A DNA stretch of 45,543 bases from Nitrososphaeraceae archaeon. Lineage in GTDB: Archaea; Thermoproteota; Nitrososphaeria; Nitrososphaerales; Nitrososphaeraceae. The DNA is taken from contig JAKEIK010000048.1 of NCBI GenBank assembly GCA_022545895.1, positions 1 through 45,543 on the forward strand. The letters are read 5' to 3'. The position numbers and the translations under genes are program-made. Positions 1-45,543 of the stretch are shown here, piece after piece. Positions within the stretch are counted from its first letter, which is position 1; every line of letters starts with the position of its first letter. A model generated the notes under the pieces. That model had not been told where the DNA came from. It saw nothing but the letters and a program-made list of their open reading frames with translations, and ran no database searches.

Positions 1-1
1 G

Positions 2-289
2 GCCTACAAATCCTTCATTGTTCTATGTTTTGTTATATTTTTTGGAGTACTATTCTTGTCACTTGCAATTCTATTTGGTCCTAATGACGAACGCAGTCCG
101 AGTGAATTAAGATCTGTAGTTTTTAAAAACAAGCCGTTTTTGTGGCAGAAGCTACAATCCGACCCATTTCAATGCTTTGACAGACTTTTCAGTCAGCTTC
201 AGTCAGGTAGCTTAGGTTTTGATAGGCTACAACAAGGGATTGAAGACTGTACAAAGCAAAATTTGCATATAGTGGTAATAGTAGTATAA
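2..289 (+). CDS. C-terminal part of a small membrane-anchored protein, cut by the window edge
   Basis: The frame is open from the first bases to a TAA at 287-289. It begins with a strongly hydrophobic stretch of about 22 residues (V/I/L/F-rich, 'FVIFFGVLFLSLAILFG') and continues with about 70 polar residues. No ATG or GTG lies in the visible part, only a TTG at 56 inside the hydrophobic stretch, so the true start is probably upstream of the window. The pattern is one transmembrane segment followed by a soluble tail rich in Q, F and L. I do not recognise a family. It may also be a chance open frame, because nothing in the tail looks conserved. Confidence 0.4.
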   Translation, partial: AYKSFIVLCFVIFFGVLFLSLAILFGPNDERSPSELRSVVFKNKPFLWQKLQSDPFQCFDRLFSQLQSGSLGFDRLQQGIEDCTKQNLHIVVIVV

Positions 290-685
290 TTCCCGACCAA
301 CCACTGCAGGGTGGTCCAGAACTGAGATATGCTTAATAATTTTACTTCCTCGTTTTATTATGCTTATTAAACCGCAGTTAAAAATTATTATTGTTGCTAT
401 TTTAGCGACTCAAAGTTAACAATTTCTTGAATATCCAAAAGTTAAATATCGTGTTCTCTTGTTCAAGTTAGATAAAGGCTTATTCAGCCTATCCAAGAAT
501 AGAAAACAAGAACTGTTTGGATATGACCATTTCTTTTTTTGGCACTTGTAAAGTCTATCTATTATTTGCTAAAATTTTCCACTGAAGATCGATTTACTCA
601 TCAATCAATTCCACCTACCGATTGATTCCAAAATGGCTAAAATACGGCTAAAATACTTTACTAAAAATTAGGAAACGTAATGTAA
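290..685. other. Gene-free AT-rich gap
   Basis: No convincing ORF on either strand. Just after the preceding stop codon, 298-315 can form a weak 5-base stem (accac / gtggt) that might be a 3' end structure. Otherwise I see nothing. Confidence 0.5.
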
Positions 686-904
686 TTAGTGGTGACCCGT
701 ATCTGGTTTCTCTCTACCTGTATGTGCCTTTTTGCTATGAGTTAACATTCTTTCCTTGTCTTGAAACGTCATGGAACAATTCTTGCATTTAAAAACATTG
801 TCTTTTTCATTTTTTTTGAAGAAGTTGAAATTTATTCTCATGTGCATAATACAAAACTGGGGTATCATTAAGCTTCCGATTTTGCATATACTGGGACATT
901 TCAA
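686..904 (-). CDS. Small protein with one C2H2 zinc finger
   Basis: 72 residues if the first ATG is used; internal ATGs near residues 20 and 22 are possible later starts. The C-terminal half carries a complete C2H2 finger, C40-x2-C43-x12-H56-x4-H61, with a phenylalanine and a leucine at the usual core positions. This is the eukaryote-like pattern that occurs in many small thaumarchaeal proteins. The first 30 residues show no motif and contain unusual Met/Cys/Ile content, which makes the later start more likely. The role is probably nucleic-acid or protein binding, but no target can be inferred. It stands alone, with AT-rich gaps on both sides. Confidence 0.6.
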   Translation of the reverse strand: MKCPSICKIGSLMIPQFCIMHMRINFNFFKKNEKDNVFKCKNCSMTFQDKERMLTHSKKAHTGREKPDTGHH

Positions 905-1322
905 GCATAGGTTTCTTTGAATAGGTTGCGAAATAGATCTGTAGTTCGGTCTCCTAATTACTAAATATTAACGTCTTGGTTTTTCGTTACCCTGATGTCT
1001 TCTTCCTTTTTTCTGCATATCATTTGGGATTTCCACAGAAATAATCTCAATTACTCTCGCATATGGTCGAATCGTCTTCCATTCTTAAAAGGCTGATTAA
1101 TTAAGATAAATATAAACACGCGTTATGATACCTAGAAAAAATGCAGAAGCCGAAAGAAAATTGTTCAAAGGCCGAAATTCTGATACCACCACTTATTCCT
1201 TCATTCATTTGTATTTTAGAATCAGATGATAAATTATGACAATTTGAAAAAAGAAAGAGAGTTGTTTTACTATTTTGAAGTTACTTCTAGTCATTAACAT
1301 ACGTTAGCAGTTTCAGATATAC
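905..1322. other. Gene-free gap with one doubtful 34-codon ORF
   Basis: A plus-strand ORF at 1125-1229 (starts MIPRKNAEAERKLFKG) sits about 20 bases after a TATA-like stretch near 1108. It is too short and unconserved-looking to call. Nothing else is visible. Confidence 0.4.
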
Positions 1323-1961
1323 TCATCCACCAAGGCCGCCAACTCCGCCAGATGCATCCCCGCCTTTACCTCCAGTACCGCCTATGCCTATGCCGCCAAC
1401 TCCACCTGGCCCAGATGAACCTCCATTGGCACTTCCTCCAGTGCCAGTAGAACATGCTTGTGTACCAGTTGCAACCTGTTGACACGCAGATCCGCCAGAA
1501 ACAGAGCCCGATAGACCGAAGTTAGATCCACCTACGCCGCCTGCAGCACCAGCTCCACCGTTACAGCTGGCGCCAATACATCCAATACCTGAAGCTCCAC
1601 CAGCTCCACCAGCTCCACCAGCTCCACCAGCTCCTGTCGAATCGCTAATACCGTCAACTCCGGGGAGAGCAATAATGGTGCCTCTGTTTCCTTCGGTACC
1701 TGGAACGCCATTCGTGCTAGAACCTGGATTACCATTGGTACCGGTCCCAGAGCTCCCATCGGAACTAATTCCATCATGTCCTGTACTTGCGGCTCTCGTT
1801 ATTACTTGAATTTTATTCTTGATAGTGTTCTTCACAGACTTGACTTTGACATTCCTTGCATTAGCTGATTGTTGATCAAATGCTAACGGGAAGGTTAATA
1901 CTCCAGCTATTAGAATCACGCCTACAATCATTGCGATAAGATTTTTTGTATTTGAATTCAA
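1323..1961 (-). CDS. Exported glycine-rich, collagen-like low-complexity protein
   Basis: 212 residues. The N-terminus is a Sec-type signal peptide: Lys near residue 6, a hydrophobic core from about 8 to 28, then an Ala-rich exit (SANA). After a short basic linker the rest is glycine-dominated (GG-A/V/I repeats mixed with S, T and N), including four GGA units encoded by a 9-bp tandem repeat. Two cysteine pairs near the middle could form disulfides. The start in this frame is TTG at 1959-1961; an ATG at 1969-1971 is out of frame. A minus-strand TATA-like stretch lies near 1990. The likely place is the cell surface or outside the cell, and structural or adhesive use is an inference. Glycine-rich repeats alone cannot assign a family. 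Confidence 0.7.
   Translation of the reverse strand: MNSNTKNLIAMIVGVILIAGVLTFPLAFDQQSANARNVKVKSVKNTIKNKIQVITRAASTGHDGISSDGSSGTGTNGNPGSSTNGVPGTEGNRGTIIALPGVDGISDSTGAGGAGGAGGAGGASGIGCIGASCNGGAGAAGGVGGSNFGLSGSVSGGSACQQVATGTQACSTGTGGSANGGSSGPGGVGGIGIGGTGGKGGDASGGVGGLGG
1593..1634. repeat. 9-bp tandem repeat inside the glycine-rich gene
   Basis: The unit agctccacc is repeated 4.7 times without mismatch and reads GGA in the minus-strand protein. Perfect copies suggest recent slippage and possible length variation between strains. Confidence 0.9.
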
Positions 1962-2353
1962 TGTTATTCATGTCATACTCGATCACATTATTTAAACACT
2001 CATTAGAATAAGAAAATCTTTAGGTCATGTGTAAGTTGTGAATAACGACAATATCCCGTCTAATAGCTTAATAATAAACGGCTCTTGGTGGTTTTTGATT
2101 TAGGTAGAATTATGTTCTAATATACGTGAACTGCGATCTTATAGACTGAACAGAACCAAAGAGAAAAAACAGAAGAATTATGACTGACGGTAGCAAAGGT
2201 TGTAAAATCTACATAATACACTGTTTTTTGATCTCGTTTTCCGATCCATTAATATCGAATTTCGCATAATTACCGACCATTGGGACTTGTCTATCTTTCA
2301 ATATTACTCAATTAAATCATACGTTCAAAGTACGGTGAGAAATTCGACCTGTA
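1962..2353. other. Gene-free gap
   Basis: AT-rich, no supported ORF or structured RNA. The part next to 1961 holds the likely promoter of the glycine-rich gene. Confidence 0.5.
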
Positions 2354-2686
2354 TCAAGATATCCACATGGAGACTTTATTGCTAAATACAGTCGTCCTTT
2401 GAAGAGCATCGATTTCGATATCAATCGCCTGAAATGATTTCTCGTTTTGTTCTATTTCGATTGCTTTAGTGGGTAATGATACTCTGTCATCGAGCTCTTC
2501 GTTCTGAGAGTTGTTGTTAAGATTAGAGGTTACTTTGTTCTCCCATACTATTCCCGCAAACTTTGACTCATCATTGTTCGACTCTGGGTTCTTAATTTCT
2601 TGGATTTTGCCAAAATTCTTGCCAACATTCTTAATTACATCCTTTACCCCCTTTTTTAGATCCAACTGATCTATCTTGGAGTTCAT
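2354..2686 (-). CDS. Hypothetical charged protein
   Basis: 110 residues from the ATG at 2684-2686 (MNSKIDQL). A TTG five codons upstream is possible, but a minus-strand TATA-like box at 2711-2720 places transcription start close to the ATG, which fits a leaderless message. The protein is rich in K, D, E, N and I, has no cysteine, and shows a Gly/Lys stretch (GKNFGKIQEIK) followed by polar, probably disordered sequence. No family recognised. Confidence 0.5.
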   Translation of the reverse strand: MNSKIDQLDLKKGVKDVIKNVGKNFGKIQEIKNPESNNDESKFAGIVWENKVTSNLNNNSQNEELDDRVSLPTKAIEIEQNEKSFQAIDIEIDALQRTTVFSNKVSMWIS

Positions 2687-3027
2687 GGAGTAATCAATCA
2701 ATTTTTCGTATTTAATAAACTGGGGTGAAAAACATTGCTCATCTGTAATAATGAAATCAAATTAATTCCGTTTATGTTTATTTTAATAGGAAAAAGAATC
2801 AAGTATAAGTGTTAAATTATATCTATTTAAAAGTATAATGTAGATGTTCTGGGCCATATTGAGATATTGACTGACCAAATTTGTATATTCGAAGTTGAAA
2901 TCACTAGTTTCACAATTATTGTAGATTACAATTACATATGACAATCTGAACAACTAAATACATAAACAAAATTTAGGCGTAATCCAAGTTAGGTTGACAA
3001 TCTGCTATCCTAATAGTAAAGTGAGAA
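2687..3027. other. Gene-free gap between divergent promoters
   Basis: No gene seen. It contains the minus-strand TATA for the hypothetical gene (2711-2720) and leads into the UDG promoter on the plus strand. Confidence 0.5.
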
Positions 3028-3037
3028 GCTATAAGTA
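3028..3037 (+). promoter_or_regulatory. TATA-like box that decides the UDG start
   Basis: gctataagta is centred about 27 bases before the GTG at 3061, the spacing expected for a leaderless archaeal transcript. It would exclude the upstream TTG at 3040 as start. Confidence 0.5.
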
Positions 3038-3060
3038 AGTTGGTATTCGTAGTAAATTCT

Positions 3061-3672
3061 GTGAAAGATTCTTCACATCACCATACCGATTCAGTAGAAC
3101 AGATTAGATCGGAGGTTACAGTTTGCACATTATGTAAGCTTTGTCAAACGAGAACAAAGGCAGTACCCGGTGAAGGGTTGACATCAGCAAGAATAATGTT
3201 TGTTGGCGAAGCTCCAGGAAGAAACGAAGATATGGAAGGAAGACCATTCGTGGGTTCAGCTGGCAAGATCTTGGAAGATGTCTTGCAAAAATTTGGCTTC
3301 AGTAGGGCTGAAGTTTTTATAACAAATGTGGTGAAGTGTAGACCACTAGGAAATAGAATACCTGATGATGAAGAACGGTCTGCCTGTAGAGATTATCTTG
3401 ATAGAGAGATTTCAGTTATTTGCCCCGAAATAATTTGCATACTAGGCCGGACCGCTTTTGAATCCATATTGGGTGGAAAATCAATCATGTCCAGTAGAGG
3501 TAATTTTATTGTACGAGGAGAAAGAAAATATTTCCTTACAATACATCCTGCTGCTACAATCTACAATTCAAAACTCCGTTCTGTGCTAGAAAATGATATT
3601 AAGTTTCTAAGTCAAGAATATAAAAAGATATGTACTCATAATTTATCTTTACTTACTGACTTTATGTCGTAA
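3061..3672 (+). CDS. Family-4 uracil-DNA glycosylase (UDGa type, Fe-S)
   Basis: 203 residues from GTG 3061. The enzyme removes uracil from DNA in base excision repair. Visible family marks: N-terminal C22-x2-C25 with following L and RT, then the uracil-pocket loop GEAPG (49-53) with E-D-x2-GRPFVG, then N-V-V-K-C93-R-P and C109. The four cysteines have the spacing of the 4Fe-4S site of family-4 UDGs (the 93-to-109 gap of 16 matches). The second active-site loop HPAA is present near residue 160. The Ser/His-rich N-terminus is not part of the fold. A single gene with its own promoter. Confidence 0.92.
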   Translation: MKDSSHHHTDSVEQIRSEVTVCTLCKLCQTRTKAVPGEGLTSARIMFVGEAPGRNEDMEGRPFVGSAGKILEDVLQKFGFSRAEVFITNVVKCRPLGNRIPDDEERSACRDYLDREISVICPEIICILGRTAFESILGGKSIMSSRGNFIVRGERKYFLTIHPAATIYNSKLRSVLENDIKFLSQEYKKICTHNLSLLTDFMS

Positions 3673-4127
3673 AAGATCATATTTTATCAGGTAACCATAT
3701 ACACAATATTCAAACATAGTAACGTGATTAGATAGGAAATCGCCATACTCATTATTCTAAACTAGATAAACTTAGGTTAATTAGAACATCGCTACATCTT
3801 ATTATCTCAGGGCGATATAGTGTTATGGTAACGACGACGAAGATTCTTTGCAGATATGCCTACTTGGAATTATATTTGTAATCAAAATTAATACATTGGT
3901 CAACAGACTTTGGAATACCCAAAGAACTAAAGCTCTCATCAACAGTGAAGAAACAGTTTATTCCTGAGTCACATTGGAAAATGATGCAGATTAACATGCG
4001 AGACGAATAAGAAGATGGATGAACATTCAACAAATCACTTAAGATATGGTTAGAGGTCAACTCAAATTCTGTGACGCCTCGGTATAGAATCAGAGCAAGA
4101 GAGATACATGCCAATGATAGATGATAA
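3673..4127. other. Gap upstream of the CBS gene
   Basis: No plus-strand gene. A minus-strand frame runs through part of it but looks spurious (see rejected items). Confidence 0.45.
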
Positions 4128-4137
4128 CCTATAAAAC
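4128..4137 (+). promoter_or_regulatory. TATA box of the CBS gene
   Basis: cctataaaac lies about 28 bases before the ATG at 4161, so the message is probably leaderless or nearly so. It supports ATG 4161 over the adjoining GTG 4158. Confidence 0.55.
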
Positions 4138-4160
4138 CAGACAAGTAGTTATTCATAGTG

Positions 4161-4622
4161 ATGGTGAAGAGCGTAAGTGAAATAATGACTGTAAAGATAG
4201 AAACTATCGGATTAGAAGAGACTGCACAAATGGCTGCGAAAAGAATGAAAGATAAGAACGTAAGTTCATTAGTTGTCATAGACAGAAATGATCAAGCGAT
4301 GGGTATTGTTACAGAGAGGGACCTTGTAAGAGAGGTATGTATACAAGATGCAAGTAGTAGTGAGTTCATCATTCAACAAATAATGTCTTCTCCTATAGTA
4401 ACTATAGATCCAAATTCATCCATAGAGACAGCAGCCAGTGTTATGCTACAGAACAAGGTAAGACATCTAGTAGTCGTGAATGGATCGAAGACGACAGGAA
4501 TAATTACTTCAAGCAACTTTATCAATTATTTGAATGGACAACTAGACTTAAACGATGTAAATGCGAGGATACTTGCAGCACTATCGGAAGAACCAACTGA
4601 ATCTCAATCTGCTAATGCATAA
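4161..4622 (+). CDS. Two-CBS-domain protein
   Basis: 153 residues consisting almost only of a CBS pair. CBS1 covers about 5-58 (starts with S-E-I-M-T-V, ends with GIVTERDLV) and CBS2 about 68-122 (IMSSPIVTIDPNSS to GIITSSNFI). Such stand-alone Bateman modules bind adenine nucleotides or related ligands and pass the signal to partner proteins. No catalytic domain is attached, and the neighbours do not identify a partner. The last 20 residues are Ser/Glu-rich and probably flexible. A second CBS protein in this window (35766) carries a zinc finger instead. Confidence 0.9.
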   Translation: MVKSVSEIMTVKIETIGLEETAQMAAKRMKDKNVSSLVVIDRNDQAMGIVTERDLVREVCIQDASSSEFIIQQIMSSPIVTIDPNSSIETAASVMLQNKVRHLVVVNGSKTTGIITSSNFINYLNGQLDLNDVNARILAALSEEPTESQSANA

Positions 4623-5113
4623 ACCTGGGGACAGCAGGAATGCCAATTATTGAATTCTCGAATAAGTCGTGCAAAACTCGACTCTAAAAATTCAATTGCT
4701 TTAAATCTAGATGAGAATTGCGAAAAAACCGAGCTATTGTTAAATAAAATAAAATCAAAAACAAGAGGTGGCTGGATACTTAAACTTTAAACAAGACTTA
4801 CCTCTAAGGGAGAGAACAAAAGTGTCTTTCCTAGATTACGTTTCACTTGTTTGAATCTTTAATATAACAAAGTTTTCTTGTTCAGTATAATGAGTATTGA
4901 TAGTCTCCGTTTTCGTCCATGTTTCACATATATCATACGCAACTTACCATAAGTCCATACTTCGCTTCTTTTCTCTATGTTAATCCTTTTCGCATTGAGA
5001 AATTTGCAAATGCAATTAGCATATCTTAGAATAATGGGTTATTGTACTTCCTTTCATCGCGTTATTTGCGCAAGCAGTCTAGATTCAGAAAACGCAAATG
5101 ACAACAGAAACCT
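4623..5113. other. Gene-free gap
   Basis: Between the convergent ends of the CBS and SRPBCC genes. AT-rich, only ORFs of 20 codons or fewer, no structure recognised. Confidence 0.5.
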
Positions 5114-5551
5114 TTAGATTTTAGATTCAGCTCTTGCCTTTAGAGCAATATTCATAGCCTCAAAACTCTCTTGAAGATCCTCGTCGAGTCTATTGCCAAA
5201 TAGTTTCACCCCAACACCTCTGAAAACTTCCAAATGAATAAGAGAAATTTCTTCCGAAGAGATTTCTTTGATCTCAAAAATTCGTTCGCCTTCAAAGATG
5301 CCTGGCAAGAAGGATCTCCCTTGCCATCTTAGTTCCTTGTTAATTTCAAATTTAGTTATGGTGGGGTGGTATATTCTATTTTTTCCTTTAATTGTACGTA
5401 TATGTACCTCAATTTTCTTACCTAGATTTGCCTCGCCAATTATTCTAGTCATAACTGGATTCCACTCTTCATAATCGCTAAATTTTGTAAGGATATCCCA
5501 AACCTTTTCTGGTTTCGCCCTAATCTTAATACACGTACTTACTGTTTTCAA
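5114..5551 (-). CDS. SRPBCC-fold ligand-binding protein (polyketide cyclase/START-like)
   Basis: 145 residues, the normal size for a single SRPBCC domain. The typical opening is present: a first strand (VSTCIKIRA) then P-E-K-V-W-D-I-L and Y-E-E-W-N-P, followed by alternating strands and a final long amphipathic helix (residues 118-140). Proteins of this superfamily bind hydrophobic ligands in a deep cavity; substrate or reaction cannot be predicted here. The start is TTG at 5549-5551. It is divergent from the PIN gene, sharing a 160-base intergenic region. Confidence 0.8.
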   Translation of the reverse strand: MKTVSTCIKIRAKPEKVWDILTKFSDYEEWNPVMTRIIGEANLGKKIEVHIRTIKGKNRIYHPTITKFEINKELRWQGRSFLPGIFEGERIFEIKEISSEEISLIHLEVFRGVGVKLFGNRLDEDLQESFEAMNIALKARAESKI

Positions 5552-5711
5552 TTATTTTTGTAACTTTATCCTTAATAATGAAGTTTTTGAGACTTGCCAC
5601 TCGTGATAATCCTTTCATACGAGGATCATTTGGCAGATTTCTGAACTCAAGCGTAATATCTCATTTATATTTCTCGAACCTATTATCATAACAAATATCA
5701 AGGATGAAAGA

Positions 5712-6104
5712 ATGGACATATTTTGCGACAGTAGTTTTCTCATGGCTTTGGTTTCCAATCCCATAACTTGCCGGGATAGGGTAGAAGATGAACTAGGCAA
5801 ATTGAAATTTATTGTCCCATCTAGTGTCCTCAAAGAACTGGAGTTAATTAAGAAAAGAGCAGGGCCCAAGAGGTCAAAGATGGCAGGGGCTGCAATTCAA
5901 ATGGCTAATTCAAGGTTTGAAATTACAGACATAGGTGAATTTGCTTATGATGTAGACACTATGCTAATCGAATATGCAATAAAAAGCAAATGCGCTGTTG
6001 CAACTCTAGACAATGAATTGTTGAGAAGGCTAATAGATAATAATATTTTAGTAATCACTCTAACTAACAACAGAATGATAGTGGCAAATCAATACCGAGC
6101 GTAA
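5712..6104 (+). CDS. PIN-domain protein, Fcf1/VapC9-like group
   Basis: 130 residues, a complete PIN domain. The acidic quartet expected for metal-dependent RNase activity is present: D6 (in IFCDSSFL), E42 (VLKELELI), D82 and D100 (VATLDNELL), with E102 nearby. The sequence type (conserved KRAG after the E motif, CAVATLDNELLRRL) resembles archaeal PIN proteins related to the rRNA-processing nuclease Fcf1/Utp24 and VapC9, rather than a toxin. There is no antitoxin-sized ORF next to it, so a toxin-antitoxin reading is unlikely. Confidence 0.85.
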   Translation: MDIFCDSSFLMALVSNPITCRDRVEDELGKLKFIVPSSVLKELELIKKRAGPKRSKMAGAAIQMANSRFEITDIGEFAYDVDTMLIEYAIKSKCAVATLDNELLRRLIDNNILVITLTNNRMIVANQYRA

Positions 6105-6137
6105 ATTTAAATCTTCATCATCATATTATCTTACTTC

Positions 6138-6794
6138 ATGGTCGAATTCAAAGGAATTACTCTAAAGTGGACAGGGCATGCAGGTTTTCAAATAACCGAT
6201 GATGACAAAATTTTGTATATTGATCCCTACAAGTTAGGAAAACAGTTTAATGATCTGAATAACGCTCACCTAGTTCTAATCAGCCATAACCACTTTGATC
6301 ATCTTTCAATAGATGATTTGCATAAAATTATTAACGTGAATACTCTCGTGATTGCAGCTAACGAATGTTTGGCTCAGCTGAAGGATCTGAATGTCAAGGA
6401 TATTCGCGGTGTCGGACCCGACGAAACAATAACTTTTGGAAATATTCTAATAAAGACCATTCCAGCATATAATACAAACAAAGAATTTCATCCCAAAAAG
6501 GATGATAAGGTAGGATTCATAATCACAATTAACAATATTGTTATTTACCACACGGGAGATACAGATGTAATTCCAGAGATGAAAATGATAAATCCCGATA
6601 TAGCACTGACACCTGTGTCAGGAACATACGTGATGACAGCCGAAGAAGCAGCAGTAGCAGTAAACGATCTCATTAGGCCAACTAAGATGGCAATTCCAAT
6701 GCATTATGATTCAATAGTGGGGACAAAAGATGATGCAATACGATTCTCGGAACTGGTTACAGTATGTTCAACAAAAATATTAGAAAAAGAATAA
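6138..6794 (+). CDS. UPF0173 metal-dependent hydrolase (metallo-beta-lactamase fold)
   Basis: 218 residues. The metal site motif H50-x-H52-x-D54-H55 (ISHNHFDHLS) is intact, followed by the later ligands in YHTGDTD and the C-terminal MHYD. The N-terminal WTGHAGFQI and YIDPY blocks are typical of the UPF0173 / YtkL-like group. The physiological substrate of this group is unknown. Starts at ATG 6138, 33 bases after the PIN gene, so the two could share a transcript, although a TATA-like AT stretch lies between them. Confidence 0.9.
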   Translation: MVEFKGITLKWTGHAGFQITDDDKILYIDPYKLGKQFNDLNNAHLVLISHNHFDHLSIDDLHKIINVNTLVIAANECLAQLKDLNVKDIRGVGPDETITFGNILIKTIPAYNTNKEFHPKKDDKVGFIITINNIVIYHTGDTDVIPEMKMINPDIALTPVSGTYVMTAEEAAVAVNDLIRPTKMAIPMHYDSIVGTKDDAIRFSELVTVCSTKILEKE

Positions 6795-6828
6795 ATTGAC
6801 TTTTCAAAAATTTTTTTAAAAATTAAAA

Positions 6829-6838
6829 CTTATATACG
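6829..6838 (+). promoter_or_regulatory. Strong TATA box of the micropeptide gene
   Basis: cttatatacg preceded by an A-rich stretch that could serve as BRE. Its centre is about 23 bases before the ATG at 6856, the geometry of a leaderless archaeal promoter. Confidence 0.55.
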
Positions 6839-6855
6839 ATTTCTTTTTTATATAA

Positions 6856-6921
6856 ATGAAAATGGCGGCAAAGAAGAAAGCGTCAAAGTCTGCAAAGAAG
6901 GGATCCAAGTCTAAAAAGTAA
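6856..6921 (+). CDS. 21-residue lysine-rich micropeptide
   Basis: The ORF starts M-K-M-A-A-K-K-K and continues with K/S/A/G only (KASKSAKKGSKSKK), ending in TAA at 6919-6921. Ten of 21 residues are lysine and there is no acidic residue. Composition and repeated S/A-K-K steps resemble the tail of eukaryotic histone H1 and other nucleic-acid-binding tails. A well-formed TATA box sits at leaderless distance and a T-rich stretch follows at 6951-6985, so this looks like a complete transcription unit and not a chance ORF. Binding to DNA or RNA is an inference. An ORF this short gives no family evidence. Confidence 0.55.
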   Translation: MKMAAKKKASKSAKKGSKSKK

Positions 6922-6950
6922 TGTGCCTTGTAATAGGGCATTAATTACGA

Positions 6951-6985
6951 TCTATTATTCTCCCCTTCTTTTGTTCCATTTTTTG
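6951..6985 (+). terminator. T-rich stretch after the micropeptide gene
   Basis: Several T runs (tattattctccccttcttttgttccatttttt) 30-65 bases after the stop codon, as in archaeal intrinsic termination, which needs U tracts but no strong hairpin. Confidence 0.4.
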
Positions 6986-7146
6986 AGAGCTTCTACCGGA
7001 ATTTTTTGAAATAAACCTTTAATCATGTTATCAGTTTAGTACGCTTATCAGAGGAATTCAAACATGAAAGAGGCTAGTAATTTTTAGTCATCAATGGTTG
7101 GAGGTTGGTAAATGTTTGGCATTAAGTTAAAAAATAGGTAAAAAGA

Positions 7147-9948
7147 ATGACCATCATGCTAAGCGGTACTTTAACCCTGTTTAAAATTGGTGATCGTCGA
7201 TTCCAACTTCGTCACCTCATAGTTATTGGTGTATTGGGAATAGCCTTTACCACGGCATTCATAATGCGCTCTTTTCCAATAAAATATGGCTTCTATCTTA
7301 ACGAATTCGATCCATATTTTGATTATCGTGCTACAAAGTATATCGTTGATAACGGGCTTGATGCGTATTGGAAATGGCATGACACCATGTCGTGGTATCC
7401 GGAAGGACGAGACATTCCCAAAACTTCTCAGTCCGGACTGCATATCGCCGCTGCATTTCTCTATGAAGCATTTGGAAGAGGAACCTCCCTTTTAGATTTC
7501 ACAATCCTTCTGCCTGTTATTCTTGGTTCCTTAACTACTATCATAATTTTCGCGCTAGTGAGAACACTCAGCAGCACCACTGCCGGTTTGTTTTCGGCTC
7601 TACTCTTTGCATTCTCCCCTGCTATAATACAGCGCGGAAATCTAGGTTGGTTCAAATCCGAACCTCTAGGTTTATTTTTTGCACTTTTTGGAACTTATCT
7701 ATTCATCTCAGCCCTAAAACATCGACCAGGAATTGCTGTTATGAAGGCAGTAGCAGGTGGGCTTTTCCTCGGCTTAGCAAATGCCTCGTGGGGTGGCATA
7801 CAATACTTCAGCATTCCAATATCTATATTCTTAATTGCAGTAACATTTTTTAGAAAAGATCTTAATACGCCCCTCGTGGTGGCAATTGCATTTACTGCTG
7901 CTACTTTGTTATGCGCAGGCGCATTTCCACGACCTGGGCTTTCATTCGTGACAGGATTGCCAGGAATATCTCTGATCGGAGCCACAATATTTTTGGCTGT
8001 CTCCTTCATAGTGAAGAGACTCACGGATGAAAGAAAATTTGTTAGAAACAATCTGATCTGGCTAGGTGCATTCTTCATCGTCGGTGTGGGAATAATTTCT
8101 ACAGGTGTCTTTCATACTGCTTCATTCAGATATTTAAATGCCATAAATCCATTCCTCTCCTCACAAAATCCACTGGTTGAATCAGTTGCGGAACACTTTA
8201 CTCCCACACTAGTTGATTACTTCACAGATTATTCAGTTCTTTTGATGTTTGCTGGGTTTGGGGCGTGGATGGCCTTTAAGCGTAGAAACGATACTTCTAT
8301 ATTCGCGCTGCTCATCGGTATAACAGGAGTCTACGTAAGTGCCACTTTTGCGAGACTACTTGTATTTGCTTCAATCGGGATAATAGTTTTGGCAGGCATT
8401 GGCCTTTACGAAATAACTAGGAGCATATTAGTTTACAGAGCAACACGCTCTCCTACCGCAGGACAGAAAACAAAGAAGAAACTAGAGCGAGAAGGAGCAT
8501 CCCAAATAAGTACGCCAATAAGAATAGTATTCATCGCATTAATCATTCTCCTCATCTCACTGCCAATTTTGGATAATAGTGGCATGATAATCCCTCCGAA
8601 CTCAAATTGGATAAGTTCTGCTGACATCCCTCCATCTATCGCCAACGGTGGAACTGGGTACAGACTAACTACAAACGATTGGACAAATGCGCTAAACTGG
8701 ATTTCGAGCAATACGCCTGAGAATTCAGTAGTTGCAGCATGGTGGGATTATGGATATTGGATAACGACAGTTGGAAACAGGACAAGTCTTGCAGATAACG
8801 GAACAATCAATCAAACTCGAATTGCTACCATTGCAAAAATGTTCATGGATCAGACTGAAAATGGATTGAAGATCGCCAAAGATCTTAAGGCCGACTATAT
8901 TTTGGTTTATGTTGTTGGTCAGAGATTCAGTGGAAATAACGGAACAGATTTCTATGTTTTGGGGAGTGGCGGTGATGAAAGTAAGAAACAGTGGTTTATT
9001 AGGATAGGTGGATTTAAAGAAGATAAATACTTACAGCAGGACGGATTCACGCCTACACCGTACTTCTGGAATAGAACGCTACTCGGCAGCATAATACCAT
9101 TTACTCCCCAGTCCTACGCATCATTCGACAAAGGCATGCTTACTAATTTAGCAGAGCAGTATCAACCTGGCACAGTTGCGCTGTACACAAAAGATATCAA
9201 ATATCCTGCAGATGGAAGAAGTGATCAGCCTTTGAAATTAGTTTACGCATCTGACAGCTTTAATAGTCATCAAACAGGACTATTTTTTGGCGTTTTGATT
9301 TATCAAGTCAACCATAATTATGTGCCAAAACCTACGTCAGATCCTTACAACGAAAAGGATACGGATGCCACTGGAACCTCATTCTCCCAGGCCGGTAATG
9401 TGGGCAGCCGTGCAAATACCACCGAATCAAGGGAAGTAGCTAGGATAGACACAACACAGGGCCCAATAACAGTAGCATTCTATCCCTATGCTGCTCCTAA
9501 TCATGTTGCCAACTTCGAGAAACTTGCAAAAAGTGGCTTTTATAACGACACGATATTCCATAGGATAGTCAAAGGATTTGTAATACAGGGTGGAGATAAC
9601 AACACGAAACCAGATGGCAAACCTAGAGAGTTCTGGGGTACAGGGGGTCCAGGATATTCAATCCTATCTGAATTTAATGATATACCTCACGTGCGAGGAA
9701 TTCTATCAATGGCTAGATCCAGTGACCCGAATAGTGCTGGCTCCCAGTTCTTTATTGTATCAAATGATTCAAGATTCTTAGATGGTCAATACACGGTATT
9801 TGGGCATGTGATCGAAGGAATGGATGTAGTCGATAAAATTGCTAATCTCACAACAATTCAAAATGATCAACCAAAAGATCCTGACGCTGCAAGAATACAA
9901 TCTATCACTATTCTCAATAGAAACAGTTTACAAAATATGAGTAGATAA
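7147..9948 (+). CDS. aglB: Oligosaccharyltransferase STT3/AglB with a fused C-terminal cyclophilin domain
   Basis: 933 residues. Residues ~20-475 are a polytopic membrane region with the first-loop acidic motif EFDPYFDYR (about 52-60) that binds metal and lipid-linked sugar. The catalytic WWDYG motif follows near 531-535, then the ADN-T-I-N block and a TIAKMFM segment matching the MI/DK region. This is the enzyme that moves a glycan from a dolichol carrier to Asn in N-x-S/T on the outer face. After a Ser/Thr/Asn-rich linker (~740-762), residues ~765-928 form a full cyclophilin: FHRIVKGFVIQGGD (catalytic Arg, Phe, Gln), SAGSQFFI and DGQYTVFG. The position normally held by Trp in human CypA is Phe. 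The reading frame runs through the junction without a break. The cyclophilin should lie outside the cell beside the OST active domain. Start ATG 7147; ATG 7156 is also possible. Confidence 0.93.
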   Translation: MTIMLSGTLTLFKIGDRRFQLRHLIVIGVLGIAFTTAFIMRSFPIKYGFYLNEFDPYFDYRATKYIVDNGLDAYWKWHDTMSWYPEGRDIPKTSQSGLHIAAAFLYEAFGRGTSLLDFTILLPVILGSLTTIIIFALVRTLSSTTAGLFSALLFAFSPAIIQRGNLGWFKSEPLGLFFALFGTYLFISALKHRPGIAVMKAVAGGLFLGLANASWGGIQYFSIPISIFLIAVTFFRKDLNTPLVVAIAFTAATLLCAGAFPRPGLSFVTGLPGISLIGATIFLAVSFIVKRLTDERKFVRNNLIWLGAFFIVGVGIISTGVFHTASFRYLNAINPFLSSQNPLVESVAEHFTPTLVDYFTDYSVLLMFAGFGAWMAFKRRNDTSIFALLIGITGVYVSATFARLLVFASIGIIVLAGIGLYEITRSILVYRATRSPTAGQKTKKKLEREGASQISTPIRIVFIALIILLISLPILDNSGMIIPPNSNWISSADIPPSIANGGTGYRLTTNDWTNALNWISSNTPENSVVAAWWDYGYWITTVGNRTSLADNGTINQTRIATIAKMFMDQTENGLKIAKDLKADYILVYVVGQRFSGNNGTDFYVLGSGGDESKKQWFIRIGGFKEDKYLQQDGFTPTPYFWNRTLLGSIIPFTPQSYASFDKGMLTNLAEQYQPGTVALYTKDIKYPADGRSDQPLKLVYASDSFNSHQTGLFFGVLIYQVNHNYVPKPTSDPYNEKDTDATGTSFSQAGNVGSRANTTESREVARIDTTQGPITVAFYPYAAPNHVANFEKLAKSGFYNDTIFHRIVKGFVIQGGDNNTKPDGKPREFWGTGGPGYSILSEFNDIPHVRGILSMARSSDPNSAGSQFFIVSNDSRFLDGQYTVFGHVIEGMDVVDKIANLTTIQNDQPKDPDAARIQSITILNRNSLQNMSR

Positions 9949-10002
9949 GTACATCAAAAAGAGACTAAAGTAATACATGTCGAGTCAAGTATAAGGTGTT
10001 AC

Positions 10003-10992
10003 CTATTTCGGATTAGTTGTCAGAGTAGAATAAATAAAAGGCAGTAGAATGGTTGCCTCCCCATGAATAGTAGTCTGCATTGCCATATCTTTGACCTTGC
10101 CCCACGATATGGCCTCGGCCACCAAAGCTCCACTCGAACTACCGTCCCACTCTGATGATGTTGTTATGTATACGGCATAGTCAAGTCCTCCCCTAAATTG
10201 GTTCCACCACAGAGTATGGTGTTTTGAAATTCCTCCACCTATCATGAATGCGCCAGTTTTTTTTGCCTCATAAACAAAATCTGATAGTTTTGTTTCATCA
10301 GAAAGAATATCGATATTGAAATCTTTGTGTTGTTGATGGAAAAACCAGATCTGGCTGCCAACTGCACCATCGACTATACCTGGAACTATTACGGGAATAT
10401 CATTTTTAAATGCCCAATAGAGAAATGACGATTCATCAAGTGTGCTGCCAATATGTTTGATGAGTTCATGTGGGGAGATATTACGAATACTCTTGTCATA
10501 ATAAACGGTCTTGAGACATGATTGAACCGCCTCTTCTATCCGAGGTCCGTAACTATCTTGGGGCACTAGTATGTTACCCAATCTATGTACATTGTGTTTA
10601 TGCAGCATCCGATCATCCATTCTCAAGTCTCCAGAATAGTATTTTGCACTGGCACGTGCAATATCGTGGTCAAGGGCACCACAAGTTGTGATTACACAGT
10701 CGAACATTTTGTGCTTTAACATGTCTCGAATAATCCCTCTTACTCCTGTGGATAAAATGGCACCCACAAAAGAAAGAAATCTAGTGCAGGAGGGATCTTT
10801 CCCCATTTTGCGCAATATCTGCGTGCCTACAGATAAATTAGTTGATTCAAAACCGCCAGAATTCGCCATATCATTTACAATTGAAGTAACCGAATCTGAC
10901 TTGATTTCGTAATCTTTTACACCTCTGACTAGGATCTTCTTATTAGGACTCTTTTTCTGTTTACTCTTTCTCGGGGACACAATAGGTATCAC
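10003..10992 (-). CDS. dys: Deoxyhypusine synthase
   Basis: 329 residues. It transfers the aminobutyl group of spermidine to a lysine of archaeal translation factor aIF5A, the first step of hypusine formation. Recognised blocks: SGGFESTNLSVG near the N-terminus, TTCGALDHDIARA, GGGISKHHTLWWNQFRGG (NAD/substrate site) and the EAISWGKVK block that holds the catalytic lysine near residue 300. Length is normal. The start is GTG 10992 or the in-frame GTG 10980; a minus-strand TATA-like box near 11006 would favour 10980. The first 20 residues are basic and probably disordered. Confidence 0.93.
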   Translation of the reverse strand: MIPIVSPRKSKQKKSPNKKILVRGVKDYEIKSDSVTSIVNDMANSGGFESTNLSVGTQILRKMGKDPSCTRFLSFVGAILSTGVRGIIRDMLKHKMFDCVITTCGALDHDIARASAKYYSGDLRMDDRMLHKHNVHRLGNILVPQDSYGPRIEEAVQSCLKTVYYDKSIRNISPHELIKHIGSTLDESSFLYWAFKNDIPVIVPGIVDGAVGSQIWFFHQQHKDFNIDILSDETKLSDFVYEAKKTGAFMIGGGISKHHTLWWNQFRGGLDYAVYITTSSEWDGSSSGALVAEAISWGKVKDMAMQTTIHGEATILLPFIYSTLTTNPK

Positions 10993-11106
10993 AAGAAGGT
11001 GTATAAAATAGATTTGCTCTTTTAATAAAACAAATCAATTCTAAAAACAATATTAAAATTACGTGATATTTTTAAAATTACATCAATTCATAAAAAGTAA
11101 ATTAAC

Positions 11107-11607
11107 CTATCCACCAGTCATTTTCGTAAACGAATTATTCCTGTTGGTCGTCGTTAGATAGTCCAAGTTTGCAAGAGCTATTATTGCGGATTCCCTCACC
11201 TCTTCACTAGAGTCGGCTAAAGCATCGACTAAGGTTTTTCTTGAATCTTCAGACCCTATAACTCCCAAAGCTACGGCTGCTTCGTGACGTACAAAAAAAC
11301 TTGAGTCGGATTCTACAGCCTCAGCAAGCGATTTAGTCCCACTTGTGAAGCCAAGTTGACCAAGAGAAAATGCAGCCTCATGCCGGACAAGGGCATCTGC
11401 ATCATTTTTCAGAACTCTGGCAATAGATTCAACAGCTTTTTCACCTGCAATATTTGCCAAAATACATACTGATCGAGTTCTAATTACATAATCTTCATGT
11501 TCTAACAAGGACTCAAAAAAAGGAACATTTCTCTCATCGAATTGTTTTTCCATTTCACCCAATAATATCAATCGAGAAGATGAATTTGCGTCTGTATTAT
11601 ATTCCAT
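11107..11607 (-). CDS. HEAT-repeat (PBS-lyase-like) protein
   Basis: 166 residues made of about four helical repeats: 'VRTRSVCILANIAGEKA', 'VRHEAAFSLGQLG', 'VRHEAAVALGVIG' and 'VRESAIIALANLD'. The VRHEAA-x2-LG signature is that of PBS-lyase-type HEAT repeats, which form a solenoid for protein binding. No enzyme domain is attached. It is divergent from the next plus-strand gene, with 86 bases between the start codons. Confidence 0.88.
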   Translation of the reverse strand: MEYNTDANSSSRLILLGEMEKQFDERNVPFFESLLEHEDYVIRTRSVCILANIAGEKAVESIARVLKNDADALVRHEAAFSLGQLGFTSGTKSLAEAVESDSSFFVRHEAAVALGVIGSEDSRKTLVDALADSSEEVRESAIIALANLDYLTTTNRNNSFTKMTGG

Positions 11608-11693
11608 AGATATTTCATGAGGTAAGTAGGGTATTTTATCTTTCTTTCGTGACTGTTCGCCACATTATTATAATCCTTGTATTTTAATCTTCC

Positions 11694-12158
11694 ATGTTGC
11701 GTATTAGGTACTGGCGATTGACTATAAAAGACGTCCTTGATTCTACATATCCACAAGAAAAAGCAAATCACTGGGATATCAAATGTATGCAAGGAGAGTA
11801 CCAGCATTTTGGCATATTTTGGTTCAGATACGGCACTCCGGTAGATAAGGAACCAGCACATGGAATTAGTTTTTACTTTAATGACGTACCACAAATAACT
11901 ATTCAGAATCTGATCGAATTCTTGCAATCCAAATACGGCGGTACTGTATTGCACAGACAAAGCCGGGTTTTTCTACAAGGTTCAAGTGAGTTTTCAGATC
12001 CAAAAACAATAGGTCAGCTAGCAAATGATATTAGTGTGAAATTTAATGGACCAGTAGAGCTGACGATAGAATTTGAAAAAGTAACAGCGGAAGAACAAGA
12101 AAAAAACTTGTTCAACCTTCCAGCCAATAAGGCATTACCAATAGTAGGTCCGGATTAA
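11694..12158 (+). CDS. Conserved-looking hypothetical protein
   Basis: 154 residues, soluble, no cysteine pair and no signal peptide. The N-terminal half is rich in aromatics (W, Y, F) and alternates as expected for strands; the middle contains FLQSKYGGTVLHRQSR; the C-terminus has an acidic, Gln/Lys-rich helix (VTAEEQEKN). I do not recognise a family. The opposite-strand frame overlaps the HEAT gene and lacks such features, so this strand is the better call. Confidence 0.65.
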   Translation: MLRIRYWRLTIKDVLDSTYPQEKANHWDIKCMQGEYQHFGIFWFRYGTPVDKEPAHGISFYFNDVPQITIQNLIEFLQSKYGGTVLHRQSRVFLQGSSEFSDPKTIGQLANDISVKFNGPVELTIEFEKVTAEEQEKNLFNLPANKALPIVGPD

Positions 12159-12165
12159 TTAACTG

Positions 12166-12183
12166 ATTAATTGTCCAATTAAT
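12166..12183. repeat. Perfect short inverted repeat after the hypothetical gene
   Basis: Arms attaattg and caattaat with a 2-base spacer, starting 8 bases after the stop at 12158. It may be a 3' end hairpin between convergent genes, but it is very AT-rich. Confidence 0.35.
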
Positions 12184-12339
12184 TTATTGATTAGGCAATT
12201 TATACGAGTACTAGTTTTCGGCAATTACCTTGATTTATCTCGTTTACGTTAATGAAACTCGCGAAACTAATAGTCGTAATTTGCCTTTTTTTTAAAGATT
12301 AATTATAACAAAACAATATTCCTTTTCAGTTAATTGACT

Positions 12340-12768
12340 TTACATTGTTGGCGCGTTGACAAAATAATCTGGTAGCATCGATCTTATTTTTTCCTTAAGG
12401 TTTGCAATGCTTACCGGCTTACTAATAAAATCAATGACTTCTACTGACGGGATAACTTTGATGAACTCTGCTTTGTTTATTTCAAATGCAGTAATAAAAG
12501 CAATCCTCACTGAGGGATCAGTTTCCTTTATGTGGCGATACAATTCGAATCCATTCATATTGGGCATACGAATATCTGTGATTACTAAATCGTAATAATT
12601 TGGTGGATGAGTTTCAAAATTACTTATTGCCTCATCTGGCGCTGAGAAAGCCTCCACTTCAAATTCTTTGTCTGATTCCAATCCACGCTTTATGACTGAT
12701 AGAATATCTGCCTCATCATCTACAATCATTATTCGCGGCGTGGGATTTCGGTTCTTTCGTTCAGCCAT
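12340..12768 (-). CDS. Stand-alone response regulator (CheY-like receiver)
   Basis: 142 residues from the MAERK ATG; a start six codons upstream falls among the TATA-like bases. A single receiver domain: acidic pair D17-D18 (IVDDEADIL), phosphoacceptor D65 (VITDIRMPNMNG), the Thr of FITAFE and the conserved Lys of FISKP. No output domain follows. No histidine kinase is in the window. An AT-rich 'tatatatatt' stretch just upstream (12790-12800) is the probable promoter. Confidence 0.93.
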   Translation of the reverse strand: MAERKNRNPTPRIMIVDDEADILSVIKRGLESDKEFEVEAFSAPDEAISNFETHPPNYYDLVITDIRMPNMNGFELYRHIKETDPSVRIAFITAFEINKAEFIKVIPSVEVIDFISKPVSIANLKEKIRSMLPDYFVNAPTM

Positions 12769-13092
12769 TGAATAGTATTCATACAATATCTATATATATT
12801 AAGTGAATACACAATCAAAAATAGTATATTTATTACTCTTAATGAAGACATAGTCCGTGTAGAATGATTCAAAGTATCTAAAACGGATAGTCATCCGTCG
12901 TCAACCAGCTCAATTGATTCGACATATCGGAGATAGCAAAACCAACTAGAAAAATTTGTCTCCTGCTACTCTCGTCATTGATGATAACTGGTAAGATTGA
13001 CCACCAAATTAAGGCTGTGGGCCAAAGAGTTGGCTTCTGGCTTCTTGCTAAGGCGAAAATTGATATAAGTAATTAATAAATCCGAAAGAAAG
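12769..13092. other. Divergent intergenic region
   Basis: Carries the promoter of the response regulator on the minus strand and presumably that of the pentapeptide gene on the plus strand. No gene seen in it. Confidence 0.5.
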
Positions 13093-13584
13093 ATGTCCGC
13101 GCCTGATAAACAGGGATGGCTTGAATTATTGACAGAATCAAAGATTAGAGATTTCAATGAATGGAGATTAACAAATCTGCTTGTGCGCCCTGACATAAGT
13201 GGAATGGATTTTTCAAATAAAGATCTATCAGGAGCACTACTAAACGGGATCCGATGTGTGGAGACGAAATTCAAAGCGTGCAACCTCTCAAAGACCAATC
13301 TCGTTCAGGCAGAAATGACCAATTCAAATTTTCAAGGGGCCGACTTGACTGAAGCCTTGTTGATGTATGGAAATTTGAAGAAGTCTATTTTCGTTGACAC
13401 AAATTTGACTCGAACCAATTTCATGTGGGCTGAGCTACGAGAATGCGACTTTAGTGGTTCCATAATGATAAAAACAATATTTGTAGAGGCCAAAATGCAA
13501 AATGCAAAATTAGACAAAGTCCTCTTGGACACAGTTTATCTAAAGCAAGCGAACCTCGAGGGCAACTCTTGGGCAACAGGGTGA
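13093..13584 (+). CDS. Pentapeptide-repeat protein
   Basis: 163 residues. After about 35 non-repeat residues, the A/S-x-(L/F)-x-x pattern runs from about 38 to 155 (MDFSNKDLSGALLNG, CNLSKTNLVQAEM, ADLTEALL, TNLTRTNFMWAEL, CDFSG). It should fold as a right-handed quadrilateral beta helix. Such proteins often act in protein binding or as DNA mimics; no function can be assigned here. It ends 21 bases before the radical SAM ORF in the same direction. Confidence 0.92.
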   Translation: MSAPDKQGWLELLTESKIRDFNEWRLTNLLVRPDISGMDFSNKDLSGALLNGIRCVETKFKACNLSKTNLVQAEMTNSNFQGADLTEALLMYGNLKKSIFVDTNLTRTNFMWAELRECDFSGSIMIKTIFVEAKMQNAKLDKVLLDTVYLKQANLEGNSWATG

Positions 13585-13605
13585 CTTTGAATTTATTATA
13601 CCCAT

Positions 13606-14757
13606 TTGCATATTTCCTGCCTTTCTGTTAAACCCCTGCCGAATAGCTTAATACATTTGGGCATCCTACAATTGCTCGTGGTAATTGACACTATACGTAC
13701 AATAAAGCGTCTAGGTAAATGGTCAGCCAATCGAGTTATAGGAAGAAGACGTCCTTTAATCGCTGTCTTCAGCCTCACGCATTATTGTAACTTTTACTGC
13801 CCGATGTGCCCGTTTGGAGATGCAGATAAGGGTAGCCAATTAAAACTTGTAAGAGATAAAGATCTGACGACTAACCAATGGAAGTACATCTTCGACAAAG
13901 TTTCCAAATATTGCCTTTGGTCAATTGTAGAAGGTGGAGAGCCTACGAGTCGTCCCGACTTTATGGATCTTGTTAGTTACCTGTACAGCATTAACATGCC
14001 AATTACTCTCATTACAAATTGTTCGCTTCTACATACAATCGATCTCCTCCAGCTAAAAAAATACATCCAGTTTGTAACCTGTAGTATAGACTCCGTTTAT
14101 GAAGAATCATATTGCAAGGTACGTGGGGTTTCAGTCAAGATTTTCCAAAAAGTGATAGAAAATCTAAGACTACTTACAGAAGTGAATATTCCACATTATT
14201 TCAATAGTGTGATAACTAAATATAACACAGAGGAATTCATTGATCAGAGTTATTTTGACAAAGCTAAAGAAATGGGATCAAATGCGGTCTCACTTACTTT
14301 TGTGGAAGACAGATCAGATGTTCCATATTCTTTGCTGCCTGACAAAGATACGATGGTAAAGGTCTGTGAAAGTGTTTTGGATTATGGGAGGAAGCATTCT
14401 TCACCTCAGATAATGATACCTCCACAATATTTTCACCAAATCATTGAACATGGACGAGGAATGTATGATGAGTGTGGAGTTTGGAAAAGCATATTTGTTA
14501 ATGGTAACGGAACAGTAATGGTTCCATGTTGGAAATTCGATAGTCCGGAAAATATATATAACTTATTGGAACAAAGTGTAGAAGAAATTTGGAACGCTCC
14601 TGAATGGGACATAGCTAAAACTTGTCATGACTGCAAGGTTCTTGGATGTATATGGTACTCGTCTCAACCAATAACTACCTTTGCACGTAACTATATGAAC
14701 GGTTTATCGAGAATGATCGGTAACCAGAAACCAGAGTTAAAAGCAGATTTAATTTAG
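13606..14757 (+). CDS. Radical SAM protein with a C-terminal extra Fe-S (SPASM-like) region
   Basis: Up to 383 residues. The radical SAM motif is C-x3-C-x2-C (HYCNFYCPMC) near residue 62-69, followed by VEGGEPTSRPDF (the GGEP motif that holds S-adenosylmethionine). The C-terminus has a second cysteine set: CGVWKS, PCWKF and CHDCKVLGC, as in SPASM or twitch domains. Such enzymes use radical chemistry on peptides, lipids or cofactors; the substrate is unknown. The start is uncertain: TTG 13606, TTG 13657 and GTG 13678 are in frame with no ATG, and a TATA-like sequence at 13589-13600 would favour a start after ~13615. The N-terminal segment is an amphipathic basic helix. Confidence 0.88.
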   Translation: MHISCLSVKPLPNSLIHLGILQLLVVIDTIRTIKRLGKWSANRVIGRRRPLIAVFSLTHYCNFYCPMCPFGDADKGSQLKLVRDKDLTTNQWKYIFDKVSKYCLWSIVEGGEPTSRPDFMDLVSYLYSINMPITLITNCSLLHTIDLLQLKKYIQFVTCSIDSVYEESYCKVRGVSVKIFQKVIENLRLLTEVNIPHYFNSVITKYNTEEFIDQSYFDKAKEMGSNAVSLTFVEDRSDVPYSLLPDKDTMVKVCESVLDYGRKHSSPQIMIPPQYFHQIIEHGRGMYDECGVWKSIFVNGNGTVMVPCWKFDSPENIYNLLEQSVEEIWNAPEWDIAKTCHDCKVLGCIWYSSQPITTFARNYMNGLSRMIGNQKPELKADLI

Positions 14758-14789
14758 ACTAGGACACGTGACACGGTGACCTTTCCATT

Positions 14790-16205
14790 CTATATTGGAG
14801 GAATAAATTTAGCTAAAGAATTGTATTTCTGTTCGAATGCAAATGCGATAGATAGAATCGTTCCCTCCTGATATGGTTTGCCAACTATTTGTACGCCTAT
14901 TGGGATTCTAAATCTGTCAAAACCGACAGGGATACTTACGGCAGGCAAACCTGTAATATTAAATGGAATATTGTTTCTCAGGAGAGCACTACGAATCTTG
15001 GATGATTCTTTATTATCTCTTACAAAGCTACTATATTTCGGAGCAGTAACTGTTGTTGTCGGCAAAACTAAAATATCAGCTATCTTGAGACTTTTGAGAA
15101 AATTATTTCTTATCTCATTTTTGAACCTACATGAATGAATATAGTCTACAGCAAATATCTTTAATCCGTTTTTGATCATTGTCCTAACTTCTTCGGAATA
15201 TTCTGAAGATTTGGTTCTTATCCACCTCAAATGTTGTTCCGAAGCCTCTGCAAGCCGTATGGGCGTCCACGAGGACTCAATTTTATTAACACCCTTGATT
15301 GAAACTATTTTTATCTGGTTTCCAGAAGATTCGATAACATTCACAAATTTGTAAAAACTTCTCACGATTTCGAGATCGGCGTCATCAAAAAAATAATCAG
15401 GGGGAATGCCAACCACCAATTTTCTATGTTTATGTCCAATTTCTTCAAATATATCATCGCCTGAATTTGAGATCTTTGGATAATGGAAAAGACGATCCTT
15501 TTGTATCAAATTTTTTAGAACTAATGCTGCATCCCAAGCACTTCTAGTTATACATCCAATATTATCTAAGGATGGTGCGAGGTTAACAATACCATCTCTG
15601 CTAATCAAATCGTATGTGGGCTTTATGCCGACTACTCCACAATATGCAGACGGAACTCGAATTGAGCCGCCGGTATCAGTACCTAGTGAAAAGGGGACCA
15701 TGCCACAGGATACCGATACACACGAACCTCCACTCGATCCGCCTGATATGTGATTTTTGTTCCAAGGATTTATAGATGATCCGTAATGTGGATTTATCCC
15801 AGTTATTCCAGAGGCGAATTCGTTCAAGTTAGTAGTACCAAGGATAATGGACCCCGCTCTTCTCAACTGCGATACACATTCTGCGTTCCTTTTCGGAAAA
15901 AAATGTTTTAATATTTTGGAACCAGCGGTACATCTTACACCCTTTATGTAAATAATATCCTTGAGTGAATATGGTATTCCATCGAGAGGTCCTTTGTAAT
16001 AACCCTTCTTTACCCGTTTTTCTGTAGTTTCTGCTTCCTTTAGCGCTGTCTTCTCTAATATTGTGATGAACGCATTGAATGTTGGATTATATTTTTTAAT
16101 TTTGTTAATATAATCCTCAACTAAAGAAATAGGAGAAAGTTCGCCTGTTTCTATTTTGCAAGATAGTTCCCTTATGGTAGCGAAATTTAGCTTGATATCA
16201 ATAAT
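14790..16205 (-). CDS. GatA-like amidase with a non-canonical start codon
   Basis: A conventional start (TTG, 15864-15866) would give 358 residues and remove the catalytic lysine. Reading on in the same frame, the family N-terminus is intact up to 16205: Y-N-P-T-F-N-A-F-I-T, then GPLDGIP and SLKD (catalytic Lys82), GSKIL, and on into LRRAGSIILGTTNLNEFA. The cis-Ser in GGSSGGS (about 157) and nucleophile Ser181 in DTGGSIR follow. From ATT 16203-16205 the protein has 471 residues, and Lys/Ser/Ser lie at 82/157/181 against 79/154/178 in S. aureus GatA. No ATG, GTG or TTG exists between the TAG at 16215-16217 and 15866, so translation probably begins at ATT or ATC. No gatB or gatC is near, so it may be a free amidase. 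Confidence 0.85.
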   Translation of the reverse strand: MIDIKLNFATIRELSCKIETGELSPISLVEDYINKIKKYNPTFNAFITILEKTALKEAETTEKRVKKGYYKGPLDGIPYSLKDIIYIKGVRCTAGSKILKHFFPKRNAECVSQLRRAGSIILGTTNLNEFASGITGINPHYGSSINPWNKNHISGGSSGGSCVSVSCGMVPFSLGTDTGGSIRVPSAYCGVVGIKPTYDLISRDGIVNLAPSLDNIGCITRSAWDAALVLKNLIQKDRLFHYPKISNSGDDIFEEIGHKHRKLVVGIPPDYFFDDADLEIVRSFYKFVNVIESSGNQIKIVSIKGVNKIESSWTPIRLAEASEQHLRWIRTKSSEYSEEVRTMIKNGLKIFAVDYIHSCRFKNEIRNNFLKSLKIADILVLPTTTVTAPKYSSFVRDNKESSKIRSALLRNNIPFNITGLPAVSIPVGFDRFRIPIGVQIVGKPYQEGTILSIAFAFEQKYNSLAKFIPPI

Positions 16206-16216
16206 AGTGTCAGTCT

Positions 16217-16225
16217 ACTTATAAC
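16217..16225 (-). promoter_or_regulatory. TATA-like box before the amidase
   Basis: On the minus strand gttataagt lies about 20-27 bases before the ATT/ATC codons at 16194-16205. This supports a leaderless message that begins right at the non-canonical start. Confidence 0.4.
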
Positions 16226-16423
16226 TTTTTTTAGAATAACACGTAACGAGACTCATCTTACGGGCATGAAGAGCTCCAATAACTTCTATCCGTATAGGTG
16301 CCTCAATCAAAAATGAACAAATGGAGTCAATATACCCATTTTCCTTCCAGCTCTTGATGTTCGTCGTGCGGCTAGATCCCATTTGTTTTACGATTTCATC
16401 ACCAATTTAATCAGAGGTCCAGC

Positions 16424-16978
16424 TCACGGAGACGTAGTATGTTCTATCATCGTTGTATTATTGTTAATTGTAGTGTTCACTCCTGATATCTGTCCTCTGA
16501 TCTCTCCATTGGGAAACGAGCCGGTATGGATATTGACGTAAGCCTCTCCTTTATTCATTTTATCCAGTAGATGGGATATCGTCTTGCCCGACATAGGACC
16601 ATATAACTCAGCAGCACTAAAGCTACCTTGAATCAACGTTCCATTTAAAGGACTAGTGGGTCCAGAATGGAAAAGCATTACGATGGGGTCACCATTTTGT
16701 CCACTTTTGCCGATATGCATGTGGGCTTCCATTATCGTATCCATTCCTGTCACGTCTATTTTATACCCCATAGAATCATTATTTGGTTTGAACCACGCAC
16801 TACCTTTTGCGGCAGAACCGCTAGGTGGAACTTCTTGATCTCCCGTGAGCGATGTAATGAACCTCTGCTCTTGAGCATAGCTTGGATTCATCAGGAAAGT
16901 TGTAATTCCCACTGAAAAGACAGCCGTTACCAATACAGCCATTAATAGAATTAGCTGTATAGACATGATTAATTTCAT
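16424..16978 (-). CDS. Exported CHRD-domain protein
   Basis: About 184 residues from the MKLIM ATG; ATG 16966 is possible, and an ATG nine codons upstream lies near the TATA. A signal peptide (hydrophobic from about 5 to 28) ends at SYAQ. The CHRD domain follows: F-I-T-S-L-T-G-D-Q-E-V-P-P, AEAHMHIG-like EAHMHIGKSGQNG, and YVNIHTGSFPNGEIRGQI, all hallmark blocks. CHRD domains occur in chordin and in many secreted prokaryotic proteins whose role is unknown. Several N-x-S/T sites could be glycosylated. Confidence 0.9.
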   Translation of the reverse strand: MKLIMSIQLILLMAVLVTAVFSVGITTFLMNPSYAQEQRFITSLTGDQEVPPSGSAAKGSAWFKPNNDSMGYKIDVTGMDTIMEAHMHIGKSGQNGDPIVMLFHSGPTSPLNGTLIQGSFSAAELYGPMSGKTISHLLDKMNKGEAYVNIHTGSFPNGEIRGQISGVNTTINNNTTMIEHTTSP

Positions 16979-17193
16979 ATGAAGATGAGTTATATAATAG
17001 TTCAATATGAGATATAGAGGGATACTATTGTCTATAACAAATTTGCTCCATTATTAAGATCGATCAATATTTGTAGTAGTAATTCCCAAAGGACTTGACA
17101 ACTCCTAGAAGTTAAAGAAGGATAGGCTAGTACGACTAGCTATTCCATTAATCAGATTGTTATTTACACAACGAAGTAATATAGTATATTGTT

Positions 17194-17703
17194 TTAAGGA
17201 AGGTTCAGCTTACTTCCGGCTACTATATCTTCTGGTTCCAGGGCAAATTCCGATCCACCAAGAATGATATTTGACATTCGCGGGTCAGTATCACCTACTG
17301 GTTCTTGCGATACAACAAAGAATTTGTACACCGCTGGATTAACCATATATTGATCAAATTTTAAGGTACCATTCACGAATTGACCCAACGTCAAATTAAA
17401 GTAAGAAGGTATGTCAGGATCAATAAGCCAGCCTTCAAGAACACTCCCTGAGGCAGGAAATAGTGCTACATGCGCTGTGAGATTCACCAATCCTCCAGAT
17501 GTTGGCTCGTAACCTTGGGATGTAAATCCGACAGCGAGATTTCCTATTTTTTCCCCACCGTACCAAACTGTGCTATTACTGGCTGTAATTTCACGTACAT
17601 GCGCGACTTCTGCTGAAGATATCTTTGTGGTTGTGGCAAGAAGAATAGATAAACTGAAAATCATGAGTGAAAACGAAAATAGTGCCGTTATTTTATGCGC
17701 CAT
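17194..17703 (-). CDS. Exported protein of unknown function
   Basis: 169 residues from ATG 17703 (MAHKITALF). A signal peptide (residues 5-27) is followed by SSAEVAHV. The mature part is beta-rich with several N-x-S/T sequons (SNST, NLTA, NLTL, NGTL). It includes 'GWLIDPDIPSYFNL' and 'YKFFVVSQEPVGDTDPR', which faintly recall the extracellular domain of RskA-like anti-sigma factors, but I would not assign it. The upstream in-frame ATG at 17736 falls inside the TATA box and is rejected. Confidence 0.72.
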   Translation of the reverse strand: MAHKITALFSFSLMIFSLSILLATTTKISSAEVAHVREITASNSTVWYGGEKIGNLAVGFTSQGYEPTSGGLVNLTAHVALFPASGSVLEGWLIDPDIPSYFNLTLGQFVNGTLKFDQYMVNPAVYKFFVVSQEPVGDTDPRMSNIILGGSEFALEPEDIVAGSKLNLP

Positions 17704-17723
17704 CGGGGATATGTTGTAATGAG

Positions 17724-17733
17724 AATATAAAAA
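17724..17733 (-). promoter_or_regulatory. TATA box deciding the start of the exported protein
   Basis: Minus-strand tttttatatt, about 25 bases before ATG 17703, indicates a leaderless message. Confidence 0.5.
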
Positions 17734-18147
17734 CACTTCCTATACATACTCCTGCATCATACCAATGATCCCTTAATAAAAATTCAAGTTAATAAATGGA
17801 AGTCCAAATGCCATATATTAGAAGTCCTGTTCCCCATTGTTTCTGAATTCTATGGACTAACCCATTGAGGCATTCTTAATTCGCGTGATATGGTCACTAA
17901 TCGTTCGTCAAATATATGAGCATAGTAAGTGAAAAACAAAAAATGAAAATAACGGGTCAATATAGGTGGAGGATTACAATAAGCACTTAAACAATGAAGG
18001 ACAAGGTGAAAACACATTTGAGAACTCAAAGGCAAGTGCAAGCTATTGGTAAGACAATTTCCCGTCCTGAAGGACATTTAGGTGAGATATAAAAATGGTC
18101 AAAGTAATAATGACTTGGGTTATCATGCCCTGCATTTGATATGACCT
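17734..18147. other. Gene-free gap
   Basis: A 75-codon minus-strand frame (17850-18077) lacks features of a protein. A plus-strand TATA-like gatataaaaa near 18090 may serve the downstream genes. Confidence 0.4.
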
Positions 18148-18468
18148 ATGATTGGAGCAGTGTTCAACTCTTTTTCAACTGGCTCACGTGTTAACTTAGG
18201 GCAAGAGCATGTCGTAAGTATTGAAACGATGCACAAGAGAGACAATTCATGCGTAACCCGAACATTAGAAATTACTATGTCTAGGACCATGTTATTGAAT
18301 GCGACTTTTCTAACAGAAGACAAAGTACAAAATTTCAAATTAAAAGTAATATTGCTTGGCAGATCATCTACCATTTCACTATCTATACCTTTGAACTGTG
18401 TACTCCACTCGGAAGATAGACAACTCATGGCAAGAAGCAATATTATATATGCTGCCATAACTTCTTAG
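18148..18468 (+). CDS. Doubtful hypothetical protein upstream of a roadblock-like gene
   Basis: 106 residues, with alternating hydrophobic pattern in the second half (RTLEITMSRTMLLNATF, FKLKVILLG) as in a small beta protein. It ends 8 bases before the next plus-strand gene, which suggests an operon, and a TATA-like sequence lies near 18090. The opposite strand has an equally long frame with a hydrophobic start, so strand choice is uncertain. No family recognised. Confidence 0.35.
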   Translation: MIGAVFNSFSTGSRVNLGQEHVVSIETMHKRDNSCVTRTLEITMSRTMLLNATFLTEDKVQNFKLKVILLGRSSTISLSIPLNCVLHSEDRQLMARSNIIYAAITS

Positions 18469-18476
18469 AAGTAAGA

Positions 18477-18872
18477 ATGTCCATAACACAGGCTTATATG
18501 GAAAAATTCGCTATCACTTTGTTGGATCTAAATAAATCCATAAGATGGATAGGAATTGCCTCTTCATTAGGTGAACTACTTTTAGTAAAACGCCGGAAGG
18601 ATTTGATACCTCTCATGACATTGGAGGAAAACCAGGAGTATACTCTCAATGCTATAGGTAGACATAAATCTAGATTGAAGTTTCAGGAAAAAATAGGTAA
18701 ACTGCTTTACGCATTGGGAAAATATGAAAAACTTACTCGTGTTATCATCCCAATAAATGATTATTATTACCTTATGCTTACAATAGACATAGAGGAGCTT
18801 GATTTTGATTTGATAATAACGGACAGTGTGATACCATTTATTGGAACAGAAAAGGTGCATTTTACATACTAG
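18477..18872 (+). CDS. Roadblock-like small protein (DUF6659-type)
   Basis: 131 residues. The layout matches the thaumarchaeal roadblock/LC7-like family also seen at 34520: an N-terminal helix, then 'LDLNKSIRWIGIASSLGELL' (first strands with a GxxxSxG-type turn), a helix, and two hydrophobic strands 'LTRVIIPINDYYYLMLTID'. These proteins resemble the dimeric adaptors that regulate small GTPases and may sense or relay signals. No GTPase gene is adjacent. Confidence 0.65.
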   Translation: MSITQAYMEKFAITLLDLNKSIRWIGIASSLGELLLVKRRKDLIPLMTLEENQEYTLNAIGRHKSRLKFQEKIGKLLYALGKYEKLTRVIIPINDYYYLMLTIDIEELDFDLIITDSVIPFIGTEKVHFTY

Positions 18873-19136
18873 CAATCACTTTTTATGTTTAGTTGTGTAC
18901 AACATGTGGATAATTGCCGTACTTCTAATGAAGCCCTATTTTTAACTAATCATATTTCGAAGTGTTCAGAATCAATTCATATTACCTATATCGTTGGATC
19001 ATTACAGCAATGAAAAAGAAGATTGGCTAATAATTCAGGATAACAGGTTAACAGATTATCAATTGACGTGTATTTCAGATCGCTAGTTAGACGTAAAGAT
19101 ATATAGCCATTTCACACCAACCTTCTTTTAAGTAAT

Positions 19137-20045
19137 ATGTCTTATGGCAGAATGTCAAGATTCCCAAGTTATAACATCGCAAAAATTGCTGCGGCCGTAA
19201 TCACATTCATCGTTATTATAGTTGTCGCAATTGAATCAGTTGTAATTGTTGAAGCAGGTCACAGAGGTGTTGTTCTTTACCTTGGGGCAGTCGAAAATCG
19301 AGTTCTCCCAGAAGGAGTACATTTCATCATTCCGTTTGCTGAGCAAGTAATACAAATGGAAGTCCGGACGCAAAAATTCCAGGCTGAAGCTTCGGCTGCC
19401 TCTAACGATCTACAGGAGGTTCGAACGGTTATAGCATTAAACTACAGGATCGATCCCAAAGAAGTCAATAGAGTTTATCAGCTATTAGGTGTGAACTATG
19501 CTGACCGTGTTATTTCACCCACTATCCAAGAATCAGTCAAAGCCAGTGTGGCTAAATTTAACGCAGAAGAATTAGTTACAAAGAGAGAGACCGCAAAAGG
19601 CGTTATCGCTCAAGCCATTAGAAATACTCTCACTTCAAACAATATACTGGTTGAAAATGTGTTCATCACCGACTTCAAGTTTTCGGAGGCATTTGCTTCT
19701 CAGATTGAACAAAAGGTAGTGGCTTTCCAAAAGTTTCTTACAGAACAAAACAATTTGAGGGCAGTACGAGTAATAGCAAATCAAAATGTAGTGCAGGCTG
19801 AAGCTGCGGCCAGAGCAAACATAGCAAAGGCCAGTGGAGAATCTGAAGCCATTAAAATAATCACTGGTCAATTACGATCAAGTCCAGAATACTTACAATG
19901 GCAGGCCATTAACAGGTGGAATGGTCAGCTACCTTACGCGTCTGGAAGTGGCGCAGTGCCTTTCTTCCAGCTTCCCGCACCACAAGCTCTAACAACAAAC
20001 CAAACGAACCAGCCACTAGGAGCCCGGGGCCAAATTAGCAGGTAG
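19137..20045 (+). CDS. Prohibitin-type SPFH/band-7 membrane protein
   Basis: 302 residues. A transmembrane helix at about 16-38 is followed by the SPFH domain (VIVEAGHRGVVLYLG, EGVHFIIPF, VRTQKF, YRIDP) to about 200 and then a coiled coil (EQNNLRAVRVIANQNVVQAEAAARANIAKASGE split over 205-245). The order is that of prohibitins, which form large membrane rings that organise lipids and proteases. The C-terminal 40 residues are Pro/Gln/Asn-rich. A TATA-like box near 19100 lies upstream. Confidence 0.93.
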   Translation: MSYGRMSRFPSYNIAKIAAAVITFIVIIVVAIESVVIVEAGHRGVVLYLGAVENRVLPEGVHFIIPFAEQVIQMEVRTQKFQAEASAASNDLQEVRTVIALNYRIDPKEVNRVYQLLGVNYADRVISPTIQESVKASVAKFNAEELVTKRETAKGVIAQAIRNTLTSNNILVENVFITDFKFSEAFASQIEQKVVAFQKFLTEQNNLRAVRVIANQNVVQAEAAARANIAKASGESEAIKIITGQLRSSPEYLQWQAINRWNGQLPYASGSGAVPFFQLPAPQALTTNQTNQPLGARGQISR

Positions 20046-20704
20046 GAAAGTAAAATACAAGAACAAGGATATCACAAATTCAATGTGATCAAACGCTGAA
20101 ATATTGTCTATTAATGACTTTGGTAGAAACTGTACATAATCGAATCTAGTATTACTAGTGTTTTTACTAGAATCTATGTGAATTTCTCATCCCGTACTGT
20201 ATTCTACATCTCCAGAGGGCCATTTGAATAATAGTTCCGGGACATGCTACACTATTTTATGAAAAATAGAGTTGATTGATTAGTCTATGTTCTGTTAGGA
20301 AACTGTGAGATTCATAACTTTCATTTAGAGTTAGGACAACAGGATTCTTAACATTATTTCCTAATGCTATTGTCTTATTATTATATACCTCAGAAATGCT
20401 ATTAAACTGAATTTGAATATCCAAATCCAATTATAATCAAATTTATGATGAGGTTGGAGCCTATACCTAAAAATGAGATTTAATTATAACAATTCTTTGG
20501 AATTCTATCCTGGAATTTGGGATAAGTGGAGTGTTAGACTGTAAAATTATTTTTATCATTATCTAGGAGTAGGTACATAGAATAGGCGGCGGCCTTGGGA
20601 TATTCACTATTTTATTATTATCTCTATAAATATCTGCATATTGAAAAACCAGTCTTAGGCAGATAATTTGTGCCATACTTATTTCTGTTATATTTGCTAT
20701 TCAG
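20046..20704. other. Gene-free gap between convergent genes
   Basis: 659 AT-rich bases with no supported ORF, tRNA or clear hairpin. Unusually long for a region with no promoters to hold. Confidence 0.45.
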
Positions 20705-20791
20705 CTATTCTTTGATTTTTTTGGAGAATCGTTTCAGCGTACTAGTTAATCCAATAGCTTGATGTAATATGGGATTCACTTTCCTTGCCAT
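20705..20791 (-). CDS. Possible 28-residue basic peptide after the acyl-CoA synthetase
   Basis: ATG at 20789-20791, sequence M-A-R-K-V-N-P-I-L-H-Q-A-I-G then a K/R/S-rich end. The frame is the same as the upstream gene and is open from that gene's TAG stop (20831-20833) to the TAG at 20705-20707. It could be a small basic peptide, or a chance 41-codon open stretch. Confidence 0.25.
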   Translation of the reverse strand: MARKVNPILHQAIGLTSTLKRFSKKIKE

Positions 20792-20830
20792 TTTGGTCCT
20801 CTTCTTCTTACCGATAGTTAGAACAAAAAG

Positions 20831-22789
20831 CTAAACTAACATATTCTTTATTGATTCTGGATTTTCAACTAGTGACAAATCCTTATCCGAGATTTCAATA
20901 TTTAATGCTGTTAATTTAATTAACCTTCTTAACAGTTTCCCTGTCTTTGTCCGGGGCAAATCCTTTACAAATCTGATTTGTTTAGGTTTTGCAAATTTTC
21001 CAATATTTTTTTCTATCAATTTGATTAGTTGGTCACTTAATACTTTTGTGTCTATACTATCGTCTGTTGGAACGATGTAGCATACTATTGACTCGCCACG
21101 AATTTCATCGGGGATTCCCACCACAATGGCTTCAGATACAAATTCATTTGACATTAGAATATTTTCTATCTCATTGCTTCCAAGCCTATGTCCTGAAACT
21201 TTAATTACATCGTCAATTCTTCCAGTAATATACCAATACCCATCAGAATCAATTTTTATTATGTCGCCATGGAACCATATATTTTTGTATCTTGACCAGT
21301 AATTTTCAATAAATTTGTCCGAACCATTTGGTAATCCACGAGTCATGGAGGGCCAGGGTTTCTTTATAACCAAAAAACCATTTGTTGTCTCATTACCTAG
21401 ATCATCAAATACTGATGCATCAAAACCTGGAATGGGGAATCCAACAGAACACGGTTTCATGTATCCCAAAAACGTAGTACTCAGTATTGCACCACCGATT
21501 TCGGTCCCCCCAGAAAGGTTGATTAGTGGACATCTACCCTTGCCAACTTTGTTAAAATACCAAATCCATGCCTCTCTATTTATCGGTTCGCCAGTTGTGG
21601 TTAAAATTCTTAATGTACGAAAATCATAACTATCTATATAATTGAATTTATTGTTATCTCTCATGAACAATCTGATTGATGTCGGTGCGATACCAAATAT
21701 AGATACATTATGCTTCCTGATAACTTTACACCATCTATCAGTCGTAGGATGAGTAAGTATACCATCATAGAAGAGTGAGGTTCCACCGGTAATTAAACTT
21801 CCATAAACTGCCCAAGTCTGACCCGTTATCCAACCAATATCTGCATACCAAAACAAAACATCGTCTTTTTTCATGTCTATGACATAGTGTGTTTGCTGAC
21901 CGGAAACCAACATGAATCCTCCATGGGTATGAAGTACTGCTTTTGGTTTGCCGGTAGTTCCAGATGTGTATAAAATAAATAAAGGATCCTCTGAATTCAT
22001 TATCTCGGTATTACACTTATGTCCTAAAAATTTTGAAACGAAATTTTGATAGTCAATCAACTTTCCTGATTTATTATTATTTTGTTCCTTTTGATTGACT
22101 ACTATTATTTTGGATAATTTGTTTTGTTCCAAGGCAAACGACCAATTGTCTTGAAGATTTATCTTATTTCCTCTTCTTTCAATTTCGTCGCAAGTTAATA
22201 GTATCTTCGTCTCTAAATCATATAAACGAGTGGCAATGGCTCCACTGCTAAAACCAGAAAAGATAGTGTTATGTACAGCGCCAATTTTAGAACATGCTAA
22301 AATAGCAAAAATTGCTTCAGGAATCATTGGAAGATATATTCCGATTACGTCTCCTTTTTTTATTCCCTCTGATTTCAAAGCCAAAGCTAAAGCTGAAATA
22401 TGATAATCAACTTCTGCATAGGAAAAGCATTTGGTTTGTCCTTTTTCGTTTTCAAAGATAAATGCTATTTTTTCGGGGTCCTCATTTAGGTGTCTATCAA
22501 TCGCATTACTTATTATGTTACATTTTCCGTCGATAAACCATTTTGTCCTTTCTATTCCTTCTTCTGAATCAAATACAGCACTATATTTTTCAAACCATTT
22601 TAGGGAAAGATCCTCGTTAACGGAATCCCAATACCATCCAATATTTTCTATAGATTTTTTTATTAGATCCTGATATTTCTTAAATCCATGTTTTTTCATA
22701 AAGGTGCTTATGTTACTACTCGCAAATTTCTCTGGATTAGACTGACAATATTTTTCTTTGTTTGTTAATTCCAATACTACATCCTCCAT
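20831..22789 (-). CDS. AMP-forming acyl-CoA synthetase (acetate/propionate-CoA ligase type)
   Basis: 652 residues from ATG 22789 (TTG 22798 is possible). It activates a short carboxylic acid to acyl-AMP and then acyl-CoA. Seen: N-terminal ACAS domain with KWFIDGKCNIISNAIDRH, the ATP loop YTSGTTGKPKAVLHTHGG, the A5 block STGGTEIGG-like LSGGTEIGG, YWYITGRIDDVIKVSGHRLG (hinge and CoA part), and the C-terminal catalytic Lys in RTKTGKLLRR. The WYADIGWITG block is typical of acetyl-/propionyl-CoA synthetases. Substrate cannot be fixed from sequence. The thaumarchaeal carbon cycle is known to use ADP-forming synthetases, so this gene is probably for organic acid scavenging or a side reaction. Confidence 0.92.
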   Translation of the reverse strand: MEDVVLELTNKEKYCQSNPEKFASSNISTFMKKHGFKKYQDLIKKSIENIGWYWDSVNEDLSLKWFEKYSAVFDSEEGIERTKWFIDGKCNIISNAIDRHLNEDPEKIAFIFENEKGQTKCFSYAEVDYHISALALALKSEGIKKGDVIGIYLPMIPEAIFAILACSKIGAVHNTIFSGFSSGAIATRLYDLETKILLTCDEIERRGNKINLQDNWSFALEQNKLSKIIVVNQKEQNNNKSGKLIDYQNFVSKFLGHKCNTEIMNSEDPLFILYTSGTTGKPKAVLHTHGGFMLVSGQQTHYVIDMKKDDVLFWYADIGWITGQTWAVYGSLITGGTSLFYDGILTHPTTDRWCKVIRKHNVSIFGIAPTSIRLFMRDNNKFNYIDSYDFRTLRILTTTGEPINREAWIWYFNKVGKGRCPLINLSGGTEIGGAILSTTFLGYMKPCSVGFPIPGFDASVFDDLGNETTNGFLVIKKPWPSMTRGLPNGSDKFIENYWSRYKNIWFHGDIIKIDSDGYWYITGRIDDVIKVSGHRLGSNEIENILMSNEFVSEAIVVGIPDEIRGESIVCYIVPTDDSIDTKVLSDQLIKLIEKNIGKFAKPKQIRFVKDLPRTKTGKLLRRLIKLTALNIEISDKDLSLVENPESIKNMLV

Positions 22790-23258
22790 GCTTTTCAATA
22801 CGTCAATGATAATATGGTTATCTAAAATTTCATATCTATATGTATTTCAAATCAGTAATTTTTTCTATAACTCTGGTTTCCATAGTATATAGTGTACTGA
22901 CTTACAGTGCCTTCTTCCTGCTCCAAATTTTTGCTCCTGATACCCAAATGTCATACTAAATTCTTTGAAATTGTTGGACGAAGACTCGATTGTTGAAATT
23001 TGCTATTCAATCAATTAAATAAGGTTGAGAACATCAAATTTAATTCAGATGTCAAATCAGCATTCCTTATTATTTCTGCGTTACATCCATGCCAAATCAA
23101 GAATCACACATTTCTAAAAAAAATTTAGGCAAATGATAAATGAGGCACTGAAACTTCATTCTGATAGCCTTGGGCAGGTTTCATAATAGTTTAAGCAGAG
23201 TAGACTAGTTTAATGTAATCAGGTCATCAGTTTAGAATATTGTTTTTTTATCGATACT
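22790..23258. other. Gene-free gap upstream of the acyl-CoA synthetase
   Basis: Contains the synthetase promoter region (minus-strand atacatatag near 22845). No ORF supported. Confidence 0.45.
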
Positions 23259-24323
23259 CTACTCATAAGGATGAATAATTGATCTGAAGCTCGAGTATTT
23301 TTCGGTGGCAAGGAATGCGTCTTCTATGTTTTTTAACCTATAAGTATAGCTGATGATTTTTTTCAAGTTTATTTTACTTTCACTAACCATACTAATTGCT
23401 TTTCTCATTAAAATAGGTGTGGAACTAAAACTTCCTGATATAGATATTTCGTTATAATGTAACCAGTTAGGATCCAGCGAAAGGATTTTGGTTTTTGGCA
23501 TACCTGCAAATAAGCTTATAATAGAGTCCTTACTAGCTATTCTTAAAGCAAGATCTAATGCATCTGGATTACTTGTAGCAACAATGATCATGTTTGCTCC
23601 GACATTGTTGGTTGAATCCATAATACTACGCACTGAATCTTCTATGTTACTGTTCAAGAGTACTATGTCTGCTCCTAGTTGTTTTGCTTGATCCATTCTA
23701 TAGTCTATTTTACCTATCACTATAGTCTTCATGCCATATAATTTGGAAATCTGCAAGTGAATCAGACCTATCGGACCGTCTCCTATTATTATCGAACGAT
23801 CAGTGTGGGATGATTTGAATCTTAAATGGGCATTTAAACAACATGCTAAAGGTTCTATTAAAGCAGCCTCCTCATTGGTGATATTATCTGGTATCGGAAC
23901 AATACCGTCAATTATGATATTGTTCAAGGGAATTTTGATGTACTCTGCAAAACCTCCATTAACGCTCGAACCAATCTCTTGAAGATTATTACACAGGTTG
24001 TATCGTTCGCTGGCACAGTAGTAACAATTAAGACAAGGAACAAGTGGCGATATGGCAACTCGGGTTCCCTCCGATATTAAATTCCCATTTCCTAGATTAC
24101 TAATTGGATGCATCGTTTCAGCACAAATTTCATGCCCCAGTATGATTGGGGGATGAACTTTCCGATGGCCTTCGTTGTAAACTCTTACATCATAACCGCA
24201 TACCGCACAAGATAATATTTTTAGTATTGCACTTCCATCGTTTGACTGCGCTAATGGAAGTCTTTCCATTGTGATAGATCTTGGTCCGTTAAAAACTGCT
24301 GCTCTATTTTCTTTCGGAAGCAT
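23259..24323 (-). CDS. Zinc-dependent medium-chain dehydrogenase (alcohol/threonine dehydrogenase-like)
   Basis: 354 residues. Catalytic zinc ligands C42 (CGYD) and the His of LGHEI; structural zinc set of four cysteines in PCLNCYYCASERYNLC; a Rossmann segment near 170-200 (IIIGDGPIGLIHLQ and IVIGKIDYRMDQAKQLGAD). The second-strand acidic residue that selects NAD is not obvious (IGKIDYR), so the cofactor is open. Members oxidise alcohols, polyols or threonine; the closest-looking group is sorbitol/threonine dehydrogenase-like. It ends convergently to nothing and starts 81 bases from the PDCD5-like gene on the same strand. Confidence 0.9.
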   Translation of the reverse strand: MLPKENRAAVFNGPRSITMERLPLAQSNDGSAILKILSCAVCGYDVRVYNEGHRKVHPPIILGHEICAETMHPISNLGNGNLISEGTRVAISPLVPCLNCYYCASERYNLCNNLQEIGSSVNGGFAEYIKIPLNNIIIDGIVPIPDNITNEEAALIEPLACCLNAHLRFKSSHTDRSIIIGDGPIGLIHLQISKLYGMKTIVIGKIDYRMDQAKQLGADIVLLNSNIEDSVRSIMDSTNNVGANMIIVATSNPDALDLALRIASKDSIISLFAGMPKTKILSLDPNWLHYNEISISGSFSSTPILMRKAISMVSESKINLKKIISYTYRLKNIEDAFLATEKYSSFRSIIHPYE

Positions 24324-24403
24324 TTTTCACCGGTAGATATTCTTGAATCTTATTATCGTTTCTCCCCTTCGAGTAGTCTTGTATCTTTGGCAGAGTAATA
24401 ACG

Positions 24404-24823
24404 TTATTGCTCCTGCTTCAGTTTTTCTGAAAATGAGATATATTTGCCATGATCTTCTATCTTGATACTTGTATTAACTCTAATAAGAAGTCCTGCATAA
24501 CGGAACAAAGCCAGCAGTTCACCTCCAGATATTCGGTTTGAAATATCTCCTTCTCTAATCAGTTGGGCTATTTTACTTACAATGATCCTAGTTTGGGATG
24601 GATATTGTGCTTCTGCTAATTTCAATACTTCGTCACCTCGATCATAGAGGTACGATACTAAAATTTCTCTGTCTGTTTTTTTAGTCGATGTCTGACTGAC
24701 ACTATTTTCCTTCAGTTTCTCTAATGTGGCTGCGTGCTCCCGTAATTGTTTCATCTTTCTTGCTTTGATAATCCGTATTTCAGGATCGTCGCCTCCTATT
24801 TCAGGATCGTCGCCTCCGCTCAT
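24404..24823 (-). CDS. PDCD5-like DNA-binding protein
   Basis: 139 residues. The start D-P-E-I-R-I-I-K-A-R-K-M-K-Q-L matches the PDCD5 N-terminal helix (family: DPEL-x2-IR-x-R-RM-x-L). A Ser/Thr/Lys linker and a helical core follow (REILVSYLYDRGDEVL, RIIVSKIAQLIREGDI, ISGGELLALFRYAG), in the order of the PDCD5 domain, extended by about 20 residues. PDCD5 proteins bind double-stranded DNA or chaperone complexes. The N-terminal GGDDPEI is duplicated by a perfect 21-bp tandem repeat. The ATG shares one base with the rtcB stop (TAATG), so translation is likely coupled. Confidence 0.8.
   Translation of the reverse strand: MSGGDDPEIGGDDPEIRIIKARKMKQLREHAATLEKLKENSVSQTSTKKTDREILVSYLYDRGDEVLKLAEAQYPSQTRIIVSKIAQLIREGDISNRISGGELLALFRYAGLLIRVNTSIKIEDHGKYISFSEKLKQEQ
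24776..24817. repeat. Two perfect 21-bp tandem copies in the PDCD5-like gene
   Basis: Unit tatttcaggatcgtcgcctcc at 24776-24796 and 24797-24817. It adds a second GGDDPEI to the protein in frame. Identical copies indicate a recent duplication. Confidence 0.95.
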
Positions 24824-26298
24824 TATCCCTTGATCACCCCTACAGGAACAAAACGTGCTACTTTCGTAGCGATTCCGAGACGATGAGAAACTTCTACTAC
24901 CGCGTCTACATCCTTATACGCCTCAGGAGTCTCTTCTACGACTCCATCCTTGCTTAATGATTTGATATAGATCCCTTTGGACTCCAGTTGTTGTTTAACA
25001 TTCTCGACGGTGTAATTTTTCCTAGCTGCCGTTCTAGACATTGCCCTACCGGCTCCATGTGCAGTTGAACCAAAACTCAAGTCAAGTGACCGGACATTAC
25101 CTAATAATACCCAGCTCGCGGTTCCCATTGATCCAGGAATAATTACTGGTTGTCCTACATCCCTATATTTTTCTGGAATCTGCTCTACGCCTGCAGGAAA
25201 AGCTCTTGTTGCGCCCTTTCTATGTATCACAAGGTCGCGCATTCCTTCTCCATCTACTTCATGCCTTTCGACCTTGGCAATGTTATGTGCGACATCGTAT
25301 ATTAGTTTCATATCAAGCTGCCCTTCTGTCAAGCCCAATATCTTTTCAAAAGATTTCCTAGTCCAGTGAGTGATCATTTGTCTATTACACCATGCAAAGT
25401 TCAAAGCCGAGTACATCGCTTTTCTATAACTTTCTCCTTCTGATGAATTATTGGGCACGCACGCAAGCTCTCTATCAACGAGCTGTATATTTTTTTTCCG
25501 CAATACTCCTTCAGAAATGCGCAAATAATCACTACATACTTGATGTCCAAATCCCCGTGAACCACAATGAATTAAAATGGCTATTTGTCCCTCTCCTTCT
25601 ATCCCCATTTTCTTTGCCGCAATTTCGTCAAATATTTTGTCAACTTTTTGGATTTCTAGGAAATGGTTGCCAGATCCCAGCGTTCCTAGTTGTGGTGCAC
25701 CTCTCTTCCTTGCTGTATCGGAGACAGATCCTGGATCTGCACCCTCCATTTTTCCTGTTTCTTCGCATACTTCAATATCCGATTGCCATCCATATCCTCT
25801 TTCTACCGCCCACGGAACACCTTCAACAAGTAAGTCGTCCAAGTCAGATCTTGTTAGTTTGGTGCGACTTGCACTCCCTACTCCTGCAGGTATAGCAGTG
25901 AATAACTCGTTAACAATATCCTTAAGCCTCGGTCTAAGTTCCCTTTCGGTAATGCTGGTTCTTATTAGCCGGACACCACAATTAATATCATATCCCACAC
26001 CACCCGGGCTAATTACTCCATCTTCCAAGTCCATTGCAGCAACACCTCCTACAGGGAATCCATATCCTTCGTGTCCATCAGGTAACACTACAACATGTTT
26101 AGTCACTCCCGGTAATGTTGCAACATTTGATGCCTGGTCTATTGTTCTATCCGTAACCATCTTTGAGATTAAATTGTCATTAGCATAAATTGTAACGGGG
26201 ACATTCATGCCCTTTGATACATCTTTATCTATTCTATATTCAAAATCCCCTACCTTCCTAACTTGCAGGTTTCCGCTTCTGGTTAATAACCCACTCAT
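24823..26298 (-). CDS. rtcB: RNA-splicing ligase RtcB
   Basis: 491 residues, normal length, no intein. The enzyme joins 2',3'-cyclic phosphate or 3'-phosphate and 5'-OH RNA ends, as in archaeal tRNA intron splicing. Signatures: PDGHEGYGFPVGG, GGVGYDINCGVRLIRT (metal site Asp/Cys), GSGNHFLE, IHCGSRGFGHQ, and the GTP-guanylated histidine in AHGAGRAMSR near residue 408. It is the first gene of a two-gene unit with the PDCD5-like protein. No archease gene is seen next to it. It is divergent from purB across 163 bases. Confidence 0.97.
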   Translation of the reverse strand: MSGLLTRSGNLQVRKVGDFEYRIDKDVSKGMNVPVTIYANDNLISKMVTDRTIDQASNVATLPGVTKHVVVLPDGHEGYGFPVGGVAAMDLEDGVISPGGVGYDINCGVRLIRTSITERELRPRLKDIVNELFTAIPAGVGSASRTKLTRSDLDDLLVEGVPWAVERGYGWQSDIEVCEETGKMEGADPGSVSDTARKRGAPQLGTLGSGNHFLEIQKVDKIFDEIAAKKMGIEGEGQIAILIHCGSRGFGHQVCSDYLRISEGVLRKKNIQLVDRELACVPNNSSEGESYRKAMYSALNFAWCNRQMITHWTRKSFEKILGLTEGQLDMKLIYDVAHNIAKVERHEVDGEGMRDLVIHRKGATRAFPAGVEQIPEKYRDVGQPVIIPGSMGTASWVLLGNVRSLDLSFGSTAHGAGRAMSRTAARKNYTVENVKQQLESKGIYIKSLSKDGVVEETPEAYKDVDAVVEVSHRLGIATKVARFVPVGVIKG

Positions 26299-26461
26299 GC
26301 GTTGGTCATTTTATCAACCAGTCATTATAACCTTTTCACACGATTTCGTTCAAAGTGATATCTTTGAATCGGCTACTAAAAGTTGCTCGTATGGGCCTAA
26401 ATAGATTCTGTCACCGAAAATTCAATAAAATTTATTTTACTGTCTTGTCGCTTTCTAATAA

Positions 26462-27841
26462 ATGTCCATTCTACCGATAGATTCTTGTCGTTATGGCAGT
26501 GAGGAAATGAAAGAGATATTTAAGGAGGATATGAAGCTCCAGTACCAACTTAATTTCGAAGCAGAAGTCGCAATTACTCAAGCGAGGTTAAACATCATAC
26601 CTCCTGCCGCTGCAAAGGAAATTTCTGTGTTAGCAAAATCAAAAATGATAACATCGAAAAGGGTCAAACAGTTAGAAAGGATAAGCGAACATGATACCGC
26701 CGCAGTTGTAGAGGCAATAAGTGAACGATGTTCATCGGTGACAAAACCATGGGTACATTTTGGACTTACCAGTAACGATGTCATCGATTCATGCACTTCT
26801 ATGCAGATAAGGGATGCATTTGCGATCTTGGAACCAAAACTTTCAAAATTATCTCTAGCGATGTTAAATAAGGCAAGGGAATTTCGCAGGGTGCCTGCTG
26901 TAGGTAGAACTCATGGCCAACATGCTAGCATAATTTCCTTTGGTCTAAAATTTGCTGTTTGGGCAAGCGAACTGGCGCAGCATTTAGATCGTATCGAAGA
27001 AGGTAAGAAAAGATTTCTTATGTGCAAAACTCTTGGTGTCGTCGGCACTGGGTCCCTCATGGGAACCAGGGCAATTGAAGTTCAAGAAAAAGTGGCGGAG
27101 AGATTGGGCCTGAACCCTATAGAAGCAGCAACCCAAGTCATTCCGAGGGAGAGGTTTGCCGAATCACAATTCGTCCTTTCGTTAATAGGTTGTACGCTTG
27201 ACAAAATAGCGGTAGAAATTCGTAATCTACAAAGAACCGAAATTGGAGAGGTAGAAGAACCGTTTCGAAAAGGACAAATGGGTAGCAGTGCTGTACCTGT
27301 GAAAAGAAACCCAATTAAGAGTGAAAGGGTATCTTCTTTGGCGCGAATTCTTCGTTCTTTATTGTCTGTTGCTATGGAAAATATCCCTTTGTGGCATGAA
27401 AGAGACCTTACAAATTCAGCCAATGAACGATTCACATTTCCGATGTCGTTTATTCTTATAGATGAAATGCTCAATACTATGTTAAGGATATTTGAGGGTC
27501 TGAAAGTTAATCCTCAAAGAATCAAGGAAAATATCAATAAAACTAAGGGGCAGATCTACTCAGAATTCTTACTCGAGGCGCTCGTAAAAAAGGGGATCCC
27601 AAGATTTTCTGCATATCGGGATATTCAACGGATTGCATTTGATGCTCTCGAAAATGAAGAAGATTTCCAAGTTATAGTAATGAAAGATCCTTCAATCATG
27701 AAGAACCTAACCTTCGCAGAATTAAAGAAGATTTTTAATCCATCAAATCATTTGTCTGCTTCAGAAAGAATTATAACAAACGTATCGAACGGAGTGAAGA
27801 AGACTATTTCCAAATTAGGATCTGGGGGTAAAATTAAATGA
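26462..27841 (+). CDS. purB: Adenylosuccinate lyase
   Basis: 459 residues. It cleaves SAICAR and adenylosuccinate to release fumarate in purine synthesis. Recognised: HFGLTSNDVIDS, VGRTHGQHA (catalytic His), and the fumarate-lyase signature GSSAVPVKRNPIKSE. The signature loop has Val where Met is usual (SSAMPxKRNP), a mild change. Start ATG 26462. The 3' end overlaps the convergent gene by 8 bases. Confidence 0.96.
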   Translation: MSILPIDSCRYGSEEMKEIFKEDMKLQYQLNFEAEVAITQARLNIIPPAAAKEISVLAKSKMITSKRVKQLERISEHDTAAVVEAISERCSSVTKPWVHFGLTSNDVIDSCTSMQIRDAFAILEPKLSKLSLAMLNKAREFRRVPAVGRTHGQHASIISFGLKFAVWASELAQHLDRIEEGKKRFLMCKTLGVVGTGSLMGTRAIEVQEKVAERLGLNPIEAATQVIPRERFAESQFVLSLIGCTLDKIAVEIRNLQRTEIGEVEEPFRKGQMGSSAVPVKRNPIKSERVSSLARILRSLLSVAMENIPLWHERDLTNSANERFTFPMSFILIDEMLNTMLRIFEGLKVNPQRIKENINKTKGQIYSEFLLEALVKKGIPRFSAYRDIQRIAFDALENEEDFQVIVMKDPSIMKNLTFAELKKIFNPSNHLSASERIITNVSNGVKKTISKLGSGGKIK

Positions 27842-28586
27842 TGTCCTTGTAATTCTTGTGGATTAAAGTGCCGTATTGAAAAGCCTTTTTGCGATGTATA
27901 ACTGAATCTTCAGGAACATCAAGCGATAGAGCAATTTTTCTTAAAATATGCTTTCGTAAAAAATCAGTCGATCCTTGTATCTTATGACTTACCGGTATCT
28001 CCATTGCAACTGAAATGAATTTTTCAGAAAGGAAAGGTTGCTTAACTTGTATATTAAAAGCTTGAATGGTTTGGTTTATCTCGCTCATTAGTTCGAATTC
28101 ATTTGCAATCTTATCCGTTATGGCCTTGTTGATACATGAATCTCCCTGATTAAAAATCAGTCTGTAACTATTATACCCGCAAAACAGCTCATCAAAACCA
28201 TTTGCCGTTAAGATGGTTTTAATTCCATAGGTGGCGGCTAATTTGGCAACATAGTAAAATGCGATACAATTTTCAACATGAGATCTGGTTTTACATGAAA
28301 TTTCCTTTTGAATTCTACGAGAGGTTCTAAGGAAATCATCGTAGGTAATTTCTAGAATCAAATGGACCATATTCATTTTAGATGATATTAATTTGGAATA
28401 TACAATATCATGAGAATTTGAAAAGCCTACGGTTAGTAAGATTGCATTTGCTTCAAGGTTTCGGCATACACTTGCTAATAAGGCACTGTCGACCCCACCA
28501 GAAAAAGCAATTCCTATAGTATTGATGTTCAAAATACTCTGCCTTACGCTTTCAAAAATGGCGTTTTTTAAATCGGTCTTTAACAA
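27834..28586 (-). CDS. Asparagine-synthetase-like PP-loop ATPase without glutaminase domain
   Basis: 250 residues. The PP-loop AFSGGVDSALLAS (residues 27-39) binds ATP; TANGFDELFCGYNSYR matches the Asp/Glu-binding segment G-x-D-E-L-F-x-G-Y of asparagine synthetase B, and VKQPFLSEKFISVAMEIP the later conserved block. The N-terminal Ntn glutaminase domain is absent, so it would have to use ammonia or another amine. The start is TTG 28586, with an in-frame TGA four codons upstream. In an ammonia oxidiser free ammonium is available, which makes ammonia-dependent amidation plausible but unproven. Confidence 0.88.
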   Translation of the reverse strand: MLKTDLKNAIFESVRQSILNINTIGIAFSGGVDSALLASVCRNLEANAILLTVGFSNSHDIVYSKLISSKMNMVHLILEITYDDFLRTSRRIQKEISCKTRSHVENCIAFYYVAKLAATYGIKTILTANGFDELFCGYNSYRLIFNQGDSCINKAITDKIANEFELMSEINQTIQAFNIQVKQPFLSEKFISVAMEIPVSHKIQGSTDFLRKHILRKIALSLDVPEDSVIHRKKAFQYGTLIHKNYKDII

Positions 28587-28800
28587 TCTAGATCAGATTC
28601 TTTGTGTACATTTAGTCCTTAGAGGCCATATAAAGAACATATGTAGAACGCTCAATAAGATCACTCTGAAATCCCTTAATTATGGCAACTTGCGATAATC
28701 CTTCTGACAACTAAGATCCGGAGAGTAAATATTTGACATGAGGGGGAATTCCCGAGACCGGATAAGACTATAATCGATTAACTAAGGAAATAATAAGTAA

Positions 28801-28821
28801 CATTGAACATTGAACATTGAA
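28801..28821. repeat. 7-bp tandem repeat, three copies
   Basis: cattgaa repeated three times without mismatch in the intergenic region. Significance unknown. Confidence 0.85.
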
Positions 28822-28875
28822 TTCGAATTTACCTGCTCATAAGAAATTACAGGAAAATAGTAAGATTGATGAATA

Positions 28876-29223
28876 TTATGTAATTGGTGCAAACGGATCT
28901 TCCATTATATTGCCATTACCAAATATCGTATTAAATATAGGTGCGTTAATCAGTGATCCGTAGATGTTGGCATATTGATTTGTACAGGTTAGCTGATTCA
29001 CATTTTGGTTATGATCACTATGGTCTTTGTTTTCATTGATGATGTTGCAGTTGTTATTGATTGTAATTTTCTGGACAATTGTTGTGTTGTTGCAGTTATT
29101 ATCCCCGTTATTTTTACATTTTACGGTATCTGTAAACGCAGATGCAGGAAGAGTACTAATACTTCCAATTGTTACTATTATTATTAACATGGCCAATATT
29201 ATCCGTTGATTATTTTTATTCAT
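28876..29223 (-). CDS. Small exported Asn-rich protein
   Basis: 115 residues from ATG 29223 (MNKNNQRII). A signal peptide of about 29 residues (ILAMLIIIVTIGSI) ends at ASAF. The mature part is very rich in Asn, with four cysteines in two spaced pairs that could form disulfides, and ends in MEDPFAPIT. A TATA-like box near 29262 places transcription start at about 29235, which excludes the in-frame ATGs at 29253 and 29247. No family recognised; probably a surface or secreted protein. Confidence 0.68.
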   Translation of the reverse strand: MNKNNQRIILAMLIIIVTIGSISTLPASAFTDTVKCKNNGDNNCNNTTIVQKITINNNCNIINENKDHSDHNQNVNQLTCTNQYANIYGSLINAPIFNTIFGNGNIMEDPFAPIT

Positions 29224-29687
29224 TGATAATTGCCAATTTGTTATCATAAGCATAGTATAAGTAGAGTGTGAAATGGTGAATAATAAGAAACAAAGAGATT
29301 CAGACTAACTAAGGAACTACTGAATCTAATACTAGAGTTTTAGCATGAGAAATTATTGTAGAGTCTCACTCCAGAATTGTACCCAACTTATTACAATAAA
29401 ATTGAACCGTTCTCTGACAAAGTGTTGGGTCGAGCGACCAAATTCGGCCCACAACTTAATTTATCTATAAACAGTGATTAACTGTAATCAAAAGATTCTT
29501 AATGAATCTAGTTTCGTATCTGTGCTTATTTTTTGTATCATCGGAATGCATGTCAGAAGTACATAGCAAAAACGTTCGCTAAATATTCTACCATTAATTT
29601 TGGATTTATGACTATGTAATGAATTTGATAGGCGAAATGCAACGCCTTAATATACCTGTGCCTTCCTAGAAGCAAAAGATCTGTGAA
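29224..29687. other. Gap before the LSm gene with a possible structured RNA
   Basis: No ORF. It contains the local GC-rich stem-loop at 29420-29457 described separately, and a TATA-like taatatacc near 29650 for the LSm gene. Confidence 0.45.
29420..29457 (+). ncRNA. Predicted stem-loop, possible small RNA element
   Basis: Arms aagtgttgggtcg (29420-29432) and cggcccacaactt (29445-29457) pair at 11 of 13 positions, with one 2x2 internal loop. An alternative small hairpin ggtcg-ag-cgacc (28-39 of the same block) competes with it. GC content is well above the surroundings, as expected for structured RNA in an AT-rich archaeal genome. No promoter or family recognised. Confidence 0.25.
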
Positions 29688-29930
29688 ATGTCTGAAGAGG
29701 GTATCGCAAGCCAAGTACTTCAAGAAAATGTTGGTAAGTCCGTACTAGTCAAGTTGAAAGGCAGAAAGATTATTCGGGGTAAGCTCAAATCCTTTGACAA
29801 ACAAATGAACCTATTGCTCCAAGAGGCGATAGATATCTCTGAACAACACACCGGTGAAAAACAGTCGGAAATTCAAATGGGAGACATATTAATACGAGGC
29901 GACAATGTCATTATTATCTCTGTGGTGTAG
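29688..29930 (+). CDS. LSm (Sm-like) archaeal RNA-binding protein
   Basis: 80 residues. Sm1 motif: VGKSVLVKLKGRKIIRGKLKSFDKQMNLLL; Sm2 motif: GDILIRGDNVIIISVV (I-R-G-x-N-V). It should form a heptameric or hexameric ring that binds U-rich RNA. TATA-like sequence about 37 bases upstream. Confidence 0.95.
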   Translation: MSEEGIASQVLQENVGKSVLVKLKGRKIIRGKLKSFDKQMNLLLQEAIDISEQHTGEKQSEIQMGDILIRGDNVIIISVV

Positions 29931-30062
29931 ATCTATCACAATATGATTACAATCGTTTTTCCAAACCAAATCATATCTTTGACCTTCATTCATACTTAAA
30001 TTTAGGTTATCAACAGAACCTGTATATATCTGAGGACAGATTATTGTAAGGATTCCTGTTTA

Positions 30063-30872
30063 ATGAGAAGAGTTGTGTTAGATAGCAGTACAAAGTACAT
30101 CGATAGTAAGGGCAATCTATTCAAGAGTAGGCTCGAATTAACAATATCGAAATTATTAACATTCCTAGGTCAGCATTATGAGTATAACTTTTCAATACAT
30201 CTTTCTGATGGCTCTGTGGCTGTTGTGGATTTCAAAGTAGGAGATAGGTACATTGAAGTACTTGATACTGATGAAGATATGGAAAAATTTGAAAGAGTAA
30301 GAAAAGAAAATCCTTCTTTGAATTTAATAGGCGTGGGAACCTCGAAGTATGCTGAAAAGGCCGAAGGTTTGAATTTTATTGCGATTAGTGATACGGTCGG
30401 AGATCATATTGGTTCGATATTTATTGAAGATCCCTCGTTAGCTTTTGACTATGCACATATCCTTCCGTTGGTCGAAAAGTGCTCAATTTTACACGGACAC
30501 ACTTCGACTGTCATGGTGGAGATCATAGGGAAAATGACAAATAACCTTGTCATTGACTTCAGTGAAGCGAAAAAATTAGTGAAGGACGCCTTATCTAATC
30601 TTGATCACAAATTTTTCATAAACGAAAAATATTTGCAAAGAGAAGATAGTCTTCATTATTTTGTTTCCTTTGAAGGACCTCGCGGTCTTTTTAACCTACA
30701 ATTACCAAAGAGTACTACTTTCCTTCTTCCAGGAGAAGCCACAGTGGAAAATCTATCCTCAATAATAATAGATATACTAGCATCAAAGATGCCCCCAAAC
30801 GTAGAAGCACTGGGGGTCTATATTTATGAAGGCGTAAATAAAGGTGCACATATTCTCGCAAATATTAGGTAG
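30063..30872 (+). CDS. Fusion of a PD-(D/E)XK-like N-terminal domain with a 6-pyruvoyl-tetrahydropterin synthase (PTPS/QueD) domain
   Basis: 269 residues. C-terminal ~122-269 is a PTPS-family fold: zinc ligands H132, H144 and H146 (FDYAH; LHGHT), cysteine C140 at the catalytic place, VIDFSEAK (D165) and D181-H182. Such enzymes act in queuosine/archaeosine or pterin synthesis. The first ~115 residues look like a restriction-endonuclease-type fold: SRLE25, then a strand pair ending in VVDF (D56), and RYIEV (E65). The usual lysine two residues after E65 is leucine, so nuclease activity is doubtful unless K58 substitutes. The fusion is unusual for PTPS, normally ~120-150 residues alone. Which PTPS reaction is done cannot be told from sequence. 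Confidence 0.82.
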   Translation: MRRVVLDSSTKYIDSKGNLFKSRLELTISKLLTFLGQHYEYNFSIHLSDGSVAVVDFKVGDRYIEVLDTDEDMEKFERVRKENPSLNLIGVGTSKYAEKAEGLNFIAISDTVGDHIGSIFIEDPSLAFDYAHILPLVEKCSILHGHTSTVMVEIIGKMTNNLVIDFSEAKKLVKDALSNLDHKFFINEKYLQREDSLHYFVSFEGPRGLFNLQLPKSTTFLLPGEATVENLSSIIIDILASKMPPNVEALGVYIYEGVNKGAHILANIR

Positions 30873-30887
30873 CATAATTATGTCTAC

Positions 30888-31049
30888 CTACAAATTCAGT
30901 TTGATTCTTCGATGCATTTTTAGCCAGTCGCTAGTATTCTTTATGGGAACATCGCTGTCCAATTCAAATTTTGGAGTATTAGTGATCCAGTAGTTCAAGA
31001 ATACAGCAATGAAATAACCTATATTCATTTCCGCTTCAACAAGTGACAA
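30888..31049 (-). CDS. Possible 53-residue small protein
   Basis: Open frame from TTG 31049 (L-S-L-V-E-A-E) with an in-frame ATG at 31028, ending in TAG at 30888-30890. The middle reads 'YFIAVFLNYWITNTPKFEL' and the end is basic (KMHRRIKLNL). The residue mix looks protein-like and no gene lies opposite. It could be a small protein or the remnant of a longer one. No family recognised. Confidence 0.4.
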   Translation of the reverse strand: MSLVEAEMNIGYFIAVFLNYWITNTPKFELDSDVPIKNTSDWLKMHRRIKLNL

Positions 31050-31206
31050 ATGAGTAAGATTTTACAGGACATTCATCTCTGATTTTACATACCCAATCCT
31101 TGATACTAATAACATAATTTGACAAATATCTGCCTGGTGTAATTTATACTCGTTTGCAGGACATCAACTTTAATATCACTAATTTTATGCTAGTCATAAA
31201 GTAAAG

Positions 31207-33567
31207 ATGCCACAAAAGATCGAAGAAAAGACATGGAATTCTAAGTTCGAACAGGAGATTTTAACAAGATGGGAGAAATGCAAAATCTACAATTTCAGTG
31301 CAGATGGAAGAAAGCATGTCTTTGTTATAGACACGCCCCCTCCATATCCCTCCGGAAGGCCTTGGCATATAGGTGCCGCGGCTCATTATGCACAGATTGA
31401 CATGATCGCGAGAACTGGTAGGTTACTGGGAAATAATGTCCTTTTTCCAATAGGAATCGATAGAAATGGCCTTCCGGTAGAGATCTATACTGAAAAGAAA
31501 CACAAAATTAGGATGCGAAGTATGGATAGGGAAAAATTCTTGGATCTATGTAAGGTTGCACTTGACGATTTGGAAAAAGAAATGATTGACATCATGAAAG
31601 CCCTGGGATTAAGTGGAGACTTCGAAAAGTACTATAGAACAGATTCAGATGAATATCGTGTGATGACCCAGAACACTTTCCTAAAGTTATGGAACAAAGG
31701 GTTAGTTTATTCTTCAAACAGACCTAACAATTATTGTACAGATTGTGGGACAACGATAGCTGACGCTGAGATAATCTACGAAGAAAGAAACACAAAGCTA
31801 ATTTATATGAAATTCAAAATCAAAGAAAGTGCAGACGAAATTGTAATCGCATCTACAAGGCCAGAACTCCTATTTGCATGTCAGTGTGTGATGGTTAATC
31901 CCAATGACAAGCGGTATGAGAATGTGATTGGGAAAACAGTGATTTTACCGCTTTTCAACAGGGAGGTAAAAATAATTGCACACCATTCAGCAAAACCGGA
32001 ATTTGGAACCGGAGCTGTAATGGTGTGTAGTTATGGTGATAAGAATGATGTGCAGATATTTAGAGAGCTTGGATTAGAAGAGATCGTTGCTATTAATGAT
32101 AATGGCTTAATGACGGACAATGCGGGAGTCTATGCCAACCTTAAGATCAACCAAGCACGAGAAAGAATAATTGAAGATTTAAAAAAACTTGGCTCTATCG
32201 ATAAAGAGGAGTATATAATGCATAGAACCCCACTCTGTGAACGCAGTAAGTCACCCGTAGAAATAATTCCAATGCAAGATTACTATCTGAAACAACTGGA
32301 TTTTATTCCAAAATTAAGGGAATTTGCGTTGAAGATTGAATTTCATCCTGAGGTTCACAGACAGATCTTGTTGAATTGGTTAGATTCCGTGGTTATAGAT
32401 TGGCCGATTTCCAGAAGGAGATTTTATGGTACTGAAATTCCAATATGGTACTGCAAAAAATGTAATACTCCGAATCTTCCGCAGCCAGGAAAATATTATA
32501 GACCTTGGAGGGAAGAGCCTCCATTCAATAAGTGTCAAAATTGTGATTCTTCAGAATTTGTAGGGGAGGTAAGAACGTTCGATACATGGATGGATTCTAG
32601 TATAACTCCTCTTTTTGTTACTAAATATGATAGAGATGAAAAATTCTTCTCCTACACATATCCAACAAAAATCAGACCGCAAGCCAAGGATATAGTTAGA
32701 ACATGGTTATTCTACACGATGTTACGATGCTATCAACTGACTGGTCAATTAGCATGGTCTGATGTTTGGATAATGGGATATGGTGTGGATGAGCGGGGAG
32801 AGAAAATGAGTAAAAGTAAAGGTAATGTTATCGATCCCTTTCCAATTATAGCGAAATACGGAGCTGACGCATTCAGATTTTGGTCCGCAGCAGAAGCAAA
32901 TCTAGGCCAAGACTTCAGATGTTCGGAACAAAAGATAGCTGAAGCACAAAAGTTCTTGACAAAGCTATGGAATGTAGGCAGGTTTATGTCATCCTTTGAC
33001 GTAACCTCGATGAGTCCCGGTGATCTTCTACCTACTGACAGATGGATTTTGGCAGAATTGGCAAGACTGGTTGACCGATGCCTTAAGGGCTACCGAGAAT
33101 TCAATTTCTTCATACCGTCCACATCGTTAAAAGAATTTACATGGAATCTGTTTGCTTCTCATTATCTGGAATTAGCAAAGTCACGAGCATACAACAAAAA
33201 TGAGCCTTCAGGATATTTGTCAGCACTGTACACTTTGCACAAGTGTTTTTCCACTATATTGCTTCTGCTCTCCCCTATCTGTCCCTTCATTACAGAGAAG
33301 TTATGGACGACACTATATTCTTCAAACAGTATCCACACACAGCCTTTACCAGTTGTTGAAAATACCTTCGAAGACATGTGTCAGTACTCTTACCTCATAA
33401 CAGAATTCAATTCGATGGTCTGGAATAAGAAAAAGGAAACTATCTCCAAAAATACAGGCAGGTCACTTTCATTAAGAGATCCTATAGGAATAAACGTGCC
33501 GGATGAGTTGAGACAATTCAAAAGTGATCTTATAGAAATGCACAATCTGCAGACATCGTCATCCTGA
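31207..33567 (+). CDS. valS: Valyl-tRNA synthetase
   Basis: 786 residues, the short archaeal form. It charges tRNA-Val. Class I motifs: PPPYPSGRPWHIG (HIGH region) near 40-52 and GEKMSKSKGN (KMSKS) near 530-540. The editing domain follows with ASTRPELLFACQC and the GTGAVMVCSYGD block. Two CxxC zinc pairs are visible (YCTDCGT near 178; YCKKC and KCQNCDS near 415-450). RRRFYGTEIPIWYC is typical of ValRS. Anticodon-binding helices end the protein (DRWILAELARLVD). The extreme C-terminal coiled coil of bacterial ValRS is absent. Confidence 0.95.
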   Translation: MPQKIEEKTWNSKFEQEILTRWEKCKIYNFSADGRKHVFVIDTPPPYPSGRPWHIGAAAHYAQIDMIARTGRLLGNNVLFPIGIDRNGLPVEIYTEKKHKIRMRSMDREKFLDLCKVALDDLEKEMIDIMKALGLSGDFEKYYRTDSDEYRVMTQNTFLKLWNKGLVYSSNRPNNYCTDCGTTIADAEIIYEERNTKLIYMKFKIKESADEIVIASTRPELLFACQCVMVNPNDKRYENVIGKTVILPLFNREVKIIAHHSAKPEFGTGAVMVCSYGDKNDVQIFRELGLEEIVAINDNGLMTDNAGVYANLKINQARERIIEDLKKLGSIDKEEYIMHRTPLCERSKSPVEIIPMQDYYLKQLDFIPKLREFALKIEFHPEVHRQILLNWLDSVVIDWPISRRRFYGTEIPIWYCKKCNTPNLPQPGKYYRPWREEPPFNKCQNCDSSEFVGEVRTFDTWMDSSITPLFVTKYDRDEKFFSYTYPTKIRPQAKDIVRTWLFYTMLRCYQLTGQLAWSDVWIMGYGVDERGEKMSKSKGNVIDPFPIIAKYGADAFRFWSAAEANLGQDFRCSEQKIAEAQKFLTKLWNVGRFMSSFDVTSMSPGDLLPTDRWILAELARLVDRCLKGYREFNFFIPSTSLKEFTWNLFASHYLELAKSRAYNKNEPSGYLSALYTLHKCFSTILLLLSPICPFITEKLWTTLYSSNSIHTQPLPVVENTFEDMCQYSYLITEFNSMVWNKKKETISKNTGRSLSLRDPIGINVPDELRQFKSDLIEMHNLQTSSS

Positions 33568-33871
33568 ATGTAGCAAGGTTTTCTATATGCCTTGTCATCC
33601 ATATTTTATGGATTGAACTAGCAAAATATTAACTGGATACACAGTTAGTTGTGCTATGATATTTCTTGTCATGAATTATCTAATATCATTTGAGTTTCAA
33701 AATAATTGAGCTGGTGTTGACTTATATTTTGACTCGAGTAAAATTGCCAGTGTGATCTTATCCGAGTAAAATCTGGAATCTGGTCCACAAAAAAAGTTTG
33801 TGCCCATTATTATCCATCATGTATATCACATTGATAAAATACTTAAATATCTAATTAATTAAATTATCATA
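33568..33871. promoter_or_regulatory. ArsR-type gene upstream region with direct repeats
   Basis: No ORF. Direct repeats cgagtaaaat at 33735-33744 and 33763-33772 (28 bases apart) and a TATA box acttaaatat at 33841-33850, about 26 bases before the ATG 33872, which suggests a leaderless message. The repeats could be regulator sites. Confidence 0.4.
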
Positions 33872-34159
33872 ATGGGATCTCCCTGGAAAGCGATATCTGA
33901 TGGCAATCGAAGAAAGATCCTTATGCTACTAAAGAAAAAAGACATGAATCCAACTGCAATTGCAAAACATTTTGATTTTACTCTACCTGGTCTTTCAGCA
34001 CACCTTAGAATATTAAAAGATGCCAATCTTGTAATTGAAAGGAAACAAGGTCAACATGTACTTTATTCCCTGAATAAAAAAGGATCAGTTGAAATGATCA
34101 GATTTTTTGTAAATGTTTGGGGTTATGAAATAAACTCCCCAAAAAGCATTCCCTTGTGA
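33872..34159 (+). CDS. ArsR-family winged-helix transcription regulator
   Basis: 95 residues. WKAISDGNRRKILMLLKKKD, PTAIAKHF and LSAHLRILKDANLVIERKQGQHVLYSLN are the ArsR HTH and wing. No cysteine or other metal-site residues are seen in the recognition helix region, so it is probably not a classic metal sensor; the type often pairs with SRPBCC proteins. Just downstream (from ATG 34208) there is only a short 'MKIIKIDAQVN' stub, so no intact partner is present. Confidence 0.92.
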   Translation: MGSPWKAISDGNRRKILMLLKKKDMNPTAIAKHFDFTLPGLSAHLRILKDANLVIERKQGQHVLYSLNKKGSVEMIRFFVNVWGYEINSPKSIPL

Positions 34160-34519
34160 GGATGTGGTGACGGAGAAATTTCGACAGTTATTTCAGATGA
34201 ATCAATCATGAAGATAATCAAAATAGATGCCCAGGTCAATGATTTCACATAAATGCCTTGACTATATGTGTCCATGAACTTGAATATAAGCAAGGACTAT
34301 GGTCTGTTGGCTCATTCAGGTTTCAAAGATTGATGAAATGTATCAAATGTGTGAAGGAAATGATGGGAGGCAAATACTATTTGTGAAACGAGCGAGCGAC
34401 TATTATTAAATCGCTAGTGCGATCTCTAAGCAGAGAATTTAGCGATATCTGACATATTTAGGTCAATGAAAACAACATGAAGATGTCGTAATTATTTGGT
34501 TCATAGGTATCACGTAGTC
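34160..34519. other. Gap after the ArsR gene, possible decayed ORF
   Basis: From 34208 a 14-codon stub reads MKIIKIDAQVNDFT and then stops; this resembles the first strand of an SRPBCC protein, the usual ArsR neighbour. The rest is AT-rich and not coding. Confidence 0.3.
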
Positions 34520-34885
34520 TTATTTTTCTTTGTTCAGAATATCTATTACGTCTTCAGCAATATCTATTGCCGCGTGAGAACCTACATTTGGTTCTAATGT
34601 CACCAATAGGATGTTCTTATCCATATAAAATGTAAGAATCGATATCTTCTCTCTTTCTACATATGCAAATCTTGCCTTACCCAGTGTCTCATCAAAACGT
34701 TGTCTCATAGATCTTCTCAATGCAGTTTGTGCCAAGTACAATTCTTCATTATCCTGATCTACAATAGAATCTATCCCTCTTTTCATACCTCCAGCTATGA
34801 CAGCGCCTGCACCATCAATAACTCCTGCATATCTCACGTCATCCTGTAATTCAAAGATTTTTTCACACAATTCTCCATGATCCAT
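34520..34885 (-). CDS. Roadblock-like small protein (DUF6659-type)
   Basis: 121 residues with the clearest form of this family in the window: an N-terminal helix CEKIFELQDDVRYAGVIDGAG split by AVIAGGMKRG, a helix with ALRRSMRQRFDETLGKARFAY, strands KISILTFYMDKNILLVTLEP, and a last helix. Likely a dimeric signalling adaptor related to roadblock/LC7 proteins. A minus-strand TATA-like box near 34912 lies 27 bases before the ATG. Confidence 0.78.
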   Translation of the reverse strand: MDHGELCEKIFELQDDVRYAGVIDGAGAVIAGGMKRGIDSIVDQDNEELYLAQTALRRSMRQRFDETLGKARFAYVEREKISILTFYMDKNILLVTLEPNVGSHAAIDIAEDVIDILNKEK

Positions 34886-35263
34886 ACTTACTCGGAATAG
34901 GGAGCTAATTATTATACGTTAATAAGGCGAGGTTACGAGACGTATCATTAAGACAATAAATAAACTAAAATTTTAGAAAATCTTCTGAGAGATTGATTCT
35001 TCCGTATACCGGCAACTACTATGTAAAAGTACTCATAAACATTTGATGGACTGATGCTTAGCTGCGATAATATTAATAAACCCACCACCAAACGCGAGTG
35101 TGTCCGCTTCCTTTGTTATTGAGGGAGGTCTTATTGGTCGAGATGTTGCGTTGCATTAAGGGGTCTGTCTGATTGTAGAAATGTTGATAGTTAATTATTG
35201 ACATACCCTCCCAGTCTGTCCAGTGCTCTAACTTTTATTATCGACTCTCACGCTACACTCCCT
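34886..35263. other. Gap with a slightly GC-richer middle part
   Basis: 35080-35165 is less AT-rich than its surroundings and follows a TATA-like aatattaataaa. It might be a transcribed non-coding stretch, but I see no clear stem and no ORF over 27 codons. Confidence 0.3.
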
Positions 35264-35485
35264 ATGGTTTGCAAAAGTATTTGCGAAAGACTACTGGTGA
35301 GGAAATACAGACCAGGGTACGGAGAGGGCAGGAAATATTGCAGTAGATGTGAGATTTATCTTTTTCATCAAGGTGTTTTTTGTCCATGTTGTGGAGTTCA
35401 ACTTAGAACTTCTCCCGCAGACAAGAAATTGAAACACAAAAGAAACTATTTTAAATCAATTAAAAGCAAATTTCTGACGTGTTAG
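35264..35485 (+). CDS. Small zinc-ribbon protein
   Basis: 73 residues from ATG 35264 (MVCKSICERLL); a longer in-frame start at 35198 lacks any motif and is rejected. Cysteines C3 and C7, then C26-x2-C29 and C40-P-C-C43 followed by G-V-Q-L-R-T, and a basic end. As I recall the family, this M-V-C-x-x-I-C...C-x2-C-E-I...C-P-C-C-G-x-x-L-R-T pattern recurs in several copies per thaumarchaeal genome. Function unknown; nucleic-acid binding is plausible. Confidence 0.82.
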   Translation: MVCKSICERLLVRKYRPGYGEGRKYCSRCEIYLFHQGVFCPCCGVQLRTSPADKKLKHKRNYFKSIKSKFLTC

Positions 35486-35735
35486 ATTCAAATTGTCCCT
35501 TTGCTTTTTCGACATGATTTTTTAATAGAACAGGTAGCTTGGAGGCGATAAGATGTGTGAAGTAGAGAGCAATAAGTGCAAATTAACTGATCTTCAGAGG
35601 AATTATCGACATTACTATAATTCATGCTACACTTTTACATAATTGTCTCGAAACTAGAATTTCGAGGATCGGACCATTCTCATTCCTAGCTGATAAGTCA
35701 CTGAGAATCATAACCGAAATTTAAGACCTAAATAT

Positions 35736-35745
35736 CTATAAATAT
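35736..35745 (+). promoter_or_regulatory. TATA box of the CBS-zinc finger gene
   Basis: ctataaatat about 25 bases before GTG 35766: leaderless transcription with a GTG start. Confidence 0.5.
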
Positions 35746-35765
35746 ATCACACGCTATATACTGTT

Positions 35766-36401
35766 GTGAAAGACGGTCTTACCATTCCAGAAGGTATTCC
35801 ATCGCTCATGTCTTCAAATGTGGCAATCGTAATGAACAGTGATGCAATTATTCTTGAAAGCGACCGATTCGTTGATGAAGCAATAAATCTAATGAAGGAC
35901 AGAAATGATCGCAGTGTGTTGGCATCACATAAGGGTGAAGTAGTCGGCCTGGTAAGTAAAACTGATATTCTCTACAAGATAATTGCGGAAGGAAGGAATC
36001 CAAGCAAAGTGAGGCTCAGGGAAATTATGACAAGTCCAGTGCTAGCTGTAGATCCCCATACAACGGTAAAAGAGGCTCTGTCCGTCATGAATAAACGAAA
36101 TGTCAGACAGTTAATGGTACATGCATATTCAGCCGTTCTAGGGATAGTCTCTAGGGAGGAAGTTTCGAGGATGATGGAAAAAATTGCTCTTTCTATGGAA
36201 GATGCGGCTTTAGAGGGAACACCTGTCTGTATAATAGATCAGAAAACAATTTCTTATGTTAAGGATCCCAGTAAGGCTAAATTGAGCTGTCCATATTGTG
36301 GATCTCCTTTTGATACTAAAGAGGGACTGTCTAAGCACATCGACAGACTCCATGGTGAGTCAGGTATCCTTGAGGGAGATGTACGACATATGCTTGAATA
36401 A
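35766..36401 (+). CDS. CBS-pair protein with C-terminal C2H2 zinc finger
   Basis: 211 residues. CBS1 covers about 20-75 (DEAINLMKDRNDRSVL; GLVSKTDILY), CBS2 about 84-140 (IMTSPVLAVDPHTTV; RNVRQLMV; GIVSREEV). A linker is followed by a complete C2H2 finger, C175-x2-C178-x12-H191-x4-H196. The architecture couples a nucleotide-sensing module to a finger that may bind nucleic acid, so an adenylate-responsive regulator is a reasonable inference. Start GTG 35766 at leaderless distance from a TATA box. Confidence 0.88.
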   Translation: MKDGLTIPEGIPSLMSSNVAIVMNSDAIILESDRFVDEAINLMKDRNDRSVLASHKGEVVGLVSKTDILYKIIAEGRNPSKVRLREIMTSPVLAVDPHTTVKEALSVMNKRNVRQLMVHAYSAVLGIVSREEVSRMMEKIALSMEDAALEGTPVCIIDQKTISYVKDPSKAKLSCPYCGSPFDTKEGLSKHIDRLHGESGILEGDVRHMLE

Positions 36402-36781
36402 GGAAATTCTGACAATTATCCTGGTGGACTCCTCATTATGGTTATTTTTTTGGAAGTGTTTATAATGTATTTCCTGACCACAAATAGTCTCGAAATAAAA
36501 ATATCTCGATGATAGAAATATGAACCACTACTGACTACCCGTCGGATGTGATGGCAATAAATATTGTGAGATCGTCATGGACAGTCTTATTGTCGTAAAC
36601 AACTGCATGTGCTTGGACTAGATCTGCATATCCTTTATCCAATTACCAAATACGTTATCTAAGAGAGAACATTTCGTAATTTAATCTTATACGTTCTCTA
36701 AACCGTCAGTATAAAATGGCATACGATCATTTCAATTATCTCCAATAAGTTGGGTAATGAGTATTTCATAAGTACAGTTAA
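36402..36781. other. Gene-free gap
   Basis: Convergent gene ends. A weak box C/D-like arrangement at 36507-36556 was judged insufficient. Nothing else seen. Confidence 0.4.
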
Positions 36782-37015
36782 CTAGTAACGTTGGTATCGT
36801 TGTGCGTCTTCTTGGGATATTTTAAACCAGACTTTGTGTCCGTCAAATCTCTCTACGAGGTCCTTTGGCAGTGAGAATTTATCTTTATCGACTGTTCCTT
36901 TCCTAGTAATCACGTGACCTGCTTCTACCCCTAGAATTTCGCCAAGATCGTAATCACCAATCCCTAGTGCTTCCTTCTTAATTACTTCATCCCAGTTGAT
37001 ATTTAAGTCGCTCAT
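36782..37015 (-). CDS. PRC-barrel/DUF2171-like small protein
   Basis: 77 residues from the MSDLN ATG at 37015; the in-frame ATG at 37063 would add a Cys/Tyr-rich tail without family features. The core 'DYDLGEILGVEAGHVITRKG' followed by KFSLPKDLVERFDGHKVWFKIS has the strand pattern of PRC-barrel-like proteins, which report on or bind small ligands and RNA. Function unknown. Confidence 0.65.
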   Translation of the reverse strand: MSDLNINWDEVIKKEALGIGDYDLGEILGVEAGHVITRKGTVDKDKFSLPKDLVERFDGHKVWFKISQEDAQRYQRY

Positions 37016-37231
37016 AGTCATACATCTATTGCATTTGTAATAATGGTTATAACTGGCATACATCGAAAAAAAGACAAAAAGTAAGATTTTGACCTAAAAA
37101 TACCAGCGATAATTCTAGTATTATACAACTGTATTAGATATGTGCTGTCAGAAAATCAGGAAAATTTAGTGGAAATTTTGAATCTAACCGAAGGTTTCTG
37201 CATAGATATCCTATTTAGGCGGGATTATTCG

Positions 37232-38074
37232 TTAGCGATTTCTTTCCAATGGAATTGCTTCCGCATCTTTGTTTGGGGAAGACTGTGAGGACGCTGTCGG
37301 AACTAGTTCATATTTGGATCGATATCCCCTAGGATTAATCATCACTCCCTCGTAATTATATGTCGAAGAATTTCCAACTATCACTGTCGTAATCATACCA
37401 AGCATATCGCTGTGGTTCAAAATGTCCTTAAGGGTAGTTAAGACTACAGCCTGACTTTCCCTGTATGCACCCTTGACAATTGCGACTGGTGTTTCCGGGT
37501 TCCTATATTTTAGAAATATATCTCGTGTATCTTGTAACTGATGAACTCTTTTCTTGCTCGCAGGATTGTATATTACAGTTACATAATCACCCAGAGCGGC
37601 GGCCTCAACTCGTTTGACTATCATTTCCCATGGCACCAGAAGGTCACTCATACTCACCACAGCGAAATCTGTCATTAATGGTGAACCCACAAGTGCAGAA
37701 CATGAATTAAGTGAAGATACTCCAGGGACACACTCAACATATATGCCTGCCCCTCTATTCCATTTTTTATCGGCTAGAATTTCATATATCAAACCAATCA
37801 TTCCATATATACCAGGATCTCCAGAAGACACCAAAGCGACTATCCTTCCATTTTCTGCAAATTGAATTGCTTGATTGGCCCTATCGACCTCCTGCGTCAT
37901 AGGATATCTGTAGACCTCTTTACCTGAAATAAGATCTTCAACTAGGGAAACGTAAGTATCATAACCTACGATCACTTCACTTTCTTCTATTACTTGCTTC
38001 GCCCTGTAAGTCATATGATCGTGATGCCCAGGTCCAATTCCAACTACATATAATTTGCCTTTATCTGCGGTCAT
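37232..38074 (-). CDS. cbiH: Precorrin-3B / cobalt-precorrin-3B C17-methyltransferase
   Basis: 280 residues from ATG 38074 (MTADKGKLYVVGIGPG); an in-frame TTG at 38095 is too close to a TATA-like stretch at about 38104. It methylates C17 of the corrin ring and contracts it, in cobalamin synthesis. Seen: GIGPGHHDHMTYRA, VGYDTYVSLVEDL, SSGDPGIYGM, ECVPGVSSLNSCSALVGSPL and YNPASKKR. Also named CobJ in the aerobic pathway. No other cob/cbi gene is in the window. The last 30 residues are a variable tail. Confidence 0.94.
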   Translation of the reverse strand: MTADKGKLYVVGIGPGHHDHMTYRAKQVIEESEVIVGYDTYVSLVEDLISGKEVYRYPMTQEVDRANQAIQFAENGRIVALVSSGDPGIYGMIGLIYEILADKKWNRGAGIYVECVPGVSSLNSCSALVGSPLMTDFAVVSMSDLLVPWEMIVKRVEAAALGDYVTVIYNPASKKRVHQLQDTRDIFLKYRNPETPVAIVKGAYRESQAVVLTTLKDILNHSDMLGMITTVIVGNSSTYNYEGVMINPRGYRSKYELVPTASSQSSPNKDAEAIPLERNR

Positions 38075-38561
38075 TAAAGTAGATGAATATGCCAAGATAT
38101 ATTACTTTTATTAGCTCTCATCCCAGATAGTAAATGCTAGTACGAGGTACCCTGATAGTTAACTAGTCTGATGGACATGCTCACTCATGATTTTGGATGA
38201 TAATGGTTTCATGTTATATTATTGAATAGTGAAACTCTCCCTTCTACAATATAACAGTTCATATTTTAACACTATTTAATATGTATATGCTAACCGTAAG
38301 GGATGTGAGGGGTAAATTCATGATTGCTATAGAAGAGACAACTATTCCTGTCGTTACAAAGATTTGCTTTATCTCTATTTTGGAAATATTCCCAATAGTA
38401 GAGGGATAAGCTTTTTGAGAAGCCACTTTAGATTTCTTCTGTATAAGTTGGCGTTAGGGCAAGAACTCAATCATCCCGCTCGTTGTGTCAAAAGTTAAAC
38501 CCGAGATCCAGCCTTATTCCCTTCCAAATACGAAGCTATAAGAACTCAAATAGTTTCTAGA
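38075..38561. other. Gap with one doubtful 42-codon ORF
   Basis: Plus-strand ORF at 38281-38409 (starts MYMLTVRDVRGKF) is open but has no recognisable features. Otherwise empty. Confidence 0.4.
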
Positions 38562-38747
38562 ATGAATGGATTGAAAACGCTGCGGTCGGTCGATCCCTTC
38601 TCAAATGAGCGAATGGATGAAGAATTGAAACTCTGTTCGATCTGTGGTAATATTGCAACGCAAAAAGCGTGTTTTGATGTTGGAGATAGCGCTAGAATCG
38701 TAGAGAGATATTGTGATACTTGTGTCAAGTCAGTTAAATTTGAATGA
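38562..38747 (+). CDS. Small zinc-ribbon protein
   Basis: 61 residues. Two CxxC pairs, LCSIC and YCDTC, about 24 residues apart, form a zinc ribbon; the start has an acidic-basic helix. Similar in layout to the 44-residue ORF at 44203. The opposite-strand frame is a shadow. Function unknown. Confidence 0.72.
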   Translation: MNGLKTLRSVDPFSNERMDEELKLCSICGNIATQKACFDVGDSARIVERYCDTCVKSVKFE

Positions 38748-39256
38748 TTACCCAATTTTTGTGGATCATTTATTTTTCTTAATGGATGAATGCTTTATAG
38801 TAGTAACCCTTTAATCTTATCTGAAATGCGCATTTTTTTTACCTCCAATTTTGTTACTAGTACGCCGTCACTCATAATACTAACTTAACTTATTGACAAC
38901 AGTTCATTTCCAAGACGTAGAGTAGGTTGGGTAGCAGCTTAAGAAACTATTTCTTTGGGTTGATCCTACAAACATAAAGATCAATTTTTGGCTTGTCAGT
39001 TAGCTCCTCATCATAATTCGTTTTGTAATATGTTAGCAGCCCTTTTGTTCTGAATCATAGTTCAATTCTGTATGCATCATTTAATGGAAGAAAATACCTT
39101 TAATGGCTTGGAGTTGTAAATAATCTATTACCTAAGGTGGAGAGTAAGTAAAGACTACTTCATTTTCTTATTTGGGAGACTATTTAACTTGGAGGAAATA
39201 TTAAGTAAACAGTTCTCCTAAAGTGGAAAAAGTAGGTATTTGTATTCCTTTTAATT
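38748..39256. other. Gene-free gap
   Basis: About 500 AT-rich bases with no ORF or structure that I can support; it ends at the promoter of the next gene (gttataatag, 39257-39266). Confidence 0.45.
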
Positions 39257-39285
39257 GTTATAATAGGACTTACATTTAGTTAATT

Positions 39286-39720
39286 ATGGATACAGTAAAT
39301 AAAATCCTTGAAGACCTTTTGCTAGTAGATGACAGCATTTTATCGGTTGCTATGGTTGATATGAATGGACACACTGTTTCGTCTAAAAGCAAGTATCATA
39401 TTAATAATGGTTTTGTTTCAAGTCAACGGAACGATGACTATGGGGTATGGCTAAGAGCTACGTTCGCAATGATTGGTCAATGTGCCAAGACCTTTGGGAA
39501 GGTCGATACATTCGTATCTTTCCATCAAAAGGTAAAACTGATGGTTATTCCTAGAAGTGAAATGAATGCTCTCTTTGTACTTATCGTTCCTCGGTCAGCC
39601 AGTTTAGAATACATAATAAGCAAAACTAGCAAACTTGTGATCTCTTATAAGGACCAAAAGGACTGGATAAATAATTACAAAGAATCTGATATTTTGCAAG
39701 ACAAAAGGTGGTTGAGATAG
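39286..39720 (+). CDS. Roadblock-like protein, divergent member
   Basis: 144 residues. 'SILSVAMVDMNGHTVSSKSK' at the start, a helix with WLRATFAMIGQCAKTFGKVDTFVSF, then KVKLMVIPRSEMNALFVLIVP and a final helix. This is the strand-helix-strand order of roadblock/LC7 proteins, with the M-x-D-x-x-G turn clearer than in the two other copies. A TATA box at 39257-39266 gives leaderless spacing to ATG 39286. It is the third such gene in this window. Confidence 0.72.
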   Translation: MDTVNKILEDLLLVDDSILSVAMVDMNGHTVSSKSKYHINNGFVSSQRNDDYGVWLRATFAMIGQCAKTFGKVDTFVSFHQKVKLMVIPRSEMNALFVLIVPRSASLEYIISKTSKLVISYKDQKDWINNYKESDILQDKRWLR

Positions 39721-40425
39721 TGTAGTGTCAACAAGTTTACAAACATTTCCTGGTCTCCCCAGCCAGATGTAAGCTTTCAATCTCATTTTTTCCACACTAA
39801 GGGGTATTGATATTGGCCTTTAATAATTATCTATTAACATAGTTATCATAATTTATAGTAACTAGCTATTTTATTACTTGTTAAATAGCGAGATAACGAT
39901 TTTCCTTTTCAATAATTAACTCATCAATGCTGTCATTAATATTTCAAGAAACTTTCATGTACATTTATTTATCCAATATTGGTGATAAACTGACAATAGG
40001 TGTACGTGTAGTTATCCCCTTTTTAGTTCCTAAAATTAGTATTTAGTCACGGAATGGCTTCTCAATAAATAGTCCACCCATGAGGAAAAATAGGGACAAT
40101 ATTATTTTTGCACATGACAAAAAAATTAAAATGTAATATCTCTTTTCGAATAACTCACAGTCTTGGACCCCAATTTTTGCATTCACGGAATGACCTGTAC
40201 GAGGATATTGCAAAATAATCTATTCTAGTCATTGGTTTTTATCCCTGTAATAATATGTCTGCCCGACATATGTCAAACTAAAAAAAAGTGATGCGCTGCA
40301 TGCAAAGGTTAATGATGTAAATCGGCTTCTGACCAATAACCAGTGGTAATGTCACTAGCGATAAATGACGTATACCATCATTTTCGCAATAACATTATCA
40401 TACTGTGGCTCATACATTATATACA
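39721..40425. other. Long gene-free gap
   Basis: 705 bases. Contains a 10-bp perfect palindrome gacatatgtc at 40265-40274 and presumably the promoter of the membrane protein gene. No ORF supported. Confidence 0.4.
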
Positions 40426-41712
40426 ATGAATGAGACTTTGAAAAAATTCTTTTTGTGGGCACGCAAAATTGATGACAATTGGAACGGGAGTATAGACTCA
40501 TCCAGACTTCCAGTTCTCGGTATCAACGCGAATATCGAAATAATTCGTAGCACTGGTTTCATGCTGATAAGTATTGGTGTCTTGTTAGCTGCAAGTTCTG
40601 GAGGTTGGGATATCACTAATCATCTTCTCAATAAGCCTGAAACATTCTTTTCTCCACCCCATGCCGGGTTATACGCAGGAGTCGCAATAGTAGTTTTTGC
40701 ATCGATATTGGTTTTGCATAACTGTCGTCGTAGTCATACTATGGCTAGTGCCAAATATCATTCTATGATTATTGAAAACAGTAATAGTGGCTATACGAAA
40801 CCTCGACTACCTTTATCACCACCAAAGCTGATAATCACAGGCGTTGCTATGTTACTTGTAGCAGGTCCTTTTGACTTTGCTTGGCATTCAGCTTTTGGAT
40901 TAGACGGACTATTAAGTCCGTCTCATATCACTCTAACAATGGGCTTAGTATTGAGCAGTATTGGAGCGTTTGTAGGAATCCTTTCAGTCAACGATTCTAA
41001 TTTGCTTAATCAAAAGAAGAATAAAATAAAATCAGTTATGATGTTTATGTCTCCTATTCTGCAGTCAGGCATTCATGAGAAATATAGATCGCCTATTTTA
41101 ATCATCATAGGTGTTATTCCCGTATGGATTACACTTTCCGGTCTGACTCACATGCTATCTTTGCCATTCTCAGACACAGAATATTTCAAGTTTAATCCTG
41201 ATCCCATTCTAGGGGCCATAATTGCAACGTTAGCATTGCCATTTTTAGTATCTTTTATTCTGATTTCTTCATTCCAATTGACAAGAAAATTTGGCGTTCT
41301 TTCAATCATAGGAGGCGTGTTCATGACAGTCAATCTAATCACATCGATACTACCTAACCAACATCTTCTACCTACTATTCCATTCTATTTGCTAAATTTT
41401 ATTCCATTTCTAGCAATTGATATGTTATTGTCAAAGTTATCTGGTTCTAATTATAAGACAACTATTTACTGGGTATCAGGCGCAGTACTTGGTCTAACGT
41501 TTTTTATGCTCTATTATCCATTAGATACCCATACTTACAATGAAATTTTGGCAAATCCGCAGCCAGTTTGGCCAAGCATTACTAGTTCTATTTATTTTGA
41601 GGTAATGAACAAAATATACCCTCTCGTTGCTCTACCATCCATAACTATGGGAATTCTCGGGGCTATTTTTGCTCCTAGTTTTAAGCGAAATGGACAGCAA
41701 ATTAGAGTATGA
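40426..41712 (+). CDS. Polytopic membrane protein with duplicated D-x3-H...SPxH motif
   Basis: 428 residues from ATG 40426 (GTG 40405 is also in frame). Roughly nine or ten membrane segments. Two copies of the same motif sit in the N-terminal half: W-D62-x3-H66-x9-S-P-P-H79 and F-D150-x3-H154-x9-S-P-S-H167, with identical spacing (4 then 13). A possible third, degenerate copy is near GLTHMLSLPFSD. Conserved Asp and His at membrane edges suggest a metal or cofactor site. I recall membrane proteins with WDxxWH and SPPH motifs in other prokaryotes but no function. It stands alone, so no partner can be named. Confidence 0.8.
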   Translation: MNETLKKFFLWARKIDDNWNGSIDSSRLPVLGINANIEIIRSTGFMLISIGVLLAASSGGWDITNHLLNKPETFFSPPHAGLYAGVAIVVFASILVLHNCRRSHTMASAKYHSMIIENSNSGYTKPRLPLSPPKLIITGVAMLLVAGPFDFAWHSAFGLDGLLSPSHITLTMGLVLSSIGAFVGILSVNDSNLLNQKKNKIKSVMMFMSPILQSGIHEKYRSPILIIIGVIPVWITLSGLTHMLSLPFSDTEYFKFNPDPILGAIIATLALPFLVSFILISSFQLTRKFGVLSIIGGVFMTVNLITSILPNQHLLPTIPFYLLNFIPFLAIDMLLSKLSGSNYKTTIYWVSGAVLGLTFFMLYYPLDTHTYNEILANPQPVWPSITSSIYFEVMNKIYPLVALPSITMGILGAIFAPSFKRNGQQIRV

Positions 41713-41893
41713 ATATATCATTAGTCGATAAATAAGCATATTCTGTGGTTCCTACAATAGGTTTATACTTTTCATTGACCCACCCCCAGTTGGCCGGTCT
41801 TGTATCCGTTCTTGAGCCAGTCGAGACTCTAGGACCAATAAAGTATATAGATCTATTAGAAACTCCAAATGCCAAATGCCGGTCCGTTTTCAA
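41702..41893 (-). CDS. Orphan small ORF, possible remnant
   Basis: 63 residues from TTG 41893, rich in W, Y, G and P ('RPANWGWVNEKYKPIVGTTE'), with no gene on the opposite strand except an 11-base overlap with the membrane protein end. A TATA-like ttaaaaataat lies just upstream. The composition looks like real protein, so either a small gene or the surviving end of a larger one. No family recognised. Confidence 0.35.
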   Translation of the reverse strand: MKTDRHLAFGVSNRSIYFIGPRVSTGSRTDTRPANWGWVNEKYKPIVGTTEYAYLSTNDIFIL

Positions 41894-42377
41894 ATTCGGA
41901 AATTATTTTTAATTGACATCTCTCTTGACGATCGTATCTCATTAATTTATTTCAAAAGCAAATGATGATGTGAGGAATATGTAAATGCAGATTAGATAGA
42001 ATGGTACTTTTTTAAAATCAAAAGCATATTTTTTTGCTTCAAGAATTATCACAACCGAAACAAATCTACAGACGGGAATCTAATGATTTGATAAAGTCAC
42101 GCATATAAACTATAATTCGTATGATATTTCATATAATAGTTGATAAGTACGTTACTATTTAAATAACACGGCTTAATTAAAGATAACTCATCGATAGTCA
42201 TTTTAAAGATATGGATCAATAAATTTGCGTGCAAAGCTATCAATCTAAAGATAGATTGCATTCACATAGATCGATAATTTGTAGAATCGAGTGGGAATAG
42301 TTATGAATTTATGGAAAATAATGGTCTAGCATTACATTCTAGAAAGATTTAACTAATCTACTCAGAATTGACTTCAT
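41894..42377. other. Gene-free gap upstream of formate dehydrogenase
   Basis: AT-rich, no ORF. The FDH promoter should be in the last 60 bases, but I could not choose a clear TATA box. Confidence 0.4.
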
Positions 42378-43433
42378 ATGAAAATTTTAGCGATTCTTTA
42401 CCCTGGCGGAGAAATAGCAAAAAACAACCCAGGATTGTTAGGTTGTGCGGAGAACGCGTTGGGCTTGAGAGATTTTCTCGAAAAACAGGGCCATGAATTC
42501 GTTGTATTGACTGACAAAGAGCATAAGCTTGATGAACATCTATCTACCACCGAGATACTGATAACTACTCCTTTTTGGCCCGCCTACATCACAAAGGAGC
42601 GAATCTCGAAGGCACCCATGCTACGACTCATTCTAACTGCGGGTGTCGGTTCTGATCACGTCGATTTGCAAGCAGCGGCACAACGAGGTATAACTGTGGC
42701 TGAGATTACTGGAAGCAACGTCGTAGGTGTCGCAGAGCAGATAGTAATGCATATTTTGGCACTTGTGCGAAACTATATGCCCGCATACAAACAGGTTCTT
42801 GATGGTAGATGGGATATTGCAGAAATTGCCGCTTACTCTCATGATTTAGAAGACAAAGTTGTTGGAATTATAGGCACAGGTAGAATTGGACAACGGGTGT
42901 GCGAACGACTGAAGGCATTTGATGTCAAAATTTTATACTACAACCTCCCTAGACTGACAACTGCAGAGGAATTTGTATTTGGTATACGATATACGCCATT
43001 GCAGCAATTAGTTGAACAATCCGATGTCATTAGTATTACCACTCCATTAACACCGGAAACGGAAGGCCTTTTTAGCCACGACCTACTTTTCAGCATGAAA
43101 AAGGGATCATATTTAGTTAATTGTGCACGAGGAAAAATCGTTGATACCTCAGCCTTGGTGGAAGCACTGGAGAAAGGTCATCTAGCAGGCTATGCGGGTG
43201 ACGTGTGGTTTCCTCAACCTGCGCCAAAAGATCATCCCTGGCGGCATATGCCTAATCATGCGATGGTACCTCATTACTCCGGGACAACTCTTGAAGCACA
43301 AAGCCGGTACGCTGACGGAGTGAAAAGAAGTCTTTCTCGTTACATGAGAGGACTTCCTATCGAGACAGAGTTTCTTATTGTGGATAATGGCAAGGTGGTG
43401 AGTCCCAGTTACAGTTATGCCTTCAAGACATGA
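42378..43433 (+). CDS. fdh: NAD(P)-dependent formate dehydrogenase (D-2-hydroxyacid dehydrogenase family)
   Basis: 351 residues. Oxidises formate to CO2 with a nicotinamide cofactor, cytoplasmic and metal-free. It has the diagnostic FDH set, not just the general family: PFWPAY, TAGVGSDHVDL, N114 (in TGSNVVGVAE), GTGRIG (166-171), R251 (CARGK), Q280 in PQPAPKDHPWR and H299 in PHYSGTT. Spacing from R251 to Q280 (29) and Q280 to H299 (19) equals that of Pseudomonas FDH. The residue equal to Asp221, which selects NAD, is N189, with L190 next to it in place of Arg, so NADP use is possible. Shorter at both ends than the 400-residue bacterial enzyme. Bacterial-type, probably acquired by transfer. 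Confidence 0.93.
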   Translation: MKILAILYPGGEIAKNNPGLLGCAENALGLRDFLEKQGHEFVVLTDKEHKLDEHLSTTEILITTPFWPAYITKERISKAPMLRLILTAGVGSDHVDLQAAAQRGITVAEITGSNVVGVAEQIVMHILALVRNYMPAYKQVLDGRWDIAEIAAYSHDLEDKVVGIIGTGRIGQRVCERLKAFDVKILYYNLPRLTTAEEFVFGIRYTPLQQLVEQSDVISITTPLTPETEGLFSHDLLFSMKKGSYLVNCARGKIVDTSALVEALEKGHLAGYAGDVWFPQPAPKDHPWRHMPNHAMVPHYSGTTLEAQSRYADGVKRSLSRYMRGLPIETEFLIVDNGKVVSPSYSYAFKT

Positions 43434-44202
43434 GCGAGAAACGCCTTCAGGCCCTATCGAACTTAACGTAGGACAAATTCGTGTTCTAGTTGACGTAAAT
43501 ATTATTGTGATTTAGAAATCCCGGTAGTTTACGATCATAATATTTGTTATAAAATAGAGTAATTGTTAGTGGCCAATAACCAAAATATGTCTTGAAGCAA
43601 TTTGCGTTGAATTGTAATATTGCCGTTATCTGTCATTTCGGACTAATACTTTTTCCCATCCAATTGTAATATGCCCTGTTGGATGGTCGTATGAATTTCA
43701 TAATAGCTTCTCAAATGGATCTATATGGACATATTCAATTGATAACACAGACCCTAATTATTCTAAAATGGTGAAAAACTGGTTTAGTTGCTATGACAAG
43801 GAAATAACGAATTTCATAATATGCGTCAGCACTTCTTAACAAGTTTCTTATTCACTATTCCAAAGAATCATAATTAATGTACTTAATTTAGTAACATGAA
43901 TTTGGTAATTATCATAGTTATTTATCCTAAATCATTTTAATAATTGAATATCAAATATGACTAGGGTAGTCAGGACAAAAAAGAAGGCGACGATATGATC
44001 CGCGATGCTTTAAATGTTATAATCGTGATGTCAAGCGGCTAATATTCACAGTAAAAGATACTCATCGTATTAATTCGTCTCTAAGCAATTGTAGACATGC
44101 ATTTGATTTTGGAATACATATTGATACTCGACTTGCAGAACATCAATATGTTAGTAAAATAAACCAAATCCAAAAGTAAAGCAATGGAACAGTAATCTGA
44201 CA
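43434..44202. other. Longest gene-free gap of the window
   Basis: 769 AT-rich bases. I see no ORF with protein-like features, no tRNA and no clear hairpin. Confidence 0.4.
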
Positions 44203-44337
44203 ATGAACTGTGATTTTTGTAGAAAACAATCTGAAAAGTACAAATCCTTCTATTCGCCAAGCGGCATCGACCCACGGGAATATCATCTTTGTATTGACTG
44301 TATCAAGAATTGGCTTAGGGAATCAGATCAAATATGA
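44203..44337 (+). CDS. 44-residue zinc-ribbon micro-protein
   Basis: ATG 44203 to TGA 44335-44337. M-N-C3-D-F-C6 and L-C30-I-D-C33 give two CxxC pairs 24 residues apart, with a Pro-Gly-Asp-Pro turn region between and a WLRES end. The layout matches the 61-residue protein at 38562. The opposite strand frame (44081-44275) has no motif. Function unknown. Confidence 0.7.
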   Translation: MNCDFCRKQSEKYKSFYSPSGIDPREYHLCIDCIKNWLRESDQI

Positions 44338-44844
44338 TTCAACTACTAATGGTATATTCATATTCGCTATTGGTCCGATAATGTAATTCCCTAGTTCTGG
44401 ATATGCTGAAAGAAAATACAAAGAAAACAGATTAGACAAGTATAGGGGAGATACAGTGAATGTCAAAAATCCAAACACGATCGTGACTAAGTTCTAATAC
44501 ATTGAGTTTCAATATATTAAATTATTGTCTACGCGATCTCGTTATAGTGTCCTAAGTTCTGCTCGAAATAATAGTAATTCACTACTCTTGCAGTTGCCTT
44601 ATGGTGTCAAAGTGCTAGTAGTCATGTTTCGAAGAGGTGTTCTTACATATTGTGTTTTTGTACTGATCATACTACATCGAAATCACAATAGTCCAATTTC
44701 GATAATTTAAGGGGTTAGAAAAATATCTAGAGTGGGATTAAAGTAAAGAGATAGACTCCAAGCCGATATTGACACTTAAAAACGATGTAATGATTTTAAA
44801 CGTCATATCATCGATGTTGATATTTGTTTTTATCTAAACCAATA
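44338..44844. other. Gap with weak ORF
   Basis: A 61-codon TTG-started frame at 44525-44710 lacks family features and is not called. Nothing else seen. Confidence 0.4.
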
Positions 44845-44858
44845 TAACCAATTGGTTA
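44845..44858. promoter_or_regulatory. 14-bp perfect palindrome upstream of the last gene
   Basis: taaccaattggtta is a perfect palindrome, with a further half copy (aacca) just before it at 44837. It lies about 50 bases before the TATA box at 44907-44916, a position expected for an activator or repressor dimer site. Confidence 0.4.
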
Positions 44859-44906
44859 TTTTCATCATAAATTATCATTAGGTCGGCTAAAAGACATTTA
44901 TGGTTC

Positions 44907-44916
44907 TTTATATAAT
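44907..44916 (+). promoter_or_regulatory. TATA box of the small membrane protein gene
   Basis: tttatataat, about 38 bases before ATG 44950, which leaves a short leader of roughly 12 bases containing a gtgagg purine-rich stretch. Confidence 0.5.
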
Positions 44917-44949
44917 ATCCAGTGAATAGTATTTGTACGGTGAGGCAAG

Positions 44950-45363
44950 ATGGCTAATATGATATTTGATTTGATCATAAATACATTTGTTGCACTTTTC
45001 GGAGTAGCGTACAGATGGCTGGAACAAAATGTAATAAACTATGTACTAAACTTTGTCAGGGGTTTTGAGCATGTATTAGTCATGTTTGTCGCTGTTGCCT
45101 TTTTACTAATCACAGTGTATATAATAGTAAACCATGTGAAAAGACTGCCAAAGTCCTACATCATAGAAATAGTAGATGTATTTGGCGAAAGGGTTAATAT
45201 TGAAAGCTTAAGACATAGATTTACCACATATGAGGCTGCTAAGAGTTATTCACAGTTCTATGCCAATTTATATGGAAAGCAGTACAAATTTCGGGTGGTA
45301 GGCCGTAATAGAATCGCAGATCCATTTATCAAAAAAATAAGTACACCATCAAATGAAAGATAG
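44950..45363 (+). CDS. Small membrane protein of unknown function
   Basis: 137 residues. An amphipathic or membrane helix at about 4-20, a clear transmembrane helix at about 42-62 (HVLVMFVAVAFLLITVYIIV), and a soluble C-terminal part of about 70 residues rich in R, Y and F ('RFTTYEAAKSYSQFYANLYG'). Likely anchored with the tail in the cytoplasm by the positive-inside rule (HVKRLPK follows the helix). No family recognised. Confidence 0.65.
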   Translation: MANMIFDLIINTFVALFGVAYRWLEQNVINYVLNFVRGFEHVLVMFVAVAFLLITVYIIVNHVKRLPKSYIIEIVDVFGERVNIESLRHRFTTYEAAKSYSQFYANLYGKQYKFRVVGRNRIADPFIKKISTPSNER

Positions 45364-45407
45364 ACGGTTTAAACACTAAATTACAGAAAATTTTACCGAG
45401 TTGAAAT

Positions 45408-45427
45408 AATCTCTAAAAAAAGAGATT
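45408..45427 (+). terminator. Perfect 7-bp hairpin after the last gene
   Basis: aatctct, loop aaaaaa, agagatt, starting 45 bases after the stop codon. No T run follows directly, so terminator function is only suggested. Confidence 0.35.
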
Positions 45428-45543
45428 CATTGGGCTTCCTGATGAGCATCCAATTCGAGATATTTCGGTCTTAAAATACGTTAAACAGCAACACTTTACT
45501 ATCCCAATATGCAAATTTCAAATGAATGTTTGGAAAATCAAAA

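Follow-up and report, generated by a model that had tools for sequence, protein, structure and literature searches.

A conserved archaeal gene fusion joining a nuclease-fold domain to a QueD (PTPS-I) domain

Background

Enzymes of the PTPS family are assigned by short signatures, CxxxHGH in PTPS-I, CxxxxxHGH in PTPS-II, and ExxHGH in PTPS-III (PMC5041015). For the comparisons below, COG0720, TIGR03367, E. coli QueD (4ntk), and Pyrococcus horikoshii PH0634 (2dj6) served as references for QueD/PTPS-I, and T7 endonuclease I, PF05367, and the PDB entries 1m0d and 1fzr as references for phage endonuclease I, together with the related phage nucleases of HVTV-1 (gp37) and Erysipelothrix phage phi1605. 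Concerning the PD-(D/E)XK nucleases, there are families in which the motif-III lysine has moved to the next helix or motif IV (PMC1913061). Domains of this kind have also become RNA binders: RAP domains possess a restriction-endonuclease-like fold, and many of the proteins that carry them take part in RNA binding (PMC8190603), while metazoan Maelstrom is described as an RNA-binding protein of nuclease ancestry (PMC4408791). The TgtA of Thaumarchaeota reportedly has no RNA-binding PUA domain (PMC6790972).

Here, we describe a gene in which a QueD domain is preceded by a nuclease-fold domain. It is situated in a stretch of 45,543 bp from a Nitrososphaeraceae archaeon (contig JAKEIK010000048.1, hereafter the window). 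The enzyme is an ordinary and known one, whereas the domain architecture is apparently new, i.e., an old and conserved fusion that apparently has not been described: a search of the open-licence literature found no description of a PTPS/QueD fusion in Thaumarchaeota, which is weak evidence of novelty.

Results

The fusion gene and its distribution

The fusion is encoded by one unbroken reading frame from ATG to TAG (Table 1). A preliminary description of the locus had joined the two halves in one protein; a frameshift between them was looked for, and a single intact frame of 269 amino acids was found. As that description had supposed, the fusion recurs in other Nitrososphaeria: of 101 related genomes, 64, complete ones among them, encode it in frame and essentially unshortened, three more have a partial copy, and six contain only an unfused PTPS. 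A second collection yielded 72 fusion loci, nearly all titled Nitrososphaeria and a few of them cut by contig ends. The fusion is real and conserved.

Table 1. Features of the fusion locus in the window (residues in protein numbering)
Feature	Position	Strand	Evidence
Fusion gene, N-terminal PD-(D/E)XK-like domain plus QueD (PTPS-I) domain, 269 aa	30063..30872	+	ORF, Pfam PTPS, orthologues, alignment
N-terminal domain, residues 3-117, predicted nuclease fold related to phage endonuclease I	30069..30413	+	AlphaFold2, Foldseek, PHROG, phage nuclease alignments
Motif III of the N-terminal domain, lysine replaced	E65-V-L67-D68	+	alignment
Putative QueD/PTPS-I catalytic domain	30441..30851	+	Pfam, alignment, Foldseek, motif rule (PMC5041015)
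Gene for an LSm/Sm-like protein of 80 aa, a neighbour outside the system	29688..29930	+	Pfam LSM (E 3e-19)

The QueD half

The C-terminal half matches Pfam PTPS at residues 127-263 (E 1e-17; 64.7 bits, cut-off 22.4) and falls among PTPS/QueD structures in Foldseek. The zinc histidines H132, H144, and H146, and likewise C140, S141, G145, D181, H182, and E256, show no variation among the 60 orthologues aligned, such that the zinc histidines and the cysteine are intact, as previously noted. The motif C140-S-I-L-H144-G-H146 constitutes the CxxxHGH signature of PTPS-I/QueD; the signatures of PTPS-II and PTPS-III are absent, the position after C140 being occupied by S, whereas ExxHGH of PTPS-III requires E. 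With the NCBIfam equivalog TIGR03367, the fusion reaches 57.3 bits and thus stays below the cut-off of 89.25; an unfused archaeal QueD (L110) falls short of it as well (72.5 bits), so that the threshold seems to be a strict one where archaea are concerned. PHROG 14221, a functionally uncharacterised phage family spanning 310 positions, also matches the final 65 residues of this half (residues 200-264, window 30660-30854; E 3e-6).

Genome context of the pathway

Family searches of the genome found no second PTPS gene. QueC (C15:394-1032), a QueE-like match with a score below the cut-off of its model (C15:1094-1612), and FolE (C15:1865-2371) share one contig that lacks QueD, and TgtA, which is present in 31 of 32 relatives checked, is situated on a different one. 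As the only PTPS of a genome that contains TgtA and whose preQ0 gene set is without QueD, the fusion most likely produces the 6-carboxytetrahydropterin needed for archaeosine and would thus supply the QueD step of archaeosine synthesis. This assignment is well supported by the comparative data, the activity in vitro being what one would expect from it. FolE would provide dihydroneopterin triphosphate, which the fusion protein, as the cell's presumed 6-carboxy-5,6,7,8-tetrahydropterin synthase (QueD, PTPS-I), would turn into 6-carboxytetrahydropterin; QueE and QueC would then produce preQ0, and TgtA would put it into tRNA on the route to archaeosine.

In related genomes, QueC lies directly downstream of the fusion at 13 of 40 loci, and is followed in five of these (L104-L107, L109) by a GTP cyclohydrolase of the FolE2/MptA type. 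The unfused QueD genes of L110, L112, L114, and L115 adjoin the same type of cyclohydrolase. In ammonia oxidisers, GCYH-IB (FolE2) was looked for and found to be absent, FolE being used instead.

Gene neighbourhood

The partners of the fusion at other loci are QueC, GTP cyclohydrolase, or pterin-4a-carbinolamine dehydratase. A gene for the latter is found upstream of the fusion in the same orientation at 31 loci, mostly within about 110 bp and mostly in Nitrosopumilales and Nitrosotalea (e.g., L076:5649-5927), which is consistent with pterin chemistry. A conserved RNA gene was not found among the neighbours at the loci searched. In the window, an LSm gene is situated 136 bp upstream of the fusion, and the preliminary description had seen a link in this adjacency; at none of the other loci searched is an LSm gene found upstream, and the linkage was rejected.

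A further gene of the window (27834-28586, minus strand) encodes an asparagine synthase-like ATP-pyrophosphatase of 250 amino acids without a glutaminase domain, which scores far under the asparagine synthase cut-offs. It is kept beside the fusion at most of the loci checked (a cluster of 28), mostly in divergent orientation.

Fold and relatives of the N-terminal domain

Based on a 60-sequence alignment, AlphaFold2 predicts the N-terminal domain with a pLDDT of 83 and a pTM of 0.77, in the order helix 21-32, strands 38-44, 50-57, and 60-65, helix 68-80, and strand 85-91 (domain numbering, i.e., protein numbering minus two). The full-length model has a pTM of 0.53 and does not fix the arrangement of the two domains. 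Compared with the PDB by Foldseek, the domain matches Bax1, R2 endonuclease, AF1548, AbaSI, Can2, T7 endonuclease I, and Vsr at probabilities of 0.77-1.0, and also DrdV; the individual E-values are weak (best 3.6e-3), but nearly every high-probability match is a PD-(D/E)XK nuclease.

At the sequence level, 29 of the 60 members match PHROG 29037 ('endonuclease', best E 2.2e-7), 11 match PHROG 945 ('endonuclease'), and eight match PHROG 9019 ('Holliday junction resolvase'). Weak tblastn matches lead to nucleases of a cyanophage, a halovirus, and an Erysipelothrix phage. The profile alignment to the three phage proteins spans motifs I to III and beyond, with hhalign E-values of about 1e-6 in single comparisons. 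The cyanophage protein (L262) is a member of PF05367 (phage endonuclease I), and its PDB match is T7 endonuclease I. The window domain itself has no match to PF05367, and none is listed among the 60 members, the link running indirectly through PHROG 29037, PHROG 945, and L262. Further relatives, which form a second set, occur within archaeal helicases and in a small protein; in these, it is mainly the first helix and strand that align.

For residues 1 to about 120, Pfam and NCBIfam gave nothing above chance, and Pfam, run on the domain alone or on the 60 members, gave hits at chance level only and no nuclease family. A sequence search of the PDB with the domain profile found nothing, and a single-protein scan of a viral collection found no relative. 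PADLOC returned one weak match (0.003) to PDC-S68. Taken together, it is well supported by the model and its structural matches that the N-terminal 115 or so residues adopt a PD-(D/E)XK nuclease fold, as had been proposed from the motifs, with phage endonuclease I-type nucleases as the probable nearest relatives.

Active site and selection

The motif order SxxE, DF, YIEV noticed before is present as S22-x-x-E25, D56-F57, and Y63-I-E65-V, and the catalytic lysine is replaced, as had likewise been stated: the usual lysine position is L67 in the window protein, I, L, or V in 86 alignment rows, and K in none of 88 (a conservative count; 89 rows have a letter there), followed by D or E at position 68 in most rows. 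The domain thus departs from the pattern of active nucleases (E in motif I, D in motif II, E-x-K in motif III). The acidic triad E25/D56/E65 is complete in 43 of 60 members and persists in most ammonia oxidisers, D56 and F57 being nearly invariant. It is broken in Nitrosocosmicus (G25, K65) and, by other changes, in families f10, f11, f14, and f17. Nuclease function has likely been lost, and we infer that nuclease activity is absent. Loss of the lysine was also considered as a rule for this class of nucleases and dropped: the phage relatives keep ExKG at motif III, and only the archaeal helicase-type relatives lack the lysine.

Mean identity amounts to 40% in the N-terminal domain vs. 70% in the enzyme half, and median dN/dS in 40 close pairs to 0.09 vs. 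0.04. By these measures, the N-terminal domain is under purifying selection, yet a looser one, and evolves about twice as fast as the enzyme half.

Evolution of the fusion

In an unrooted tree built from 77 PTPS-domain sequences, the full fusions group together without exception in a single clade (ultrafast bootstrap 99, SH-aLRT 99), such that sequence and comparative data support a single origin of the fusion. In family f30, which sits in a neighbouring group, a homologous N-terminal extension is shortened and its motifs are lost. If this remnant stems from the same event, the fusion would be older than the clade of full fusions, an age put conditionally because the tree is unrooted.

The complete genome G204 possesses no fusion, only an unfused QueD of another clade, which indicates that the pathway can run without the additional domain. 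This QueD (L199, G204:C1:243173-243499; 120 aa) belongs to a small complete genome of a Nitrosopumilales family and represents a natural replacement. In L040 (1297-1574), the N-terminal domain occurs a second time about 1.4 kb upstream of the intact fusion, as a decayed copy interrupted by stops and frame breaks, and a similar fragment lies at a contig edge (G005:C74:3-197); both suggest a past tandem duplication.

Other PTPS proteins carry N-terminal extensions of their own. QueD proteins of another lineage (family f45: L197, L201, L202) have a short one of about 70-90 aa, and a PTPS of 331 aa in family f19 (L214:467-1459, minus strand) has a different one of about 160 aa, together with an altered motif C-R-A-T-H-A-H. 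Homology of these extensions to the N-terminal domain was tested for and not found.

Discussion

The reading we favour, with a probability of roughly 0.6, is that of a QueD whose N-terminal domain is a retired nuclease of the phage endonuclease I type and now serves mainly in structure or assembly. Its fusion to QueD would have taken place a single time, in the ancestor shared by the ammonia-oxidising archaea and their sister families; the domain would no longer cut and would have been retained mainly for structural reasons, probably because it helps the QueD oligomer to assemble, to remain stable, or to contact partners. That the lysine is lost, the triad partial, and the domain acidic, fast-evolving, and shrunken in one lineage favours such a retired structural domain over action on a nucleic acid template. 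The structural role as such we infer largely by elimination of the alternatives considered in the following.

Among these, the one that fares best, though we consider it unlikely, is that the domain, though inactive as a nuclease, has kept the ability to bind tRNA, DNA, or rRNA and holds QueD close to the end use of the pathway. The nuclease fold found by Foldseek and the precedents of RAP and Maelstrom speak for it, and the missing PUA domain of TgtA (PMC6790972) leaves room for another RNA tether. However, the domain is acidic, with a net charge of -5 in the window protein, a median of -3, a positive charge in only six of 60 members, and a pI of 5.3, which argues against nucleic acid binding; its best-conserved positions are mostly hydrophobic, aromatic, or glycine and not basic, the substrate of QueD is a free pterin, and no RNA gene is among the conserved neighbours. 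The binding suggested in the preliminary description is therefore disfavoured by the charge and by the loss of the triad in several lineages. Its extension to base modification on a template fits poorly with the QueD signature and the complete preQ0 pathway, which would act on free pterins, and so does a pterin-sensing regulator with the invariant catalytic residues and with the gene being the only QueD of its genome. Somewhat more doubtful still is the idea of a captured phage-type junction nuclease serving as a nucleic acid- or partner-binding module that couples the synthesis of the archaeosine precursor to its RNA target or to DNA metabolism.

Concerning the enzyme half, it appears improbable that it belongs to a different tetrahydropterin pathway (for folate or a biopterin-like cofactor), be it instead of or besides archaeosine. 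The dehydratase gene in the same orientation upstream at 31 loci would fit this, but the signature is CxxxHGH and neither ExxHGH of the folate-type PTPS-III nor CxxxxxHGH of PTPS-II, QueC directly follows the fusion in many lineages, and the sole PTPS of the genome coexists with QueC, the QueE-like gene, FolE, and TgtA.

We give slightly less credit yet to a metal-dependent nuclease that is still active, with Lys75 in the following helix taking over the function of the lysine and a regulatory or historical link to QueD. Lys75 is kept in 70 of 91 rows and lysine migration to motif IV is known from other families (PMC1913061), such that residual nuclease activity is unlikely rather than impossible; the triad, complete in 43 of 60 members, points the same way. 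Cyanophage L262, however, retains the ExK lysine in addition to a lysine at the position of Lys75, which makes it doubtful that Lys75 is a substitute. Several lineages have an incomplete triad while the remainder of the protein is maintained, and there is no obvious use for a constitutive housekeeping nuclease on QueD. Finally, an artefact of assembly or gene calling that fused two unrelated genes is already refuted by the comparative data: one relative (L169:1049-1866, genome G472) carries a frameshift inside the N-terminal domain of its fusion gene, but the one-frame fusion in 64 independently assembled relatives out of 101 and at the 72 loci of the second collection rules out an assembly error or a chance reading frame.

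As a QueD, the fusion would provide the step of archaeosine synthesis that has seemed to be missing from ammonia-oxidising archaea. With the N-terminal part read as a retired structural domain, a fold that cuts DNA would have become a lasting component of an enzyme that acts on small molecules. As the lineages range from a near-intact active site to a shrunken remnant, they allow one to trace how a nuclease domain goes out of use. The case also calls for caution in deducing a function solely from a neighbouring LSm gene or from the presence of a nuclease motif.

Comparison with known systems

No RAP protein is known to be fused to a pterin enzyme. The restriction-endonuclease-like fold is shared with the RAP domains of FASTK and organelle RNA proteins (PMC8190603), whereas no sequence match between these and the N-terminal domain was found. 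The PD-(D/E)XK domains of the archaeal helicases and small nuclease-like proteins (L160, L162, L165, L170) resemble the fusion in the first helix and strand ('LVRSKSE..IAN.L...GI.YEYE') and are also without the motif-III lysine (E-H-L/F-G or E-Y-W-G). Unlike the fusion, they keep the glycine after motif III, and their hosts are nucleic acid enzymes or small nuclease-like proteins, not metabolic ones.

With QueD/PTPS-I, the fusion has in common the CxxxHGH motif, the zinc histidines, DH and E, the fold, and the neighbours QueC, QueE, and FolE. It differs in the additional, probably nuclease-derived N-terminal domain of about 115 aa, in its TIGR03367 score under the cut-off, and, compared with P. 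horikoshii 2dj6, in a longer stretch (about 40 aa) from DHK to EATVEN. With phage endonuclease I, it shares the order SxxE - YEY - DF - IEV and the topology, and with the cyanophage member also the next helix with a lysine and the subsequent NPxLDI-like strand. Despite this similarity, the phage proteins have ExKG as their motif III, whereas the fusion has Ev(I/L/V)(D/E); its N-terminal domain is without a Pfam match and is joined to an enzyme of pterin chemistry.
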